From contig NW_008705595.1 in NCBI RefSeq assembly GCF_000186865.1, positions 71,882-131,149 of the forward strand: DNA of 59,268 bases, read 5' to 3'. A program made the translations under genes and the position numbers. The stretch comes from Aureococcus anophagefferens (lineage: Eukaryota; Sar; Pelagophyceae; Pelagomonadales; Pelagomonadaceae). The notes beneath the pieces were generated by a model. The model was not told the DNA's origin. It was given only the letters and a program-made list of their open reading frames with translations, and made no database searches. Below, in pieces: positions 1 through 59,268 of the stretch (position 1 is its first letter; the number at the start of each line of letters is the position of its first letter).

Positions 1-2368
1 ACGAGGGGACTGATTGAAGTCGGAGAAAGGTGTGAGTGACGCTAGAACGGAAAGCATATTACTGGGGTCGATTTCTGCATGGGTCTCTGCCGAAGCTCCA
101 GACGGAGATGTGTCCCCGACCCCCGATTTCAAGCCTCGAAAGTTGCATGCTATCTGTAACGTCATTTGCTCAAATGGACCAATCAATTCAATTTTGGATT
201 CAGTGCCGCACTGTATGACTGGGCGCACGCATCGCGCTGCCTGTGAAAATAGATATAATCCAGGAAAAGGAGATGAATTTGTAGGCCCTTGATCAATGAA
301 TGCTATTTCCAGAGTTGGATCCAATCCTAAACGGAAGGCAGAGTTCGCCTTAAGTCGACGCAGTGCATCAGAAATCTTTGCGCAGACAAGACAAGGTGCA
401 GAGCCCAACAAAACACCATCGAGGCATATATTGAGGGTCGAGTCACAAATCCTTTGCCGTGATAGCACGAGAAACGTGCAATCAATCCCGCAACTGCTAG
501 TATGATTGGGTGCCATACCAAGCGAAACGATAATGTCAAGTAGTCTCGAGTGGGCATGTATACTATTACTTCTCGAGCATATGATATGAGCTCTTGCTGT
601 GAGGTGAGATAATAATCCGCACGGTCCACCATCAGGTGTGTGTACAGGACAAAGGAAACCCCAAGCCTCCGGAAGCAGTTTTCGGACAGCTGTAGTTTTC
701 ATTGTTGTGAAGAACTGCCCTCTATGCACAGAGCGGAAGTGGCTGAAGTATCGCCACTTGTTCAACCGCTCAGCGACAATTGCAAAGCCTGTTGTCTGTT
801 GAAGGTCTAAGCCACTAGAAGAAACAAGGTTTCCAGACGCAAGAAGGGACGAAACTTTGTCGCATATAATTCCACTGTACCGGCCAATGGTCTTGCCACA
901 GTAGGCTAGTGGTTCGTATCGCAGTTTTGATGCAATATCATCGAAATCAATGCGGGCTTCCCGCTGCACATGTGATGCGGCTTGAGTGAGCGACTCTCCC
1001 AGCTTTTCTGTCACAAACGCGCTTAAAAGGTGCCCTGGTAATAGCAATTCTTGGTAACCTAGAGAGTCAATATTGTCTTCACAGCATTCATTTCGTGCAA
1101 AACAGCACAACTTTCGAGCCATGAGCACGAGCACATCGTGCTTGCTTAGGAAATCGTCCACGTGGACCGCAATGAATCTTCGTATGAAAAATTGACCAAC
1201 CGTGGCGTTGTCAGTCCCCTCAGGGAAGTAACCAAAAAAGAAATTCAAAAACATGGAACCAAGGATGGAGATAGCACTCTTAGAACTATGGTCGTTTTCT
1301 TCAAAGTATGGCGCCATGGCATGATCACGCAGCATGCCTGACAAAACTGGAGATGACGTTTTGAAATCTTGTGTGAAAACGCAGACAGGCACGCTCAACC
1401 TGTGGAGCACCAAGTGCATTGATTGCGCCTCCAGAATCACCAATAATCTGGGCATACACAACTCGATCTGAGATTCCAGGCTGCAACGCTTTGAGTATGA
1501 TACATAGCGGGATCATCATTTCTTGCTTTCGTATAGAAACACGCAAGCGCAAAGTTCCATTAGAGAGATAATGCAAGGTGATTGTGCATGTTGATTGATC
1601 TGGCCTCGCGCAACGCATCATCACAGCATACCTTTATTGCTCACTCAAACAAGGTAGCATTATGAGACAGAGCAACTCACTCTGTGAAGAAAGTTCCTCG
1701 ATTTCGGTACGCAGGGCGCTTGATTGCTAGAGCCATGTTTCTCATAGGAACCTATATTTCAGTAAGATAACATTGCAGACAAAGATTGTTCATGTACGAC
1801 CTGAAGTAACCGAAGAATTTTTTCAAGCCCATTCACAATAAAGTATCCACCATATTCAAAATCCTCCTGTGGCAGTTACAGTCGATCCACCTCGATAGAG
1901 CTGAATTCAATGACAAACCTCCCGACTCGAGATTAACCCATTTTTCTTCAATCCCCAGAGGTGACATCTGCACACCAAATATTCATAAAGATATTAGTTG
2001 CGTTCGCGGCACCTATGTGAGAGGACCATGATAGGCAAGTGTCCAATGGACCTGGTAAAAATTTCAACAGTGCGACCGTCCACACAACATTCGAATGTTA
2101 CATCCATCGGAGCCGAATACGTTACTTTGCATTCACGAGATTCCCTTGGAGTTAAATGAATCACGCTGACAAAATCATCGTCAAGAACTGTTGGGTGCCC
2201 GATATTCACTGATGCGACGCAGAACGAAACATGGAGTCTTTCTTTCGACGGACCTTCGAGCACGAACTTCTGCGGAGGAACACCAGTCACGCCAATGGCT
2301 AGAGTCTCGTCCATGAATTGATTAAAGCTCTGTATATGCGGCTGGGCGGGTGTAAGAGGAGATGCCAT
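1..2368 (-). CDS. POLR1B: DNA-directed RNA polymerase I second-largest subunit (RPA2/RPA135), 3' part outside window
   Basis: This is the beta-like subunit of nucleolar RNA polymerase I, which transcribes the rRNA precursor. Six exons read from the ATG at 2368: 2013-2368, 1919-1967, 1801-1866, 1681-1751, 1387-1631 and 1346 to the window edge. The five introns are 45, 52, 49, 49 and 40 nt, all GT-AG, and every phase fits. Seen in order: PHIQSFNQFMDE near the start, RCHLWGL, GGYFIVNGLEKILRLL, MRCARPDQ, HYLSNGTLRLR, then the near-invariant block GNLVSSSGLDLQQTTGFAIV / YFSHFRSVHRG / RKLLPEAWGFLCPVHTPDGG and, at the edge, NMLSVLASLTPFSDFNQSPR. These match the Pol I form (the TPFSDFNQSPRN and PHxxSFN wording) rather than the Pol II or III paralogues. 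About 710 of the usual 1,100 or so residues are in the window. An apparent frame change near 1387 is resolved by the 40-nt intron. Family assignment is firm; only exon ends rest on hand splicing. Confidence 0.93.
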
Positions 2369-3453
2369 TATCGATGAATCGGGTGGGTGTCTAGTTAGCA
2401 GATATTAAGGAATGATACAAGATATAGAAGGATAATAATAATAGTTACATAGGAAGTTAGGGTAGTTTATTAGCTTCCTAACGTCGCTATGACGTCAGTC
2501 AAGCTACTATCCAGCAGGTGCACTGTCCGGCGACTGTGCTACCTCGTAGAGCCTGGTGCTCTCTGGCACGTCGCTGTGACGCTAACCAGACAGACACCAC
2601 AGACACCGTGTGACAGAAGAGCGCTGTGGTACTTCTGTCTCTGCTTGGCAGTCACTCCTTCAGTTCGCTGTCTATAAGACTTAAAACTGGATTAGAATGA
2701 ATTAAGGAACTTCGGAAGGGAAGGGAGACTAGCAGGATACGCAGTAGGAGCGCAGTGGGGTAAAGTGCACTACAACGTCAAGATGCTCCTGACCTAAACG
2801 GTAAAAAGAAAGTGAGATGGGGGCTGCTAAGCAGCCCTGATTCCCAACAGGAGAGGGTCACTCTATACTGTCCTAACGTGGAATAGAAAGAAGGAAAGAG
2901 AAGGAAATTGGGGAAAGGAGAAAGAGCCCCCATACTAAAATGGGGACCTTGAGACTGAACTCAGGCTCGTGAGGATATGAACCCGCAAGGATAGAAAGAA
3001 GGGGAAAATAAGGACAGCAGGGCAGATACAGGAGAATCTTCCTCCTGAGGAGGCCTTCGAGGCTCACTCAACTTATTTTATGCCACTCAACTTACATGTA
3101 TGTATCTTACTTGACATCTAAGCTACTTTTTACTTAAAGCTACTTGGTTGTCGGGTTGTCAGCGTTGATGCCAACGGGGTAACTTGACAGTGCATAGGCA
3201 GTTACATACGGGAAAGTTATGGACGGTTTGCGGCGTGGGCAGCGGCCAAGGGGGTGCGTCCGAATTGCGTATCATTCATCCTGTATCAGCCACGGTGCGG
3301 GGTAGGCGGCGCTTACCGCGAAATCTGCTTCCCCTGCAAAAAAACAGTGAGATTGCGAATGCTTGGCGAAAGCACCGTAGCGGATTGTACGATAAAACGT
3401 CCGGTCGCAGGCTTGATAGACCCGAGTTGTTGTCGCAGAGCTCGAGTAACATA
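2369..3453. other. Intergenic region with a composite dispersed repeat
   Basis: No convincing gene. Most of it (2520-3049) is a dispersed repeat whose two halves recur separately at 17723-17971 (inverted) and 15247-15514 (direct). The stretch 3184-3453 is open in the frame of the next gene and may hold an upstream exon. Confidence 0.6.
2520..3049 (+). repeat. Dispersed repeat, full composite copy
   Basis: The left half (about 2520-2786, beginning CACTGTCCGGCGACTGTGCT) is nearly identical to the reverse complement of 17723-17971, with small indels. The right half (about 2786-3049, ending AATCTTCCTCCTGAG) is nearly identical, in direct orientation, to 15247-15514. No long ORF or clear terminal repeat is visible, so this looks like a non-autonomous element or a fragment of a larger one. 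Confidence 0.85.
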
Positions 3454-6016
3454 ATGTTAGGATCCATCGTGGATGTCATCGACGCGAAGACGCACCGGAT
3501 CTTGAATGACTGGACAACCTCGTATGAGGATGAAAATAACAGGTGGCAGAGCGTCGCCATCTGGGCAGAACGAATGATTCGCGAGCAATTCGAGCGGGAT
3601 AATCTTTCGAGGGCTCCAATCCCAAACAAGCAAAGGACAGTGCTCGTCCTTACCGTGTTCGAGAAGCTCAGCATGTTATTTGCGCGCTTTGGGCCCGTGT
3701 TCGCTGTTCTCCGTCGCGAGCTCCTCGCTTCGATCTACGTGAACGATTTATATATGGAGCGTGGCCACAATTGGATAGCGCGTGAGGCCCATTTTACTAA
3801 TTACCTTGATACGTCTGAAGCACTTCTCGAGCGCCCGACGTGGTTTGAAAAGCACGCCCATGTCAACCACCAGCTGCACAATGCCAAGGAGATAATGATG
3901 GGCGGAGATGCCGAGGATAGAACGGTCGATGCGTTCAAGAAGAAGATGGGCAAGCAATTTAGCAGGATGCTGGACCCGACGACAAGCCTCCTGCGGCGGG
4001 CTCTGTTCTCGGTCTGGAAGAATTGGCTCTTCAGGGAAGACGACAAGAATGCCATCCTGATACGAGATCGCGCTAAGCGGAGAGATGCGGACCTTGTGAG
4101 GCTCACATTTAATGCGCTCCTCATAACTTTGACTCGCAAGTACAAAAGCATCGTAGAAAAGCTCAAACGTCAGGGGTCCATCCTTGCTCGCTGCCCCTAC
4201 GCACAGTTCACTAAAACACAGAAGCAAGAAGCAGCCACGATCGTTCAACTACTTGTGACCCACGCACCTCCTTTCTTCGAAAGAACGCAGGGAGGCGCAG
4301 TGCTCGATATGGCCATGCGGCAGTGGCTCGGTAAAGACCAGGGGTGGCAGGCTAGCGCCCTTCAAATCGAAGAGATGGCTAAGCGCGTCAACCGGCGTCG
4401 TCACCCAGCGTTCAAGCGGTCTGGAGAGCTTCCTCGGGGATGGTGGGGGTCATTTGCTTTTCCACAGGCGCATCGGCCTGCACGATAATGAGGTCCAGAA
4501 CATCGCCGAGCCGGAGCCGTGCGCTGTCTGCATAGTCCGCGAGGCCGTCAAGCGGGTCCACGTTGGAGCACAGACAACAGCTGCACCCTGCCCGGAACTG
4601 ATCGTTGAAGACGTCAAGAAGAAAGTCGTCAAATCGAAGGTTGAGAAGGACATTGTGGTGCCTCCACTCCCCGTTGAGACGTCCTGTGTTCTAATTGCGG
4701 ATATCTACGACGTCATTGTCGCGTCGGAGATCAAGAGCCAGGCGCTCCGCAGTCAGGGTCTCCCCTCACCCGATCTGTCGCTCAACGAGCTTGTGCGCGA
4801 CTGCCTCAACCGAAAGTATGGGATCCGGACCCTTGCCAACAAGAACCTCCAAGGCCTCCTCACGGGGGCTCGCGTCGATGCGCATCCCAGGCTTGAAGTC
4901 TTCGCCAAGCTCTGGGGCATATGCGCGGGCACCCCGAAGGAGAAACAATTCCTCCTGAACCGTCACCCACTGCTTACGACCACTTATGGCCATGCCTTCT
5001 TCCGACTCTTTTCGCGATTTCTCTCAGAGCTGCTGGCTGCTGCTCGTGAGTGGAAACCCGAGTTCCCTAAGCTCAGCATAGTTCTCGGCTCTAAGGAACG
5101 GGTCATTAATAAGGATGCTGTCCGTCAGGCGATTGGGATCGTCTGCACGACTGTAGCTTCGACACAGTACTACGCTGAGGTCATCGCCACCGGCCTCGCT
5201 GCGATGCCGACGACAAAGGAAAAGTTGGTAGAGCGCAACAAAAATAAGGTGGAGATGGTAGTAATCGACCAAGCAATTCTCATGATACTGCCATGGCTCG
5301 TGGAGGAGCACAAGCAGACCGTTCTCGGCAACATCACCTTTGCGAGCGCCACCCGAATCCAACGATTCCTCGTAAAGCGGGTTCGTAACGCACAAGAACT
5401 CGGGAGACAATGCCTGCTCTGGGCTGATGTATTCGAGCGAGTCGATCGTCGGCTACACAACAGTGGCGGTAACGGACACGAGAGAGGACTCTTCACCCTT
5501 CCTGAATTTCATGTGAGTCGAAGTCAAGCGTTCGTTTCTGTCAGTTGCCTAACCATTACTCAGGTGCTAGTAGAAATGTCGCATGGCGCAGCGCTTTCCG
5601 AACGCCTACTTAACACTATGTTTGATAAATGGCACGAGCGTTGCTCTGTCCTTGGCAGAGCAGAGCTCAAGGAGAAGCGCAAATCGTCGGCGCTGCACAA
5701 TGCCGCTATCTCGATTCAGCGACACGTGCGCGTCAGACTTCAGTATGGGGCCCGCGCCACGGCGCTCAGAGCATCCCGCTCGAGAATCTCAATCGCTGCT
5801 CATCTGAGCGCTAACCGCCAAGCATTCCTTGAAGCCATGCAGCGTGCTGCCAGGCTGCACGCTATCGAAAAAGCATTCTTCTTCTCTACTATGAAGTGGC
5901 AGACTCCAGAACAAGAACGTGTGGCGGCTATCGAGGCGGAAAGGGCCCTCGGTCCTATCGCCAAACAAGCCTTCGGCTGGACCATGTGTGCTTTTGGCTT
6001 CTATGCCGCATCGTAG
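3454..6016 (+). CDS. IQ-motif protein of unknown function
   Basis: A predicted 828-residue protein from exons 3454-4442, 4468-5512 and 5564-6016. The last intron (5513-5563, GTGAGT...CAG, 51 nt) is convincing but is a multiple of three without stops, so it could also be read through. The first intron is inferred because the frame changes near 4450; the shortest solution is a 25-nt GTGGGG...CACAG intron, but a longer one is possible. Two IQ-like calmodulin-binding motifs are visible in the second half: one near 5350 (RIQRFLVKRVR) and one near 5715 (ISIQRHVRVRLQ). The rest is mostly helical and rich in Arg/Lys/Glu. I do not recognise a named family. The open frame continues upstream to 3184 without an ATG, so an earlier exon may exist. 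A cytoskeletal or flagellar role is only a guess from the neighbours. Confidence 0.65.
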
Positions 6017-9000
6017 TAGTGCCTTTCGAAGTAACAGGGCAGGCTAGCGTTTTTGTCAGATGCCACTGTGGTGTTACTAAGCGAGCAGATTAACCCAAGT
6101 CTCTAACCAAAATGCATGGTAGAGCCGGTAGTGGCTTTTCCGACACAAGCTTGCGAAATACCCAGATAGACCGAGCGAAAAAAAGCGGACGCAGTATGCC
6201 ACTGCGTTCGTGATCTCGCGCTCGGTGACCGGGGTGGTTGTGTACGTCGCGCGTGGCGCGACGGCGGTGACGCCGCCGACGACGGGCTGGTCCTCGCGGC
6301 CATCGCCCGAGTCGAGCTTTTGGAGAACGCTCCTGCCGTTCGCGTGGTAGATACCTTTCACGACGGTGAAGCGGCGCGTGTCCGCGGGCGGCTAGTGCCT
6401 GATGATTGGGCTGTGACGTTTGCAAGCTCCTGGGAATCAACTGTTCTGAGGGTGTTTGTTTGTCTTATTGAGGCCACTTCCTCTCTCAGCGCTTCGTTTG
6501 CTGAGGAGAGTTGCATCACTGCATTCGATAAAGACTCAAGTGTGAGTGCAGGGCCAGATTCGGAAAGTTCGGTGGGTGGAGCTGGCACCGTTATTAGTTT
6601 TATAGGATATACGTACAAGGGTCTGTTATCTAACTGCGTCTTAGAGGTATTCCTGTGGGCCCATAACCTAGAGAAATAAGGTTATGCTATTGGTAAACTA
6701 GGCAATGGAGTTGTTAGAATCCGAGTATGCTAGTATGAAGCTCCAGCATAGTATAGCATGAGCATAGCCTAGCCCAGACCACATCGGGGGAAATTAGCCA
6801 GCACTAACCACGCATACCGGCGAATGCCCGGGAAATAGAAGATAAATATGGGACCCCTATCGGGCCCGGACGGCGCGGTCCTGGAAATTATTGGAAATAG
6901 GAAGGAACTCAAGCATTCTATTGGCGGCGAATTACACGGCGCTTCAACTAAAAGCGGCGACTTCGATAATATTACCGGCCTGTCCCGGGGCAAGCGCTGC
7001 GTCGATTCCAAGACCTGGCGCTGCGCAGGGTCTATGGACCATGCCGCGCCTCGGGTCCCGCAGCGAATCGCTCCGGAAAGGCCACCGGTCGAAAGTGATC
7101 AAATTTGTTTGCGTCGGGGCAGCCCGTGGATGACGAGAATGGCCGTTACGGTGGGCGGCGGCCGACGAGGGGCCCAACCTCGTGCTGGGGGTCGAGCTGG
7201 CAGCGCGAGTGCGAGGTGACACCCCCTCGATTGTCCTTCTCGAGCGGCTCGCAAAGGACCGCGCTGCCTACCTGGAACATGCATTATTGCGTGGTGAGCG
7301 CCGTGTAACCCGCGGCGTCGCGCGCCTCCCGGAGGCGGTGAGGTGATCTCGATCAAATCCGCTCGAGCCGAAGAGCTGCCGCGAGTGGATCTGATCGCCC
7401 TCATGACGAACGATTCCCGACGCTCTGTGACTCGAATGCGACCGAGAATTGGGTCGGGGGAAGCTGCCGCGCCTCATTCCACCCCCTGGGGCTGCCCGCT
7501 TGCGTCGCCTCGCAATCGTCCGGATGTCGCGTCTTTTTATGTGCCTCACCCACATGTTTGCGGACCTCAAAGCCGCTGGGATCGTTGCACGTCATTGCAT
7601 ATTCGAGGAGCGCGGGGCCCTCTAAGGTGGAAATTCCATCATCGGCCGCTATACTGGTCGCCGCCGCTGAGGCTAGCCCTCGGGCTGGCCAATGAAATAA
7701 ATGCTCGCGATGGGCCGGCCAATGAAAGAAATAGGATGCTGCCAGCACTCCATAATTTCACGCACGACGTCCCCAGCACTAACCGAGATACCCGAATTTC
7801 CCACGAAATTAAAGTCCGTCGAAAGGGCCCGACTACCGTCGGCAAATCAATTACCCGAGATGCACCCTAGCCGAAGCATAGCCAGTATAAGGCCGACTTA
7901 GCATAGCCAGCATAGGCCAGTATGAGCGTCCCAGCATAGGGAGGATAGCATAGTCCCGAGTTAGGGTAGTATAGCCCAAGGAGCAGAATGTAGGCTCCCT
8001 AGGTAGCTGGCTTATCGCCAAGCGCACTTTGATTGTGCTTAATCACACTCGCGTTCTAAGGGCGATATTCGCCGCTTTATCATGGTAGCAGGTGCACTGT
8101 GATCGCAACCAAAACCGAAATACACACGGGCGACACCCGCACTACACACACGAAACACACACGCGAATTTACAAACAAAACCCGCGACGAACAAAGCCCC
8201 AACGGCGAGCATGACGACCGAAATAAGGGGAGTCCGGTACGATGGTAGCTTCAGAATACCGGAAGGTGGAACAGCATACCCCAGCAGACCGGGCGGGTCG
8301 AGACTAAGCCAATTTCCGAATCTGGGTGGCGACGACTCCACCATTAGACAACAATTTTCATCATGGGACACCATGGCACCCCCACCTCTGTAGCCAGCAT
8401 AGGCCAGTATGAGCGTCCCAGCATAGGGAGGATAGCATAGTCCCGAGTTAGGGTAGCATAGCCTGCAGCGGGCAAGACCTGCGCCTTCTCGAACTCGAAA
8501 GACACCTCGAGTTGCAAACCCAAATGCGGCGACACCCAGCACAGCAGGCTGCGATGTGGGGTAGGAGTGCATTCCAGACGAGGCCGAAATTTAGAGCCGA
8601 ATAATCAAAAGCCGGACCGAAATTAATCAGAAGTTCACTTTCAAAAGTTCACTTTTGTACTAGTCCTCAGATACCTAATTGTCGGTTCGCTGCAAAGGCT
8701 CAACAACAAACAAAACGAGTGCTGAGAATCGACTCGTTCGAGCTATAGAGCTCAAACAAGCTCACAACTGATGCCCTCCATGGAATTCATAACACTGCTG
8801 CGCCACCTGTGGCTGTCGAGCCGGGCTATGGTAATTTTATGTTGAACTTTCCCACGCCTATGTTGCACTTATTGACATCGTGTGGTCCATGTGAGCCATT
8901 CGAGGCGCCTAGAGCACCGCACACGCCGTTCCATCAGTCTCCGAGCACATCCATGAAGCCCTGCGGCCCACACACTGCCCGGCGGCGGCTGCTGACGACC

Positions 9001-9638
9001 ACAGGTTACTTCAACATAGGGCTGCCTATTCAACTTGAACTTCAACATGGAGCTGGGCCGCGCTCGTTTCGGCCACTCTTTTGCTCCAGAAACGTTGGAA
9101 TAGAGCAAAACTTCATGCGGATGCATTTATTCCAACGTAATTGCACGCGTTTTATGATCGACTAATCGAATTTGGTTGATCCGTCTCACGAAACGACAAT
9201 TAGGCTACTGAGGAGGAAGTATAAAAGTCAACTCTCGCTCAATCTCGTCACTGCGCCGCCGGGGCCCCGGGTGGGCCCTAAGCGTCGTATTTCCCGCGGG
9301 CTCGAAACAGTGGGTCCGCGTAAAGGCAGTAGCCCTGCGCAGTAGCCCCTGGACAAGCGCGGACCGAGGAGGCGTACAGCGACCTCGCCGACAAGGCGAC
9401 GGTGCTGCACTTTGAGCAGCCCGCGGGAAATTCGATGCGATCTAGTTTGAGCCCTCCTGGGGGCCCGGCACCTGCATTCGCACCCAGCGCCAGCGCACTT
9501 GACGAAGCCTAGGGGAGGCCAGTACTTGATTTTGTCAACACCCCCGCCAGCGCCCGACCCGACACAACGCCAGCGCAAGGGTGTTAGCGGGGTTGTTGCA
9601 GGGCTGTTGGCAGGTCCCAGGCGGGAGGGTCGAGACGA
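6017..9638. other. Long intergenic region with GC-rich coding-like fragments and short repeats
   Basis: No complete gene found. On the minus strand at about 6077-6618 there are two GC-biased open segments that read like protein (one ends TEREITNAVAYCVRFF) but in different frames. On the plus strand about 7220-7345 reads as DTPSIVLLERLAKDRAAYLE and onward, then stops. A 73-bp direct repeat lies at 7904-7976 and 8391-8463. About 9228-9560 is very GC-rich and carries the GCGGGAAATTCGA motif of a dispersed repeat family. 8580-9200 shows nothing I can name. Confidence 0.5.
7904..8463 (+). repeat. Pair of 73-bp direct repeats (7904-7976 and 8391-8463)
   Basis: Both copies start TAGCCAGCATAGGCCAGTAT and run to GTTAGGGTAG(T/C)ATAGCC with a single visible difference. 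The sequence itself is built of short AGCATAG/AGTATAG units, and similar units occur at 6730-6775 and 11738-11750. The 414 bp between them carry no clear gene. Confidence 0.85.
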
Positions 9639-10835
9639 TCATTGTCTATTGGTCAGATAAGGAGCCCTTTCGTAATTGCTGCCAGAACTAAGGCCCTGAG
9701 CTGCTGCTGTCGCGAGGGTGGACTCAATGTCGGCATATGGGGCCGCATCCATGCATCGATCCTCACTCTTTGATTTTCCTATGTTGACACTTATCGGAAG
9801 GTCTATAATCCTTGCGTCTTTCTGCGAGGCTTCATCGCCCAGGGTAACGGTATAGTCGACTAATACTGGGTCTAAACAGAGGAGATGAGGCAAAAGCATT
9901 GTATCGAGCTGGGAGAATGTAAAAGCGGGTACATTGAAACACGCATTGAGTACGGAATCACAATTAATTACCTAGATACAAAAATCACATCTGAGAATTG
10001 ACTTTGCACGCCATATGCGATCTGACACGGCTATGGACACGGCTGTCCTTAATGTCACGGAGCTGGAGCCTCTCAATGTAGCGCCCGAGCGCAGCGACAA
10101 TCTGTTTTTTGGATTCGCTACTGTGACGTAGCTTGATGATCTTTGACAATAGGGGTGATAACTTGAAACGTTTAGGAGCACACCTCAGGCTCAAGGCAAG
10201 TCGCACATGGCAAGACCTTGTTCCACGCCGGCATGGTCGTTGCACGATAAAGCCGCCCACGGTGGTGCGCTGCATTGGTGGCACCCACGTCAACATGGCA
10301 CCATTAACTAGCTTTCTATCCAAGGTTATCTCCACTCTGCTCACTACTTCACTAAAATGTACCCCCCCCCCCTCCGACTTCCCTTGACACCCATCATCCA
10401 CGATCGCACCCTCAACATGCAGCTCCCAATGACCATCAAATGAGGACCGCCCACGTTTTTTCGACAAAGGACTACTTGATGTCAATCCTTGGAGTGTTTC
10501 TGCGTCAGCAATTGCCCTGGGACATGTCCAACGCTTCACGTGAGTGATCCAAAGGCGGAGAACTCCGCTTGCGCAGCTTGATGCTGAAATGCCAGACACA
10601 AATCGTACCTACGTCGACATATATCATACATGAAGAACAGATGTACCCCGCAAATCGATTCAAACAGCCCGCCGGATGCCTGTGCGTCTTTCCAGCTCAT
10701 CTAACTCTTTCTCGAAACTGTCGATTCGTTGCAACACGTGGGAACGCGATGGATGCTTTATCTGCAGAAAAGATGGTCTACAATTCATACTTCAAATAAG
10801 CTCACGCCGTATGGCGTATATCGCGCTTTGCCCAT
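9639..10835 (-). CDS. SWI/SNF complex BAF60/SMARCD-like protein with SWIB domain, C-terminally short
   Basis: A homologue of the 60-kDa chromatin-remodelling subunit (SMARCD/Swp73/CHC1). Proposed exons from the ATG at 10835: 10791-10835, 10680-10761, 10039-10583 and 9639-9971, giving 334 residues with phases that close. Matches in order: LQRIDSFEKELDELERRTG (helix before the core), VLRLWITH and WELHVEGAIVDD, then the SWIB domain from FKLSPLLSKIIKLR to IVAALGRYIERLQLRDIKDS, continuing across an intron into VINCDSVLNACF and MLLPHLL. The second intron must use a GC donor at 10678-10679 to keep frame, and the first is only 29 nt; both are tentative. The family normally continues for 150 or more residues after this point, but here a stop comes at 9639 and the following DNA is GC-rich repeat. 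It may be truncated or have an unseen 3' exon. It should act in the nucleus. Confidence 0.8.
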
Positions 10836-11095
10836 TACTCCGACGAGTTAGAGACGCTCGGACAAATGATTCGAACGTCCGATGTGATTAGTCAGGTAAT
10901 CTTCGATAGCCAGGAAAGTAGCGCCCAGAGGAGAGAGAGAGAATGAGCTGTTATTTATTATTGCAGCTCAGTCGATACTCGCTCCTTATGCTCTTATCTG
11001 GCCGGCGCTGCTGAAGCAGCCCGCCGGCGAAATTCTTTCTAAGGAAGGGGCATAGGGTAAATTGGAGAGGCGGCGACCATTTATGGAGTACGGGC

Positions 11096-11740
11096 ATGAC
11101 AACTGAGCAAGCAGACACCAAGTCTGATGCACAGTTCATGGCACGCCTGACTGTGGGCCTCACAGGAGAGCAGGCAGCGATCGGCAGCCAGGTGGTGGAG
11201 AAGCAAACCAACTGCCGCGCCGAAAGTACGAAGAAGAATCAAAGGTCAGCTTGGGCAGGAAAGGGCGGATGGCTCACCTTTTGTTCTGAGTATGAGGCCA
11301 AACCAGTGCGGGTGTACGAAAGTGGACCAACTCCGGAGCTGATCAAACTTGATTCCAATTTATTTGTGTGGTTTGCCCTATGGAAGATAGGCAAGATGCA
11401 GGGGCCGGATGGCAAGGGCCGGGGCAGAGAGATCAACACGGTATTTTCGAATATATCAAGCATCAAAGGCTACACGAAGGAGAGGTGGGGGCTTGAAGTC
11501 CAGCTTGACCAGAACTGGCTTAACTTCCAAAAGGAGAGCTGGACGGTGGAGCGGCTCAAGACCCATGGCCCAGCCCCACGGTTTCGGAAGCTTGCAATTG
11601 TGGCTAATCATATGATCCAGATGAAGCGCACTCGGATTGATTGGGCGAGGGACTGGCCCCATACCTTCTTTACCATGTGCCAAGCGGCCATCGAGAACGG
11701 ATGGCGGCTGGGCGACATGACAAGCAAGAACTCAGCATAG
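11096..11740 (+). CDS. ORF of unknown function, possibly the DNA-binding part of a tyrosine-recombinase element
   Basis: A 214-residue intact ORF with an ATG start. The middle (AGKGGWLTFCSEYEAKP, then a hydrophobic helix FVWFALWKIGKM and a basic segment with INTVFSNISSIKGYT) resembles the core-binding region of tyrosine recombinases found in Crypton- and DIRS-like elements, where a W-x-x-F helix is followed by an S-x-I-K-x-Y segment. The catalytic R...HxxR...Y module is not present downstream, so if the idea is right this is a fragment. The ORF is flanked by short sequences also present near 8023-8080 (for example TTTATCACACTCGCGTTCT), which supports a mobile origin. The family call is weak. 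Confidence 0.35.
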   Translation: MTTEQADTKSDAQFMARLTVGLTGEQAAIGSQVVEKQTNCRAESTKKNQRSAWAGKGGWLTFCSEYEAKPVRVYESGPTPELIKLDSNLFVWFALWKIGKMQGPDGKGRGREINTVFSNISSIKGYTKERWGLEVQLDQNWLNFQKESWTVERLKTHGPAPRFRKLAIVANHMIQMKRTRIDWARDWPHTFFTMCQAAIENGWRLGDMTSKNSA

Positions 11741-12157
11741 CCAGCTTAGGCCACTTTGAATGTGCTTTATCACACTCGCGTTCTGACCACGATAGTCGCC
11801 GTGTATCAAGAGAGAGAAAGAAAGAAGATGATACCACGCAGGGGTGCCGCCGGCGCCACCGTGGTGACCGGCAGGTGGAGATGCTTAAGTCGTGGGTGGG
11901 TCCGATGTGATTAAGCACAATCAAAGTAGCAAACCCCGGCTTAAAATAAATCGTACATGACAATATTGTAACGTCAAGTGGATGGCCCTGCCCGCAGCCG
12001 CAAAAGCTTCCAGTCGGCGACAGTCTAGGCGACGGCGGCGGCGACGCAATGGAAGCTATGATGAAATTCTTCTGTGCGCGGCAGAATGCAAGTGCGCATC
12101 GGCGCCTCCGATGGCGTCGTTTATACGCTTCTTAAAGAATACGCTTCTTAATAATAT
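11741..12157. other. Intergenic, repeat-derived
   Basis: Carries AGCATAG units, a TTATCACACTCGCGTTCT stretch shared with about 8040-8060, and at 11907-11925 the inverse of the 8024-8042 sequence (TTTGATTGTGCTTAATCACA). A missing first exon of the following TTLL gene could lie here, but no ATG in frame is visible. Confidence 0.5.
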
Positions 12158-14476
12158 ATAAGTGATGTGCATATAAGCGACGTGCCCCCCTTAAGGTACG
12201 ACTGTGTAATCGAAGCCGCGCAGGAGCTTGGCTGGCGAATTGTGTGTGAACGCGAGAAGGATGTTACATTGCTCGACGACCCAGAGTGCGATTTTTGCAA
12301 CGTGTATTGGATAGACGTGGCCAACATTGCAGAACGGATGAGCAAGCTCCGACCATGGCAGCGAATCAATCACTTTCCTGGGATGAGTAATATTGCTCGC
12401 AAGAATCGGTTAGCGCAGAATCTCGAGAAAATGCGCCGCGAGTACCCAAAGGAGTACAGCTTCTACCCCCGAACATGGGTTCTGCCTTTGGAACTTGCTG
12501 ACTTTCGAGCCCAATTTGATTCTACTGGGCGATCTTCACGGTTTTATATTGTCAAGCCAGACTCCGGGTGTCAAGGTCGTGGAATTTTTCTAACTCAAAA
12601 TTTTGATAGCATTTCGCCATTAGAACAAGTCGTTGCCCAACATTACATACGGAAGCCGTTCTTGATTGATGGATTTAAGTTTGACTTGCGCTTGTATGTA
12701 CTCATCACTAGCTGCAAACCTCTTCGCATGTATTTGTTTCACGATGGACTTGTCAGGTTGTGTACTGAAGAATATTTAAAACCAAATGCAGAGAACGTAG
12801 CGATGCGCTGCATGCACCTGACTAATTACGCGATCAATAAGCACAACGAAAACTTTCAGAGCAATGAAAATGTAGACGCGGGCGATGTTGGTTCGAAGCG
12901 CTCTTTGCGATGGTTCATGGATTACATTGCTGGTGAAAAAGGTCAGGTCAAGGCTGATTCTCTTTGGCGCCGGATGGGCACCATGTCTGTAAAGGTGATT
13001 ATTTCAATTCTACCAACATTGGTTCGCGAATATGAGTCAACTTTTTTCAGAGGGGCAGGTGGCTTGGAACGATGTGCCGCAGAGCCGAAGCGACCCAGCT
13101 GTGATCAAGGCAGTACAAAATCAGATGCACCGGCCGTATACGAAGAAACTCTCAAGGGAAGCAAATTGGCTCGTCGACGGGTGGTCGAAGGATCTCGATG
13201 TTTTGAGGTTCTTGGTGTCGACATTATTGTCGACCATGCTTTAAAGCCATGGCTCGTGGAAGTTAATCATCTTCCGTCTTTTGCTACTGACTCACCACTA
13301 GACTTGGATATAAAGTCGCGAGTAATTGAACAGACAATGTCCATTGTCAAAGCAAAGGCTAATGACCGCTTCGTTTATGAGGAAGCTGAACGCTCGAGGG
13401 CAGAGGAGCGACTTTATAATAGCCAGCCTACCAGTTTACCAATGGCAAATCTGGTGCAAGAAGGAGTGCTCCTCTCGCAAACCCGACGGCGGATCGAAGA
13501 TGTGCTGCGACGTCATGCACCAGAGAAATTGGTAAAAGTAAGTGCTCTTCTACAGAAGTATGTGGGGCGCGAAGACAAACTTGTGAGACTCGTTGAGCGC
13601 AAGTACCTCACAAACAGTACAACAAGCGTGTCCATTCCACCCACAAATAGCGCGGAGCAGGGTCATTTCGGTAGATCAACACCCAGCGCGCATTCAGATG
13701 ATGGTGATGATGTTGATGGATCTCAAGGCAAACCATGGTCCACCCGTGTAGGTGGCAAACGGCCACCCCTCAATCAACCTAACGAAGACGCAACCGACAG
13801 TGACATTGAACTCGAAGATCAACTGTTAGTAGATTTCGATAGAATATATCCTGTACCGAGTGAAATTCGCAAGCGCAATCTTCAAATTCCAGATTATAAG
13901 GCTCTGACTCAGTTCGTATTTGCACAAGATGAAAAGCGGATCAAGCGTCTCTCATGTCCCTTGAGGCAAAACCGTGGTTCTGCACTAGACTTTGCCGAGT
14001 CTCTTCCGCCCCTCAATGATAGTATGAAGGATACAAAAGATGGGCGAATCCCCTGGGGTGATCCATTTCGGCGCCATGGTGAAGCGCAACTTGGAAAATC
14101 GTTTTCTCTTGCCGAACGAAAGCCCCTTCCGATGCCCGGTCAAAAGCAGGCGGCTGCGGCTGATCGATTGACTCGTGGGTTCTCTTCCCGGCAGCATACT
14201 TCAGCGCCGAGCTCGCTCGGACATCTTCCAGACGATACTGACATGTGCCAGATTGGTGACTACACTCAAAAGGTGGCCAACACTGTTGCACATGCGAAAG
14301 AATGGCGTCGCAGAATGGACGATGTGCGAAATCGCCGAAATCATGGCCAGGTTGCCCTCCAGCCAAAGACCTTCATCTTCGCGCAAACTAATTCGCCAGG
14401 CTATGCCTGTCTGGCAACTCCTGCTGTGAGCGCACAGCAGCAGAAGGTCGGTGTCCGTGCATATTTGCCAGCATAG
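12158..14476 (+). CDS. Tubulin-tyrosine ligase-like polyglutamylase, TTLL6/TTLL13 type
   Basis: An enzyme that adds glutamate side chains to tubulin, usually in axonemes. The open frame encodes about 772 residues without introns. The TTL catalytic domain fills roughly residues 15-430: RINHFPGMSNIARKNRLAQN, FYPRTWVLP, the ATP-grasp loop KPDSGCQGRGIF, FDLRLYVLITS, HLTNYAINKHNENF, and GVDIIVDHALKPWLVEVNHLPSF. The FPGM...RK and INKHNENF signatures fit the TTLL4/5/6/13 polyglutamylase group better than glycylases. An insertion of about 50 polar residues sits after VREYESTF (about 13040-13190). The C-terminal 330 residues are disordered apart from a helical stretch near 13450-13620. There is no ATG near the start; an in-frame stop lies just upstream at 12152, so a short first exon is missing from my model. 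Confidence 0.93.
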   Translation: MSDVHISDVPPLRYDCVIEAAQELGWRIVCEREKDVTLLDDPECDFCNVYWIDVANIAERMSKLRPWQRINHFPGMSNIARKNRLAQNLEKMRREYPKEYSFYPRTWVLPLELADFRAQFDSTGRSSRFYIVKPDSGCQGRGIFLTQNFDSISPLEQVVAQHYIRKPFLIDGFKFDLRLYVLITSCKPLRMYLFHDGLVRLCTEEYLKPNAENVAMRCMHLTNYAINKHNENFQSNENVDAGDVGSKRSLRWFMDYIAGEKGQVKADSLWRRMGTMSVKVIISILPTLVREYESTFFRGAGGLERCAAEPKRPSCDQGSTKSDAPAVYEETLKGSKLARRRVVEGSRCFEVLGVDIIVDHALKPWLVEVNHLPSFATDSPLDLDIKSRVIEQTMSIVKAKANDRFVYEEAERSRAEERLYNSQPTSLPMANLVQEGVLLSQTRRRIEDVLRRHAPEKLVKVSALLQKYVGREDKLVRLVERKYLTNSTTSVSIPPTNSAEQGHFGRSTPSAHSDDGDDVDGSQGKPWSTRVGGKRPPLNQPNEDATDSDIELEDQLLVDFDRIYPVPSEIRKRNLQIPDYKALTQFVFAQDEKRIKRLSCPLRQNRGSALDFAESLPPLNDSMKDTKDGRIPWGDPFRRHGEAQLGKSFSLAERKPLPMPGQKQAAAADRLTRGFSSRQHTSAPSSLGHLPDDTDMCQIGDYTQKVANTVAHAKEWRRRMDDVRNRRNHGQVALQPKTFIFAQTNSPGYACLATPAVSAQQQKVGVRAYLPA

Positions 14477-15730
14477 CATAGCCAACATTACCTTCCACTA
14501 CCTCACCATTAGACGCCCACAGACCCCGCTCGTTGGAGGCACTGGGCACTGAAAAACATCCCTGCACCGTCGTTGGTGAAGTGCACACCAGTGCGGGCGT
14601 CGATGGTGCAAGCGGGGGCGCTGGAAATGCGGCTCAGTATACTGCCCCTCCGGCCCGGCTAGCGCCAGCCCTTGCCGATTCGTATTTGCGGGGGTTATCA
14701 CCGTGACCAGTGCGAAACTAGCAGGCTCGGGGCAGCACTAGGAAGGTAAAGGTGCCTATCGCCAGCCGCACCAGGCGGCAGTCTGCGAAACAACGTACGC
14801 CTAGGCGTGCCCACTCGAATTAAATAATTAATATTTATTTATTGTTCCGGCGGCGGGCGGGACGTGTACTGCACCTCCTGAAAATCGGCCGCGCGCGCGG
14901 CCAAGCCGCAGGGCCAGAGGCAAAATTGGCGAATTATGGCCATGCCGAAGATAGCGAGGCAAGTTTGCGCGCTAAACGTATCAATCAAGGAAACTTTTTT
15001 TTTTTTTGAATTTGAGTGCGCGGGTCGCTGGTTCGGGTCGGCAGGAGTTAGAGAGCTCTGTTAATGACATTTCTAGCAAAGTGCGCCGTCGTGATACGAT
15101 TCTCAGTAGTCGTGGTGCCACTGGCAGCCGGGTTAGAGACCGGAGTTTCGAATTACGCCCCACATTTACTCCCCTACAGTTTTGCCTGGAGGGGGAGGGG
15201 GAGCCGGCTTTAGGCCGGAGTTTAGCTTGAGGGGAAATGGCAGTGTTCCTGACTTAGACTGAAAATGGAAAAGTGAGATGGGGCTGCTGAGCAGCCCTGA
15301 TTCCCAACAGGAGAGGGTTACTCTATACTAATACTGTCTTAAAGTGGAATAGAAAGAGAGAAAGGGAAGGAAATTGGGAAAAGGAGGAAGGACCCCCATA
15401 CTAAGGTGGGGACCTTGGGGCTGAACTCAGTCTCATGAAGATATGAGACTGCAAGGTAGGGAGAAAAGGGAGAATAAGCACAGTGGGGCAGATACAGGAG
15501 AATCTTCCTCCTGAGTTTAGTTTTCACACCCTTGGGCCAAATAGTTGACACTCAGGTCAAAGACCTTGCCTTTCTAGGGGGCGGTCGCCTGCGCTCGGAG
15601 GTAAGGTCTGTCCAGGATTTGATAACACTTGGAGATTGTAATAGCCCCCGGAGACTGATGACTCAGCCTGGAGCAACAAGATAGCAACACCAGCGACGAT
15701 CTTCGAAAGGCGTTAGCAGAGTAGTAGACA
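14477..15730. other. Intergenic with dispersed repeats
   Basis: No gene recognised. 14820-14945 (AT-rich block, then GC-rich, ending in GCAAAATTGGCGAATTATGGCC) resembles the last 170 bases of the window (59101-59240). A T-run lies at about 14995-15006. 15247-15514 is a direct copy of the right half of the repeat at 2520-3049. Confidence 0.6.
15247..15514 (+). repeat. Dispersed repeat, copy of the 2786-3049 half
   Basis: Contains GCAGCCCTGATTCCCAACAG and ends AGATACAGGAGAATCTTCCT as at 3020-3045, with scattered substitutions and small indels. It lies about 215 bp upstream of the gene at 15731. Confidence 0.85.
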
Positions 15731-17692
15731 ATGGCGCCCCCCAAGAGGGCCAAATTTACAAAGATGGACACGGTGTTTACCGAAGGGTCGATGGAATGTC
15801 TATCCAAACGCCTGGTGGTAGACTTCGATGGTGAAATCGCTGCCCAAGAAACGATCGACGCATGCGTTCATCTTGCATTCGTCCACGTCAAATCTAGGAT
15901 TCAGGAGGAGATGGCAGTATCCTTCGCGGTCGTTTCTCTAGCCCGTACCTGCTGGGACGTAATGGCGATGGTACCGCCGCTGCTTTCAGCGGACATTTTG
16001 GCTCCTTTGGGAAGGGCAGGCGAGGAGCCAGATCCAGGCGCGATTGATTCGTGGGCCTCTTTTTACTTGTCGTTGTCCTTACCCAGAGTTCGGTCAGCAA
16101 CTGATGACTCTGGACATGTGTTCTCACATGAATTAGAGCATCGAGGAGCCCTCTTAAATGCAACAGGAACGCTGGGCAATCCGCCCCGAGTTTTAGCAGC
16201 ACCATTGGAAACAGACGGGAATGGGCGCCGAGCTATGTCCCGACCCACGAGCGCAGGGTCCGTTCGACGCCCTTCGAGTGCCAACCGCCGGCCCGCGAGC
16301 GCCAGTCGTGCTCGGCACGATCTGTTCAAGCTGGCAGATAGCGCGAACAACGGCACGATTAGTGCCGAGGAAATGCACGAATGGTTAAACATGCAATCGC
16401 CAATGCCGTTCAGTGAGGTGAAAAAGGTTTTGGATGCGGTCAACCAACCCCAGTCTCAGCCATTCGGGCCTGGTATCTTTGCTGATATTTTGGGGCTGCT
16501 TCAGAAGGCCAATCCCAAGCGCTGGGCTATGGAAAATCTTACGGTCTTTGCAATCCCAAAGCCCAGGGCTGATCCACAACTCAGCATGGACGCTCGCGAG
16601 CTAAAGGAGATTCTAAATCCAACCCCAGTTGCCAAATCCAAGCTCGAAGAGCTTACTTCATTCTGCACCGCAGACAATGCTTTAGGTGATACTCCAACTT
16701 TTGGCACAAGTCACATTATTGACGATCGGGTTCAGCCTGTCCCACTTGTTCCACAAACATTTGTTAGCAATGTTCCCCGCATGTGGACGGCGGCTAACAA
16801 GATTGCTAGCACACGCAGCTTGAAGAGTTCGAGACGCCTCCAGTCTGCCTATGCTCACTCCAAACAGCCTAGCATCACGCTCATGCACTCAAGCTCACAG
16901 CCAGCGCTCGGAAGAACACAGATTACTAAACAGCCGGCGCTGGGTTCGCTGAACTTCCTTCCGCTCCACTTCCGACAGACGTCCCTCGTTAAAAACTTTG
17001 AATTTGTGCCAGAAGCTGGGGTTTCCGCTATCGAATCTTGCGTTAGTCGAAGTACCGATACCAACAATGACTCTCGGACATCTCGAGAAGGCCCCCCCTG
17101 GCCTAGCGACCCGAACCATATGACCAGGAGCACCTTTGATAGTCTGAAGACTCCGAAGCGCCCCGAGTCTGTACCCCGGGACACCAACGCAAGTGGTGTA
17201 AAGTCAAAAGGCACCAAGGGAGGTGACCTTCTTCTCAGTCCTAATGCATCCGAACAGAATGCACGCAATGAACGCATTGCTCCAAGGCGGATTGGCGGAC
17301 CGCCGGGCAGCGGTGGTATTGGCTCGATCATTACCTCACCCTTATTTGCCTCCGCATTCCTGGAACTACCCAGCACCGGCGTTGATCCTCTTGCTCCAGA
17401 GCCGCTCCACCTTGTAGGTGGTAGGCTTCATCCTGACAATGAGGCTTGCAGCGAGATTCCCGGGGGGAGCTCTCAGGAGCGCATGCAGCTCGAGGAAGCC
17501 GAAGCCAAATTCATTCATGAGCTCCGTGGCGAGGATGCTGTCGGCAGGGATGCACCAAATATCCAGCTCCCTGCCTACTCAGCTGATGTGCGCACTCTCC
17601 AAAGAACTTCTGTTCTTGAAGGTCGAAGTGTCTCTGTAAGAGAAAGGACCCACAATCACGCCACACGCTTTCCTCTCGCTTTAGAGAGATAG
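15731..17692 (+). CDS. Large disordered protein with one degenerate EF-hand
   Basis: A single-exon ORF of 653 residues with a clear ATG. Residues about 1-115 are compact and hydrophobic (VHLAFVHVKSRIQEEM). A basic Ser/Pro/Arg linker follows (RPTSAGSVRRPSSANRRPAS). At about residues 195-235 there is an EF-hand-like unit with loop DSANNGTISAEE: positions 1, 5, 6, 8 and 12 fit, but position 3 is Ala, so calcium binding is doubtful. The last 400 residues are low-complexity, Ser/Pro-rich and probably unstructured. I do not recognise a family. The 3' end lies about 30 bp before the dispersed repeat at 17723, so the stop could have been created by an insertion. Confidence 0.6.
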   Translation: MAPPKRAKFTKMDTVFTEGSMECLSKRLVVDFDGEIAAQETIDACVHLAFVHVKSRIQEEMAVSFAVVSLARTCWDVMAMVPPLLSADILAPLGRAGEEPDPGAIDSWASFYLSLSLPRVRSATDDSGHVFSHELEHRGALLNATGTLGNPPRVLAAPLETDGNGRRAMSRPTSAGSVRRPSSANRRPASASRARHDLFKLADSANNGTISAEEMHEWLNMQSPMPFSEVKKVLDAVNQPQSQPFGPGIFADILGLLQKANPKRWAMENLTVFAIPKPRADPQLSMDARELKEILNPTPVAKSKLEELTSFCTADNALGDTPTFGTSHIIDDRVQPVPLVPQTFVSNVPRMWTAANKIASTRSLKSSRRLQSAYAHSKQPSITLMHSSSQPALGRTQITKQPALGSLNFLPLHFRQTSLVKNFEFVPEAGVSAIESCVSRSTDTNNDSRTSREGPPWPSDPNHMTRSTFDSLKTPKRPESVPRDTNASGVKSKGTKGGDLLLSPNASEQNARNERIAPRRIGGPPGSGGIGSIITSPLFASAFLELPSTGVDPLAPEPLHLVGGRLHPDNEACSEIPGGSSQERMQLEEAEAKFIHELRGEDAVGRDAPNIQLPAYSADVRTLQRTSVLEGRSVSVRERTHNHATRFPLALER

Positions 17693-18806
17693 AGGGATTT
17701 CTACTCTCATCTTCAGTGAACTGCATCTTGACGTTGTAGTGCACTTTACCCCACTGCGCTCCTACTGCGTATCCTGCTAGGTTCCCTCCCCTTCCTTAAT
17801 TCATCCTAATCCAGTTTTAAGTCTCATAGACAGCGAACTGACGGAGTGACTGCCAAGCAGAGACAGAAGTAGCATAGCGCTCTTCTGTGTCTGTGGGGTC
17901 TGTCTGGTTAGCGTCACAGCGACGTGCCAGAGAGCACCAGGCTCGGCGAGGTAGCACAGTCGCCGGACAGTGGCAGAACCTCGCCCAGAAACCCCCCCCT
18001 GCGCTGGAGGGGGCCCCAAGGGACCCGAAACGCCCCCGACAATTCTGGGTCGGCGGCCGGGGGCTTTACTCAGGCGCTGGGGGGCCGGGCGGGGCCCAAA
18101 CTAGGACGCGTCGAGTTTCCCGCGTTCGGCGACCTCCCCGCCAATTTGGGTCGGCGGCTGGGGGCTTTACCCAGGCGCCGGGGGCCAGCCGGGGGCCCGG
18201 GTGGGGTCCAAACTAGAACGCGTCGTATTTCCCGCGTTCGCGCCAGGGGGGGGGGGGGGGGGGGGGGCCCCAATTTCCACCCAAAAAATTTTTCCCGTGG
18301 GTTTTTCGGGGCCCGGCCCCGGGGGGGGGGGGGCGCCAAGTTGCGACCTACAAACTTGTTCCGTTGGGTTTCTCGTGTCCAGTCCCCCCCGGCAAAGTCA
18401 CCGAGACAGCGCCAGGCGCGGAGCACTCATGCGCGCCTGGGGGCGTGGCTCGTAGCAAAGTTCCAGTGAAGTGTCTTGGAGCAAAAATGACAGTGTTTAG
18501 GGGGAGAGGCAAGTGTTGGCAAGTGTTTCAACGGCCAAAAAAAGGCGAAAAAAATGAGAATTACCACGAAATATGTAAAAAAAAACGCCGAAATCGAACC
18601 AGCAACTGTTCCGTCGCGCTGAAGGAAGTGTTCCGTCGCGCTGAAGGAAGTGAATTTGCGAAATCATTGCCTGGCCCTGAGCTGCCTTTGCTGGGCTGTA
18701 GGCGCAGGATAGTCAAGCTGTAGGCGCAGGATGGTCAATTATGATGCGGCGCAACCAATTCGTGGGGCCTCGTAAGACGAACTATACCCAGACTATACCA
18801 TCTGTG
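17693..18806. other. Intergenic: inverted repeat copy, GC-rich element, tandem duplications
   Basis: 17723-17971 is an inverted copy of 2520-2786. 17990-18240 is GC-rich and matches, inverted, 36061-36185. A G-run of about 22 bases lies at 18247-18268 and another at about 18320-18331. Tandem duplications: a unit of about 22 bp (GTTCCGTCGCGCTGAAGGAA) twice around 18608-18651, and CTGTAGGCGCAGGAT twice around 18697-18737. No gene recognised. Confidence 0.65.
17723..17971 (-). repeat. Dispersed repeat, inverted copy of 2520-2786
   Basis: The reverse complement aligns almost end to end with 2520-2786, with several small indels (for example the 2740-2750 region). The two copies are about 15 kb apart in opposite orientation. 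Confidence 0.85.
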
Positions 18807-20105
18807 TCAGGCACGAACTTGGAAACGACCGGACTTGGTGATAGTACGAACACCTTTGTATGGGCGATAGCGCTCATTAGTGAGCTGGAGAGCCGCAATC
18901 TGAATACCAGAAATCGAAGCGATGGGGACCTTCCAGGTCACTTGGATTGGGGGCAACTCCTCCAAAGCGCCTTGAATCACCATGGATCCAGTTAGCTGGG
19001 GTACCCTGTTTCCGGTCACGGCCAGCTTGCCAACAGTCCATTTCGCTACTTTAGTGGCTTCATCGTAGAGGACCGTTCCTAGGGTCGCAGATAAGGTGGC
19101 GGTCTTGACACATTTTGGAAAAGGAATAGACAAGGTCACATCCTCAATGAGCAAAGACCCTTTGCGATTAGGGATAACAAGTGAGGACGTCTGCTTCTGA
19201 CCGATTTGTATCTGGATACGACCATGACCTGCGTTGTGTTCGTCAGACATGGTCACTGAGGGTGTGACATAAATTGGTGCAGAAACGTTAGCCTTGGTGT
19301 TGACACGATATCGCATGAGTTCAAATGCACCGTCTGGAGGTACAAAGCTGACGACACGGTCGCGTTCAAATCTATTGTATCGTACGCAGGGGTGAAATGA
19401 GCAGTCGTCAATGACCTCTGGATCCACAAAACTCAGACAAAGGTCAGGAATGCCCGAGAGACGAGAGTTGGCCATTATGGCCCCAGTCACCTCTGAGGAC
19501 ACTACCTGCCCATTTCGATCAACAATTGCGTCCACCTCTTCCACTATGTCGAGGTAGATGTCGTTCTGTGCGTACTTGACGCCCGACTTGCGCCAGGGCA
19601 TGGATGAGATGGTCCCGTCAGGCAATACATCGCTCACATTTGATCTCCCCGTTGCGACAGCCTGTAGCCGACCCATGACAGAGGGTGGCTTGATCATCGC
19701 TTTCAATGCGTTTGGCTCCGTCGTCAAGGGGTTCCCATTGTCCAGCATTTCCTCGAGAAGTTGGTAGACCATAGAAAAATTATCTTTGATTGAGCCCTCA
19801 TCTGCGGCACCAAAGTATTCAACGAAGATATCAACCACTCGATGCAAGAACTCAATCACCAAAAGCGGAGCAACATCTTTGGCCAGTGTAGCAATAACAT
19901 AGATATCATCCCGAGATACCGATACCAAATAATATTTAGACGTGTGCAAAATTGGTGGCACTTCCGTACTGTGATCGTACTTATTCACCTCGTCCCAAAA
20001 GAAGTCGCACACATTTCGCGGCGTGACTCCGCGCCAATGGCGTTCAATCAATACCTCGCCGCTCGAGCCTGTGACGAAGAGCGATTTGATCATTTCTCCA
20101 GCCAA
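18807..20105 (-). CDS. AP3M: AP-3 adaptor complex mu subunit
   Basis: The medium chain of the AP-3 complex, which sorts membrane cargo from endosome/Golgi to lysosome-related organelles by binding YxxPhi signals. It is one intronless ORF of 432 residues with an ATG at 20105, close to the usual length of about 418. The N-terminal longin-like domain is clear (MIKSLFVTGSSGEVLIERHW, VIEFLHRVVDIFVEYFG, YQLLEEMLDNGNPLTTE), then the linker with IKPPSV and the mu homology domain: PWRKSGVKYAQNDIYLDIVE, IPDLCLSFVDP, DDCSFHPCVRYNRFERDRVV, SFVPPDGAFELMRYRV, and the terminal YRPYKGVRTITKSGRFQVR. The wording FHPCVRY and KYAQNDIY is AP-3 rather than AP-1, AP-2 or AP-4. The lack of introns is notable beside its intron-containing neighbours. 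Confidence 0.96.
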   Translation of the reverse strand: MAGEMIKSLFVTGSSGEVLIERHWRGVTPRNVCDFFWDEVNKYDHSTEVPPILHTSKYYLVSVSRDDIYVIATLAKDVAPLLVIEFLHRVVDIFVEYFGAADEGSIKDNFSMVYQLLEEMLDNGNPLTTEPNALKAMIKPPSVMGRLQAVATGRSNVSDVLPDGTISSMPWRKSGVKYAQNDIYLDIVEEVDAIVDRNGQVVSSEVTGAIMANSRLSGIPDLCLSFVDPEVIDDCSFHPCVRYNRFERDRVVSFVPPDGAFELMRYRVNTKANVSAPIYVTPSVTMSDEHNAGHGRIQIQIGQKQTSSLVIPNRKGSLLIEDVTLSIPFPKCVKTATLSATLGTVLYDEATKVAKWTVGKLAVTGNRVPQLTGSMVIQGALEELPPIQVTWKVPIASISGIQIAALQLTNERYRPYKGVRTITKSGRFQVRA

Positions 20106-20868
20106 GGTGGCCTAAGCTAAAGTTTAACCGGTTCATGAGTCCGAACTTTTAACTCTATACGCAGACATCATCTGGTTGGCTACCTGTATGAGTTTTACAC
20201 AGGCAACGCGCTCAACATTCCAACATATATCGATAATGAAGATGTAGTAACCAGAAGCCAGGAGCTAAAGACATCCTAGCGGAATAGACATCACACTCGC
20301 GTTACGGCAGTACAATATGTTTCCGGTAACGAGTTAGTGAGTTTAGACCACCTATCATCATCCAGCTAAATAAAACTGCTGGTTGTGGTGGTCCTCTCCC
20401 AGCTCGCCGCTTCCCCGGGGTCCGGGGTGGCGCGGCTTATATTTTTGGCCCGCCCACCACCCTCCTTCGGCACAAATGAAGCACCCGCCCTGCCCTACCC
20501 TCCTCCATCCCCGCTGAGGTGGCTGCGCCATCCAAGCGCGGTCCGTCGGCCTTCATTCTGGCATCTTTAATTGAAACTGAGCTCAAACCCCCCTTGAGGG
20601 AGGATTTTACTTGCTTCCTTTAGCTCAGGCTAGTGGGAGATACGAAAGGCCAAGTGGACGGACACGATCACAACCTCGGATTCGGCATCCGACACCGCGG
20701 GCGAACATACAAGTATGAAGTTTTGAATTCGATAATCCTCCACCTGCCCACTGGGCGAGCCCACGAACCCTATATCCACTCTCGGGGGATGCTAGTATGG
20801 GTTCCGACGTTGAGTACTGGAGCGACTCGTACGCAGGTGGGCGTCCTGGGCGCCGCTCTGGCAATCAA
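20106..20868. other. Intergenic; mostly a short copy of a dispersed element
   Basis: 20302-20661 matches the two ends of the longer inverted copy at 36497-37349. The remaining 200 bp up to the SNARE start hold nothing I recognise. Confidence 0.65.
20302..20661 (+). repeat. Dispersed element, internally deleted copy
   Basis: One end has TTACGGCAGTACAATATGTT; the other ends TAGTGGGAGATACGAAAGGC then CAAGTGGACGG. Both ends, and the segments next to them, are nearly identical to the reverse complement of 36497-37349, but about 500 bp of the middle (present there) is missing, with the join near 20450. This is the pattern of a non-autonomous derivative of a larger element. Confidence 0.85.
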
Positions 20869-21618
20869 ATGTGTATAGGTGCCGTTGACGAATTAGCAGT
20901 GCGAGTGTCGTCTATCCGAGAGCTATCCGGCTGCGACTTCAGGGATATCGTGCGCGCTGTGTGAATTCCTGAATCCACCTGGCTATTTTATCTGACGCCT
21001 TCAGGCGGCTGAATGTGATACAAAGTTGAGCCGAGCTAAATCTATCAAGAAATCATACTGCCTGGAAATGCGACTTTTAAGGGACCAGAAAATTAAGGGG
21101 TTGCATAACTGCAAACTGAAGGAGCTGGATAGGCGATGCGCAGAGCTGGAGCTTGAGATTGAGTTCGTGCGCGGGGGGAGGGCGAGACGTGAATTGCTCA
21201 CGTCATCATCTGTGGACCACGCTGGTTGCGACGACAATAAATCCTGCCTGAATGATGCAGCTATCCTCCAAGATCAGACCCAGGATGCACTTTCCAGAAC
21301 CATAAATCTTGTAGAAGCCTCTAAAGAAGTTGGAAATTCGACGATAAACGAGCACACTATCTTACTGTGTCGATCATACCTACAAAGCGAGTGATGCTGG
21401 CCTCTCTCAGGCTCGAGCATCAACAAGAACAGGTGAAGGATATATCAACTGATGTCATGCTCATAGAAGATAATCTATTGCGTGCCGACAAGCTGATTCG
21501 GAACTTTACTAAGCGCATGATGACGGATAAACTCATCCTGTGTTTTGCATTTGTTAACATGTGCGCCTTGGTTGGAGCTAGTAGTACCGTGTCCAGATAC
21601 ACTAATGTCCGTTACTAA
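20869..21618 (+). CDS. Qb-SNARE, NPSN/Vti1-like
   Basis: A tail-anchored SNARE for vesicle fusion. Three exons, 20869-20949, 21005-21366 and 21411-21618, give 216 residues; introns of 55 and 44 nt are GT-AG and all phases close. The N-terminal part is a three-helix-like coiled region. The SNARE helix starts around QTQDALSRTINLVEASKEVG and continues, after the second intron, through LEHQQEQVKDISTDVMLIED then NLLRADKLIRNFTKRMMTDK, where the central Q of the Qb class is expected. It is followed directly by a short hydrophobic segment LILCFAFVNMCALVG as the membrane anchor. The heptad pattern resembles plant and protist NPSN proteins and Vti1; I cannot choose between them. The last 14 residues after the anchor are unusual and could be luminal or an annotation artefact. 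Confidence 0.75.
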
Positions 21619-22621
21619 TTTCGTCGTAGATAATTGTGTATTGTGCCATCACCGGGAAGAAACTTGGCACAGGGGACCAGAAAGAAGAGAGTCCAGACGA
21701 ACGGCGTTAACTAGCGGCCTGTTTTCCCCACGAAAGAACAAATCAATGATAACCACAAGCGCTCGACTCACGTGTCTAAGTTCCTCGATCGCACCCTGCT
21801 TACATATCCAGAGGCTGGCCAAGTGGCTGGCTCCAGCTGGCTTTTTCGCAGTTTCCGCTCACTTGGCCTTTTGTATCTCCCACTAGTGTCCCACTTGTAG
21901 CTAATGGAATGGGGCAGCCGGCAGCGGGTGTTACGTAGCCAAGATGGCGTGAAAGTGTTCCTAGACACCGGCCACAAAACACTTGACCTTCATATCCAAC
22001 ATTAAACACTCGCCTGGGCAGTTGGCTCGGCTACGGGGAAGGGAGGAGAGTACCACAAGGGCATGTAATCCCAGTTAGGATATCTATTGGTTGCCCATTA
22101 TTTGTTACAGGCACCTGGGGAGGCGGCCCCCGGACGCGGCGTACCCTGTTGGACACAGGGTTGGACACGCCGGCGCCGGGCACCTATTTCGTGCAGGCCA
22201 AGTCTTGCGATGTGTGCGCCCCCTGGAGGCCCACCGGCGGTCAAGCCGGTCCCCTAGGTCCAGGAAGACTCTCCGTCTATTACAGTGCGGGAAGCAACTA
22301 TAGCAGGGTTAGAAAGTATTAAGGAGGGGAAGGAAATTGGGTGGCTCTGTACCAGCGAGCCACTAGGGAGATACAAAACTCTCTATCTCTCTAGGCCGTA
22401 CCCGCGCCCCACACACGCCCACCGTATGTTGATCGACGCGCTCTGCCGAAAGTGAGTTCGAGAGACGTAGCAAGGTCCCTGCCTTTTTTCTTTTACGCCT
22501 CCGGCGCCTCCGGCGCCGCTCCGGCGCCTTCGGCGCCGGTTTTTTTTCTTTTTTTTTTCTCTCTTTTTTCCTCTTTTCGGCATGAAAAAAAAATACTATT
22601 TTTTTCCATTTGACAAGCAAG
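21619..22621. other. Intergenic with repeat copies and low-complexity sequence
   Basis: 21855-21887 carries a copy of the TAGTGGGAGATAC...CAAGTGG end motif on the minus strand. 22054-22110 (CCAGTTAGGATAT...TTGCCCATTATTTGTT) resembles 26440-26500. 22272-22393 is the left arm of an inverted repeat whose partner is 24730-24857. 22480-22570 is low-complexity, with CCGGCGCC palindromes flanked by T-runs. Confidence 0.6.
22272..22393 (+). repeat. Left arm of an inverted repeat flanking a gene
   Basis: From TCCGTCTATTACAGT to GATACAAAACTCTCTATCTC the sequence is the near reverse complement of 24730-24857. Shared words include GTGGCTCTGTACCAGCGAGC. The arms enclose the whole gene 22622-24353. Confidence 0.8.
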
Positions 22622-24353
22622 ATGCGAGTCGGACGGGAAGAGCTGCGGGCGGTGGCAAACCTGTACAGCGACATCAAGGCAACCCGTTCTCTATCGAAGG
22701 AAGAGGACGCGCAGATGACTCAAACTTTCGATGCGCACATTGGTGCGTGTTATCCCAGCTATGCTAATCAAAATTACCGAAGGCGCCAGGGTGTGTAATG
22801 TCCCTCTTGGACAAGCGGCTTTTAGCTGTACCTCCGGAGGCGGTCGTGGCTCGCCGGGCTGAAAGTTGTCTCGCAGAGCATGGCGCGTTCGATGTATGCT
22901 TTCAGGGGGTGACTCGCTTTGCATTTTCTGAGAAAAGGACACAGAAAAAAAATTCGTAGGTTATCGAAATGCTGCCCAAGACGGACCTCATAGGAGAGTC
23001 CTTGAAGGATTTGTGTGCTGCGAATGCTAGACTACTCCAAGACCTGGCTCTTGTGGCACGGGATGGGGAAAAGGAGTTGCTTGAGCGGCTGCAAGTAGCA
23101 GAGGAGAAGGAAAAGTTCCACCGCCTGAGAGCAGACCAAGCAGATGCTGAGACTGTTGAGCTTCTTGGAGCTGCACGTGAGCTCGAATTCGAGGCAATAC
23201 AGCATCACACCGAAATGCTCGAGCTCCGGCGTCAACTATATACAGCAAGGCATTTTTTTTCTCAAGCTAACCAGGGTGGGCGGGGCGACCACAAGCAGCT
23301 GACAACAACCTCTAGCATAATAAAAAAGCTGAGCTTACAATCACTTCTCGATATCATAGACCAGATACGCACTTCTAAGGCCAAGGCGGATTTGAATGTT
23401 CGGTCTACAGGGATGGCATGCGAGACTATGGAGCATCACATGTATGCATTCCTCAGAGAGCGGCAGGTGAATCGGAGCAGGAATTTTCAGCTAGCCCTTA
23501 TCATGCCTCTATTTTTGTTTAGATATGGGCTTAAGTCGTTGGTGGTCGATCATGCAGCTTCAATCCTCATCGCCGCTTACAAATATAGTGCCATATCTGT
23601 CGAGGCGGCCGCCTTTTTACTTGCTACCTACTGGGTCGAGTATTCAGAGAATTGTCACTTCCACGAGAGCTTCAACAAATTGATTTCAAAACCCTATAAC
23701 GCTTATTTGCGAATCAGGTGATCGATAACAAACTCGCGGAGGAAGCCTTAGGCATGCTGGACCGTATGAAGATGTCGATTCCCCTACTCCTCCGTGGTAA
23801 GCTTGATGCCAATCGTGATACAAAACAAAGCGTTGTTACCGACACAACATGTCTCAATAAACTCTCGGATCATTGTTTGCTTTCAAACACTGAGTGGACT
23901 TGGGTTATCAATCAGCTCTACAGCGCGCTTGACACAAAACGCACGAAGAGGCTCGTCGACTGTGAAATAATACTTCGCCAGCACGGTGGCCTCATGTACA
24001 GTGCTTTTGTTCAAATCCTCCTGGCGTACCTGCTGGAAAAGCAACTGAAGTACATCCGCCCTCTCGTTTGGCAACCCGTGTTGCAATTTCCAATGTCACT
24101 GACAAGGTTGTGCCAGGTTCAACAATTTCACATAAAAGATTGCGACGGCGATGGCATCATTGATGCAGACGCTATTCACGATATCGCATACAACTTGGGG
24201 GGCGTTGCAAGCGACCGCGGCATGATCGACTTGACAATCACCGCTGCAGACAGCTTCACTTTATCCTCTTCTGTCGCTCTCTTGCAGGCTGAGCTACTCC
24301 ACCTCCAGGTCCAACAAGCAGCATCTCCCCCAGCTTTTGGCGATTCAGGGTGA
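22622..24353 (+). CDS. Conserved coiled-coil/EF-hand protein, probably flagellar; one unresolved frame change
   Basis: Exons 22622-22790 and 22826-22908, then 22960 onward, join in phase through introns of 35 and 51 nt. The first 200 residues form a coiled coil (LLERLQVAEEKEKFHRLRAD). Next comes a block LQSLLDIIDQIRTSKAKADL...METMEHHMYAF-like (seen as CETMEHHMYAFL) and YGLKSLVVDHAASI, which I associate, from memory of family patterns, with a conserved ciliary coiled-coil family. Near the end is an EF-hand with a good calcium loop, DCDGDGIIDADA (about 24140). The frame shifts by one base at about 23717: ORF 22969-23721 ends and 23718-24353 continues with sequence that fits the same protein. 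An intron, an assembly indel or a real disabling mutation are all possible. The insertion VNRSRNFQLALIMPLFLFR near 23467-23520 has intron-like ends but does not remove cleanly. Confidence 0.6.
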
Positions 24354-25182
24354 CTTCCAAGCTGGGCTCCATTTCCAAGCCTGCACGGGGGATGACCGCA
24401 GGGAAGGGGCAACGGACCCCTGCCCAGACACTACGGAGCGAAATCTGGGGTTTGCGGTAGCAGAGCAAAGTGGCTTCGAGCTAACTTGAAGCAGTATTCC
24501 CGGAGACTGGGCAGTGGCGAACGGGGAAGTGGCATGTCAAAGGATTCTAAGGCCCTTCAACCAACGTACGCGTAAAGTGACCTCGCGGGTTTCGCCTGTT
24601 CTGGCCTGGTTGGGCCTGCGACGACCGCGGCCTTTATTCTGGCACTAATTAGTTCCATTCGGCCCAGCCTCCCCTCGAGGGAGGAGTTTACCTTGCTTCT
24701 TTTAGATGCTTCTCTAGCCCCAGGCTGGTGGGTAGAGAGATAGAGATATTTGTACCTTCCTAGTGGCTCGCTGGTACAGAGCCACCCAGGATTCTTCCCC
24801 TCTCCTTAATACCTTATAACCCTGTTATAGTTGCGTCCCGAACTGTAATAGACGGATGTGGCGGGATAATTGCAAGGTGAAAAGCAAAACTTTTTGAGGC
24901 GCCAGCCGCGCGGTGGGAACTATCTGCGTTAAGCTAGCCGCGCCGGGATATTAGTCGGGTCGAGTGGGGCCTAAAGGGAGGCTAAAGACCGGAAAAAAAT
25001 TCCGCGCGCGTCTACCCCCTGCTGGGTGTATCTTGTGCCGGCACAGTGTGCCGGCAGATCTAGCGGAGCGAAGTGTGCCGGCACAACCAGAAATCGCGTT
25101 TTGTCGGTTGACTATCTCGTTATAATAATTAGTGGGAGATACGAGAGGCAAGTGGAAAGAACCAGTACTGCAAGCACCAATT
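24354..25182. other. Intergenic: right arm of inverted repeat and palindromic cluster
   Basis: 24730-24857 is the right arm of the inverted repeat. 24650-24730 resembles 36540-36600 and 20570-20640 (CCCCTCGAGGGAGGAGTTTA type). 25029-25085 holds three copies of GTGCCGGCA(CA), a self-complementary word. 25128-25158 carries the end motif AGTGGGAGATACGAGAGGC. Confidence 0.6.
24730..24857 (-). repeat. Right arm of the inverted repeat flanking 22622-24353
   Basis: Reverse complement of 22272-22393 with scattered mismatches; includes GCTCGCTGGTACAGAGCCAC and CTGTAATAGACGGA. The distance between the outer ends is about 2.6 kb. Confidence 0.8.
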
Positions 25183-25655
25183 ATGAAACCGAAGGATGCG
25201 ACGATTACCGTCCAATCTTTGGCACGCATGTACCTCGTTCGGCAAGTGCTTGGGCGGTTCGACGAAGAGGACATGGGAACATCGAAGAAGGTCATGACAC
25301 TCGGTTCCAAGCACTCACAGAAAGCAGATAAAAAAGAAGTGTAAGCATATAACCACAATATATAAGCTAATGCGACCTCGCTAGTTGGCGTCAATTCAAG
25401 AAGAAACGAGAACACCAGCAAGATAGAGGTCGCGATCGAATACGGTCACTGAAGGAGGACGTGCAAATGATTAGGATCGAAAGCAGGGGCGCTTCCGTAG
25501 GCCCAGATCTCATGGATCACCTTGTGCATCGTTACAAGCCCAAAGGTACACCGTGTGTGGTTTCACGTCTCAGATGCGCCACAGGCGTAACGCAAGCGGA
25601 CATGTCCAAGTTAGCACGCATAAATGACCGAGCAAATCCGTTCGATCTCCGCTGA
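25183..25655 (+). CDS. Small IQ-motif protein, possibly truncated at the N-terminus
   Basis: Two exons, 25183-25338 and 25401-25655, joined by a 62-nt intron (GTGTAAG...CAAG) in phase, give 136 residues. Near the start is an IQ motif (TVQSLARMYLVRQVLGRF), a calmodulin-binding helix. The rest is basic and polar (KKREHQQDRGRDRIRSL, then DLMDHLVHRYKPKG). No family recognised. The ATG lies 25 bases after a copy of the TAGTGGGAGATAC end motif of a dispersed element, so an insertion may have removed the original 5' part. A real start cannot be told from a truncated one here. Confidence 0.45.
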
Positions 25656-26899
25656 AAAGGTACTAGTCCCATCAACCCCGCTGTTCGACCCGTTCTTCTA
25701 CTGTTGTTCAAATGAGGTCATACTGTAACAAGAGACAGGCCCACTGGCAAGATACCACAGATCGGCCGGATGATCAGACTGCATTGCGCCCTTTTGCCCG
25801 GGGAAGGCCCCCGGTACCGGAAGCTTCGTCTCTGCCCTACTCTTTGCCTGCTGATTGATCGGCCGGTCCGATGCTCATCGTCACTGCGGAGGCGAATCCT
25901 GCAGCTTGCCACACGCCTTCTTCCAGAGGGTCTCTGCGGTTTAATCCTTCTCATTCGACGATACAGGACTTATGCCGAGGAGACGAGCATTCGATGAGGT
26001 TACTTCCAAGTGAATGACCCAGCTGGGTCAAGAATACCGGGAATACTGCCCTCCTTCTGGTAGTCTCGGATTCGATATTCCCGTAGGTCAACAAAATTAT
26101 TGCGTCGTGGCATCTTAGGAAGGTTGGGCACAGACGGTGCTGCCTGATTCCGCCTCTTGGGGTATGCACGACAACCCACCGTATTGGCCGGTGATTGGCC
26201 GGAGGAACTGGAGAAGTTTCGAGTAGTTCCCCCTGCAGGTGACCATTCCCTCTTGGCATCTCGCCTAGCGCCCAGTTTCGATGAGCAATAACAGGTTAAG
26301 GGCCGTCTAAGTGGGTGCTAGAACTGACTTAAGAAGGAGACTACTCTCGTAGACTCGGGCACGGTCCCGCACGGACAAACTGCCAGCGAGGTTATTATCA
26401 TGTACGAAGACAGGAAGGGAGGAAAGTATCAGAAGAGCATAAATCCTAGTGAGGAGCATAAATCCTAGTTAGGATATTGGTTGCTTATTATTTGTTCACC
26501 CCCCCAACCAATATTACATGTTCTGGGGAATACTTGTCGCCCAAAGAAATACAATACCCAGCAAAGCACACTCTATACAAGTAGCTAAGACAGCGTACTT
26601 ACGGTCACCGGTCAGTCAACACAAACGAAGAACCTGTGTTAGCTGTAATTCGACTTCGTTGTGTTTAGGCGACGGCCATAAGTAGCGGGCCAGGCGTAGT
26701 GGGCGAGAGAGTGGAAGCTCAGGGTGCTACCGTACGGTAGCTCCGTCATCAAACTGCAGCTGATTATAAGGGGAGAGCCTAACTAGGGTAGGTACAGTAC
26801 TAATGTGAACAAATAATGAGCAACCATATCCTATGCTGCCTCAGGATATTTGAAACTGGCGTTATTTCTACTAATGCGTTAATTCTACCGTTCATCATC
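25656..26899. other. Intergenic with dispersed repeats
   Basis: 26292-26385 is a direct relative of 39910-40003. 26428-26470 has a tandem duplication of GAGCATAAATCCTAGT. 26440-26500 resembles 22054-22110. No ORF between 25700 and 26290 looks like a gene. Confidence 0.55.
26292..26385 (+). repeat. Dispersed repeat, relative of 39910-40003
   Basis: Shared core: GTGGGTGCT.GA.C.GACTTAAGAAGGAG.CTACTCT, followed by GACTC.G...GGCACG. About 80 percent identical by eye, direct orientation, 13.6 kb apart. Confidence 0.75.
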
Positions 26900-29165
26900 A
26901 TGGGCGACGAGGGGTCGCGAATAGCAAGGTCTTGGGGTGATCAGGTTGGTTCTTTTGAGCTCATTTTGAAATCCCTAGTCCTGGACTTGAATCGTTTGAA
27001 CTCTCGTGTCGATGGTTTAGAAAGTCACCACGGTTCACAATTAGACACAACGAAGCGGCAACTCGGCAATTTAGTTGCGAATGTTCAGGGGTTTGTGTCG
27101 CAGGAGCAAGCGCTTGCTGATCAGCGACAGAATCGCGAAACCCTGCGCCAATCTTTAAGTCGTTCGACCAGTGTCAGTGAAGGCCAGCATCAAGGCCAGT
27201 GCCAAGGCCAGGATTTGGGGACCCTGGATTTGAAACTCCGACCATCCATCCCAGCCGCTGATAACCTGGATCGAAGCTGCGATGCCCGTCCAGCACTGGT
27301 AAAGCCTCGGTCCTCTACTGATTGTGGTCAGTCGCGCATGGAGTCGCGTCAAACAGACTTGAAGAGGTCGAGAGCACGGCAACGCTGGCGTTGGGCATTG
27401 ATGAAAATTAGGATGCGACAAATTCGAGGACGAATACCAATGACATTTGCCTATGTTGGCCGAAGCAATTCGATCGCAATTCGTCTTCAAGAAGTAGAAG
27501 CTTTGCTGGATAGCGTTGATTACAACGTACGTCACCTGACCGCTCACGCAGGTCCCGACAAGGTGAACAAAACAGTCCGCATGGCAAATTGGCTTGATGA
27601 AGCACTACATGGCGGCGCGGGGCAGGACACTGTAAACAAAAAAGGAATACTATCTCGGCTCCTTGGCTTGGAACACAAAGTAGATGCCGTGTGTGAAATC
27701 GCATCTGCTGCAGACACTCGTAGTAAAGGTATCGAGATTTCTTGTGAAAATTTTCGACATGGACTCAGAGAGGCTGGGGAGCAAGCTGTAAGCGCAGTTG
27801 AAGATATTTCTTTCTTGCGCAACAAAATTGACCGGGTGGAAACTTTGTCCAGAGATGAGCTCCCTCGTGCTCGACGCCAAGCAGTGGCATTTATTAGTGC
27901 GTTGCGAAACACTTGCTTTGCCGCGATGCGCTCAAGGCACGTTGCTGCTTTACCAGGAGGTAAGAGTTTGATCCAAGATTGCCTCTTGCCTATTCATCGT
28001 GAGCTTGAAATGGCCAAAGACCTTCAGGTGCCACTGGAGAATGCGGGAGATCGCAAGCAGTGGCGAATCGTGGCACTTCAAGCCGCACGGTATCTCTTTT
28101 CAATACTGCACAAAGACAGATTGTCACAAGACCAAAAGGTCGCAGCAGCTTTGGAGGATAAGCCTTCGCGCATATCTTCACTAGATGACGTGCCCATCGA
28201 TCTGGTTGGCGAACAAGCCTACAGGGTTGAGAAGGATTACGACGCAGAATTTGTAGTTGATGTCGTTGGTAATATCGCCAACGCACAAGAGCTCGCGCTC
28301 ACCCGCGCTAAGGATGAAATACCATCCACGCGTGCTCTAACGTATCCTCTAACGTATCCTCGCGCAGGTTGAGGCTTCTTTGAGGTCGCTCAATAATGCT
28401 CTTACCTTAGATCCAGAGGAGGAATCTACACAAGTCGGGATGCTAGCACTCCAATCATGGTATTCTGGAGCTGATGGTCCAGGTGGACACTGGATGCATG
28501 CTCAATTTTCGAAACTTGACGCTGGTATAGTGGCTGCGCAAGCTGCTCTCGACTATGTGCCAGACGCTCTGAGTGTCGATAAATTAGATGTACGTTTGCG
28601 GCTCGTTGAAGATGCCGAAAGCGACCAGAAACACAGCGAGGATACGGGGGGCGCTACTTACGATGCTGCAGCTGTAAAGCAGACACGTGATGATATTGAA
28701 TCCTTTCGTACCACCCTCACCGAGACATCTCACACTATTGGGAGTCTCCAATCCGAGCTTAGAACAAAAGCGGGTCAGTTAGATACATCTAGCGCGCTGG
28801 AGGCTCTCAGACGCGAGCTCATTAAGCTTGCTGCGAACATGGTCGGCAGGAATCAACTCAGCGCCAGCTTAAGCTCGAAGCTCGATCGCCAAGATTTGGG
28901 TCGCATCGCAGCACTCATTGCGAACGGGGAACTTGAAGGTATAAATCCTGCCGCAGAACTCCTGCGTCGAGAATTTTTATGACTCCCAAGCAAACAGAAA
29001 TCCTAGGTTGCAGCCAAACTCCAAGTTCCAAACTTCCGCTGCTTGTGCTGCGATAGACCATTAAGCAAAGCAACTTTCAGCTCGGCAGATTCCAAGAAGA
29101 GCAGTCACGAGCTGAACACACCAACTGCAACGAGGCCGCGCCATAAACTCACATGCATGCCCTGA
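26900..29165 (+). CDS. DUF4795 (QRICH2-like) coiled-coil protein, probably axonemal
   Basis: Proposed exons 26900-28341, 28385-28965 and 29014-29165 (introns 43 and 48 nt, phases closed) give 724 residues. Most of the chain is predicted coiled coil or disordered, with a Gln-rich run GQHQGQCQGQD. The C-terminal part carries the pattern I associate with DUF4795, the domain at the end of human QRICH2 and related ciliary proteins: long helices (LRTKAGQLDTSSALEALRRE, KLAANMVGRNQLSASLSSKL then DRQDL), ending in LQVPNFRCLCCDRPLSKAT, where the F-R-C-x-x-C-D-R-P box is the strongest signature. QRICH2 is linked to sperm flagella. An alternative ATG in the same frame lies at 26816, but the extra residues look non-coding. 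A further open segment at 29155-29455 (MWNKLPNLPHGNN...) could be a last exon, but I could not splice it in phase. Confidence 0.7.
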
Positions 29166-29639
29166 TTAATATGTCTTTGCAGATGTGGAATAAGCTTCCA
29201 AACTTGCCTCATGGGAACAACGTGTTGGATGCAACTTGCAGGACGCTGGCAGAACCCTGTGATACCTACCCACCCACTCAAAGTTTGGTCGATGAGGAGT
29301 CACTGGAGACTATTGTTGGTACAAAACAACACAAGGCAAACTTGGATACGACTGATGGCTCCTCCCTTCAGTCCAGGTTACACATATTCCCTTCGCTTTT
29401 CTTGGCATCGGCTGCGTTACACATAGGTCCACGTACTGCCGTTATCCTCGTCTGATGCCCACGCGGAATTCGACGCGCCCCGCATCGAGGAGTGCACACT
29501 AGCGTAGACTCCGGTTGTTATTTCGATTCTACGCACTGAGGTGGCTATTCGCACGGGGCTGTATACGCGGCGCAGCTCGTCAGAACTGAGCCAGCTTGCG
29601 GACGCCACGTCGCAGCATTCTTGCATGAGAAGAGGAACG

Positions 29640-29728
29640 TTGCGTCCGGAAGTCCGGCGTCGGCGTCCGGCTGCGTCCGGATTCGCGTCCGGCGCTGACG
29701 TCCGGCGCCGTCCGGCGCCGTCCGGCGG
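29640..29728 (+). repeat. CGTCCGG tandem repeat
   Basis: About 11 GTCCGG units with variable 3-8 base spacers, including a perfect CGCCGTCCGG doublet near the end. It looks like a degenerate minisatellite. Confidence 0.8.
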
Positions 29729-30689
29729 AATTTTAACTTGCCAGATCAGGTGAACCATAGCCCTAGCGTTATGGCCTTGGGTTGAGAGGGGAAGGCCTCA
29801 CACCCTCGGTACATGTGCAGGCCTAATCTAGAGCGCATTAGAAGCAGCCCAAGAGCCAGCCCGTGCCGCAGCTCGCGCCGTCGTCGCTGCCCCCCGGCCC
29901 GACCATGGCGGGCCCGCTGCTCGTCTGGGAGTCCGGCGCGACGTTGTCCGTGCACGGCTTGACGGTGGCGCATTCCGGCTCCCGTCCCATCCAGTGTCGG
30001 TTGGCTGCGGCGACTTCAGGTCGTGCGCGAGCACGCTGGTTCGGCGCCCCCGGGCACCTCTGGGTTCGGGCCCTCGAGGCCGCCGACTTCCGCGTTCGAG
30101 GGGGGCGCACGACCGTGCCGCGCTCCATGGAGGCGCGCTGGCTCGAGACTCTCCGCGGCGCCCGAATCGCTCGCCGCCGCGCGGCGGGCTTTCAGGGCAA
30201 CCGCGTGCACGTCCGAGACCCACGGCGCCAGCCTCTGCGGCGTGGGCTACGCCGAGCCCAAGCAGACCTTCCCCGGCGACATCATCTGCCGTACCTACGC
30301 CTTCGCCGAAGAGCTGGCGCGCGCTGTCCAGTCCCGCGCGCCTCGCGCGGGCCTCGACTTAAAACACCGACGCATCTACGGACGCACTCGTCGGTGGGGG
30401 AGAGCCGAGGGAGACGCCGCCCCCCCGGGCCGACGGCAGGCCTTTCAGACCACGCCCTGGCCCCGCTTGACCTCCCCCTCCGCTCAGTCGAATCAACTGT
30501 GCTTAAACAGTTCATGAGTCAACTGATAGACCATTAATCGATTGGACTCTCTGAGTAATCATGAACAGTGATTATGGTGGGCGCCAAAACACCCCCTGGC
30601 GACCCTCCCGCTGGACCCCAGCGCATCAGGGGTCCGTCCAACATGTCCTCTGGAGGACCAAAGCTGAAAAGCAGCCATCCATGCCGAAA

Positions 30690-30739
30690 NNNNNNNNNNN
30701 NNNNNNNNNNNNNNNNNNNNNNNNNNNNNNNNNNNNNNN
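30690..30739. other. Assembly gap (50 N)
   Basis: Fifty unspecified bases mark a scaffold join. Any relation between sequence on the two sides, and the true distance, is uncertain. Confidence 0.99.
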
Positions 30740-31124
30740 CAGGCGTCGAACGCTGGTTTCTTATTGGTCCATCGTCTTCAAGAATAGTATTAACTAGGGC
30801 ACAGGCTTTTTGGTATCAACGGGCCGTAACTTGAAGTGGATACCCTGGTCTGGAATGATGCATGAACTTTGAGCAAATCCCAGCGTAAAGGGGACTAGAG
30901 ACGGTCTCTCTGCACGGGCATTTCAGCGGCCGATGATGGAATCTCCATGGAGAGTTTTCTCTAGTGCAAGTTAGAGGAACAGCTAAAGGTAGATATTGAA
31001 GCTCTATTGAAGGCGGAAACCCTGCCACACCCGCGTTCCCGGCCATCGCTGGGCACCAAAATTGGTCCAGCCCCCTTCGTAAAATTCGGCATACCAGACA
31101 GGTCCAGCGGACAGGTCCGACATC

Positions 31125-31475
31125 ATGCTGCCAAGAAAGGCACCCCTGGCAAAAGCCCATAGTAGCGTCAAAGAGCACGCTATGTCGGCCAGGTTTCCGG
31201 TTCAGCTGGACATAGTCCATGTCGGTGAAGTGACTGAGGAGTCGCAGGTGCACTATCTTCTGTTAGACCAGGGGCACTGCAGACCAATGTATCCAGAGAG
31301 TCCAGTGCACATGACCTTAGCAGGCGTTAGCGAGTGGCTCGAGAGCCAGGGTTGCGGTGCAATCAAGCTGTATTCAGAAGCTTGGGGAGACGTATTGGAT
31401 GAGGAGAATGGCAGTGAGAGATTTCTTGGACGGAGGACACACGAGAATAGATCTAAGGAGCTACAGCCGTATTAG
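31125..31475 (+). CDS. Hypothetical 116-residue protein
   Basis: An intact ORF with ATG. The composition is protein-like and acidic (VHVGEVTEESQVHYLLLDQG, SEWLESQGCGAIKLYSEAWG), with no signal peptide or membrane segment. No family recognised and no visible introns. It lies 80 bp upstream of the adenylation/dehydratase gene on the same strand, so it could be a 5' exon of that gene; I could not find a join that proves this. Confidence 0.3.
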   Translation: MLPRKAPLAKAHSSVKEHAMSARFPVQLDIVHVGEVTEESQVHYLLLDQGHCRPMYPESPVHMTLAGVSEWLESQGCGAIKLYSEAWGDVLDEENGSERFLGRRTHENRSKELQPY

Positions 31476-31554
31476 TCCGATTCGCAGTCGCTCCCAACAT
31501 GTGCCGAAATAAACACTGCTATAGCGCATTCGCTGGGCGTTGCGTATCACGCCC

Positions 31555-34500
31555 ATGAAAGATGACGATGTGGAGTCGGTGGCGTACGCGTCCGCGTTAT
31601 ATTGGGCGTGTGAAGATGGTACCTGGTGCCAACTGAGAGGTACCAAGTGGCGCTGCTTGCGGGTCGCTCCTAGCGGCCTAGTTCACTCCGCCGCCCCTGA
31701 CGCACGTGATGCGAGTTGGAGGCCTTGGACTCGTCTCATCGACACGTCAGCACATCCGCAAGGAACAGTGTTTGAGGTTAGATCTTCATCACCATTTCAG
31801 AAAGTATGTCACTCAGGTATGTAACATGGTTTTCGGAGGCAACAACAAATATAGCATTCAGCGCGGTGGACGTGCCTGCGTTGGACTCGCATGATGGACG
31901 TGATGGCGAACAAGTGGCATACGAGGCGGTGAAAGCAGGCGAGGAGGTTGAGGCTCAGCCCTCAGAACAACTGACTCGTTCGGAGCTGCTGCGAGCAGTG
32001 CTTACGTGCTGTGTCGAACTGGAAGTATGCCTCGGTACTCTCCTGGCATCTCCAATGCGAATGTACGCACACGCAGCAACAGGGCTCGAGCAAGCCGTCG
32101 TATGCCATGCCTGTGCTCGGAGTGCTGTCTGTTACACTTGTACAGCGCTGGATGCCACAGATGAATCCTTGAAACATCGATTTCTGGAGTTCGCACCGGC
32201 ACTAGTTGTCGCTTCTCTGGATGCTCCGAGTGGACCGATCCATGAAATGGCGGCCTCACGTGCGACTCGTCTCTTCGGATCGAAGCAACGCTACGAGATA
32301 GCGCATGGCGATGCGCGGACATGGGCAGCTTCTGCTCCGCAGTACTTGAGTCCTCTGGCTGTTGGAGATGCGGTTGCCTTGATTGTGGTATTCACGTCAG
32401 GGTCAACGGGGAAACCCAAAGGCCTCGTACACGGGCACGGTGGCTATGGGAGTTGTGTTGCACGCTCAATGTCATATGTTTTTGATGCACGCGCAGGCGC
32501 TGACGTCTTCCTGACGCTGGCGACATTTGCGTGGATCACTGGGCAAAGTTACATGCTCTATGGGCCCGTACTTGCACGATGTAAGAGTCTGCTCGTCGAG
32601 GGCTCGCCCCTTGGTGCTGACGGGCTACGATGGGCACGTATCGCAAAGGCGCGTCGTGCGACGATCCTCAAGTGTGCTTCAGCATTCGTGCGCCACGCCA
32701 TGGGCAACCAAGTACGACGAGCGGCCGTTGAGGCGTTGGACTTACCGAACACTTCATTGCGATTGGGCACCTTTTGTGCAGAACCTGTGTCAGCTGAGGT
32801 GCAAGGATGGGCATCATCTCGAATAGTCGCTACGTTTCTGAATTCATACTGGGCCACCGAGCACGGATCCATTGTTTTGAGCCGTGATCCGAGTGGAAAC
32901 TTTCAGCCCGATACCAGATGTTGGCCAGTGCCTTGGGTGCGGGCCTCGCTGCTGCAGCTTGATGATGATGAGCTGGGTGATATTGTCCTTGATGCACCAT
33001 ACGCAGGCCTCGCCAGAACCGTCTTCGGAGACACGGCAGCGTATGGCAAGCCCCACTGGCGTGGTGATCTTGCACGCTTCGAGGCGGCCTATTTTCCCCC
33101 TCGTGCATCTGGGGATGGTTTTGGATTTGTGCAGGGAGACGCTGCGCGCGAGGCTGACGGCGCTTTCACATTCCACGGGCGCCGTGACGAGGTCATAAAT
33201 GTGATGGGTGTCCGGTTGGGACTCGAAGAGCTCGAAAAAGTAGCATGGTCTGCCTCAGATGGAATCCTGCATGATCTGGCTATAGTTGGCGCACCTGATT
33301 CTTTGAAAGGCCAGGTACCTATTGGATGGGTAGTCCTCTCTGAGGGCTTCAAAATAGACTATGACATCCTTGCAATCTGGCGGAAAGCCCTCTTTGATAT
33401 CATCGGTTCCCATGCAGAACCGAGCGCGATTGTTGCTGTTACTGCTCTTCCGAAGACAATCACAGGCAAGACCCAACGAGGGCTGCTTCAAGCAGCACTA
33501 CGCGGTGACGAAGCTTTGCCACCAGCAGCGGCAGCTCGCGTTGTGCGTAACGTCGATGCGTACGAAGATTGCTACGCCGCAGCCCAACGCTGGCGCGCCC
33601 ATAAAGCAACATCAATTGTTGTGCCTCTTGCGGGAATCACGAACTATTGGGCACGTATGCGCTTCGACGGCCACAATGTTAGTGGATCTCCTTTGCTTCC
33701 AGCGACCGGTTGGCTCTGCATCCTTTCCGATGCTAGCTCGAGCTCGCCCGTCGGGCTTCACAAGGTACAGCTTCTACGTGGTGTGCGTGATGCGCATCAA
33801 TCTCTGTTATTGCGCAACGGGTTGATGAGCACGGTAGAAGATGCCGACGGACTCCCCATTGTCAAGTGCGAGGTCCGAGAGTCTGCATTGGTCCCCCTTC
33901 CTGATCTAGATACAGAAGGCTGGGTCGACGGTGCTGCCGCCATATTCGAGGATTTGGATGGGCTGAAGCACTACCGACGTTGCACTGCCGTCGCGCTGAG
34001 ATATAGCGGGCCTTTTAAATGTGTTGATCGTGTAGCTTGGCGCGATGATTGGAGTTTCCGAGCGTTTGTGACTGTAACAACAGCGCCAGCACTACTCGAT
34101 GCGGCTCTGCAGGTCGTTTGCTCTCTCGATGCGTTTGGTCGGGGTGCGACTTTTATTCCGTTTTACATTGGGTGCTTTGAGGCAGTCCCGCATCTTAATC
34201 TCGCGAGGCCTGCGTATTGTTTAATCGTGGGAGAAATCACTGCGCGTGAGGAGGCACGGCTAGAATGCGATGCCGCCTTTTACTCTGTCGATGGTGCTGC
34301 CACATCCACGCTCTTGAGCGAACCGGATCCTACTAGACTCATTGCGACGCTCAAAGGAGTCAAGTTTGCCAAGGTCGACAATAAAAGGCGACTTCGGCGA
34401 TCTCGGGAGATGAAACCCGCGAAGGTAGAAGTGGGCGGCTTGCCAATAGCACCGGGCGATGTAAGCCCGAGCGATAACGCATCGCTACTGCGGAATGTCA

Positions 34501-35696
34501 TCAGCCTAAGTTCAGACCTCGTTGGAGGCACGATTGACGCAGAAAAGTCTCTCTTCGAAAATGGGCTACACTCCCTTCGTGCTGTCGAGCTTATTGGCAA
34601 GGTCAATCAAGCCTACAGCGTTACCATGGGCGTCGCCCAACTTGCATCCGGAGATGACAGTTTTTCTGCAATTGTTGTCGCTCTCCGTGCAGCGATCGAT
34701 GCACGCAATTCTGCTGGCACAGAAACGATCCGTTTTGCCCACGTAGACCATGAAGCGTTGCAGCACATTGTGAATTCAAGACTAACAGGCGCCGAGGCGC
34801 CGGGCATCGCATCTCAGCGCCAGAGGTCCGCACTTGCGGAAGCAGCACGGGGTGTGATCTACATGATCCGTCGAGGTTTTTTCAAGTATCTGCGCATTCA
34901 GCACCGCGATGGCCTTTTTCGCTTCTTATTAAACACGCCCACGGTGATCGACCTAGAGCGCACAGTTGTCGTGCCCGGTACTCGTGTTCATTTCCAACAA
35001 ACCGACTATAATCGCCACTTTACAGTCCGTGAGATCATCCGTGACTCGGAACGTGGCTTCTACAATCTCGTTCACGAAACGGGTCTCGCACATCTCGAAC
35101 ACTACTTCAGAGTGATGTTTTTTGCTAGCCGTCTGGAAGCGCGTTTCGATGCCGAGCTTCTCGAAGGGGAAGCTTATGAAATGAGATGCAAAGTTGCGCA
35201 AATTACTGGCCCGCTTGTCGATGCCGAAGTTGCATTTTACTCACTGCGCAAGCTTCACGCCCATGCATTCATCGTCACTTGGCGGCTTATGCTTGTTGTA
35301 GACCCGGGGAAGAAAGTCATGTACGATTTTGAGCGCGGTGGTGCCTTCAGCAGCGGCAACTCAACCACCACCGTCGCGCTGGAGAAAATTCCGGATGTGC
35401 CACATGTACTAAATGAAACGCCCAAAAAGCCGGAGACTTGGTCATTGACTCGCCGTGGCAAATTCATCACCTCGGGGTCTATTGCCTTCTTTGGCATTCT
35501 GATCGGCCTCTATGCGATGGCTCCGGTTGCTGTTCGCATCTTAATTCCCCTGCCGCTTGTAGCCGCGGACGTTCTCCAGGATCTGAAACCGAGGGAAGCC
35601 ATCATCATCTTTGCTGCTGTTGGATTTTGGCTCAGGACTCACCCAGGGCGCAAGCCGCTTGATGGCCCCGTCGATATGCTTTTGCCTCATGGTTGA
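31555..35696 (+). CDS. Hybrid adenylation - PKS dehydratase - acyl carrier - hot-dog thioesterase - membrane protein
   Basis: About 1,356 residues from exons 31555-31745 and 31817-35696 (71-nt intron; donor tentative). Domains in order: (1) residues about 1-600, AMP-forming acyl-CoA synthetase of the acetyl/acetoacetyl-CoA type, with the P-loop FTSGSTGKPKGLVH (about 255), SYMLYGPVL, NSYWATEHGS, WRGDLARF, HGRRDEVINVMGVRL and the catalytic lysine motif PKTITGKTQRG; (2) about 660-900, a PKS-type double hot-dog dehydratase with its His motif HNVSGSPLLP (HxxxGxxxxP) and Asp motif DAALQ (DxxxQ), both intact; (3) about 940-1030, an acyl carrier with GLHSLRAVEL, where the usual Asp before the phosphopantetheine Ser is His; (4) about 1080-1220, a single hot-dog thioesterase with TDYNRHF; (5) one or two membrane helices at about 1280-1335. 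There is no ketosynthase, acyltransferase or ketoreductase. Likely it activates a carboxylic acid, holds it on the carrier, dehydrates a hydroxyacyl chain and releases it at a membrane. Substrate unknown. Confidence 0.85.
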
Positions 35697-36060
35697 ATGT
35701 GAGTCGCGCACCAATTGAGCAGTTTGCACAGCCATAAAAATATTGCTGCAGGCGTGTGTGGCAGGAATCAGGCGGGAGTGTAGCCTGCAAATATGGCGCG
35801 GGCTTCATGCGCCTGCCGGTTCCAAATGGCGCATGGCACGTTTAACGTGCGCCAAGATCGAAGCGGGAAATTCGATGCGACCTGGCTTGGTTCCGGCGCC
35901 TAGGTAAACCCCCTGGCTCTTGGCGTCGTTCGGGGACGTTGTGGGTTCCTTGTGGACATGAGAAACCCGGACACGAGAAACCCAACGAAGCTGAGTTTGC
36001 GACCGCCCACCTCTTAGTCGCCCTTAAGTGCCCCGCGCCTCGATTTCCCCGAACGCGGGA

Positions 36061-36185
36061 AATTCGACGCTTTCTAGTTCGGGCCCCGCCCGCCCCCCCG
36101 GCGCCTGAGTAAAGCTGGAGTAAAGCCCGCAAGTAAAGCCCCCAGCTGCCGACCCAAAACTCTCGGGGGCGCTTCGGGTTCATTG
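36061..36185 (-). repeat. GC-rich dispersed repeat, inverted relative of 18005-18135
   Basis: In reverse complement: CGAAGCGCCCCCGAGAGTTT, GGGTCGGCAGCTGGGGGCTT, TACTCAGGCGCCGGGG and GCGTCGAATTTCCCGCGTTC, closely matching the order at 18025-18130. A short TTTACT... duplication is unique to this copy. Confidence 0.75.
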
Positions 36186-36496
36186 GGGTCCCGTCCGCTG
36201 GTCCCGTCCGGCCCAGGGGGGGGTTGCCGGGCGGGCCGGGGACGTGGCCGGGGACCGCGGCACGCACCGTCGCGCAGGGGCCCCTTAGGAGTGATGATTC
36301 TCTTCCCACCGAGAGAATGAAGCTGTGCCTGTTGCACTTGAGAATGAGAGTGGCAAACAGGCTAATTATGTTAGTGGTTTGGCAGATCCAGGAGAGGCAT
36401 ATAGGGGACAAACGCCAATGCGACGCTGCGATAGAGGCGCTTGAGGCTGTCATAACGCAGGGTTTAGGATCAGTCAAGGGCGGTGGCTGGAAGTTT

Positions 36497-37349
36497 CCGT
36501 CCACTTGGCCTTTCGTATCTCCCACTAGCCTGAGCTAAAGGAAGCAAGTAAGATCCTCCCTCGAGGGGAGGTTGAGCTCAGTTTCAATTAAATATGCCAG
36601 GATGAAGGCCGACGGACCGCGCTTGGATGGCGCAGCCACCTCAGCGGGGATGGAGGAGGGTAGGGCAGGGCGGGTGCTTCATCTGTGCCGAAGGAGCTGG
36701 GTGACAGTCCCCGCCAATGCTCGTCCGGCTGGGTAACCCGCACAAACGCCTGCGGTTGGTGGAGGCGAGCCTCCAACCGGTCGTCCCGGATACAATAACC
36801 TGGTCCGACCGGGGGCTCCCCCCAAGCCCTGACGGAGGGCAAGGGGAAATGAATGCTATAGCAAGACAGTGGGCAAGGCTTGACCTTGACCACATGAGAC
36901 TCAGCATCTGGTTCTGTGACTCGGGTTCAAGGGGCTCCTTTTTGCGATCCTCCTCGATTATCTCGTCATTGAGTCTGCTCAAATAACGGTGAAACCTCTC
37001 CTCAGAAAACTCTGATTTATCAGAATCATCATACGGTAGTAATTCAAACATCAGAGCCAAGAGTGTGTTTTCATGGATAGGCGCCGGCGGGATGGCGCCG
37101 CCTGACAACATACCCATAGCCATATCACAGATCTCCAATTTCAAATGCTCAAGCAATTTATCATTCAATCCCAACCCCTGGTTGCCAGCAGAAACCATGA
37201 CACCCAAAAAATATAAGCCGCGCCACCCCGGACCCCGGGGAAACGGCGAGCTGGGAGAGGACCACCACAACCAGCAGTTTTATTTAGCTGGATGATGATA
37301 GGTGGTCTAAACTCACTAACTCGTTACCGGAAACATATTGTACTGCCGT
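36497..37349 (-). mobile_element. Longer copy of the 20302-20661 element, with an internal ORF
   Basis: On the minus strand it begins TTTACGGCAGTACAATATGT (from about 37349) and ends CAAGTGGACGG at about 36497. The middle, missing from the copy at 20302, carries an open frame (37270-36641, 209 codons) whose centre reads LNDKLLEHLKLEICDMAMGM and SEERFHRYLSRLNDEIIEED. I recognise no transposase or reverse transcriptase. Terminal inverted repeats and target-site duplications are not obvious, so the class is undetermined. Confidence 0.55.
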
Positions 37350-37517
37350 AAATGCAATTTAAGGTGGTTGATGGCAATTACCTCTGGGTGGCCCTGACGG
37401 GACGGATGATGCTAGATACTAGTAGGGGCGGATGATATTAACCCCTAAGTCTCTCAGCAGCATCTGCTCTGATTTCCCTTCATCGCTGCCCTAAGACTTC
37501 GCTTGTTCATATGCTAG

Positions 37518-39742
37518 TCAGTACTGCGCTGCTGGGGCGTCCTTGGCAATACCTGATCGTGGCATATACATCTTTGACTCTTTATCACGAATCGATGTAC
37601 CAAAACGAAACTTTGGAGCATTCTTTTTCGTGGAGGAAAGCTGGCGCCCAACAGCCGCGATTCCCAGATCTGAGTTTTCAAAATAGACTGGACCAGGCGT
37701 TTCATTGGCCTTGGGCGTGTTGTACGGAATGTGCGGGGGGATGTCATTTGGAACGTACCTGGGCGTTGCATATTGCCATGGCACCAAACTTCAATTAGAC
37801 ACAATGCTGCTCGCTGAAAATCAATGTGCCGGCGTTCAGCGCTTCCAAAGCCAATTATTGGGGCGGTTGCACACATTGACGAAGCTTGCTCGCCAACAGC
37901 ATCAACCCCCCCATATTGTGCTGGTCCCACCATGCATGACTGCTGCAGGAGCTTGTTTCGCCCAACATTCTTGCCTCCAAAACTGAAGTTAGGAGGCGCG
38001 TCCCAATTTGAGACTGCGTCCTTAGCCATGTCTTGAAGTGCCGTAACGGGCCCTGGCGAACTTCGACCAGACATTTCCTTATTGAGATCCCCGGTATAGT
38101 AACACTTCGCACGAGTCTGTCTGTTTCCAGAGCCAAAACTAAAGGCTGGTGCCGTAGAACGTGTCGGGACATCACCAAACTTCAAACCAAAACCTTCGGC
38201 TAATCCGATCGTAGAAGTTGCCGGTGAGCGAATGCGCCCGCTTTGAGGTGATTCACTCGACGCGTCCACCCCTGGACTGGCTTCCAAACTGTCCAGTCGA
38301 CCGAAGGCTGTCTCCGACAGCAAAGCCTCCATACGATGTTCAAGCCGGATGTTATAAGATCCAGGGCCGGGGTGTTTCTCCTGAGAGAGTTTCGCCGCTA
38401 GTTGGTCGCTTACGCGTGGAAAGGAGTATGCTGGAGCCTACTGAGAATCTTAGCAGAGGTACACATGTGTCATGACTCACTGTGGTGCCAAGTGTCTCCG
38501 GAATATCATACACGGGTCCTGGTGTTGCCGAAGAGCGCACCATAGGCTTGTGGGGAATGTAAACGCGTTCAGAAAATCTGCCATCACGACCAAATGAGAA
38601 TGTCGGGGCCTAAGTAGCTATCGTCGTAAAGATCAAAAGAAGCCGATGATACCTTAACAAATTCGTTTGCTCGTGGCATGTCGGCCCCGTCTAGAGTCGG
38701 CTGATAAATAGCCATTTGCATGGGGGTGGAATGCACCTACAATGAGGAACTGTCATTTCAAGGAAAGAAGCGCCGAGACTGACATGACCGTGCAACCACG
38801 TATACTTCAATGGCTTGGGCGGGGGAGTCGTCTGTGGCCGGGATTCGCTGGAGTTCCCTGCAGCTTCTCGCGCATGAACCTATGCACCACAAAGTTGTTG
38901 CATTGACTTGAAAATGAAGTCTCCGACATCAGATGTCTGTGGCCGATCTTGGGCTATTGGATGTTGACTTTGCTGTGCGTGCTTGAAGGTTTGACCACGA
39001 TGCAGGCGTGCGGATGAGCCTCGATCGCCAGCCCCAAAAGAGAATGCCGCAGAGGACGGTCTTGTAGCAGCATTGCCGAGTGATGACACAGGGCTCGTAT
39101 ATTGTGGGAAATGTCCATCCGCGGGAGGATAAATCGGCATGCCAGGGCCCGGATATTGACGATCAAGGTACTGCGGTTTACGCTGGGAAGATCCAAATGA
39201 CGAGTATCGTAGCGTCTTTGTCGAGCAGTGATCATATTCACCAGGGCCAGGTGAGGACGCAATACGAGGAACTCGACGTCCTGTTTGTTGAATGCCACGT
39301 TGCTTCCCGAAAGCCTACTTGACAAGTATCATTAGTGAGGCTCGCATGATACCCAGATATTCGAACGCCGACTCGGGCAAAGCTTGAGGTCTGACCAAAT
39401 GTTGGGGTATTCCCAATTGTGCTCTTGATGTTATAGCATCCTGGTCCTGGCCTGGATAACCTGATTCATAAGGAAGTGCAAAGAGGCAATAATACGCGGG
39501 GGTATTGCGAACAAACAAAATCGAGAGTCGCCGTGCCCGCGAACACCCTCGACGCCTGCGAGCGGTCTGTGACCGGAAACTTCGATATAGCTGCGGATTT
39601 GTGCCGAGAATTCAATTGCCTGCCCGTAGAACCCCGGGCACTGTACGCCCCGGGGCCTGGAACGAAAAGAGTCTTCGCGCAGCGAATAGGATCGCGACTT
39701 ACACCCCGACCGCCAAACGAAAAGCTCGGGGACGACGACATC
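37518..39742 (-). CDS. SHIPPO/STPGR-repeat protein (ODF3/CIMAP-like)
   Basis: A microtubule-associated protein of the outer-dense-fibre-3 type, seen along ciliary and flagellar microtubules. The family's PGPGxY repeats with a following SFGxR-like phrase are plain: SPSFSFGGRG and VPGPGAYSARG at the start, then RPGPGCYNIK, SPGPGEYD, YPGPGMPIY, SAAFSFGAGDR, APTFSFGRDGR, TPGPVYDIPETLG, HPGPGSYNIR, APAFSFGSGNR, PPNFSFGGKNVGR, GPAQYGGV, IIGFGSAERR, TPGPVYFENSD and APKFRFGTSIRD. Exons were stitched on the minus strand from ATG 39742; solid introns include 37759-37802 (44 nt) and those just before APTFSFG and APAYSFP (both about 43 nt). The join between the first two exons (39440-39560) and the one before AFGKQRG are not certain. 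About eight short introns make this the most intron-dense gene here. Confidence 0.85.
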
Positions 39743-40930
39743 TCTCGCGCTACTACTATTACAGAAATCAAGCACTTTTTTGCTTGATGTCCCAATCACT
39801 GAATCCGGAAAATGACGCGCCGAAGGATCTGAACTGAGCACCGGGGGTCTGGGAAGAGAAGAACTCTCAGAACCACCCACCTTGCTGATGTGGGCCCATG
39901 ACCTGTAATAACAGGTCAAGGGCAGTCTTGGTGGGTGCTGGAGCAGACTTAAGAAGGAGGCTACTCTAGTGAGACTCCGAGTCGGCACGGCAGCGCACAG
40001 GTGAAGTAGGCGGGCCCGGGACCGTAGATAGCAGGGTGCTACAGTGGCTGTGGCTAGGTAGGGTGTCTTGTTATATGTGGGCCATAAACGTTATTCCAAG
40101 AGGGGGGACAGGGGGGGACACCCAGGACATCGAGGGTTTGCTTCAATGCGGGGTATCTAGGTAGAGTAGCGCACTGGGCTGGTTGTAGTATCTTAAGGTA
40201 GAGTCAAGGATACATACTTTGCAAGCGCCTGCACCAGGAGGCGGGGTCTCCGCTGCGGAGGAGACTACTTCGTGCCTGTCGTCCGGGCTCTTGGGCCTTC
40301 TACGGGTCTCCCTCCCAGAGAACCACTTTGGAGCCGCCTCAGGAGACATGGCTAGGAAAATCTCTTTGCGGCTTTGTGCTACAGCTTCTTTGTCAGAAAA
40401 TCAAGGTAAAATTCTTCATGGTAAAATCGAGCCGCGCTGACTAAGCCTGAGCTATCAAAAGAGGGGGTGTACCGAAGACTCACCGAAGAGTTCACCGAAG
40501 GGCATGGCCGAGGGCCGGACCCACAACCCCCGGCCCAAGATCACGCGAGATGGAGTGTCGCGTTGGCGGTACAGGCAGTCTCCAAGCACGAGCCCATCAC
40601 CACACTGCGGTATTGGTACCGACCGCCACACGAGGTCAGTACCCGCAGTGTCGCCGACAGCCCCTCTGTTACAAAAAGCAACCCGGGCCAGGCAACTGTG
40701 TACGCAAGCGTGTCACCCACCATGTACGGCACACCCGGAAACATGAATGTGACGGTATGATATCGGCCTCAGTCGTCGAGCTGGGAGAGCATGGCCACCC
40801 CACGTTGTACCCAATGCGCCTCGGGAATGGCGGACGGAACGAGGATGTCCAGGATGAAGTTGGTAGAGTGGCCTACGATAGAAACACTCAGAAGTCAAAC
40901 CCTGTGTGGCTAAACGCGCTGACCCCCTAG
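39743..40930. other. Intergenic with a dispersed repeat
   Basis: 39910-40003 is the partner of 26292-26385. 40090-40930 has short overlapping ORFs but none with a recognisable motif. Confidence 0.55.
39910..40003 (+). repeat. Dispersed repeat, relative of 26292-26385
   Basis: Same core words as the 26292 copy (CAGGT.AAGGGC.GTCT, then GACTTAAGAAGGAGGCTACTCT), direct orientation. It starts about 170 bp upstream of the SHIPPO gene's ATG. Confidence 0.75.
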
Positions 40931-43900
40931 TCAGTCAAGTTTTGATTCTCGACGCGGATCGCGGCCAGTCGTCGCTAGAATGCCGCGGCGGTCTGCAGTC
41001 TTGTAGACGGGACACTTGTAGCCCGGCGGATGATCGATATCAACAGACTTCTTCGGTTGGAACCAGATGAGCGGTGCTGGCGAATATAGCACCTTGGGCT
41101 CCGATTCTGCCAGTAGGTTGGTCTGGTGACACCAGCGAGCACCTTCAAAGAAAAGCCCGTAGCAGTAGACGCCGAGGCTTGGCGGATTGGAGTACTTCGG
41201 TTTCGGTAGCATCTCGAATTGAAGCCCTATAGCATCAATTGGAATTGTTTTACTACGCGCATAGTTTTGTTTTGATGCAGTCATGAAGGCGTGCTGGAAA
41301 AAGAAGGCAGAAAGCCAATAAGTTGGAGGTGGTTTGTCGTGGACCCAGTTGCCAGCAAAGGACAGTCGAGCAAGAAGGTCCTGAACATAGCCCGCGAGCG
41401 GTTTGAAGGATGGATAGGATTTGGACTTCCATAGGATGGGAATCGTGCCGTATATCAAGGACTCGCCGAGTTTCTCGAGAGCCGAGGACATCACCACAAT
41501 TCCCTTAACGGCTTTAAGGACTGACCTCAGTGAGGATTTAATGAGATTTGTCAGATTGTTAAATTTCGCGAGCTCCTGACAGAGCACAGTATTCATAGAC
41601 TCAGACCATGTGACTGGGTATTTGACCTGGGCCGCTTCCATGTCGAAAGCGTCTGGGAGTTTGTGTAAGATATCGTTAGCCGTGGATAATATTTGGTCAT
41701 CCGTCGAGGTACCCTCGCCGCCACCTTCACCACCTCCCTCGGTCAGAAGGATAGCCGTAAAAAGGTCACTAGTTTCTTTCGTATCCTTTGTTATCATCGC
41801 GTTCTCGTGAAAACCAAAAATCTCTGGTTCTGCAACCAAAGGTAGATCGCTTATGACACTGAGGAATTCCGGGTGTGTAGACGCGCCGGGCATCCTATAA
41901 ATGCCACTATCGCTCAGGTTGGCACCAGTTTCCAGAACTTCGTCACAAAAAAAACGATCAAGAATGCAGTTGAGTGTCCTACGGTCCTTGCCGTCGGTAA
42001 CACGGCCCCCGTAATTGCACTCGCCGATGCAGTACTTGAGTGCCTTAAAGGGGACCTCTTCGTTCTCATCGAGAAACATAGCAAGTTGCTGCATTGAAAT
42101 GAGCAGATCAGACTCGTTAAATCCATAGGCAATGTTCCACCCAAGAGGGCCAAACAATCGCCGCTCTTGAAGAAGCGCATGAAATACACACAGGGCATAA
42201 GAGAGCTTTCGGAAAGGCCCCGGCTTATTGCACGTGTCAAGATAGTTGGCGTCTGAAAGAGGTGCGTTTGAATACGAGCCAATTAGGTTGGCCCTTAGCC
42301 CTTTGGGAGGTTCGATGGTCATTTTGATTCCATTCTGCAGAACCGAGACAGGGAAGATCGGTGACGGGTATGTCGTGCACCACAGTCGGAAGTCCTTGTC
42401 CGTCGAATCGGGCTTGAGTGATTCGCAGATCTGCTCGAGACGTGACATGAAGCTTGGCGCCAAGTGACCTACGAAAGCGCGGGTTCGAGGTGTTCGATGG
42501 GACCAAGATTCATGGAAAGATTCACTCGGGAGGGGAGAACCGTGCGAAACGCCGCTCGACGCACAGTTTTGCAAAACAACCCAGGATCCATCTTTTGTCG
42601 AATTTGCAATCAGCTTGTCAGCAAGCGGTCCTTGACCTTGGCCCAAAGACATGGGCGATACACGACGGTTCAGCTGTTGCGCCGCCTGGAGGACTGCACC
42701 CATCGGGTCCGACCCAGGTGAGAGCACAAAGACCAAGGGAGTCGTGCAAACGGATTCGTCGTAGCATGCCTGGAGGTCAAATGGAGGCGGACGCACAAAA
42801 ATTTCTCCCATGGTCTCGATGACAAATTTCTGAACTGCAAGAACTACTTTGTCCGGGCGGATGCACCTTAGCGCGCACAGTCTACGCAATCCCTTAAGCT
42901 TGGCATCCCATTGGCCAGGAAGGGGCATCTCGTGTGGACTAACCGAATCGTATATTGCTTGCCAAGACCCTCGTTGAATTTTGAACTTATCACGAAGGTC
43001 CGAGAAGGCGGGCAACTCCGACAAAAGACAGACCTCATTCCATTGCTTCTGCAAGAGCCAATCGGGACAGGGGTTTGCATGCGGATTATCTAGGGCGACA
43101 CCGCCAGTCAACAAAAATAGCCATTCGGCGGAATCAAAGCTGCCTCCTCTCTTCGATGCAAGTTTGCGAATCGTCAGAACGAAAGAAAACAGCAACTTGT
43201 CTTTCTCTAGAAGAGATCGACACACATTCTTGTAAAGAGAATATTCGAAATGAATGCTCAGATTTCTGAGGCGAGATGCGATGTCGTTCGAGGGCTCTGA
43301 CTTCTGGATGCTGGACACAAACAGGTTGATGAACCACGGCAGCGAGTACGAATAGGTCGGCTCGATATTATTTAAATCGGAGATACAAAAGAACAAAACT
43401 TGCGTGTCATACGCGACAGACCGATAGCCTGATCTGACTTCATCAATTTCCTTCTCTGTCTTCTCTGCGACCGCTTGCTTCTGCTTGATCTCGTCTGAGG
43501 TCACTTTAGATTTACCCAGGGTAGTAATAGCCTTCTCGTCTTCGAGTATGTTCCCTTCCGAGCTCAGAATTTCCAGGATTTGATCTTCTATGTCTTTTAG
43601 CTTTCTCGCGTTTGACGCACCTTCGAGGACGAGCTCGTTCTTTCTTTTCTCTAAATCTGCTCGTTCTTGGGAGACTACAACGCCCAATAACTGGTCAGAT
43701 AAGCCAACGGGAGTAATCATAAAATTGAGTAGAGTCACCTTCACGGAAGTCTCTGGTAAGTAATGTGGATTCCGCAATTTCGTTGTCATGTAGAAACGGA
43801 ACTGGTCGCTGTATTGGACCGTGGAATCGCCGAGTCGTATCATGTCGAGACCTCCCGACTTGAAGACCTGCTTCAGGAGAAGAGGCTCGAGAGTCGGGTC

Positions 43901-46900
43901 TAGCTCCTCGCCAACGTTTTCAAGTAAGACAGGCTGTCCAAAATTGATTGCATTTTCGAGCGTGCGCATGTAGTCGTCTGTCAGCTTGAGGACATGAACA
44001 CCATTTTGCTTCTCCATATTTCGCACCCATTTATTTGCCTGACCTTGTGGATCGATCATGAGGGGCCACCTTCTAGAGTTAAAGATGATGATTCCATTGT
44101 CAATTGAAAAATTGTCCGTTGGAAGGCCTTCAATATTCCATTGGCGGATTTGCACTGGATTCCCAAGTGTACCCGCGAGTGTCGGGGTCCCAGAGCAGGG
44201 AATTGACTGCGCGAGGCAGTGTGCAACCCACTCCTGCATTTGGGAGTCACGGTAGGTCGAAGTGAAAGGACCCAAATAAGCCATGAGCCCAGCAGACACC
44301 AAAACATCACCGGTAAGATTCTCATATGCGGCTCCAAGGGCACGAGTAAATCCGGTCCATTTCAGCTTCTCGCCACCCAAATCGCCGATTAGCTGTTTTG
44401 CCCTGACTAGCTTTTTCCCACAGAGGTCGACCTGGGCGGCAAGCTCTTCCTTTTTGCGTTTGCTTTGAGCTAGTTTGGCCTGCAGTGCCGATAAGTTGTC
44501 TTGAGTCTGCTGCAGGCTCGCCTTTTTTTTATTGAGAGCGGCCATGGTGACTGCCAGCGACTTTTGAGCCAACTCTAGCGCTTCCTTTTTGGGGCCGACG
44601 ACCTTGGCAACGCGGTCGTACGTATCCATCGCATAGCACCACTTGCACAGGCCTGCCGCTGCTGACGAAGCCTTTTTCGCATTTTCAGGTGTGAAAGCTG
44701 GATCTTGTTTGTACTTGGTGCGAATTTCCTTCATGACCTTGATAGGGATGTTGTCCTTGTCGTAGTTTTTTAACTTAGGAATGAATCCCTTGTCATTTAG
44801 CATCTTCTGCGAAGTTGGCCAGAAGTCCCAAACCTTTTTCGTCGGGTCATCAGGGTCTGGAACCTTTACTGGCTTCTCACCAAGCATGACACAGATGGCC
44901 TCAGCAACCAGCTTGACAGTAGCCGGCGGCTTGGCCAGCTTGCGGACTTCATCGATATCTGCTGGCTTGATAGTGTCCAGCGCCTTCAAGGCATCATTGA
45001 GGGCCGGAATTGCCTCGTCCAGGTCTGCTTGCACCTCGTCGACTTGCTTCTGGACTTTGTCCGCCTCCTTCTGGGCAACGGCCGCTTCCTTTCCAACGGT
45101 TTCCTCCTCTTTTCGTACACCAGGGAGCTTGTCTTCAATCTCCGACATCAGAGCATCAGTATCCTTCTGTGATTGCCTGAGGACTGGCTGCAGATCAGTC
45201 AGTTCCTTTTGCATCCCGCCGACTGATTCTTCTGCGGCCGCGAGCTGCTCGAGTCCATTCTGATAGCGATCTTTTTCCTTCTTGACCGCCAAACGGCGTT
45301 TGCCAAGCGCGGCTTTGAATGCCAATATCAATTCGAGGTAGCTAGTTGGAGTGACGTAATTGATCCGACCCGCTTTGGCCTGGAACCTCGCGGAAAGAGC
45401 GCGCACGGCATCATGAAAATGCTGACAAGTCGAAGTGATCGCTGGTCGTATCGACTCTTCGAGCTCAACGTCACTTAAAAACTTCTTTGCGACGGCAACG
45501 AGCGCATCACCAGGCCAGGCTGTAAACCAGTCTATTGCACCTAAAAGAAGAAGTCCATGACGCTTTTTAAAAGACGCTGTGTGCCCGACAATTTCCTTGG
45601 ATGGACGGGAGCGACGCCTTTGTGACGACACCATTCTCGCGACGAACGCGGCGAACGATAACGAAGCCCGATGGCATCTGGGCGCACCAGGTATGTCCAG
45701 CGTACCACACTTTGCGAATATCTTTCCCAGCACGCAACATGGGCTGACACTGTTTTCCATCAAAGAAGCGCACCTCCCAGCACGAGCAGCTTGAAGAAGT
45801 CTCGAGCGTTTCATCTGGATTCTGATACAAGTTGGCACCATGATACCAACAGTGTGCCTTTCTTGGTAAGAAGTGTGCACTGTATCCGGCATGGAACATC
45901 AGGTGCATAAGTTGATCGCGAAGACGAATAGATGATGTCAAAATTGCGGGTTGTCGTGTTGCTTCATTAGGTCCATCAGCACGTTGGCGACCTAAAATGA
46001 TGGAACGAGCGCATTTTTTGTTTAGATGGAGCGCCCACCAGAAGAGCCCTTTCGTGGATCTCCCCTCGCGAGCAGGCTGTTCCATGGCCTGCCAGATCTG
46101 CACGTGAGCTCGACCGGGTCTACGAAACGGGCCACGCAGTGGTCTCATCCCTTGATCCGACAGCGCAGAGGCAAGCGGCGACCTCGAAGCCAAGATACTT
46201 GGATGTTCATGACCGATGACGTCCTCCAACCCAGTTATCTGATCGTGTGAGGATAGGCCCTCGAAGAACGTGTTTGCGCTGCTGTGGACTTTCTTCCGCC
46301 TGAATCGTGCCATGCCGCCGGAGCTTGCGGCGCTTTTTGAAGGGGCAAAGTCGTTGATGTCTGTGCGCACGAAAGCCTTTCGATTGACATAGTCCTCCAG
46401 CGAGCATTGAAATGATAGCCCCTCGCGTTCAAAAGACGACGGTTTGAGACAGACAGACATGGCCTTTTTATTACTTATGGCAGCAGCCAGGTTCAGGGTG
46501 CTAGGCGACCCGTCCTTTTCTGTATCTGAACTAAGCCGAGCGTCGGATGTTTCAGCCAAGGACGGTCGTGGTTCACTGCAGCTGGAGTCATTCAGCACGG
46601 TGTTGAGCTCATTGGGAAAGTGAGACCCCGACGGGCATCCTGCAAATAGCGACAGTGACATCCACGGCGGATAAGGCTGCGGTCCATGTATCTGCGCAGG
46701 TTCGGAGGTCAGACTCGGAACCGACTGCGACCCCTTCCGGCTGTCGTCCTTCTGTGCTTTTATTGCATCCCCATGCAAAACAACTTGCTCGCGAGTTGCG
46801 CGCTTGAGATAATACTCTGCAGAGAATAAATCAACCCAATTAAGATCTACGATCGAGACCACCAAAGTTTTCTCATCCTCAATTAGAAATGCGTGCTCGA

Positions 46901-49900
46901 CTTGGCATCTGTCAATTACGCTTTCAACCCATGCTTTGTCATGGATCTTGGCTTTGACGACAATTGCGCACGGCTCGTCATTCCTATCCAAGTCCAGGTC
47001 GCCATTGCCTAGCCAAAACCCGTAAAATAAAAAGAATGCCTCTATTTGCAGAGGTTCGCGGAGCTCAAGCCTGGAGAGTTGCTCAGAGATGGCCCGTGTC
47101 AAGGTGGACTCGAGCGGAACCTCACGGCCAGCTTCTGCGTTCGATTTGAAGTTTAGGAGGTCTGCGTGCACGCAGTCGCTGGCCTTCACCTTGCGGAAGC
47201 CATCGTCATGGAAGTATTGATCATCAACCCTGCCATTGAATTCCTCGCAGTCCCCTTCGATGCTGCCCAGTTGGGCGTACATGTCATGGTTCCCAGTCGC
47301 AAGGATAGAAAACATCCCCGTTCCAAACGCAGATACGTGCTCGGCCACGTCGGCAGCACTATCCTGCTTAAGTTCTGGCGGCGAGTGGGAGCAAGTTTCT
47401 TGTTTACTGGCATGTTTGCTGACATGACTAAAACCGCTCAAGTCTGACGCGGCAGCCCATCGGTGGACGTCGGCCGAAGCAGTAAACTCAACCAATTCTT
47501 GCTCGCACGGTGGGTTGATGACGATCTTCACAGGAGATTCGTAGACGATTTGATCGCTCACCGAATTATAGGAAGCAAAAAGAAGCTCACCATCGTCATC
47601 TCTCCAATCAACGACGTCCGCGAGTGACTTGAACCCATGATTTGTCAGCAGCTCGTGATCAGGCGGGAAGCTACGTGAGGTGAAAGGTTGCTACTGTGAG
47701 TCTCTCAGGAGCGCGCGAGCGCGTGCACGCGGCAGTGATGGGGGCGGGGGGTTGGCGACGCACCAACAATTAATGAGAGATGGGAAGAGCCTAAGACGGT
47801 CCCTGAAGGCATCTCCGATGGGAGAGAAGGCGAGAATTATATGCAACCGCTGGCGGACTCTGGAAACAAAGTATGAATAGAGCTGCAGCGGCGTCATGCG
47901 ACCGGCCTCCTTGTTCCCGAATACTTCTTTGGCAAACGTTCGAACTTTTTCGCAGATTGCGACCTTCTCATCGTTTGCAAATAGGTTCGGTACCTCACCA
48001 GAATTAAGGATATTATTGATATCCTCGACGAAAGCTTCTAACTTGATCTGCGTGTCACTGAACAGGAACACGACGGGCTTCTCGCCAGTCCCCGCGTCTC
48101 TCAGGAGCGCTTTCATATCTTCACGCCAATCGACCATGCTATAGTTCTTAGAAATTTCTATCCGATTCAGCTTGTAGCCTGCGACCTCCGTAGCTAGAAT
48201 AGAGACCGACTGGCGTCCAGAGCCCCCAACTCCGACTAGAAGTGCGTTGCCTCCCGGCATCTTCAGAACCCTCGAAATTCGAGACACATGCTCGATTGCG
48301 AACATGAACATCACAAGGTCCATGGGCTTCCTGGATACCGCATTGAAATCGACTAAATATTGCTCGATCGTGAATTGCAACGCCGGGATGTCCCGAACTT
48401 CCGCATATGGCCGGAATTCTTCATCCGGATGAGCCATGTAATTTCCGAAGAAAAGTCGTCTCAGCTCGCCGTATCCGACCGCGGAATTATGGCAGGCCTC
48501 GGCACGAAGATGTCCGAATTCATCCTCGAAGTCTAGCTCAAATACCTCATTGACCATGCGCCTGGCGTGCGCAACAAACCAATTGCGATCTGCTTCGTCT
48601 GTCAAGCGGTCGGCGAATACTCGCAGGGCCTCGTGGGTCCATAGCCTCGCGAGGGTAGATCGGTCCACTACATCTTTCGGTTCGCAGAGAAGGACACCGC
48701 TTATAACTCTCGAAAAATCCCGCAAATTGAACGTGTAGTGCGACTTAGATGGCGTTGGCAATAGATTTAACATGGCTTCGCGGTAAGTTTTGAGCGTGGC
48801 CTCAACTACACAGTTCCGGGCATTCCTCACATCCCCAGGGAATTGATCATCAATTGTATGGTCCACGATAGTCCGGAAAATCAGCGTCAGCGTGTCATCG
48901 TCAAATTCATTGAAGGACAAGCAGCCAAAGTGCCCCAAGAATCGCGGTGTCGTGGGATTGCGCCCGCCGCCAGGTGGGCCCATGGCACACATCATTACGG
49001 TGTCAACAACTTTGACCCATGACTTTTCTTTAAGGTCGTAATAGCCACCAGAGTCCACTAATTGCCTTAGCAGCTCGATCGGCGGTTGCGCTCCGTATGT
49101 CTCGACCTCTGGCATGTTGAGATCATCAATCATGATGATTGCTTGCTTGCCAATGGGCGGACCAAACACGCCCTTCCTTCGCTTGGACAGCTGGCCATCA
49201 ATGATCTCCTGCGTCATGTTAGCAGAAGTTTTGGCACTGAACCCCAGGCTGAGGGGCTTGAACTTGTCCGGGCTTAACTCCTTTGCAAGGCACTTCGCCG
49301 CGCACACGGACTTGCCTGTCCCCGTTGGCCCAACAATGAGAGGTCGGTATCCTCGGGGCAGCATGGTAGGCAGTAAGAAGGAGATCTGTGCAGTACACAC
49401 GGTTGGAACTAAAATCTCGGAGAATGGTGTCTTCGGGGCTATTGTGAAATCCCCATCTAGTGTTTCCAGCCAGCTCAACCAGCGCCCATTATCCTGTGGC
49501 CTGAAACAATAATCATAGATCTCACCCTCTTCGGGAATATTCAGCTCAAAACGCAACCCCATTTTCGGTGGTGGCGTCCATTTGCGCATTGCCAGAAGTG
49601 TTTGCACCCCACCATAAGGAGCTTGCTCGAGACAGGCGACATCCTTAATCAGCGCACGCAAAAATTCAGAGAAGCGCGCCCGGCCTCCTCCTCCAACAGT
49701 CACACCCACGCTCCAGGTTAGCGCAAAGAGAAAACCGCATTCGATCAATTTCATTCGAGGTGCTTCTAAATCAGCCTTAGAATTTGGAATCGAATCTCTG
49801 AGAAAACAAGTTAACAAGTTCAGAAGGCTCTTGAGCAGCCCACTGTCCACCGTCGGCGAGACCTCCTTCAGGGATCGCCGTACAAGGCACATGCAAGGTT

Positions 49901-52900
49901 CGACAAGCCAGTGGAAGAGAACGCGAAGCCTTTCCACCTCTTCGTCGCTCAAAGCAAAGTCGTCTGTGTGGCACTCTTCTCCGCGTGCTGGTTCCTCCAA
50001 AGTTGCAGTTGCCTCGCTACCACTTCCCTGTCCAGCTTCTCCCCCCTCAGTAGGTTTAGACGGGACCTTGACAGCTTTCCACATCTTCAGCCATGAATCC
50101 AAAATTGGCTGCCATCCGAGTTGCTCAGGCTCCATATAGACCATGCCGCAGCGAGATACCGTCGCTGGACTTGCAACTAAGAGATCCATAGGTTCAAAAA
50201 TCATGGACATAACATCTGACATCGCAATGATCTCGCCAGACATCAGACAGAGCTTCTTATTATCATCAAGTACGGTGTTCATGTTTTCAATCCAGATTGC
50301 ATCCACCGGGCCATCTAGTAAAACCCACTTCCGGTCATCAACGCCCCCAACCTTTGACGTTGCTGCGTTCCTGTAGTTGATTGCGAGGACGCCATCCGTC
50401 CATTCGGTCGAAACGGGATCGAATTGCCCGTAGAGTTGTCCCATGGTCACAGATTTGGGATTCATGATGAATGGTACCACGTTCGTCCAGCGGGAATCGT
50501 CGGGGTACTTGGAATGTAGCTCCCCGAGCGAATCTGCTAGGACCTTCCAGGCACTGGTCTTCCCCGAGAATGGCATACCAACAATCATAAACCCGTGTCG
50601 TACCACCATCATATCGTAAATTTGGACAACCTTGTCCCAGAAATAAGGCGTTGGCTGCAGATTACGATCCTTGCAGCTGCTTTCGAATGCCCCGCGCATC
50701 GCCTCGCGATCTGGGACCGGCATTTTGACCCCAGGATAGAGATCTGAGGTGATGCCTTCGAACAGTGGTACGTCTGGAGACAGAAACTTTGGGAGATTCA
50801 CATCGATGATAGATCGCAAAACGAGCACATCCTCGGGGAGATCGCCTTCGGCGCGCTTCAGATTCCCCGCGGCGCGGAGCACGGCCATGACCGCGCGCAT
50901 GCCGTAGTCGTAGTGAGACTGTGACGAGAGCTGCTCGGAGCAAAGCTTGTAGGTCGTGACGATCTTGACAGCCATCGCCTTGGCATCAGTATACCCCATT
51001 GAGTAGAGCAAGATTTCACCGATCATCGCGTAGTCTGGTACCATCATCGCAACGGTTCTAAAAAGAACTTTGAGATTGTCAGGGAGCTCCGCACGACCTG
51101 CATACCCTGGATTCATGGTGATGAAGGGACAGCAAGTCATCTTCAGAGGTAAGTCTGTTCCCTCAAACAAGAACCTTTCAGCCCTACGCGCCTTGGCTTG
51201 CTGGATCGTGAGCACCTGCTGCGCAATCACCGAGAGCACCTCGAGCTGGATCCGATTAAACCTAAGCACGGATGGACATATCATTCTAGCTGCTTTGCTA
51301 GTCGAGGCACGGAGCTCGACTCGTCGAAGCATGCCCAAGCGCCCGACGCAGCTAGCCCTTTGAAGAATTTTCCCATGGCTTTATAATCCAAGCCATCCTG
51401 AGAAAGTTCTGTAATGCACGCACGCACAAGCGCGATACGGGAGCGAGGGATGGGGGGTGACCTACCGAGCAGTTCGTGACGACGCACTGAATGGCAATAG
51501 CCTTGCCCAAGTCCTTCGTTGTCTCCGTCTTACCCGTCCCTGCGGGCCCCTCTGGCGCACCCCCTAGGTTGAGGTGGATGGCACCCATGAGAGTACGGTA
51601 GCATCGATCTGTCAAAGGTGTAATCACAAGGCGGCCACAATTGCCAATGTACTCGTACGCATAAAGAATCATGGCATTGATCATCCTACAGGCGATAGAA
51701 CCGGGCTCACCGCACTGTGCTGAGGCCCCACCGGCCTCGTGATAGTATCGGAGATGAGCCTGCCAGTCGAAATCCGTGACTGCGGTGATATCAGCGCCAG
51801 CGAGCTCTGCGGTGATATCACGATTGTGGACATCCATGACGACCAATGATCCTAGTGTTTTGCGGAGCATCTTTGGAATATCTCCTCGCACTGATTTGAC
51901 AACGTCGAGGAGCTCATCTCTTCGCTGATCAAAGAGAGCTTCCATCGCACCACCGCCAGTGTTTATTGCATCCTCCACAGACGTGACCCACATTATTTGG
52001 TTTACTGTAAGTACTGTCTGCCCCTGCCAATTTTTTAGCCATTGGGGCCGCTGCGTCTGTGCAAAATCTACCACGGCCTCGTCAATGTGGAACGCCAACG
52101 ACTTCTTCATGATTGATTCGACCTCGACGAGCCACTTCTCTACATTTCCACCGCTGTCTCGGGGGTTGATAGGGCGGTGATGGCAGGGTCCATAAGCAAA
52201 TTCCAGGCGCTCCCCCTTACCAGCAGGTCCATCAAAACAAGATAGAATGTCTAGCTTGTCCGTGAACTCAAGATTCACAATACCTGCCCGGGGGCGGAGC
52301 GGGGGTGGGTCGCGGAATGTCGATCAAGGAGACTCTGGATATGGACCGTCGAAGCACTTCTTCAGGTGCGGTTGGACCCGCGTGGGGTCCTTGGTCTCCG
52401 CGAGTATTTCCAGCAGCTCATCATTACTCAGGAAGAAAAATCGTGGAAACGCCAGTCGCTTGGTTTCTAGGTAATCGTTTAGACCCTTTTGAATTCTGTC
52501 CAAGCGAGCGTTCGCGTCAACGAGTGACTCTCGGAGGCCAGAACGCCTCGCAACTTGCAAAACACCCGGCTCTGCAACAGTGGTCGCCATGGAATCCATC
52601 CAAACTTGATTCACATTCTTAAAGAGGCGCCCCTCAGTGGGAATTTGCTTCATAATGTCGTCAGAAGAAAAAATTGGCTCAAGATAGAGCCATGCAGCCT
52701 GGACCTTGAGCCAATTGTCAATGATGTCCTGAAGTTCTATAAGCATGGATTCCCAGGCGGTGGTTCGCTTGAGAAAGGGCTTCACAAATCTGCTACCGCG
52801 CATCGCCTGGGTCCTCACGATTTGGTCGTCCAGTTCCTGTTGAATCTCATCAATACCAACCAGTATATATGATGTGCGCCATTCCTTCGTGTTGAAGGCC

Positions 52901-55803
52901 AGAGTCTCCCACGCGACCTCCATTTTGACCAGGGCCTTTTCGAGCTGAGATTCCCCCGATGCAGTGCCGCCGATCTCTGAGACGAGCTCCGCATGATCGG
53001 CAATACCCCATTTGATGAAGTCATCCAAGTTGAAAGACTTCGACGGGTCGTAGCTCTTACCCATTGCCTTGAAAAGGCGTTCCCAATGCCTGGGAAGCAT
53101 TGCTGGATTGCCCAGGTCCATCACGAGAGGCATTGTTGGCTTGAAAACTTCGACGACTTCCATTAGCTTCTCCGTGACGGGCGAGTTAATCTTCCGGTTA
53201 AGGGAAAATATGTCCGCCGCAAAGAGCTGCATCTTTTGGTCCACTTCTTCAGCGTTAAGCTTCGTGAGGTCGCCCAAAATCCAACTATCATGCTGTGCAT
53301 GCCAGTCAGCGACAGATGCCCATAGCTTGTCAACCAATTTTAGTTGGTCAGTTGCCTTCTTGAGTTGAGGGAATTCGTCCGCATGATATCCAAACAACTC
53401 CTTATAGCCGGCATAAGTGCGCGCCAGAGAGGTCAGTTGCTCGAGGCGATGGTGCATCATAGCTAGATCTTTCCTCACAACAGGTATTTCTGGATCTTCG
53501 AAGTGTGCAACATCGATAAAATTTCCCGCCATGATAGCCGAAGTAAATTCAGAGAGATTGGAATTCAACGTTACAATATCTTTATCAAGTTGCTCAGACT
53601 GGGCCGTGAGCTCGCCTTCCTTGAGAGTCTTGGCGGCCATCAGCTGCTCGCTGTATTGGGTGGCGTAGGAGTGCATCTCATCCAACGCTACCAAGTCATC
53701 TGGTGGTATCTTCACATCATTCATTTGAAGCAGAGCATACATTTGATCGACGGGACCTTTAATACGACGCATCTCCCTCTCGTCGTACTCGGCTGTCTGC
53801 TCCACGTAAGTTGCATATTCCTTCAAGTTCTGTGGAGTTGCTTCCAAGATCTTAACTCGTCGAGTGAGAGTTTTCAGCACTTCTGCACACTGAACACGGG
53901 CCTCATCTCGGATGATACCTTTGAGAAGGTCTTGCTTGGCTTCAATGAAGGGTGACAAAGTCTGTTTGAGCTGCCGTGATGTGACTTCAATAGTCCCAAT
54001 GCTTTCCCGTGTTCGCATCTTGTCGAGCTCCTTTTGCCAGACGCAAACCTGCTCGAATTCCTTACGAGATTCAGTGAATGATCGCGTCACTGCGCGGTAC
54101 TCATCTGGGTCAAACGCCTTAGACTCTTCATAGACGGGCCTGATGGGATCAAAGGCGGTACTATTGTGCATCGCTTGTCCAAAGTCATCGCGAAACTTGT
54201 CGTGCAATGAATCCATGAACCTGTCAAAGAGCGGCAAACTGCGAATGACTTCGTCAAACTTGGAAGCAAAAGCCGCAGATGTGCAGTGCTCTGCACAGCC
54301 ACGCGCATCCAAGACCCTTGGAATACGAGACACCAAGGCGATGATTTCGTCCGCAATCCGATGTGACATTCCAAAGAAGTCATCCAAAGTGGGCGTGAAG
54401 ATTGTACCAGTCTCGTCAAAGCCAACCATGACTTCGAAGAGTCCCACCTTGTGTTGCGTGTCCATGAAGTCCGCAAGAAGTTCGCCATTGAACGATTGTA
54501 AGACATGCGCGACGACGGTTTCAACCATCATGCAATCTGCAAGCCTCACGAAATCGCTCAAAAGACCCCGATCCTCAGCAGCGCGTGCCGCTAGGCGCTT
54601 TCTGGCCCGCCTCTCCTCTACAGCCGCATTCATGCTCCTAGCCTTGACGTTTTTCCCCTCTAGCTTGGCGGCCATCAGGGCATCGAGCCGCTTCCGAGGG
54701 TCCTCACTTTCGGCCTTGTTCTTGTCCAGGGTCTGCACGGTTTCACAAGCCTTACTTGCGATTTCAACGACTCGTTTCATCGCGGCCTCACACATCGCCA
54801 TGGCTTCTTTCCTAGTGACAATTTGCTGTTCCATGAAGACCTCCAGGGGGTCTGACTGAACTCTAGGTCTAGGCGTCATGATGAAGCTCGCTTTCTTCAG
54901 CTCAAAGATCTCTCGTTTCAGCTCAATCATGGGCTGACAAAATGACGCGCGTGCCAAGAAGAGACGAGCTGTGAGTCTCTGCCGTTGCTGCGCAAAAAGG
55001 TGCTGACGCACGTTAGATCGCCACTGCCGAAACATCTTGAAAGGAATGAAATACTTGAAGTAAGAAATGCTTCTGAGCAGATTAAAAAACGTGCTATGTC
55101 GCACCCATTCATTCATCGAGATACACTCTGTCGCATTGGTCCCCTTGCGCAGAACGCAATGCACAAGCCCCGATCGAGACATGGTAAAATACTCGCCCCG
55201 GGCAACCGCAATACCGGATGGAACCACATCCAATGTATAAGGTTTGAACTCCATGCCCGTATCTGCAGGCACCAGATGCACAAACTTGACGCGAGAGTCT
55301 TTCGTGGCAGCTGTGAAGTAGTTCACTGCATCTTCACCAGTCTCAAGACCTAATTGTGCAATCTTCAAGTCCTCTTCATCCAAGGCTGCAGATGGCTGAA
55401 CTGGTGCGTTTGCCAACCTGATTGCCGCATAATTAGGATTTTCACCCGTCTCGTTGGCTGCTGCCACATCCAACAATGCTTGGACAGTGCTTGAGCGGCG
55501 CCGCATCATCTGAGGCTCACTTGGCGTTAGGTTTGGCAGCGACTGTGCTAACAAGGGCCTTAGGCGTGCCCGCAAGGTGAGCGGTTCCGAGCCATCAGCC
55601 GGTAGCGCCCGTGCTGCCTGGCTTGGAGTATTCAAACCCCCATCCACGATGCCCGGACTAGATCTCGTCCGGTCCAGCGGCGAGATGCGCCGCGGTTTAC
55701 TACGCCGCGTGCTCGTCACCGTGCGCAGGTCATATTGGTAAACAGTTCTCGGGTCCAGAGAGAATACCAGCCGGTCATCCAAAACGAAGTCGTGAGAAGT
55801 CAT
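40931..55803 (-). CDS. Axonemal dynein heavy chain (single-headed inner-arm type, DNAH3/7/12-like) carrying an intein
   Basis: The motor subunit that slides axonemal microtubules. Seven exons from ATG 55803: 52347-55803, 51466-52283, 51321-51397, 47764-51261, 45590-47670, 42565-45540 and 40931-42468. Introns are 63, 68, 59, 93, 49 and 96 nt and every phase closes, giving 4,814 residues; without the 694-residue intein it is 4,120, close to DNAH7. Residues 1 to about 1350 are tail and linker. P-loops: AAA1 GPAGTGKTET (about 1400), with ACFDEFNRIQLEVLS; AAA2 GMPFSGKTSAW (about 1675); AAA3 GPTGTGKSVC (about 2095); AAA4 GVGGSGRQS (about 2460). The stalk coiled coils and the microtubule-binding region follow (KKEKDRYQNGLEQL to AQSKRKKEEL), then AAA5 (NSRRWPLMIDPQGQANKW), AAA6 and the C-terminal domain (GVYCYGLFFEGARW, CPVYKTADRRGILATTG). 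The final residues differ from the usual TTGHSTNFV ending. DNAH3/7/12 likeness rests on wording such as EGNILEDEKAI. Confidence 0.96.
45541..45589 (-). other. Spliceosomal intron in the Cys+1 codon after the intein
   Basis: 49 nt, donor GTCGGG, acceptor TTCTTCTTTTAG. It splits the C-extein Cys+1 codon as T|GT (phase 1), one base after the intein's terminal Asn codon. If retained, the frame stops six codons later. Confidence 0.85.
45591..47765 (-). mobile_element. Intein with LAGLIDADG-type homing-endonuclease region, inside the dynein heavy chain
   Basis: A 694-residue protein-splicing element (precursor residues about 2617-3310) in frame between LINC and CAIDWFTAWP of dynein. Splicing blocks: A, Cys1 in CFPPDHELLTNHGFKSLADV; B, ATGNHDMYAQ with its conserved His (about 128); F, TWCAQMPSGFVIVRR (about 660-674); G, SIQGN ending in Asn694, followed by Cys+1 of the C-extein. 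The residue before Asn is Gly, not the common His. Between B and F lies an endonuclease region: FFLFYGFWLGNGDLDLDRN (about 213-231, a LAGLIDADG helix), then FWWALHLNKKCARSIILGRQ (about 545) and SSIRLRDQLMHLMFHAGYSA (about 580-600). About 200 residues in the middle (330-540) are Ser/Pro-rich and look disordered. The remaining dynein reads LINCCAIDWF, matching the family's uninterrupted form. The second LAGLIDADG helix is not obvious, so nuclease activity is uncertain; splicing residues are intact except for the Gly. Confidence 0.92.
47671..47763 (-). other. Spliceosomal intron in the intein's Cys1 codon
   Basis: 93 nt, donor GTGCGT, acceptor CACCTCACGTAG. It splits the codon of intein Cys1 as TG|C (phase 2). 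Without removal the dynein frame stops soon after LINCW, so splicing is required for the motor C-terminal half. Confidence 0.85.
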
Positions 55804-57716
55804 GTCTTGAGCGCATTACAATATAATAGCGCCAATAAACCCTCCTGAATTGTAGAGGATTTCGAATGAATTGACCATGTGTCGTATCTAGCCCCTCTTA
55901 TCACAAGTCCATCATTCTCTGACAGCTAATAGACGTCATTAGGCTTGTAACGCAAACCTACACCTTCTGACACCTAAGCGAGGAGTTGCGTTTGCTGAAC
56001 TACGGCAGACGCGACGATGCACATCCCCAGCAGATTTCCTACCGGTGGCCGGTGGTCACGATTTCGGGCAGTGTGGGCCCCCGGGAAACGAATAATATTA
56101 ACGAATTGTCCCACGTCCGTTGGGGGATGGAGCTTGCTCCATCAAGTGCAGGGCACTGTGACAGTGTGACTCAGACCCATTCTGGCCGGGGCGATTTAGC
56201 GGGGAGCCATAAACCGGCGCATTCGCCATAAGGCGCCGCAGGACGCAGCTCCCGGGGTTGGTAGCAAAGCTGTAACTAAGTGTTACAAACACTAACTAGA
56301 GCTCACGAAACACTCGTAGACAGTTGCAGTGAGCGTATCGAACAGTATCGGCCGCGGGCCAAACACTTGCGTTGCGTGCGTCGAAACACTTGTAGGGTGG
56401 GCGACAGCTGTGTGTCGCTCGGGCCGTCGCTCGTCGTCATGGTCAACCCGGGTACCCCGGAGATTTCGGCGGATCTCGTTCGCACCCTTCTGCGGTCGCG
56501 CGGGAAAATAAGCGGCGCGACGCTGACATGCGCCGCCGCCGCGCTCCTCGGCTGCCCCGAGGCGACGGACGACGAGAAGGTCCGCTTCTAAATGTTCCTG
56601 ATCAAGCGCCTAGACCACATCGCGCAGGACGGCGAGTGCCGCGCTAACGTGCAGAAGCTCATGCGCTACCCCGACGAGCTCAAGGTCGAGGACGCCGCGG
56701 CGCGCGCGCTAAGTATGGGGGCTTTGTGGCGGGAGACTAGACTGAGGTATCTTATCTGACTTAGCTTGAGGTTGGCAGTGCAGTGTGCTTGTATCTAGAG
56801 TCTGATTTTAGGATGGATATAGCGAGCGACGGAGGATACATATCTAGATTTCCATGACGTTGCCCCTTTTTCTTTCCTACTCACTCAACTCCAGCGATTG
56901 AGGACCGAGAGCCCGATCGCAGATTAGGCTGCCTACTTGAGTAGGGAGTCTACTAAGTAATTATTACCATACCCTAGTCAAGAGTCAGGCTGAGGGTAAA
57001 TTACCACCATAGCCGGAGTTCAATGACCCATAAGCAAAACTAACCCTTGGCGGAATAAACTTCACTGGGCTCGATGAACTTTGGGATATGAATGGCTGTG
57101 AGTGCACAGCCAATATTGAAGAAGATGCAAACTTTAAAACGAATTGCCCGCATCGTTTATGATATATACGTTGGGCAATTATAATCACTACGGCTCATTT
57201 CCTATATGCCCCCCCTACCTGAGAAGGCGCCACAACCAAAGAACATACCACTAGGGCGGGCATATGGGCTATTCGCGCACCCCCACCCTTCATTAGGCGC
57301 AACGGTGGGGGCCCACCTGGGCGTGTGGCTCGTCCCCCGGGGTGGCCGCTAGAAATCCGGCTACCGTGCCAACACGGGGCACTTGCAAAAGGAAGACGCG
57401 GCTTTCAAATTTGCCGGTATGGCGCTGTTAGTGCGATACTGATATCAGCCAATGAGTGGCAGGGTAGGGCCATTATAGGATAGAGCCATTAATTAGATAC
57501 TCACCCTCACGTATGCAACTTGATTCCTGGCATGAGGATAATTATTCAGTCATTCGTACCTCAGAATTGAACCACAGGCGGTTCTGATGACACTCATAAT
57601 TGCGCGGCGGCTCAACATTGAAGTAAAGGATTTATCAAGATGTAATGATTTATGATAACTTGGAGTTATGTGCGTCTGGGGATGAGAGAAAAGATGGCGA
57701 CATGCGCATGTGGTGA
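55804..57716. other. Intergenic with a GC-rich broken coding-like fragment
   Basis: 56430-56715 is a GC-rich pseudogene-like block (separate entry). 56720-57716 and 55804-56280 show nothing I recognise. Confidence 0.5.
56438..56710 (+). pseudogene. GC-rich coding-like fragment with an in-frame stop
   Basis: From ATG 56438 one frame reads MVNPGTPEISADLVRTLLRS ... GCPEATDDEKVRF, meets TAA at 56589, and continues in the same frame as MFLIKRLDHIAQDGECRANV ... MRYPDELKVEDAAARAL before losing coding character. The base composition (mostly G/C at third positions) differs from the genes around it. No family recognised. The simplest reading is a decayed fragment of a foreign or transposed gene. Confidence 0.4.
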
Positions 57717-58922
57717 CTAGAAGGTGACAAATAGGTCAGCGCCAGCGTACACAGGAATTGGAGGCTGCTCCACCGAATCTGGATATGCGTCGTAGTTGGA
57801 GGTGTCATACTCGTCTTTCACAAGGGGGAGTACAGGCGCAGCAAGCTGCTTCGAAAGCATGTCGTCAAAGATTAGACCCTGGAAGAATTTGTGTTTCTTG
57901 ATATCTGCAGCTCCACCCTTGAGACAGCCATACCTTTTTGTCAAGTCAGCAACCAGCATTTTCTTGATCAATGACTTGGCACTTCGCTCTATGAAGCGCG
58001 GAAAATTCAACTTTCCATTTAAGATCTGCTGGTATATGCCCATTGGATCATCATCAACAAACGGAGGCTGCCCGACCATCATTTCGTACATGAGGATCCC
58101 CAAGGTCCACCAATCTACGCCTTTGCCGTGGCCCTTGTTGAGTAATACCTCTGGGGCGATGTATTCAGGTGTGCCACAGAGAGTGTACCTACAAGGGCCA
58201 TGCGCGGAAAGCTCATGAATCATTTTTTAATGGGGGCCCGGGAGTAGACGTTTTAAACACAACCCGCTTAGCAAAACCAAAATCGGTGATTTTAATATAT
58301 CCATCTTTGTCCAACAAAAGATTCTCCGGTTTGAGATCGCGGTAAATAAAGTCGTGAGTATGGAGGTATTCAAATATTAACGCAACTTGCGCGGAATAAA
58401 ACTTAGAGGAGATAGTGTCGAGGCGTCCAGCGTTCCGAAGGTGTGTAAAAAACTCGCCACCAATGACATACTCGAGCACCATGTATAGGTGCCGCTTATC
58501 TGCGAGAAGGAAGTATTACAGGAGATCCTATTTGAGATGATTACCTTGGAAGGTGCACGCCAAATGCACAATGAAGGGATGCTTACACTGATCAAGGATC
58601 GTCTTCTCGGACATAATGTGCTCCACCTGCAAAACTTTTCAGCTGATCCGATGGTGGACTCACAGGGAACCTGTTGTAAACGAATGACCTCACTCTTCTT
58701 CAAAATCTTGATCGCCCATTGAGTCGTTGTGTCCTATAGAGGGTCGATGAGCGGTGTGACGGGGAATGCGGGCACCTTGTGCGTCGCAAAGCGTACTCGA
58801 CCGAATGAGCCAGTCCCAAGAGTGACACCGACCTCGAAGTCATCGGTCGACTTCGCCGTAATTTTTGGGAATTGGCCACCCCCGACTATATTCACTACCT
58901 CGCCCCCAGTAGGCGAAGTCAT
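57717..58922 (-). CDS. cAMP-dependent protein kinase (PKA) catalytic subunit
   Basis: An AGC-family Ser/Thr kinase that responds to cAMP through a regulatory subunit. Five exons, 58776-58922, 58671-58733, 58545-58626, 58250-58499 and 57717-58188, separated by introns of 42, 44, 45 and 61 nt with closed phases, encode 337 residues (usual about 350). All kinase landmarks are present: Gly loop [12 protein letters not shown], the VAIK-type lysine in [18 protein letters not shown] (C-helix Glu), [17 protein letters not shown], catalytic [16 protein letters not shown], the activation segment [15 protein letters not shown] with its phosphorylatable Thr, and [16 protein letters not shown]. The chain ends FVTF, like the FxxF end of PKA. 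The very short N-terminus before the kinase core has no myristoylation glycine (MTSP). In flagellates PKA tunes axonemal motility, which would fit the neighbourhood, but the kinase also has general roles. Confidence 0.93.
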
Positions 58923-59268
58923 TTCTCAACTCGACAGTGATGAAGAGCGGATGACTGACTTTACGATGCGGCGTTGCTAAGCTCGCAACGAAAACGTTTC
59001 GCAAAAAGGCACATATCTAAAGATATATCCGCGAAACGCACTTCGACACATCTGTTGAGGGTACGCATTGCAGTGCGCGAAACAACCATAGGGATGGACG
59101 CGGCCATAGGAATTATTATTAATTATTCATCGGCGGTCGCCCGACGGGAGGTCCCCATAGAGGTCCTCCGTCCACCGCGCGCGCGGGGGTCACGCCGGAG
59201 CGCAAATTGAGGCAAAATTGGTGAATTATGGCCCCGGCCAGGCCGCGCTCTAGAGTCCGCGCGCAAAC
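58923..59268. other. Upstream region with a diverged dispersed repeat
   Basis: 59101-59268 resembles 14820-14950: an ATTATTAATTATT-like AT block, a GC-rich block with a GCGCGCG run, then GCAAAATTGG(T/C)GAATTATGGCC. No gene seen. Confidence 0.5.

Follow-up and report, generated by a model that had tools for sequence, protein, structure and literature searches.

What interrupts an otherwise conserved dynein gene in this 59,268-nt stretch of DNA (the window), and can the encoded motor be made whole? We read the interruption as a LAGLIDADG-type intein in AAA4 of an inner-arm axonemal dynein, one that likely excises itself after translation and joins the two halves of the motor through Cys+1. We put the probability of this reading at roughly 0.87. 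That the insert is an intein of full length and its host an inner-arm dynein of the axoneme had been proposed earlier from the letters of the sequence; profile scores, pairwise comparisons, structural matches and the gene model now support it.

An in-frame insert within the dynein motor core

The insert occupies the positions given in the earlier note (45591-47765) and has the length given there, 694 in-frame codons, although only after removal of an intron. The gene lies on the minus strand, and the raw 725-codon stretch holds one in-frame TAG and is hence closed unless that intron is taken out. Excision of the GT-AG intron A leaves exactly 694 codons, from Cys1 to Asn, and excision of the GT-AG intron B fuses this Asn to the Cys of CAIDWF. 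Beyond introns A and B, the gene model needs three more introns. With all five removed, the gene reads as a single frame of 4,846 aa with one terminal stop, up to which all six exons are free of stops (Table 1).

The ends of the intein rest on predicted GT-AG sites. At junction A, an alternative splice (47759/47691) is also open and gives LINC-WC-QPFTSRSFPPDHELL; the parse at 47763 is preferred because the family profile then starts at Cys1. A search of its own genome for further copies of intron A, such as a repeated family would have, returned just the one.

Table 1. Features of the interrupted dynein gene and of the insert, in window coordinates
Feature	Coordinates	Strand	Basis
Dynein exon 1 (tail, DHC_N2)	52347..55803	-	gene model, Pfam
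Dynein exon 2 (start of AAA1)	51466..52283	-	gene model, Pfam
Dynein exon 3, 77 nt	51321..51397	-	gene model
Dynein exon 4: AAA1-AAA4 as far as ...FPSLINC, with the first two bases (TG) of the intein Cys1 codon	47764..51261	-	gene model, Pfam
Intron A, 93 nt, GTGCGT...CACGTAG; splits Cys1 codon as TG|C	47671..47763	-	
Intein exon, 2,081 nt: from the third base of the Cys1 codon to the first of the Cys+1 codon	45590..47670	-	gene model
N-terminal splicing part: block A, block B (TGNH); residues 69-117 a low-confidence loop	47265..47669	-	profile, alignment, structure model
First LAGLIDADG half (FYGFWLGNGD); acid position Asn222	46776..47057	-	profile, alignment, structure model
Residues 299-526: insertion between endonuclease halves, no confident structure	46092..46775	-	pLDDT ~30
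Second LAGLIDADG half (RADG, Asp565 kept; TSSIRLRDQLMHLMFHAGYSAHF); residues 528-539, 609-616, 621-625 of low confidence	45783..46091	-	profile, alignment, structure model
C-terminal splicing part: block F (TWCAQMPSGFVIVRR), block G (IQGN)	45591..45782	-	profile, alignment, structure model
Intron B, 49 nt, GTCGGG...TTTTAG; splits Cys+1 codon as T|GT	45541..45589	-	
Dynein exon 6: remainder of Cys+1, AIDWF, stalk (MT), the AAA modules after it, C-terminal domain and stop	40931..45540	-	gene model, Pfam

The host protein carries, in order, the Pfam domains DHC_N2, AAA_6 to AAA_8, the MT stalk, AAA_9, Dynein_heavy, the lid and the C-terminal domain. The match to AAA_8 (259 positions) is broken by the insert, the sequence ahead of it covering positions 1-181 and the sequence behind it 184-257 (1-183 and 181-257 in a second search). 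By these domain matches the intein site is inside AAA4 of the motor core, just before the stalk, and not after AAA4, where the earlier note had placed the split. A search with a 500-aa segment spanning the joint placed four 8glv chains first, followed by DNAH12, 7 and 3, all above DNAH1 and 6 (among the 60 of 69 matches listed). This ranking supports a host in the DNAH3/7/12 group of single-headed inner-arm axonemal chains.

A sequence pattern caught seven dynein genes of the same assembly in which the site is uninterrupted and of equal length; the insert is thus in frame at a conserved host site and absent from relatives. The assembly also contains an intein-free dynein ~70% identical around the site, and the cell may therefore not rely on the intein-bearing copy alone. 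This homologue lends something to the suggestion that the intein is degenerate and does not splice, that the dynein gene is dead or its product truncated, and that the intein-free gene does the job. Signs of degeneration within the insert point the same way: loss of the first endonuclease acid, a long unstructured insertion and a spacing of blocks F and G that is 10 residues longer (675-678, 682-687) than in any of 36 relatives, none of which has these residues. We nevertheless consider such a dead locus quite unlikely, since no stop interrupts the 4,846 codons before the terminal one, the splicing residues examined in the intein are all kept, and PRP8 inteins are described as maintaining splicing after endonuclease loss (in the sections consulted of PMC1508164).

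An artefact of assembly or contamination, in which unrelated DNA was joined or the contig came from another organism, was also considered. The assembly does show two GC regimes, and an introner-like intron family of the GC-rich loci was seen neither in the window nor in 14 further stretches. At the locus itself, the GC content of the intein (0.527) is like that of its dynein exons (0.505-0.519), the joints between insert and dynein are exact to the base at both ends, and no N occurs within 44500-48800. We regard an artefact, such as the chimera that the earlier note had named as a possible refutation, as extremely improbable. Were contig C35 from a co-sequenced eukaryote, the finding would hold and the species alone would change. 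Codon usage is a point against the intein reading: the intein frame fits the dynein exons by just a small margin over other frames, and its second half does not.

Membership in the intein family

The expected intein blocks, as the earlier note had listed them, are all present: block A (CFPPDHELLTNHGFKSLADV), block B (ATGNHDMY), block F (TWCAQMPSGFVIVRR) and block G (IQGN|C), with Cys at the start, Asn at the end and Cys at +1. The first position of the HMM aligns to residue 1 of the insert, the Cys1 nucleophile, whose assignment rests on the intron A splice. The TxxH motif of block B is represented by T125 and H128, kept in 35/36 and 36/36 relatives, respectively. Gly-Asn, found in all 36 relatives, ends the insert ahead of Cys+1, and its junction to AIDWF rests on intron B.

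A direct search of Pfam, a match to which does not define an intein, found nothing in the insert (E up to 1 for the whole, up to 10 for pieces), so the profile check suggested earlier came out only with an intein-family profile. That profile scored 83.4 bits in three collinear pieces covering both the splicing and the LAGLIDADG parts, versus at most 3.3 bits in 2,000 shuffles. At the window's stop frequency, 693 stop-free codons have a probability of ~3.4e-11; neither the open frame nor the profile score can therefore be put down to chance. An HMM built from 35 mostly phage RNR inteins gave 4.1 bits, ranking 4th of 4,939 segments with 1 of 2,000 shuffles higher, which is suggestive only. Homology to inteins runs almost end to end, and an AlphaFold2 model built with relatives predicts a Hint fold combined with LAGLIDADG. 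From the single sequence, AlphaFold2 gave no usable model (pLDDT 35.2); the good model leans on the intein alignment, because the alignment was needed to obtain it.

In Foldseek, the best E-value for this model was only 2.4e-3, and its structural matches include Hint domains of the Hedgehog and BIL types, as might be expected of a Hint domain that cleaves without ligating (Hedgehog-like or bacterial-intein-like). We give such a domain hardly any credence, given that the insert sits inside a conserved core with an intact C-extein, its LAGLIDADG halves are in intein order, and it ends in Gly-Asn|Cys as its intein relatives do.

Sequence searches with the insert returned no direct match in a set of 5.8 billion proteins and nothing usable in NCBIfam, PDB intein sequences, PADLOC, IMG/VR (searched with the insert's own peptides), or phages and plasmids by tblastn. 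As a control for the last, the search with a typed Npu DnaE intein brought up 51 phage records, so the method can detect inteins. The insert itself drew four tblastn records (E 2 to 9); the one inspected, in a Rhizobium phage (E 9), ran antisense to the annotated gene and was rejected. PHROG_10855, labeled 'hydrolase', matched the insert at E 0.015. Among the loci from three pattern scans, none was recognized as an intein. The insert sequence is single-copy in the genome, where searches with PF14890 and PF14528 found no second intein. Pfam misses the dynein intein too, and this genome may therefore hold further inteins.

The endonuclease and comparison with known elements

An endonuclease-like region had been proposed between the splicing blocks, and two LAGLIDADG motifs are indeed found there. 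The first acid position is Asn222, where the 36 relatives have E (22), D (13) or N (1), while Asp565 of the second half is retained. The acid pair of active LAGLIDADG enzymes, which is optional for membership among inteins, is thus incomplete. With this substitution and the insertion of ~228 residues between the halves, the endonuclease has probably lost its activity in full or in part; the element therefore likely persists because only a precise repair of this conserved site in the motor could remove it. Mini-inteins without an endonuclease are still classed as inteins in the part of PMC1508164 consulted.

The LAGLIDADG inteins of IMG/VR contigs have the same collinear order as the dynein intein: blocks A and B, endonuclease, F, G and a Gly-Asn end. 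Cys1 is present in all extracts except L165, which is incomplete, and the +1 residue is Cys, Ser or Thr. Identity to the dynein intein is ~16-23%, and the 38 compared are 290-373 aa long versus 694. The IMG/VR inteins occupy a single frame without introns, whereas the dynein intein is flanked by two; the host of L143/L144, unlike dynein, is an RPB2-like RNA polymerase gene. Compared by their description in the portion of PMC1635734 consulted, the RPB2/RPA2 inteins of eukaryotes are, like the dynein intein, nuclear and inserted at conserved sites, with a LAGLIDADG region degenerate in some, and those of Cre RPB2 and Pno RPA2 share Cys1, Cys+1 and the Gly-Asn end. Their hosts are RNA polymerase subunits, and the complete ones tabulated are 354-488 aa. 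Fungal PRP8 inteins, as presented in the portion of PMC1508164 consulted, are nuclear too, and some have lost the endonuclease. The table there lists an intron for several species, on the C-terminal side only, in contrast to the dynein intein, in which both junction codons are split; the PRP8 host is a splicing factor.

A further parallel is found in the spliceosomal homing introns ('shintrons') of mirusviruses, in which, per the text consulted of PMC12768974, an endonuclease coding sequence lies between GT-AG sites, as it does in the dynein insert. Could the segment then be removed mostly as one long spliceosomal intron carrying an intein-derived endonuclease, such that most dynein never holds the intein? 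A GT-AG removal at 47767-45541 (2,227 nt) does keep the frame and leaves LIN-C-AIDWF, at the cost of one residue, leaving the motor one Cys short at a site whose length is constant in the seven uninterrupted genes caught. Among 18 GT-AG pairs tested, six are open; none yields LINCCAIDWF, one yields LINCAIDWF, and the LINC-TG donor (47763) is not used by any of the open ones. None of these pairs thus restores the native frame and residues, as a shintron would. The endonucleases named for shintrons in that text are HNH, GIY-YIG, VSR-like and PD-(D/E)XK, without LAGLIDADG, whereas the dynein insert is a complete in-frame LAGLIDADG intein in a cellular gene. Cys1, block A, block F, Gly-Asn and Cys+1 stand exactly at its edges, which is unexpected for a mere intron, and we consider removal at the RNA level alone very unlikely.

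Predicted maturation of the motor

For the intein, we envisage that the two short spliceosomal introns would be taken out first, building the Cys1 codon and linking Cys+1 to the second half of the motor. The 4,846-aa precursor would then fold, Cys1 would attack, the chain would be transferred to Cys+1, and cyclization of Asn694 would release a dynein of 4,152 aa. From the gene model, and as the earlier note had argued, the motor would likely be whole only once the intein has spliced out.

The most common nuclear hosts in a 2018 survey of eukaryotic inteins (Table 1 of that survey) are Prp8, VMA1, RNA polymerase subunits, ThrRS, GLT, CHS and IF2/eIF5B. The terms 'dynein' and 'motor protein' are absent from its main text, in line with the earlier note, by which inteins are not known from dynein or any motor protein. 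An intein splitting AAA4 of a cytoskeletal motor over 4,000 residues long, just ahead of its stalk, would widen the range of intein-tolerant proteins, and flagellar motility could serve as a simple in vivo readout of protein splicing. Introns in both nucleophile codons would also make the interplay of RNA and protein splicing testable in one gene.

More tentatively, and with considerable doubt, the intein may be an exon of its own within a two-layer gate on the flagellar motor, in which RNA splicing must build Cys1 and join Cys+1 before protein splicing; the intron-intein-intron unit may have entered the gene together. Retention of intron A adds an in-frame stop to the message, and under such a gate would end translation early. 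With intron B retained, Cys still stands at +1 and a stop follows six residues later; the same intein would then splice out, leaving a motor truncated in AAA4.

Gene model and intron-split junctions

Translated directly, the segment holding the insert (table) spans 725 codons and contains a single in-frame TAG, and the 694-codon in-frame insertion described in the earlier note exists only once a 93-nt GT-AG intron (intron A) is spliced, which eliminates the TAG. A 49-nt GT-AG intron (intron B) directly follows the insert. The spliced reading, ...RLRLFPSLINC-[694 aa: CFPPDHELL...SIQGN]-CAIDWFTAWPGDAL..., bears out the rest of that description: the insert separates LINC from CAIDWF, starts with Cys, and ends in Asn followed by the dynein's Cys+1. 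With all five introns removed, the gene forms a single open frame, 4,846 codons long and closed by one terminal stop; without the intein the dynein has 4,152 aa. Three of the five introns, including intron B, start with GTC, so the intron B donor, GTCGGG, fits the character of the gene.

Among the parses tried, one at each junction restores the native joint. At junction B, 28 donor-acceptor pairs were tried, 8 of which are open and 1 of which yields GN-CAIDWF; at junction A, 1 of 5 open parses yields LINC-CFPPDHELL. The introns lie inside the codons of the splicing residues, splitting those of Cys1 (TG|C, intron A) and Cys+1 (T|GT, intron B). Skipping of the intein exon between these sites gives a frameshift. 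For removal of the whole segment there are 18 GT-AG pairs, 6 of them open; one of these takes out 2,227 nt in a single step, preserves the frame and gives LIN-C-AIDWF (LINCAIDWF), the native joint minus one Cys. Retention of intron A adds a stop, and retention of intron B still encodes the Cys, with a stop following RAHSVF. Intron A is single copy in its own genome.

Features of the dynein gene and of other loci (window coordinates unless a locus is named)
Feature	Coordinates	Strand
Segment holding the insert	45591-47765	-
Intron A	47763-47671	-
Intron B	45589-45541	-
Further dynein-gene intron	52346-52284	-
Further dynein-gene intron	51465-51398	-
Further dynein-gene intron	51320-51262	-
Single in-frame removal	47767-45541	-
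Tubulin-tyrosine ligase family protein, 769 aa	12167-14476	+
NRPS-like open frame, 1,296 aa	31806-35696	+
2,769-codon open frame, IMG/VR contig	L142:2427-7016	+
Site in dynein heavy chain, contig C23	L010:2023-2140	
Introner-like intron, contig C3	L040:6681-6880	

In fungal PRP8, a C-terminal-side intron is reported to lie close to the intein site (PMC1508164), and mirusviruses are reported to carry homing endonucleases in spliceosomal introns (PMC12768974). In the intein and homing-intron literature sampled, no precedent was found for junction codons that are both split by introns.

Intein family and conserved residues

The insert was recognised by none of the ordinary libraries (Pfam, NCBIfam, PDB sequences, PADLOC, protein searches, phage and plasmid tblastn, and IMG/VR searched with the insert's own peptides). 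A scan of IMG/VR with a block-G motif gave two contigs. On one of them Pfam identifies an RPB2-like gene, and the intein in this gene matches the insert at the ends and in the endonuclease (BLASTP E of 1e-5 for residues 545-674, 0.006 for residues 1-47). The two block-G inteins, once aligned, recruited 46 loci, and a family HMM was built from 38, including the two seed contigs, after 8 partial or near-duplicate loci were dropped. Against this HMM the insert scores 83.4 bits (E 4.9e-24 among 4,939 six-frame segments), the match falling into three collinear stretches (profile positions 1-45, 54-191 and 192-331 of 340); unrelated segments reach at most 8.1 bits, and 2,000 shuffles at most 3.3 bits. 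Dropping six relatives that start CL..DH leaves 74.9 bits; L180, which has the strongest single BLASTP match (E 8e-8), was retained. HHalign of insert against family gives 96.5% over residues 541-675. Of 35 relatives scanned with Pfam, 32 carry LAGLIDADG_3, 5 Intein_splicing and 2 Hom_end. The proposed check against Pfam Hint and LAGLIDADG profiles is silent on the insert, but the intein-family HMM recognises it, and the insert is an intein, an already known kind of element. On one IMG/VR contig, an open frame (L142) looks RNA-polymerase-like, with several inteins by eye.

In an alignment of 36 relatives the insert retains T125, H128, C662, P666, R674, G692 and N693, and all 36 relatives end in Gly-Asn. 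This end is rarer than His-Asn among inteins. The insert shares it with Cre RPB2 and Pno RPA2, two nuclear inteins for which a Gly-Asn end is reported (PMC1635734). The endonuclease-like region noted earlier resolves into two LAGLIDADG halves, with ~228 residues without confident structure between them. The first acid position is Asn222 (E in 22 relatives, D in 13, N in 1), the second acid, Asp565, is retained, and 10 extra residues lie between blocks F and G. We infer that homing is probably lost or impaired and splicing kept.

The host dynein

A Pfam scan of five open stretches gave the order DHC_N2, AAA_6, AAA_7, AAA_8, MT stalk, AAA_9, Dynein_heavy, AAA_lid_11, Dynein_C, with no match to the insert itself. 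AAA_8 (D4 region, 259 positions) is matched at 1-181 before and 184-257 after the insert (1-183 and 181-257 in a second search) and is thus broken across it, so the insert cuts AAA4. The supposed division into AAA1-AAA4 and a stalk-side half therefore holds in that the insert lies upstream of the stalk, but AAA4 itself is divided. Assignment to the inner arm agrees with a PDB search whose query was the 500 aa around the joint and which matched 69 distinct sequences at E <=1e-50: among the best 60 of 69, four 8glv chains lead, followed by DNAH12, DNAH7 and DNAH3 (one row carrying an unrelated molecule name), ahead of DNAH1 and DNAH6.

RNA splicing would come first, followed by translation of a 4,846-aa precursor, an N-S shift at Cys1 and transfer of the chain to Cys+1; cyclisation of Asn694 would then release the 4,152-aa dynein. 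Left unspliced, the chain would probably fail to fold into a motor, because the insert breaks AAA4 in its core, shortly before the stalk.

The assembly has 26 AAA_8 matches, and among the genes that a pattern scan for the junction site caught, 7 run through it uninterrupted. The nearest, on contig C3, reads FPSLVNCCAIDWFTAWPGD at the site; its identity is 69.6% over the 349 aa adjoining the site upstream and 52.8% over a further 360 aa upstream, while downstream 315 aa match at 69.2% and 1,215 aa at 71.6%. At this N-C-C-x-I-D site, the dynein heavy chain on C23 carries an ordinary intron, placed inside the first Cys codon, and no intein. Near the dynein gene, the tubulin-tyrosine ligase family protein is another microtubule-related gene; the NRPS-like frame has AMP-binding, carrier (PP-binding) and thioesterase-like domains.

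Among the open-access literature matches examined, none reports by title an intein in dynein, and nothing relevant by title came from intein and axonemal. In a 2018 survey of eukaryotic inteins, Table 1 (commonest inteins) lists no motor, and the main text yields neither "dynein" nor "motor protein". Against the literature covered, the novelty lies in the class of host and in the splitting of both junction codons by introns.

Assembly composition

Sampled stretches of the assembly fall into two GC regimes, ~48-56% (C35, the contig of the window, with C44, C46 and C57) versus ~62-75% (C1-C5, C10, C23 and C30); C26 and C70 are mixed within one contig. This may reflect islands of low GC, contigs that are chimeric, or the presence of a second eukaryote. 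An introner-like intron family of ~200 nt (L040, with L045, L012, L042 and L013) has seven long copies at ~80-88% identity in four other own-genome loci. Neither the window nor 14 further loci, the GC-rich L035 and L036 among them, yielded a copy, and the mixed C70 holds two copies. Two eukaryotes within one assembly are possible, given the two regimes, the absence of this family of GC-rich loci from the window and those 14 loci, and its two copies in C70. The union of intein and dynein is independent of whether there are one or two.
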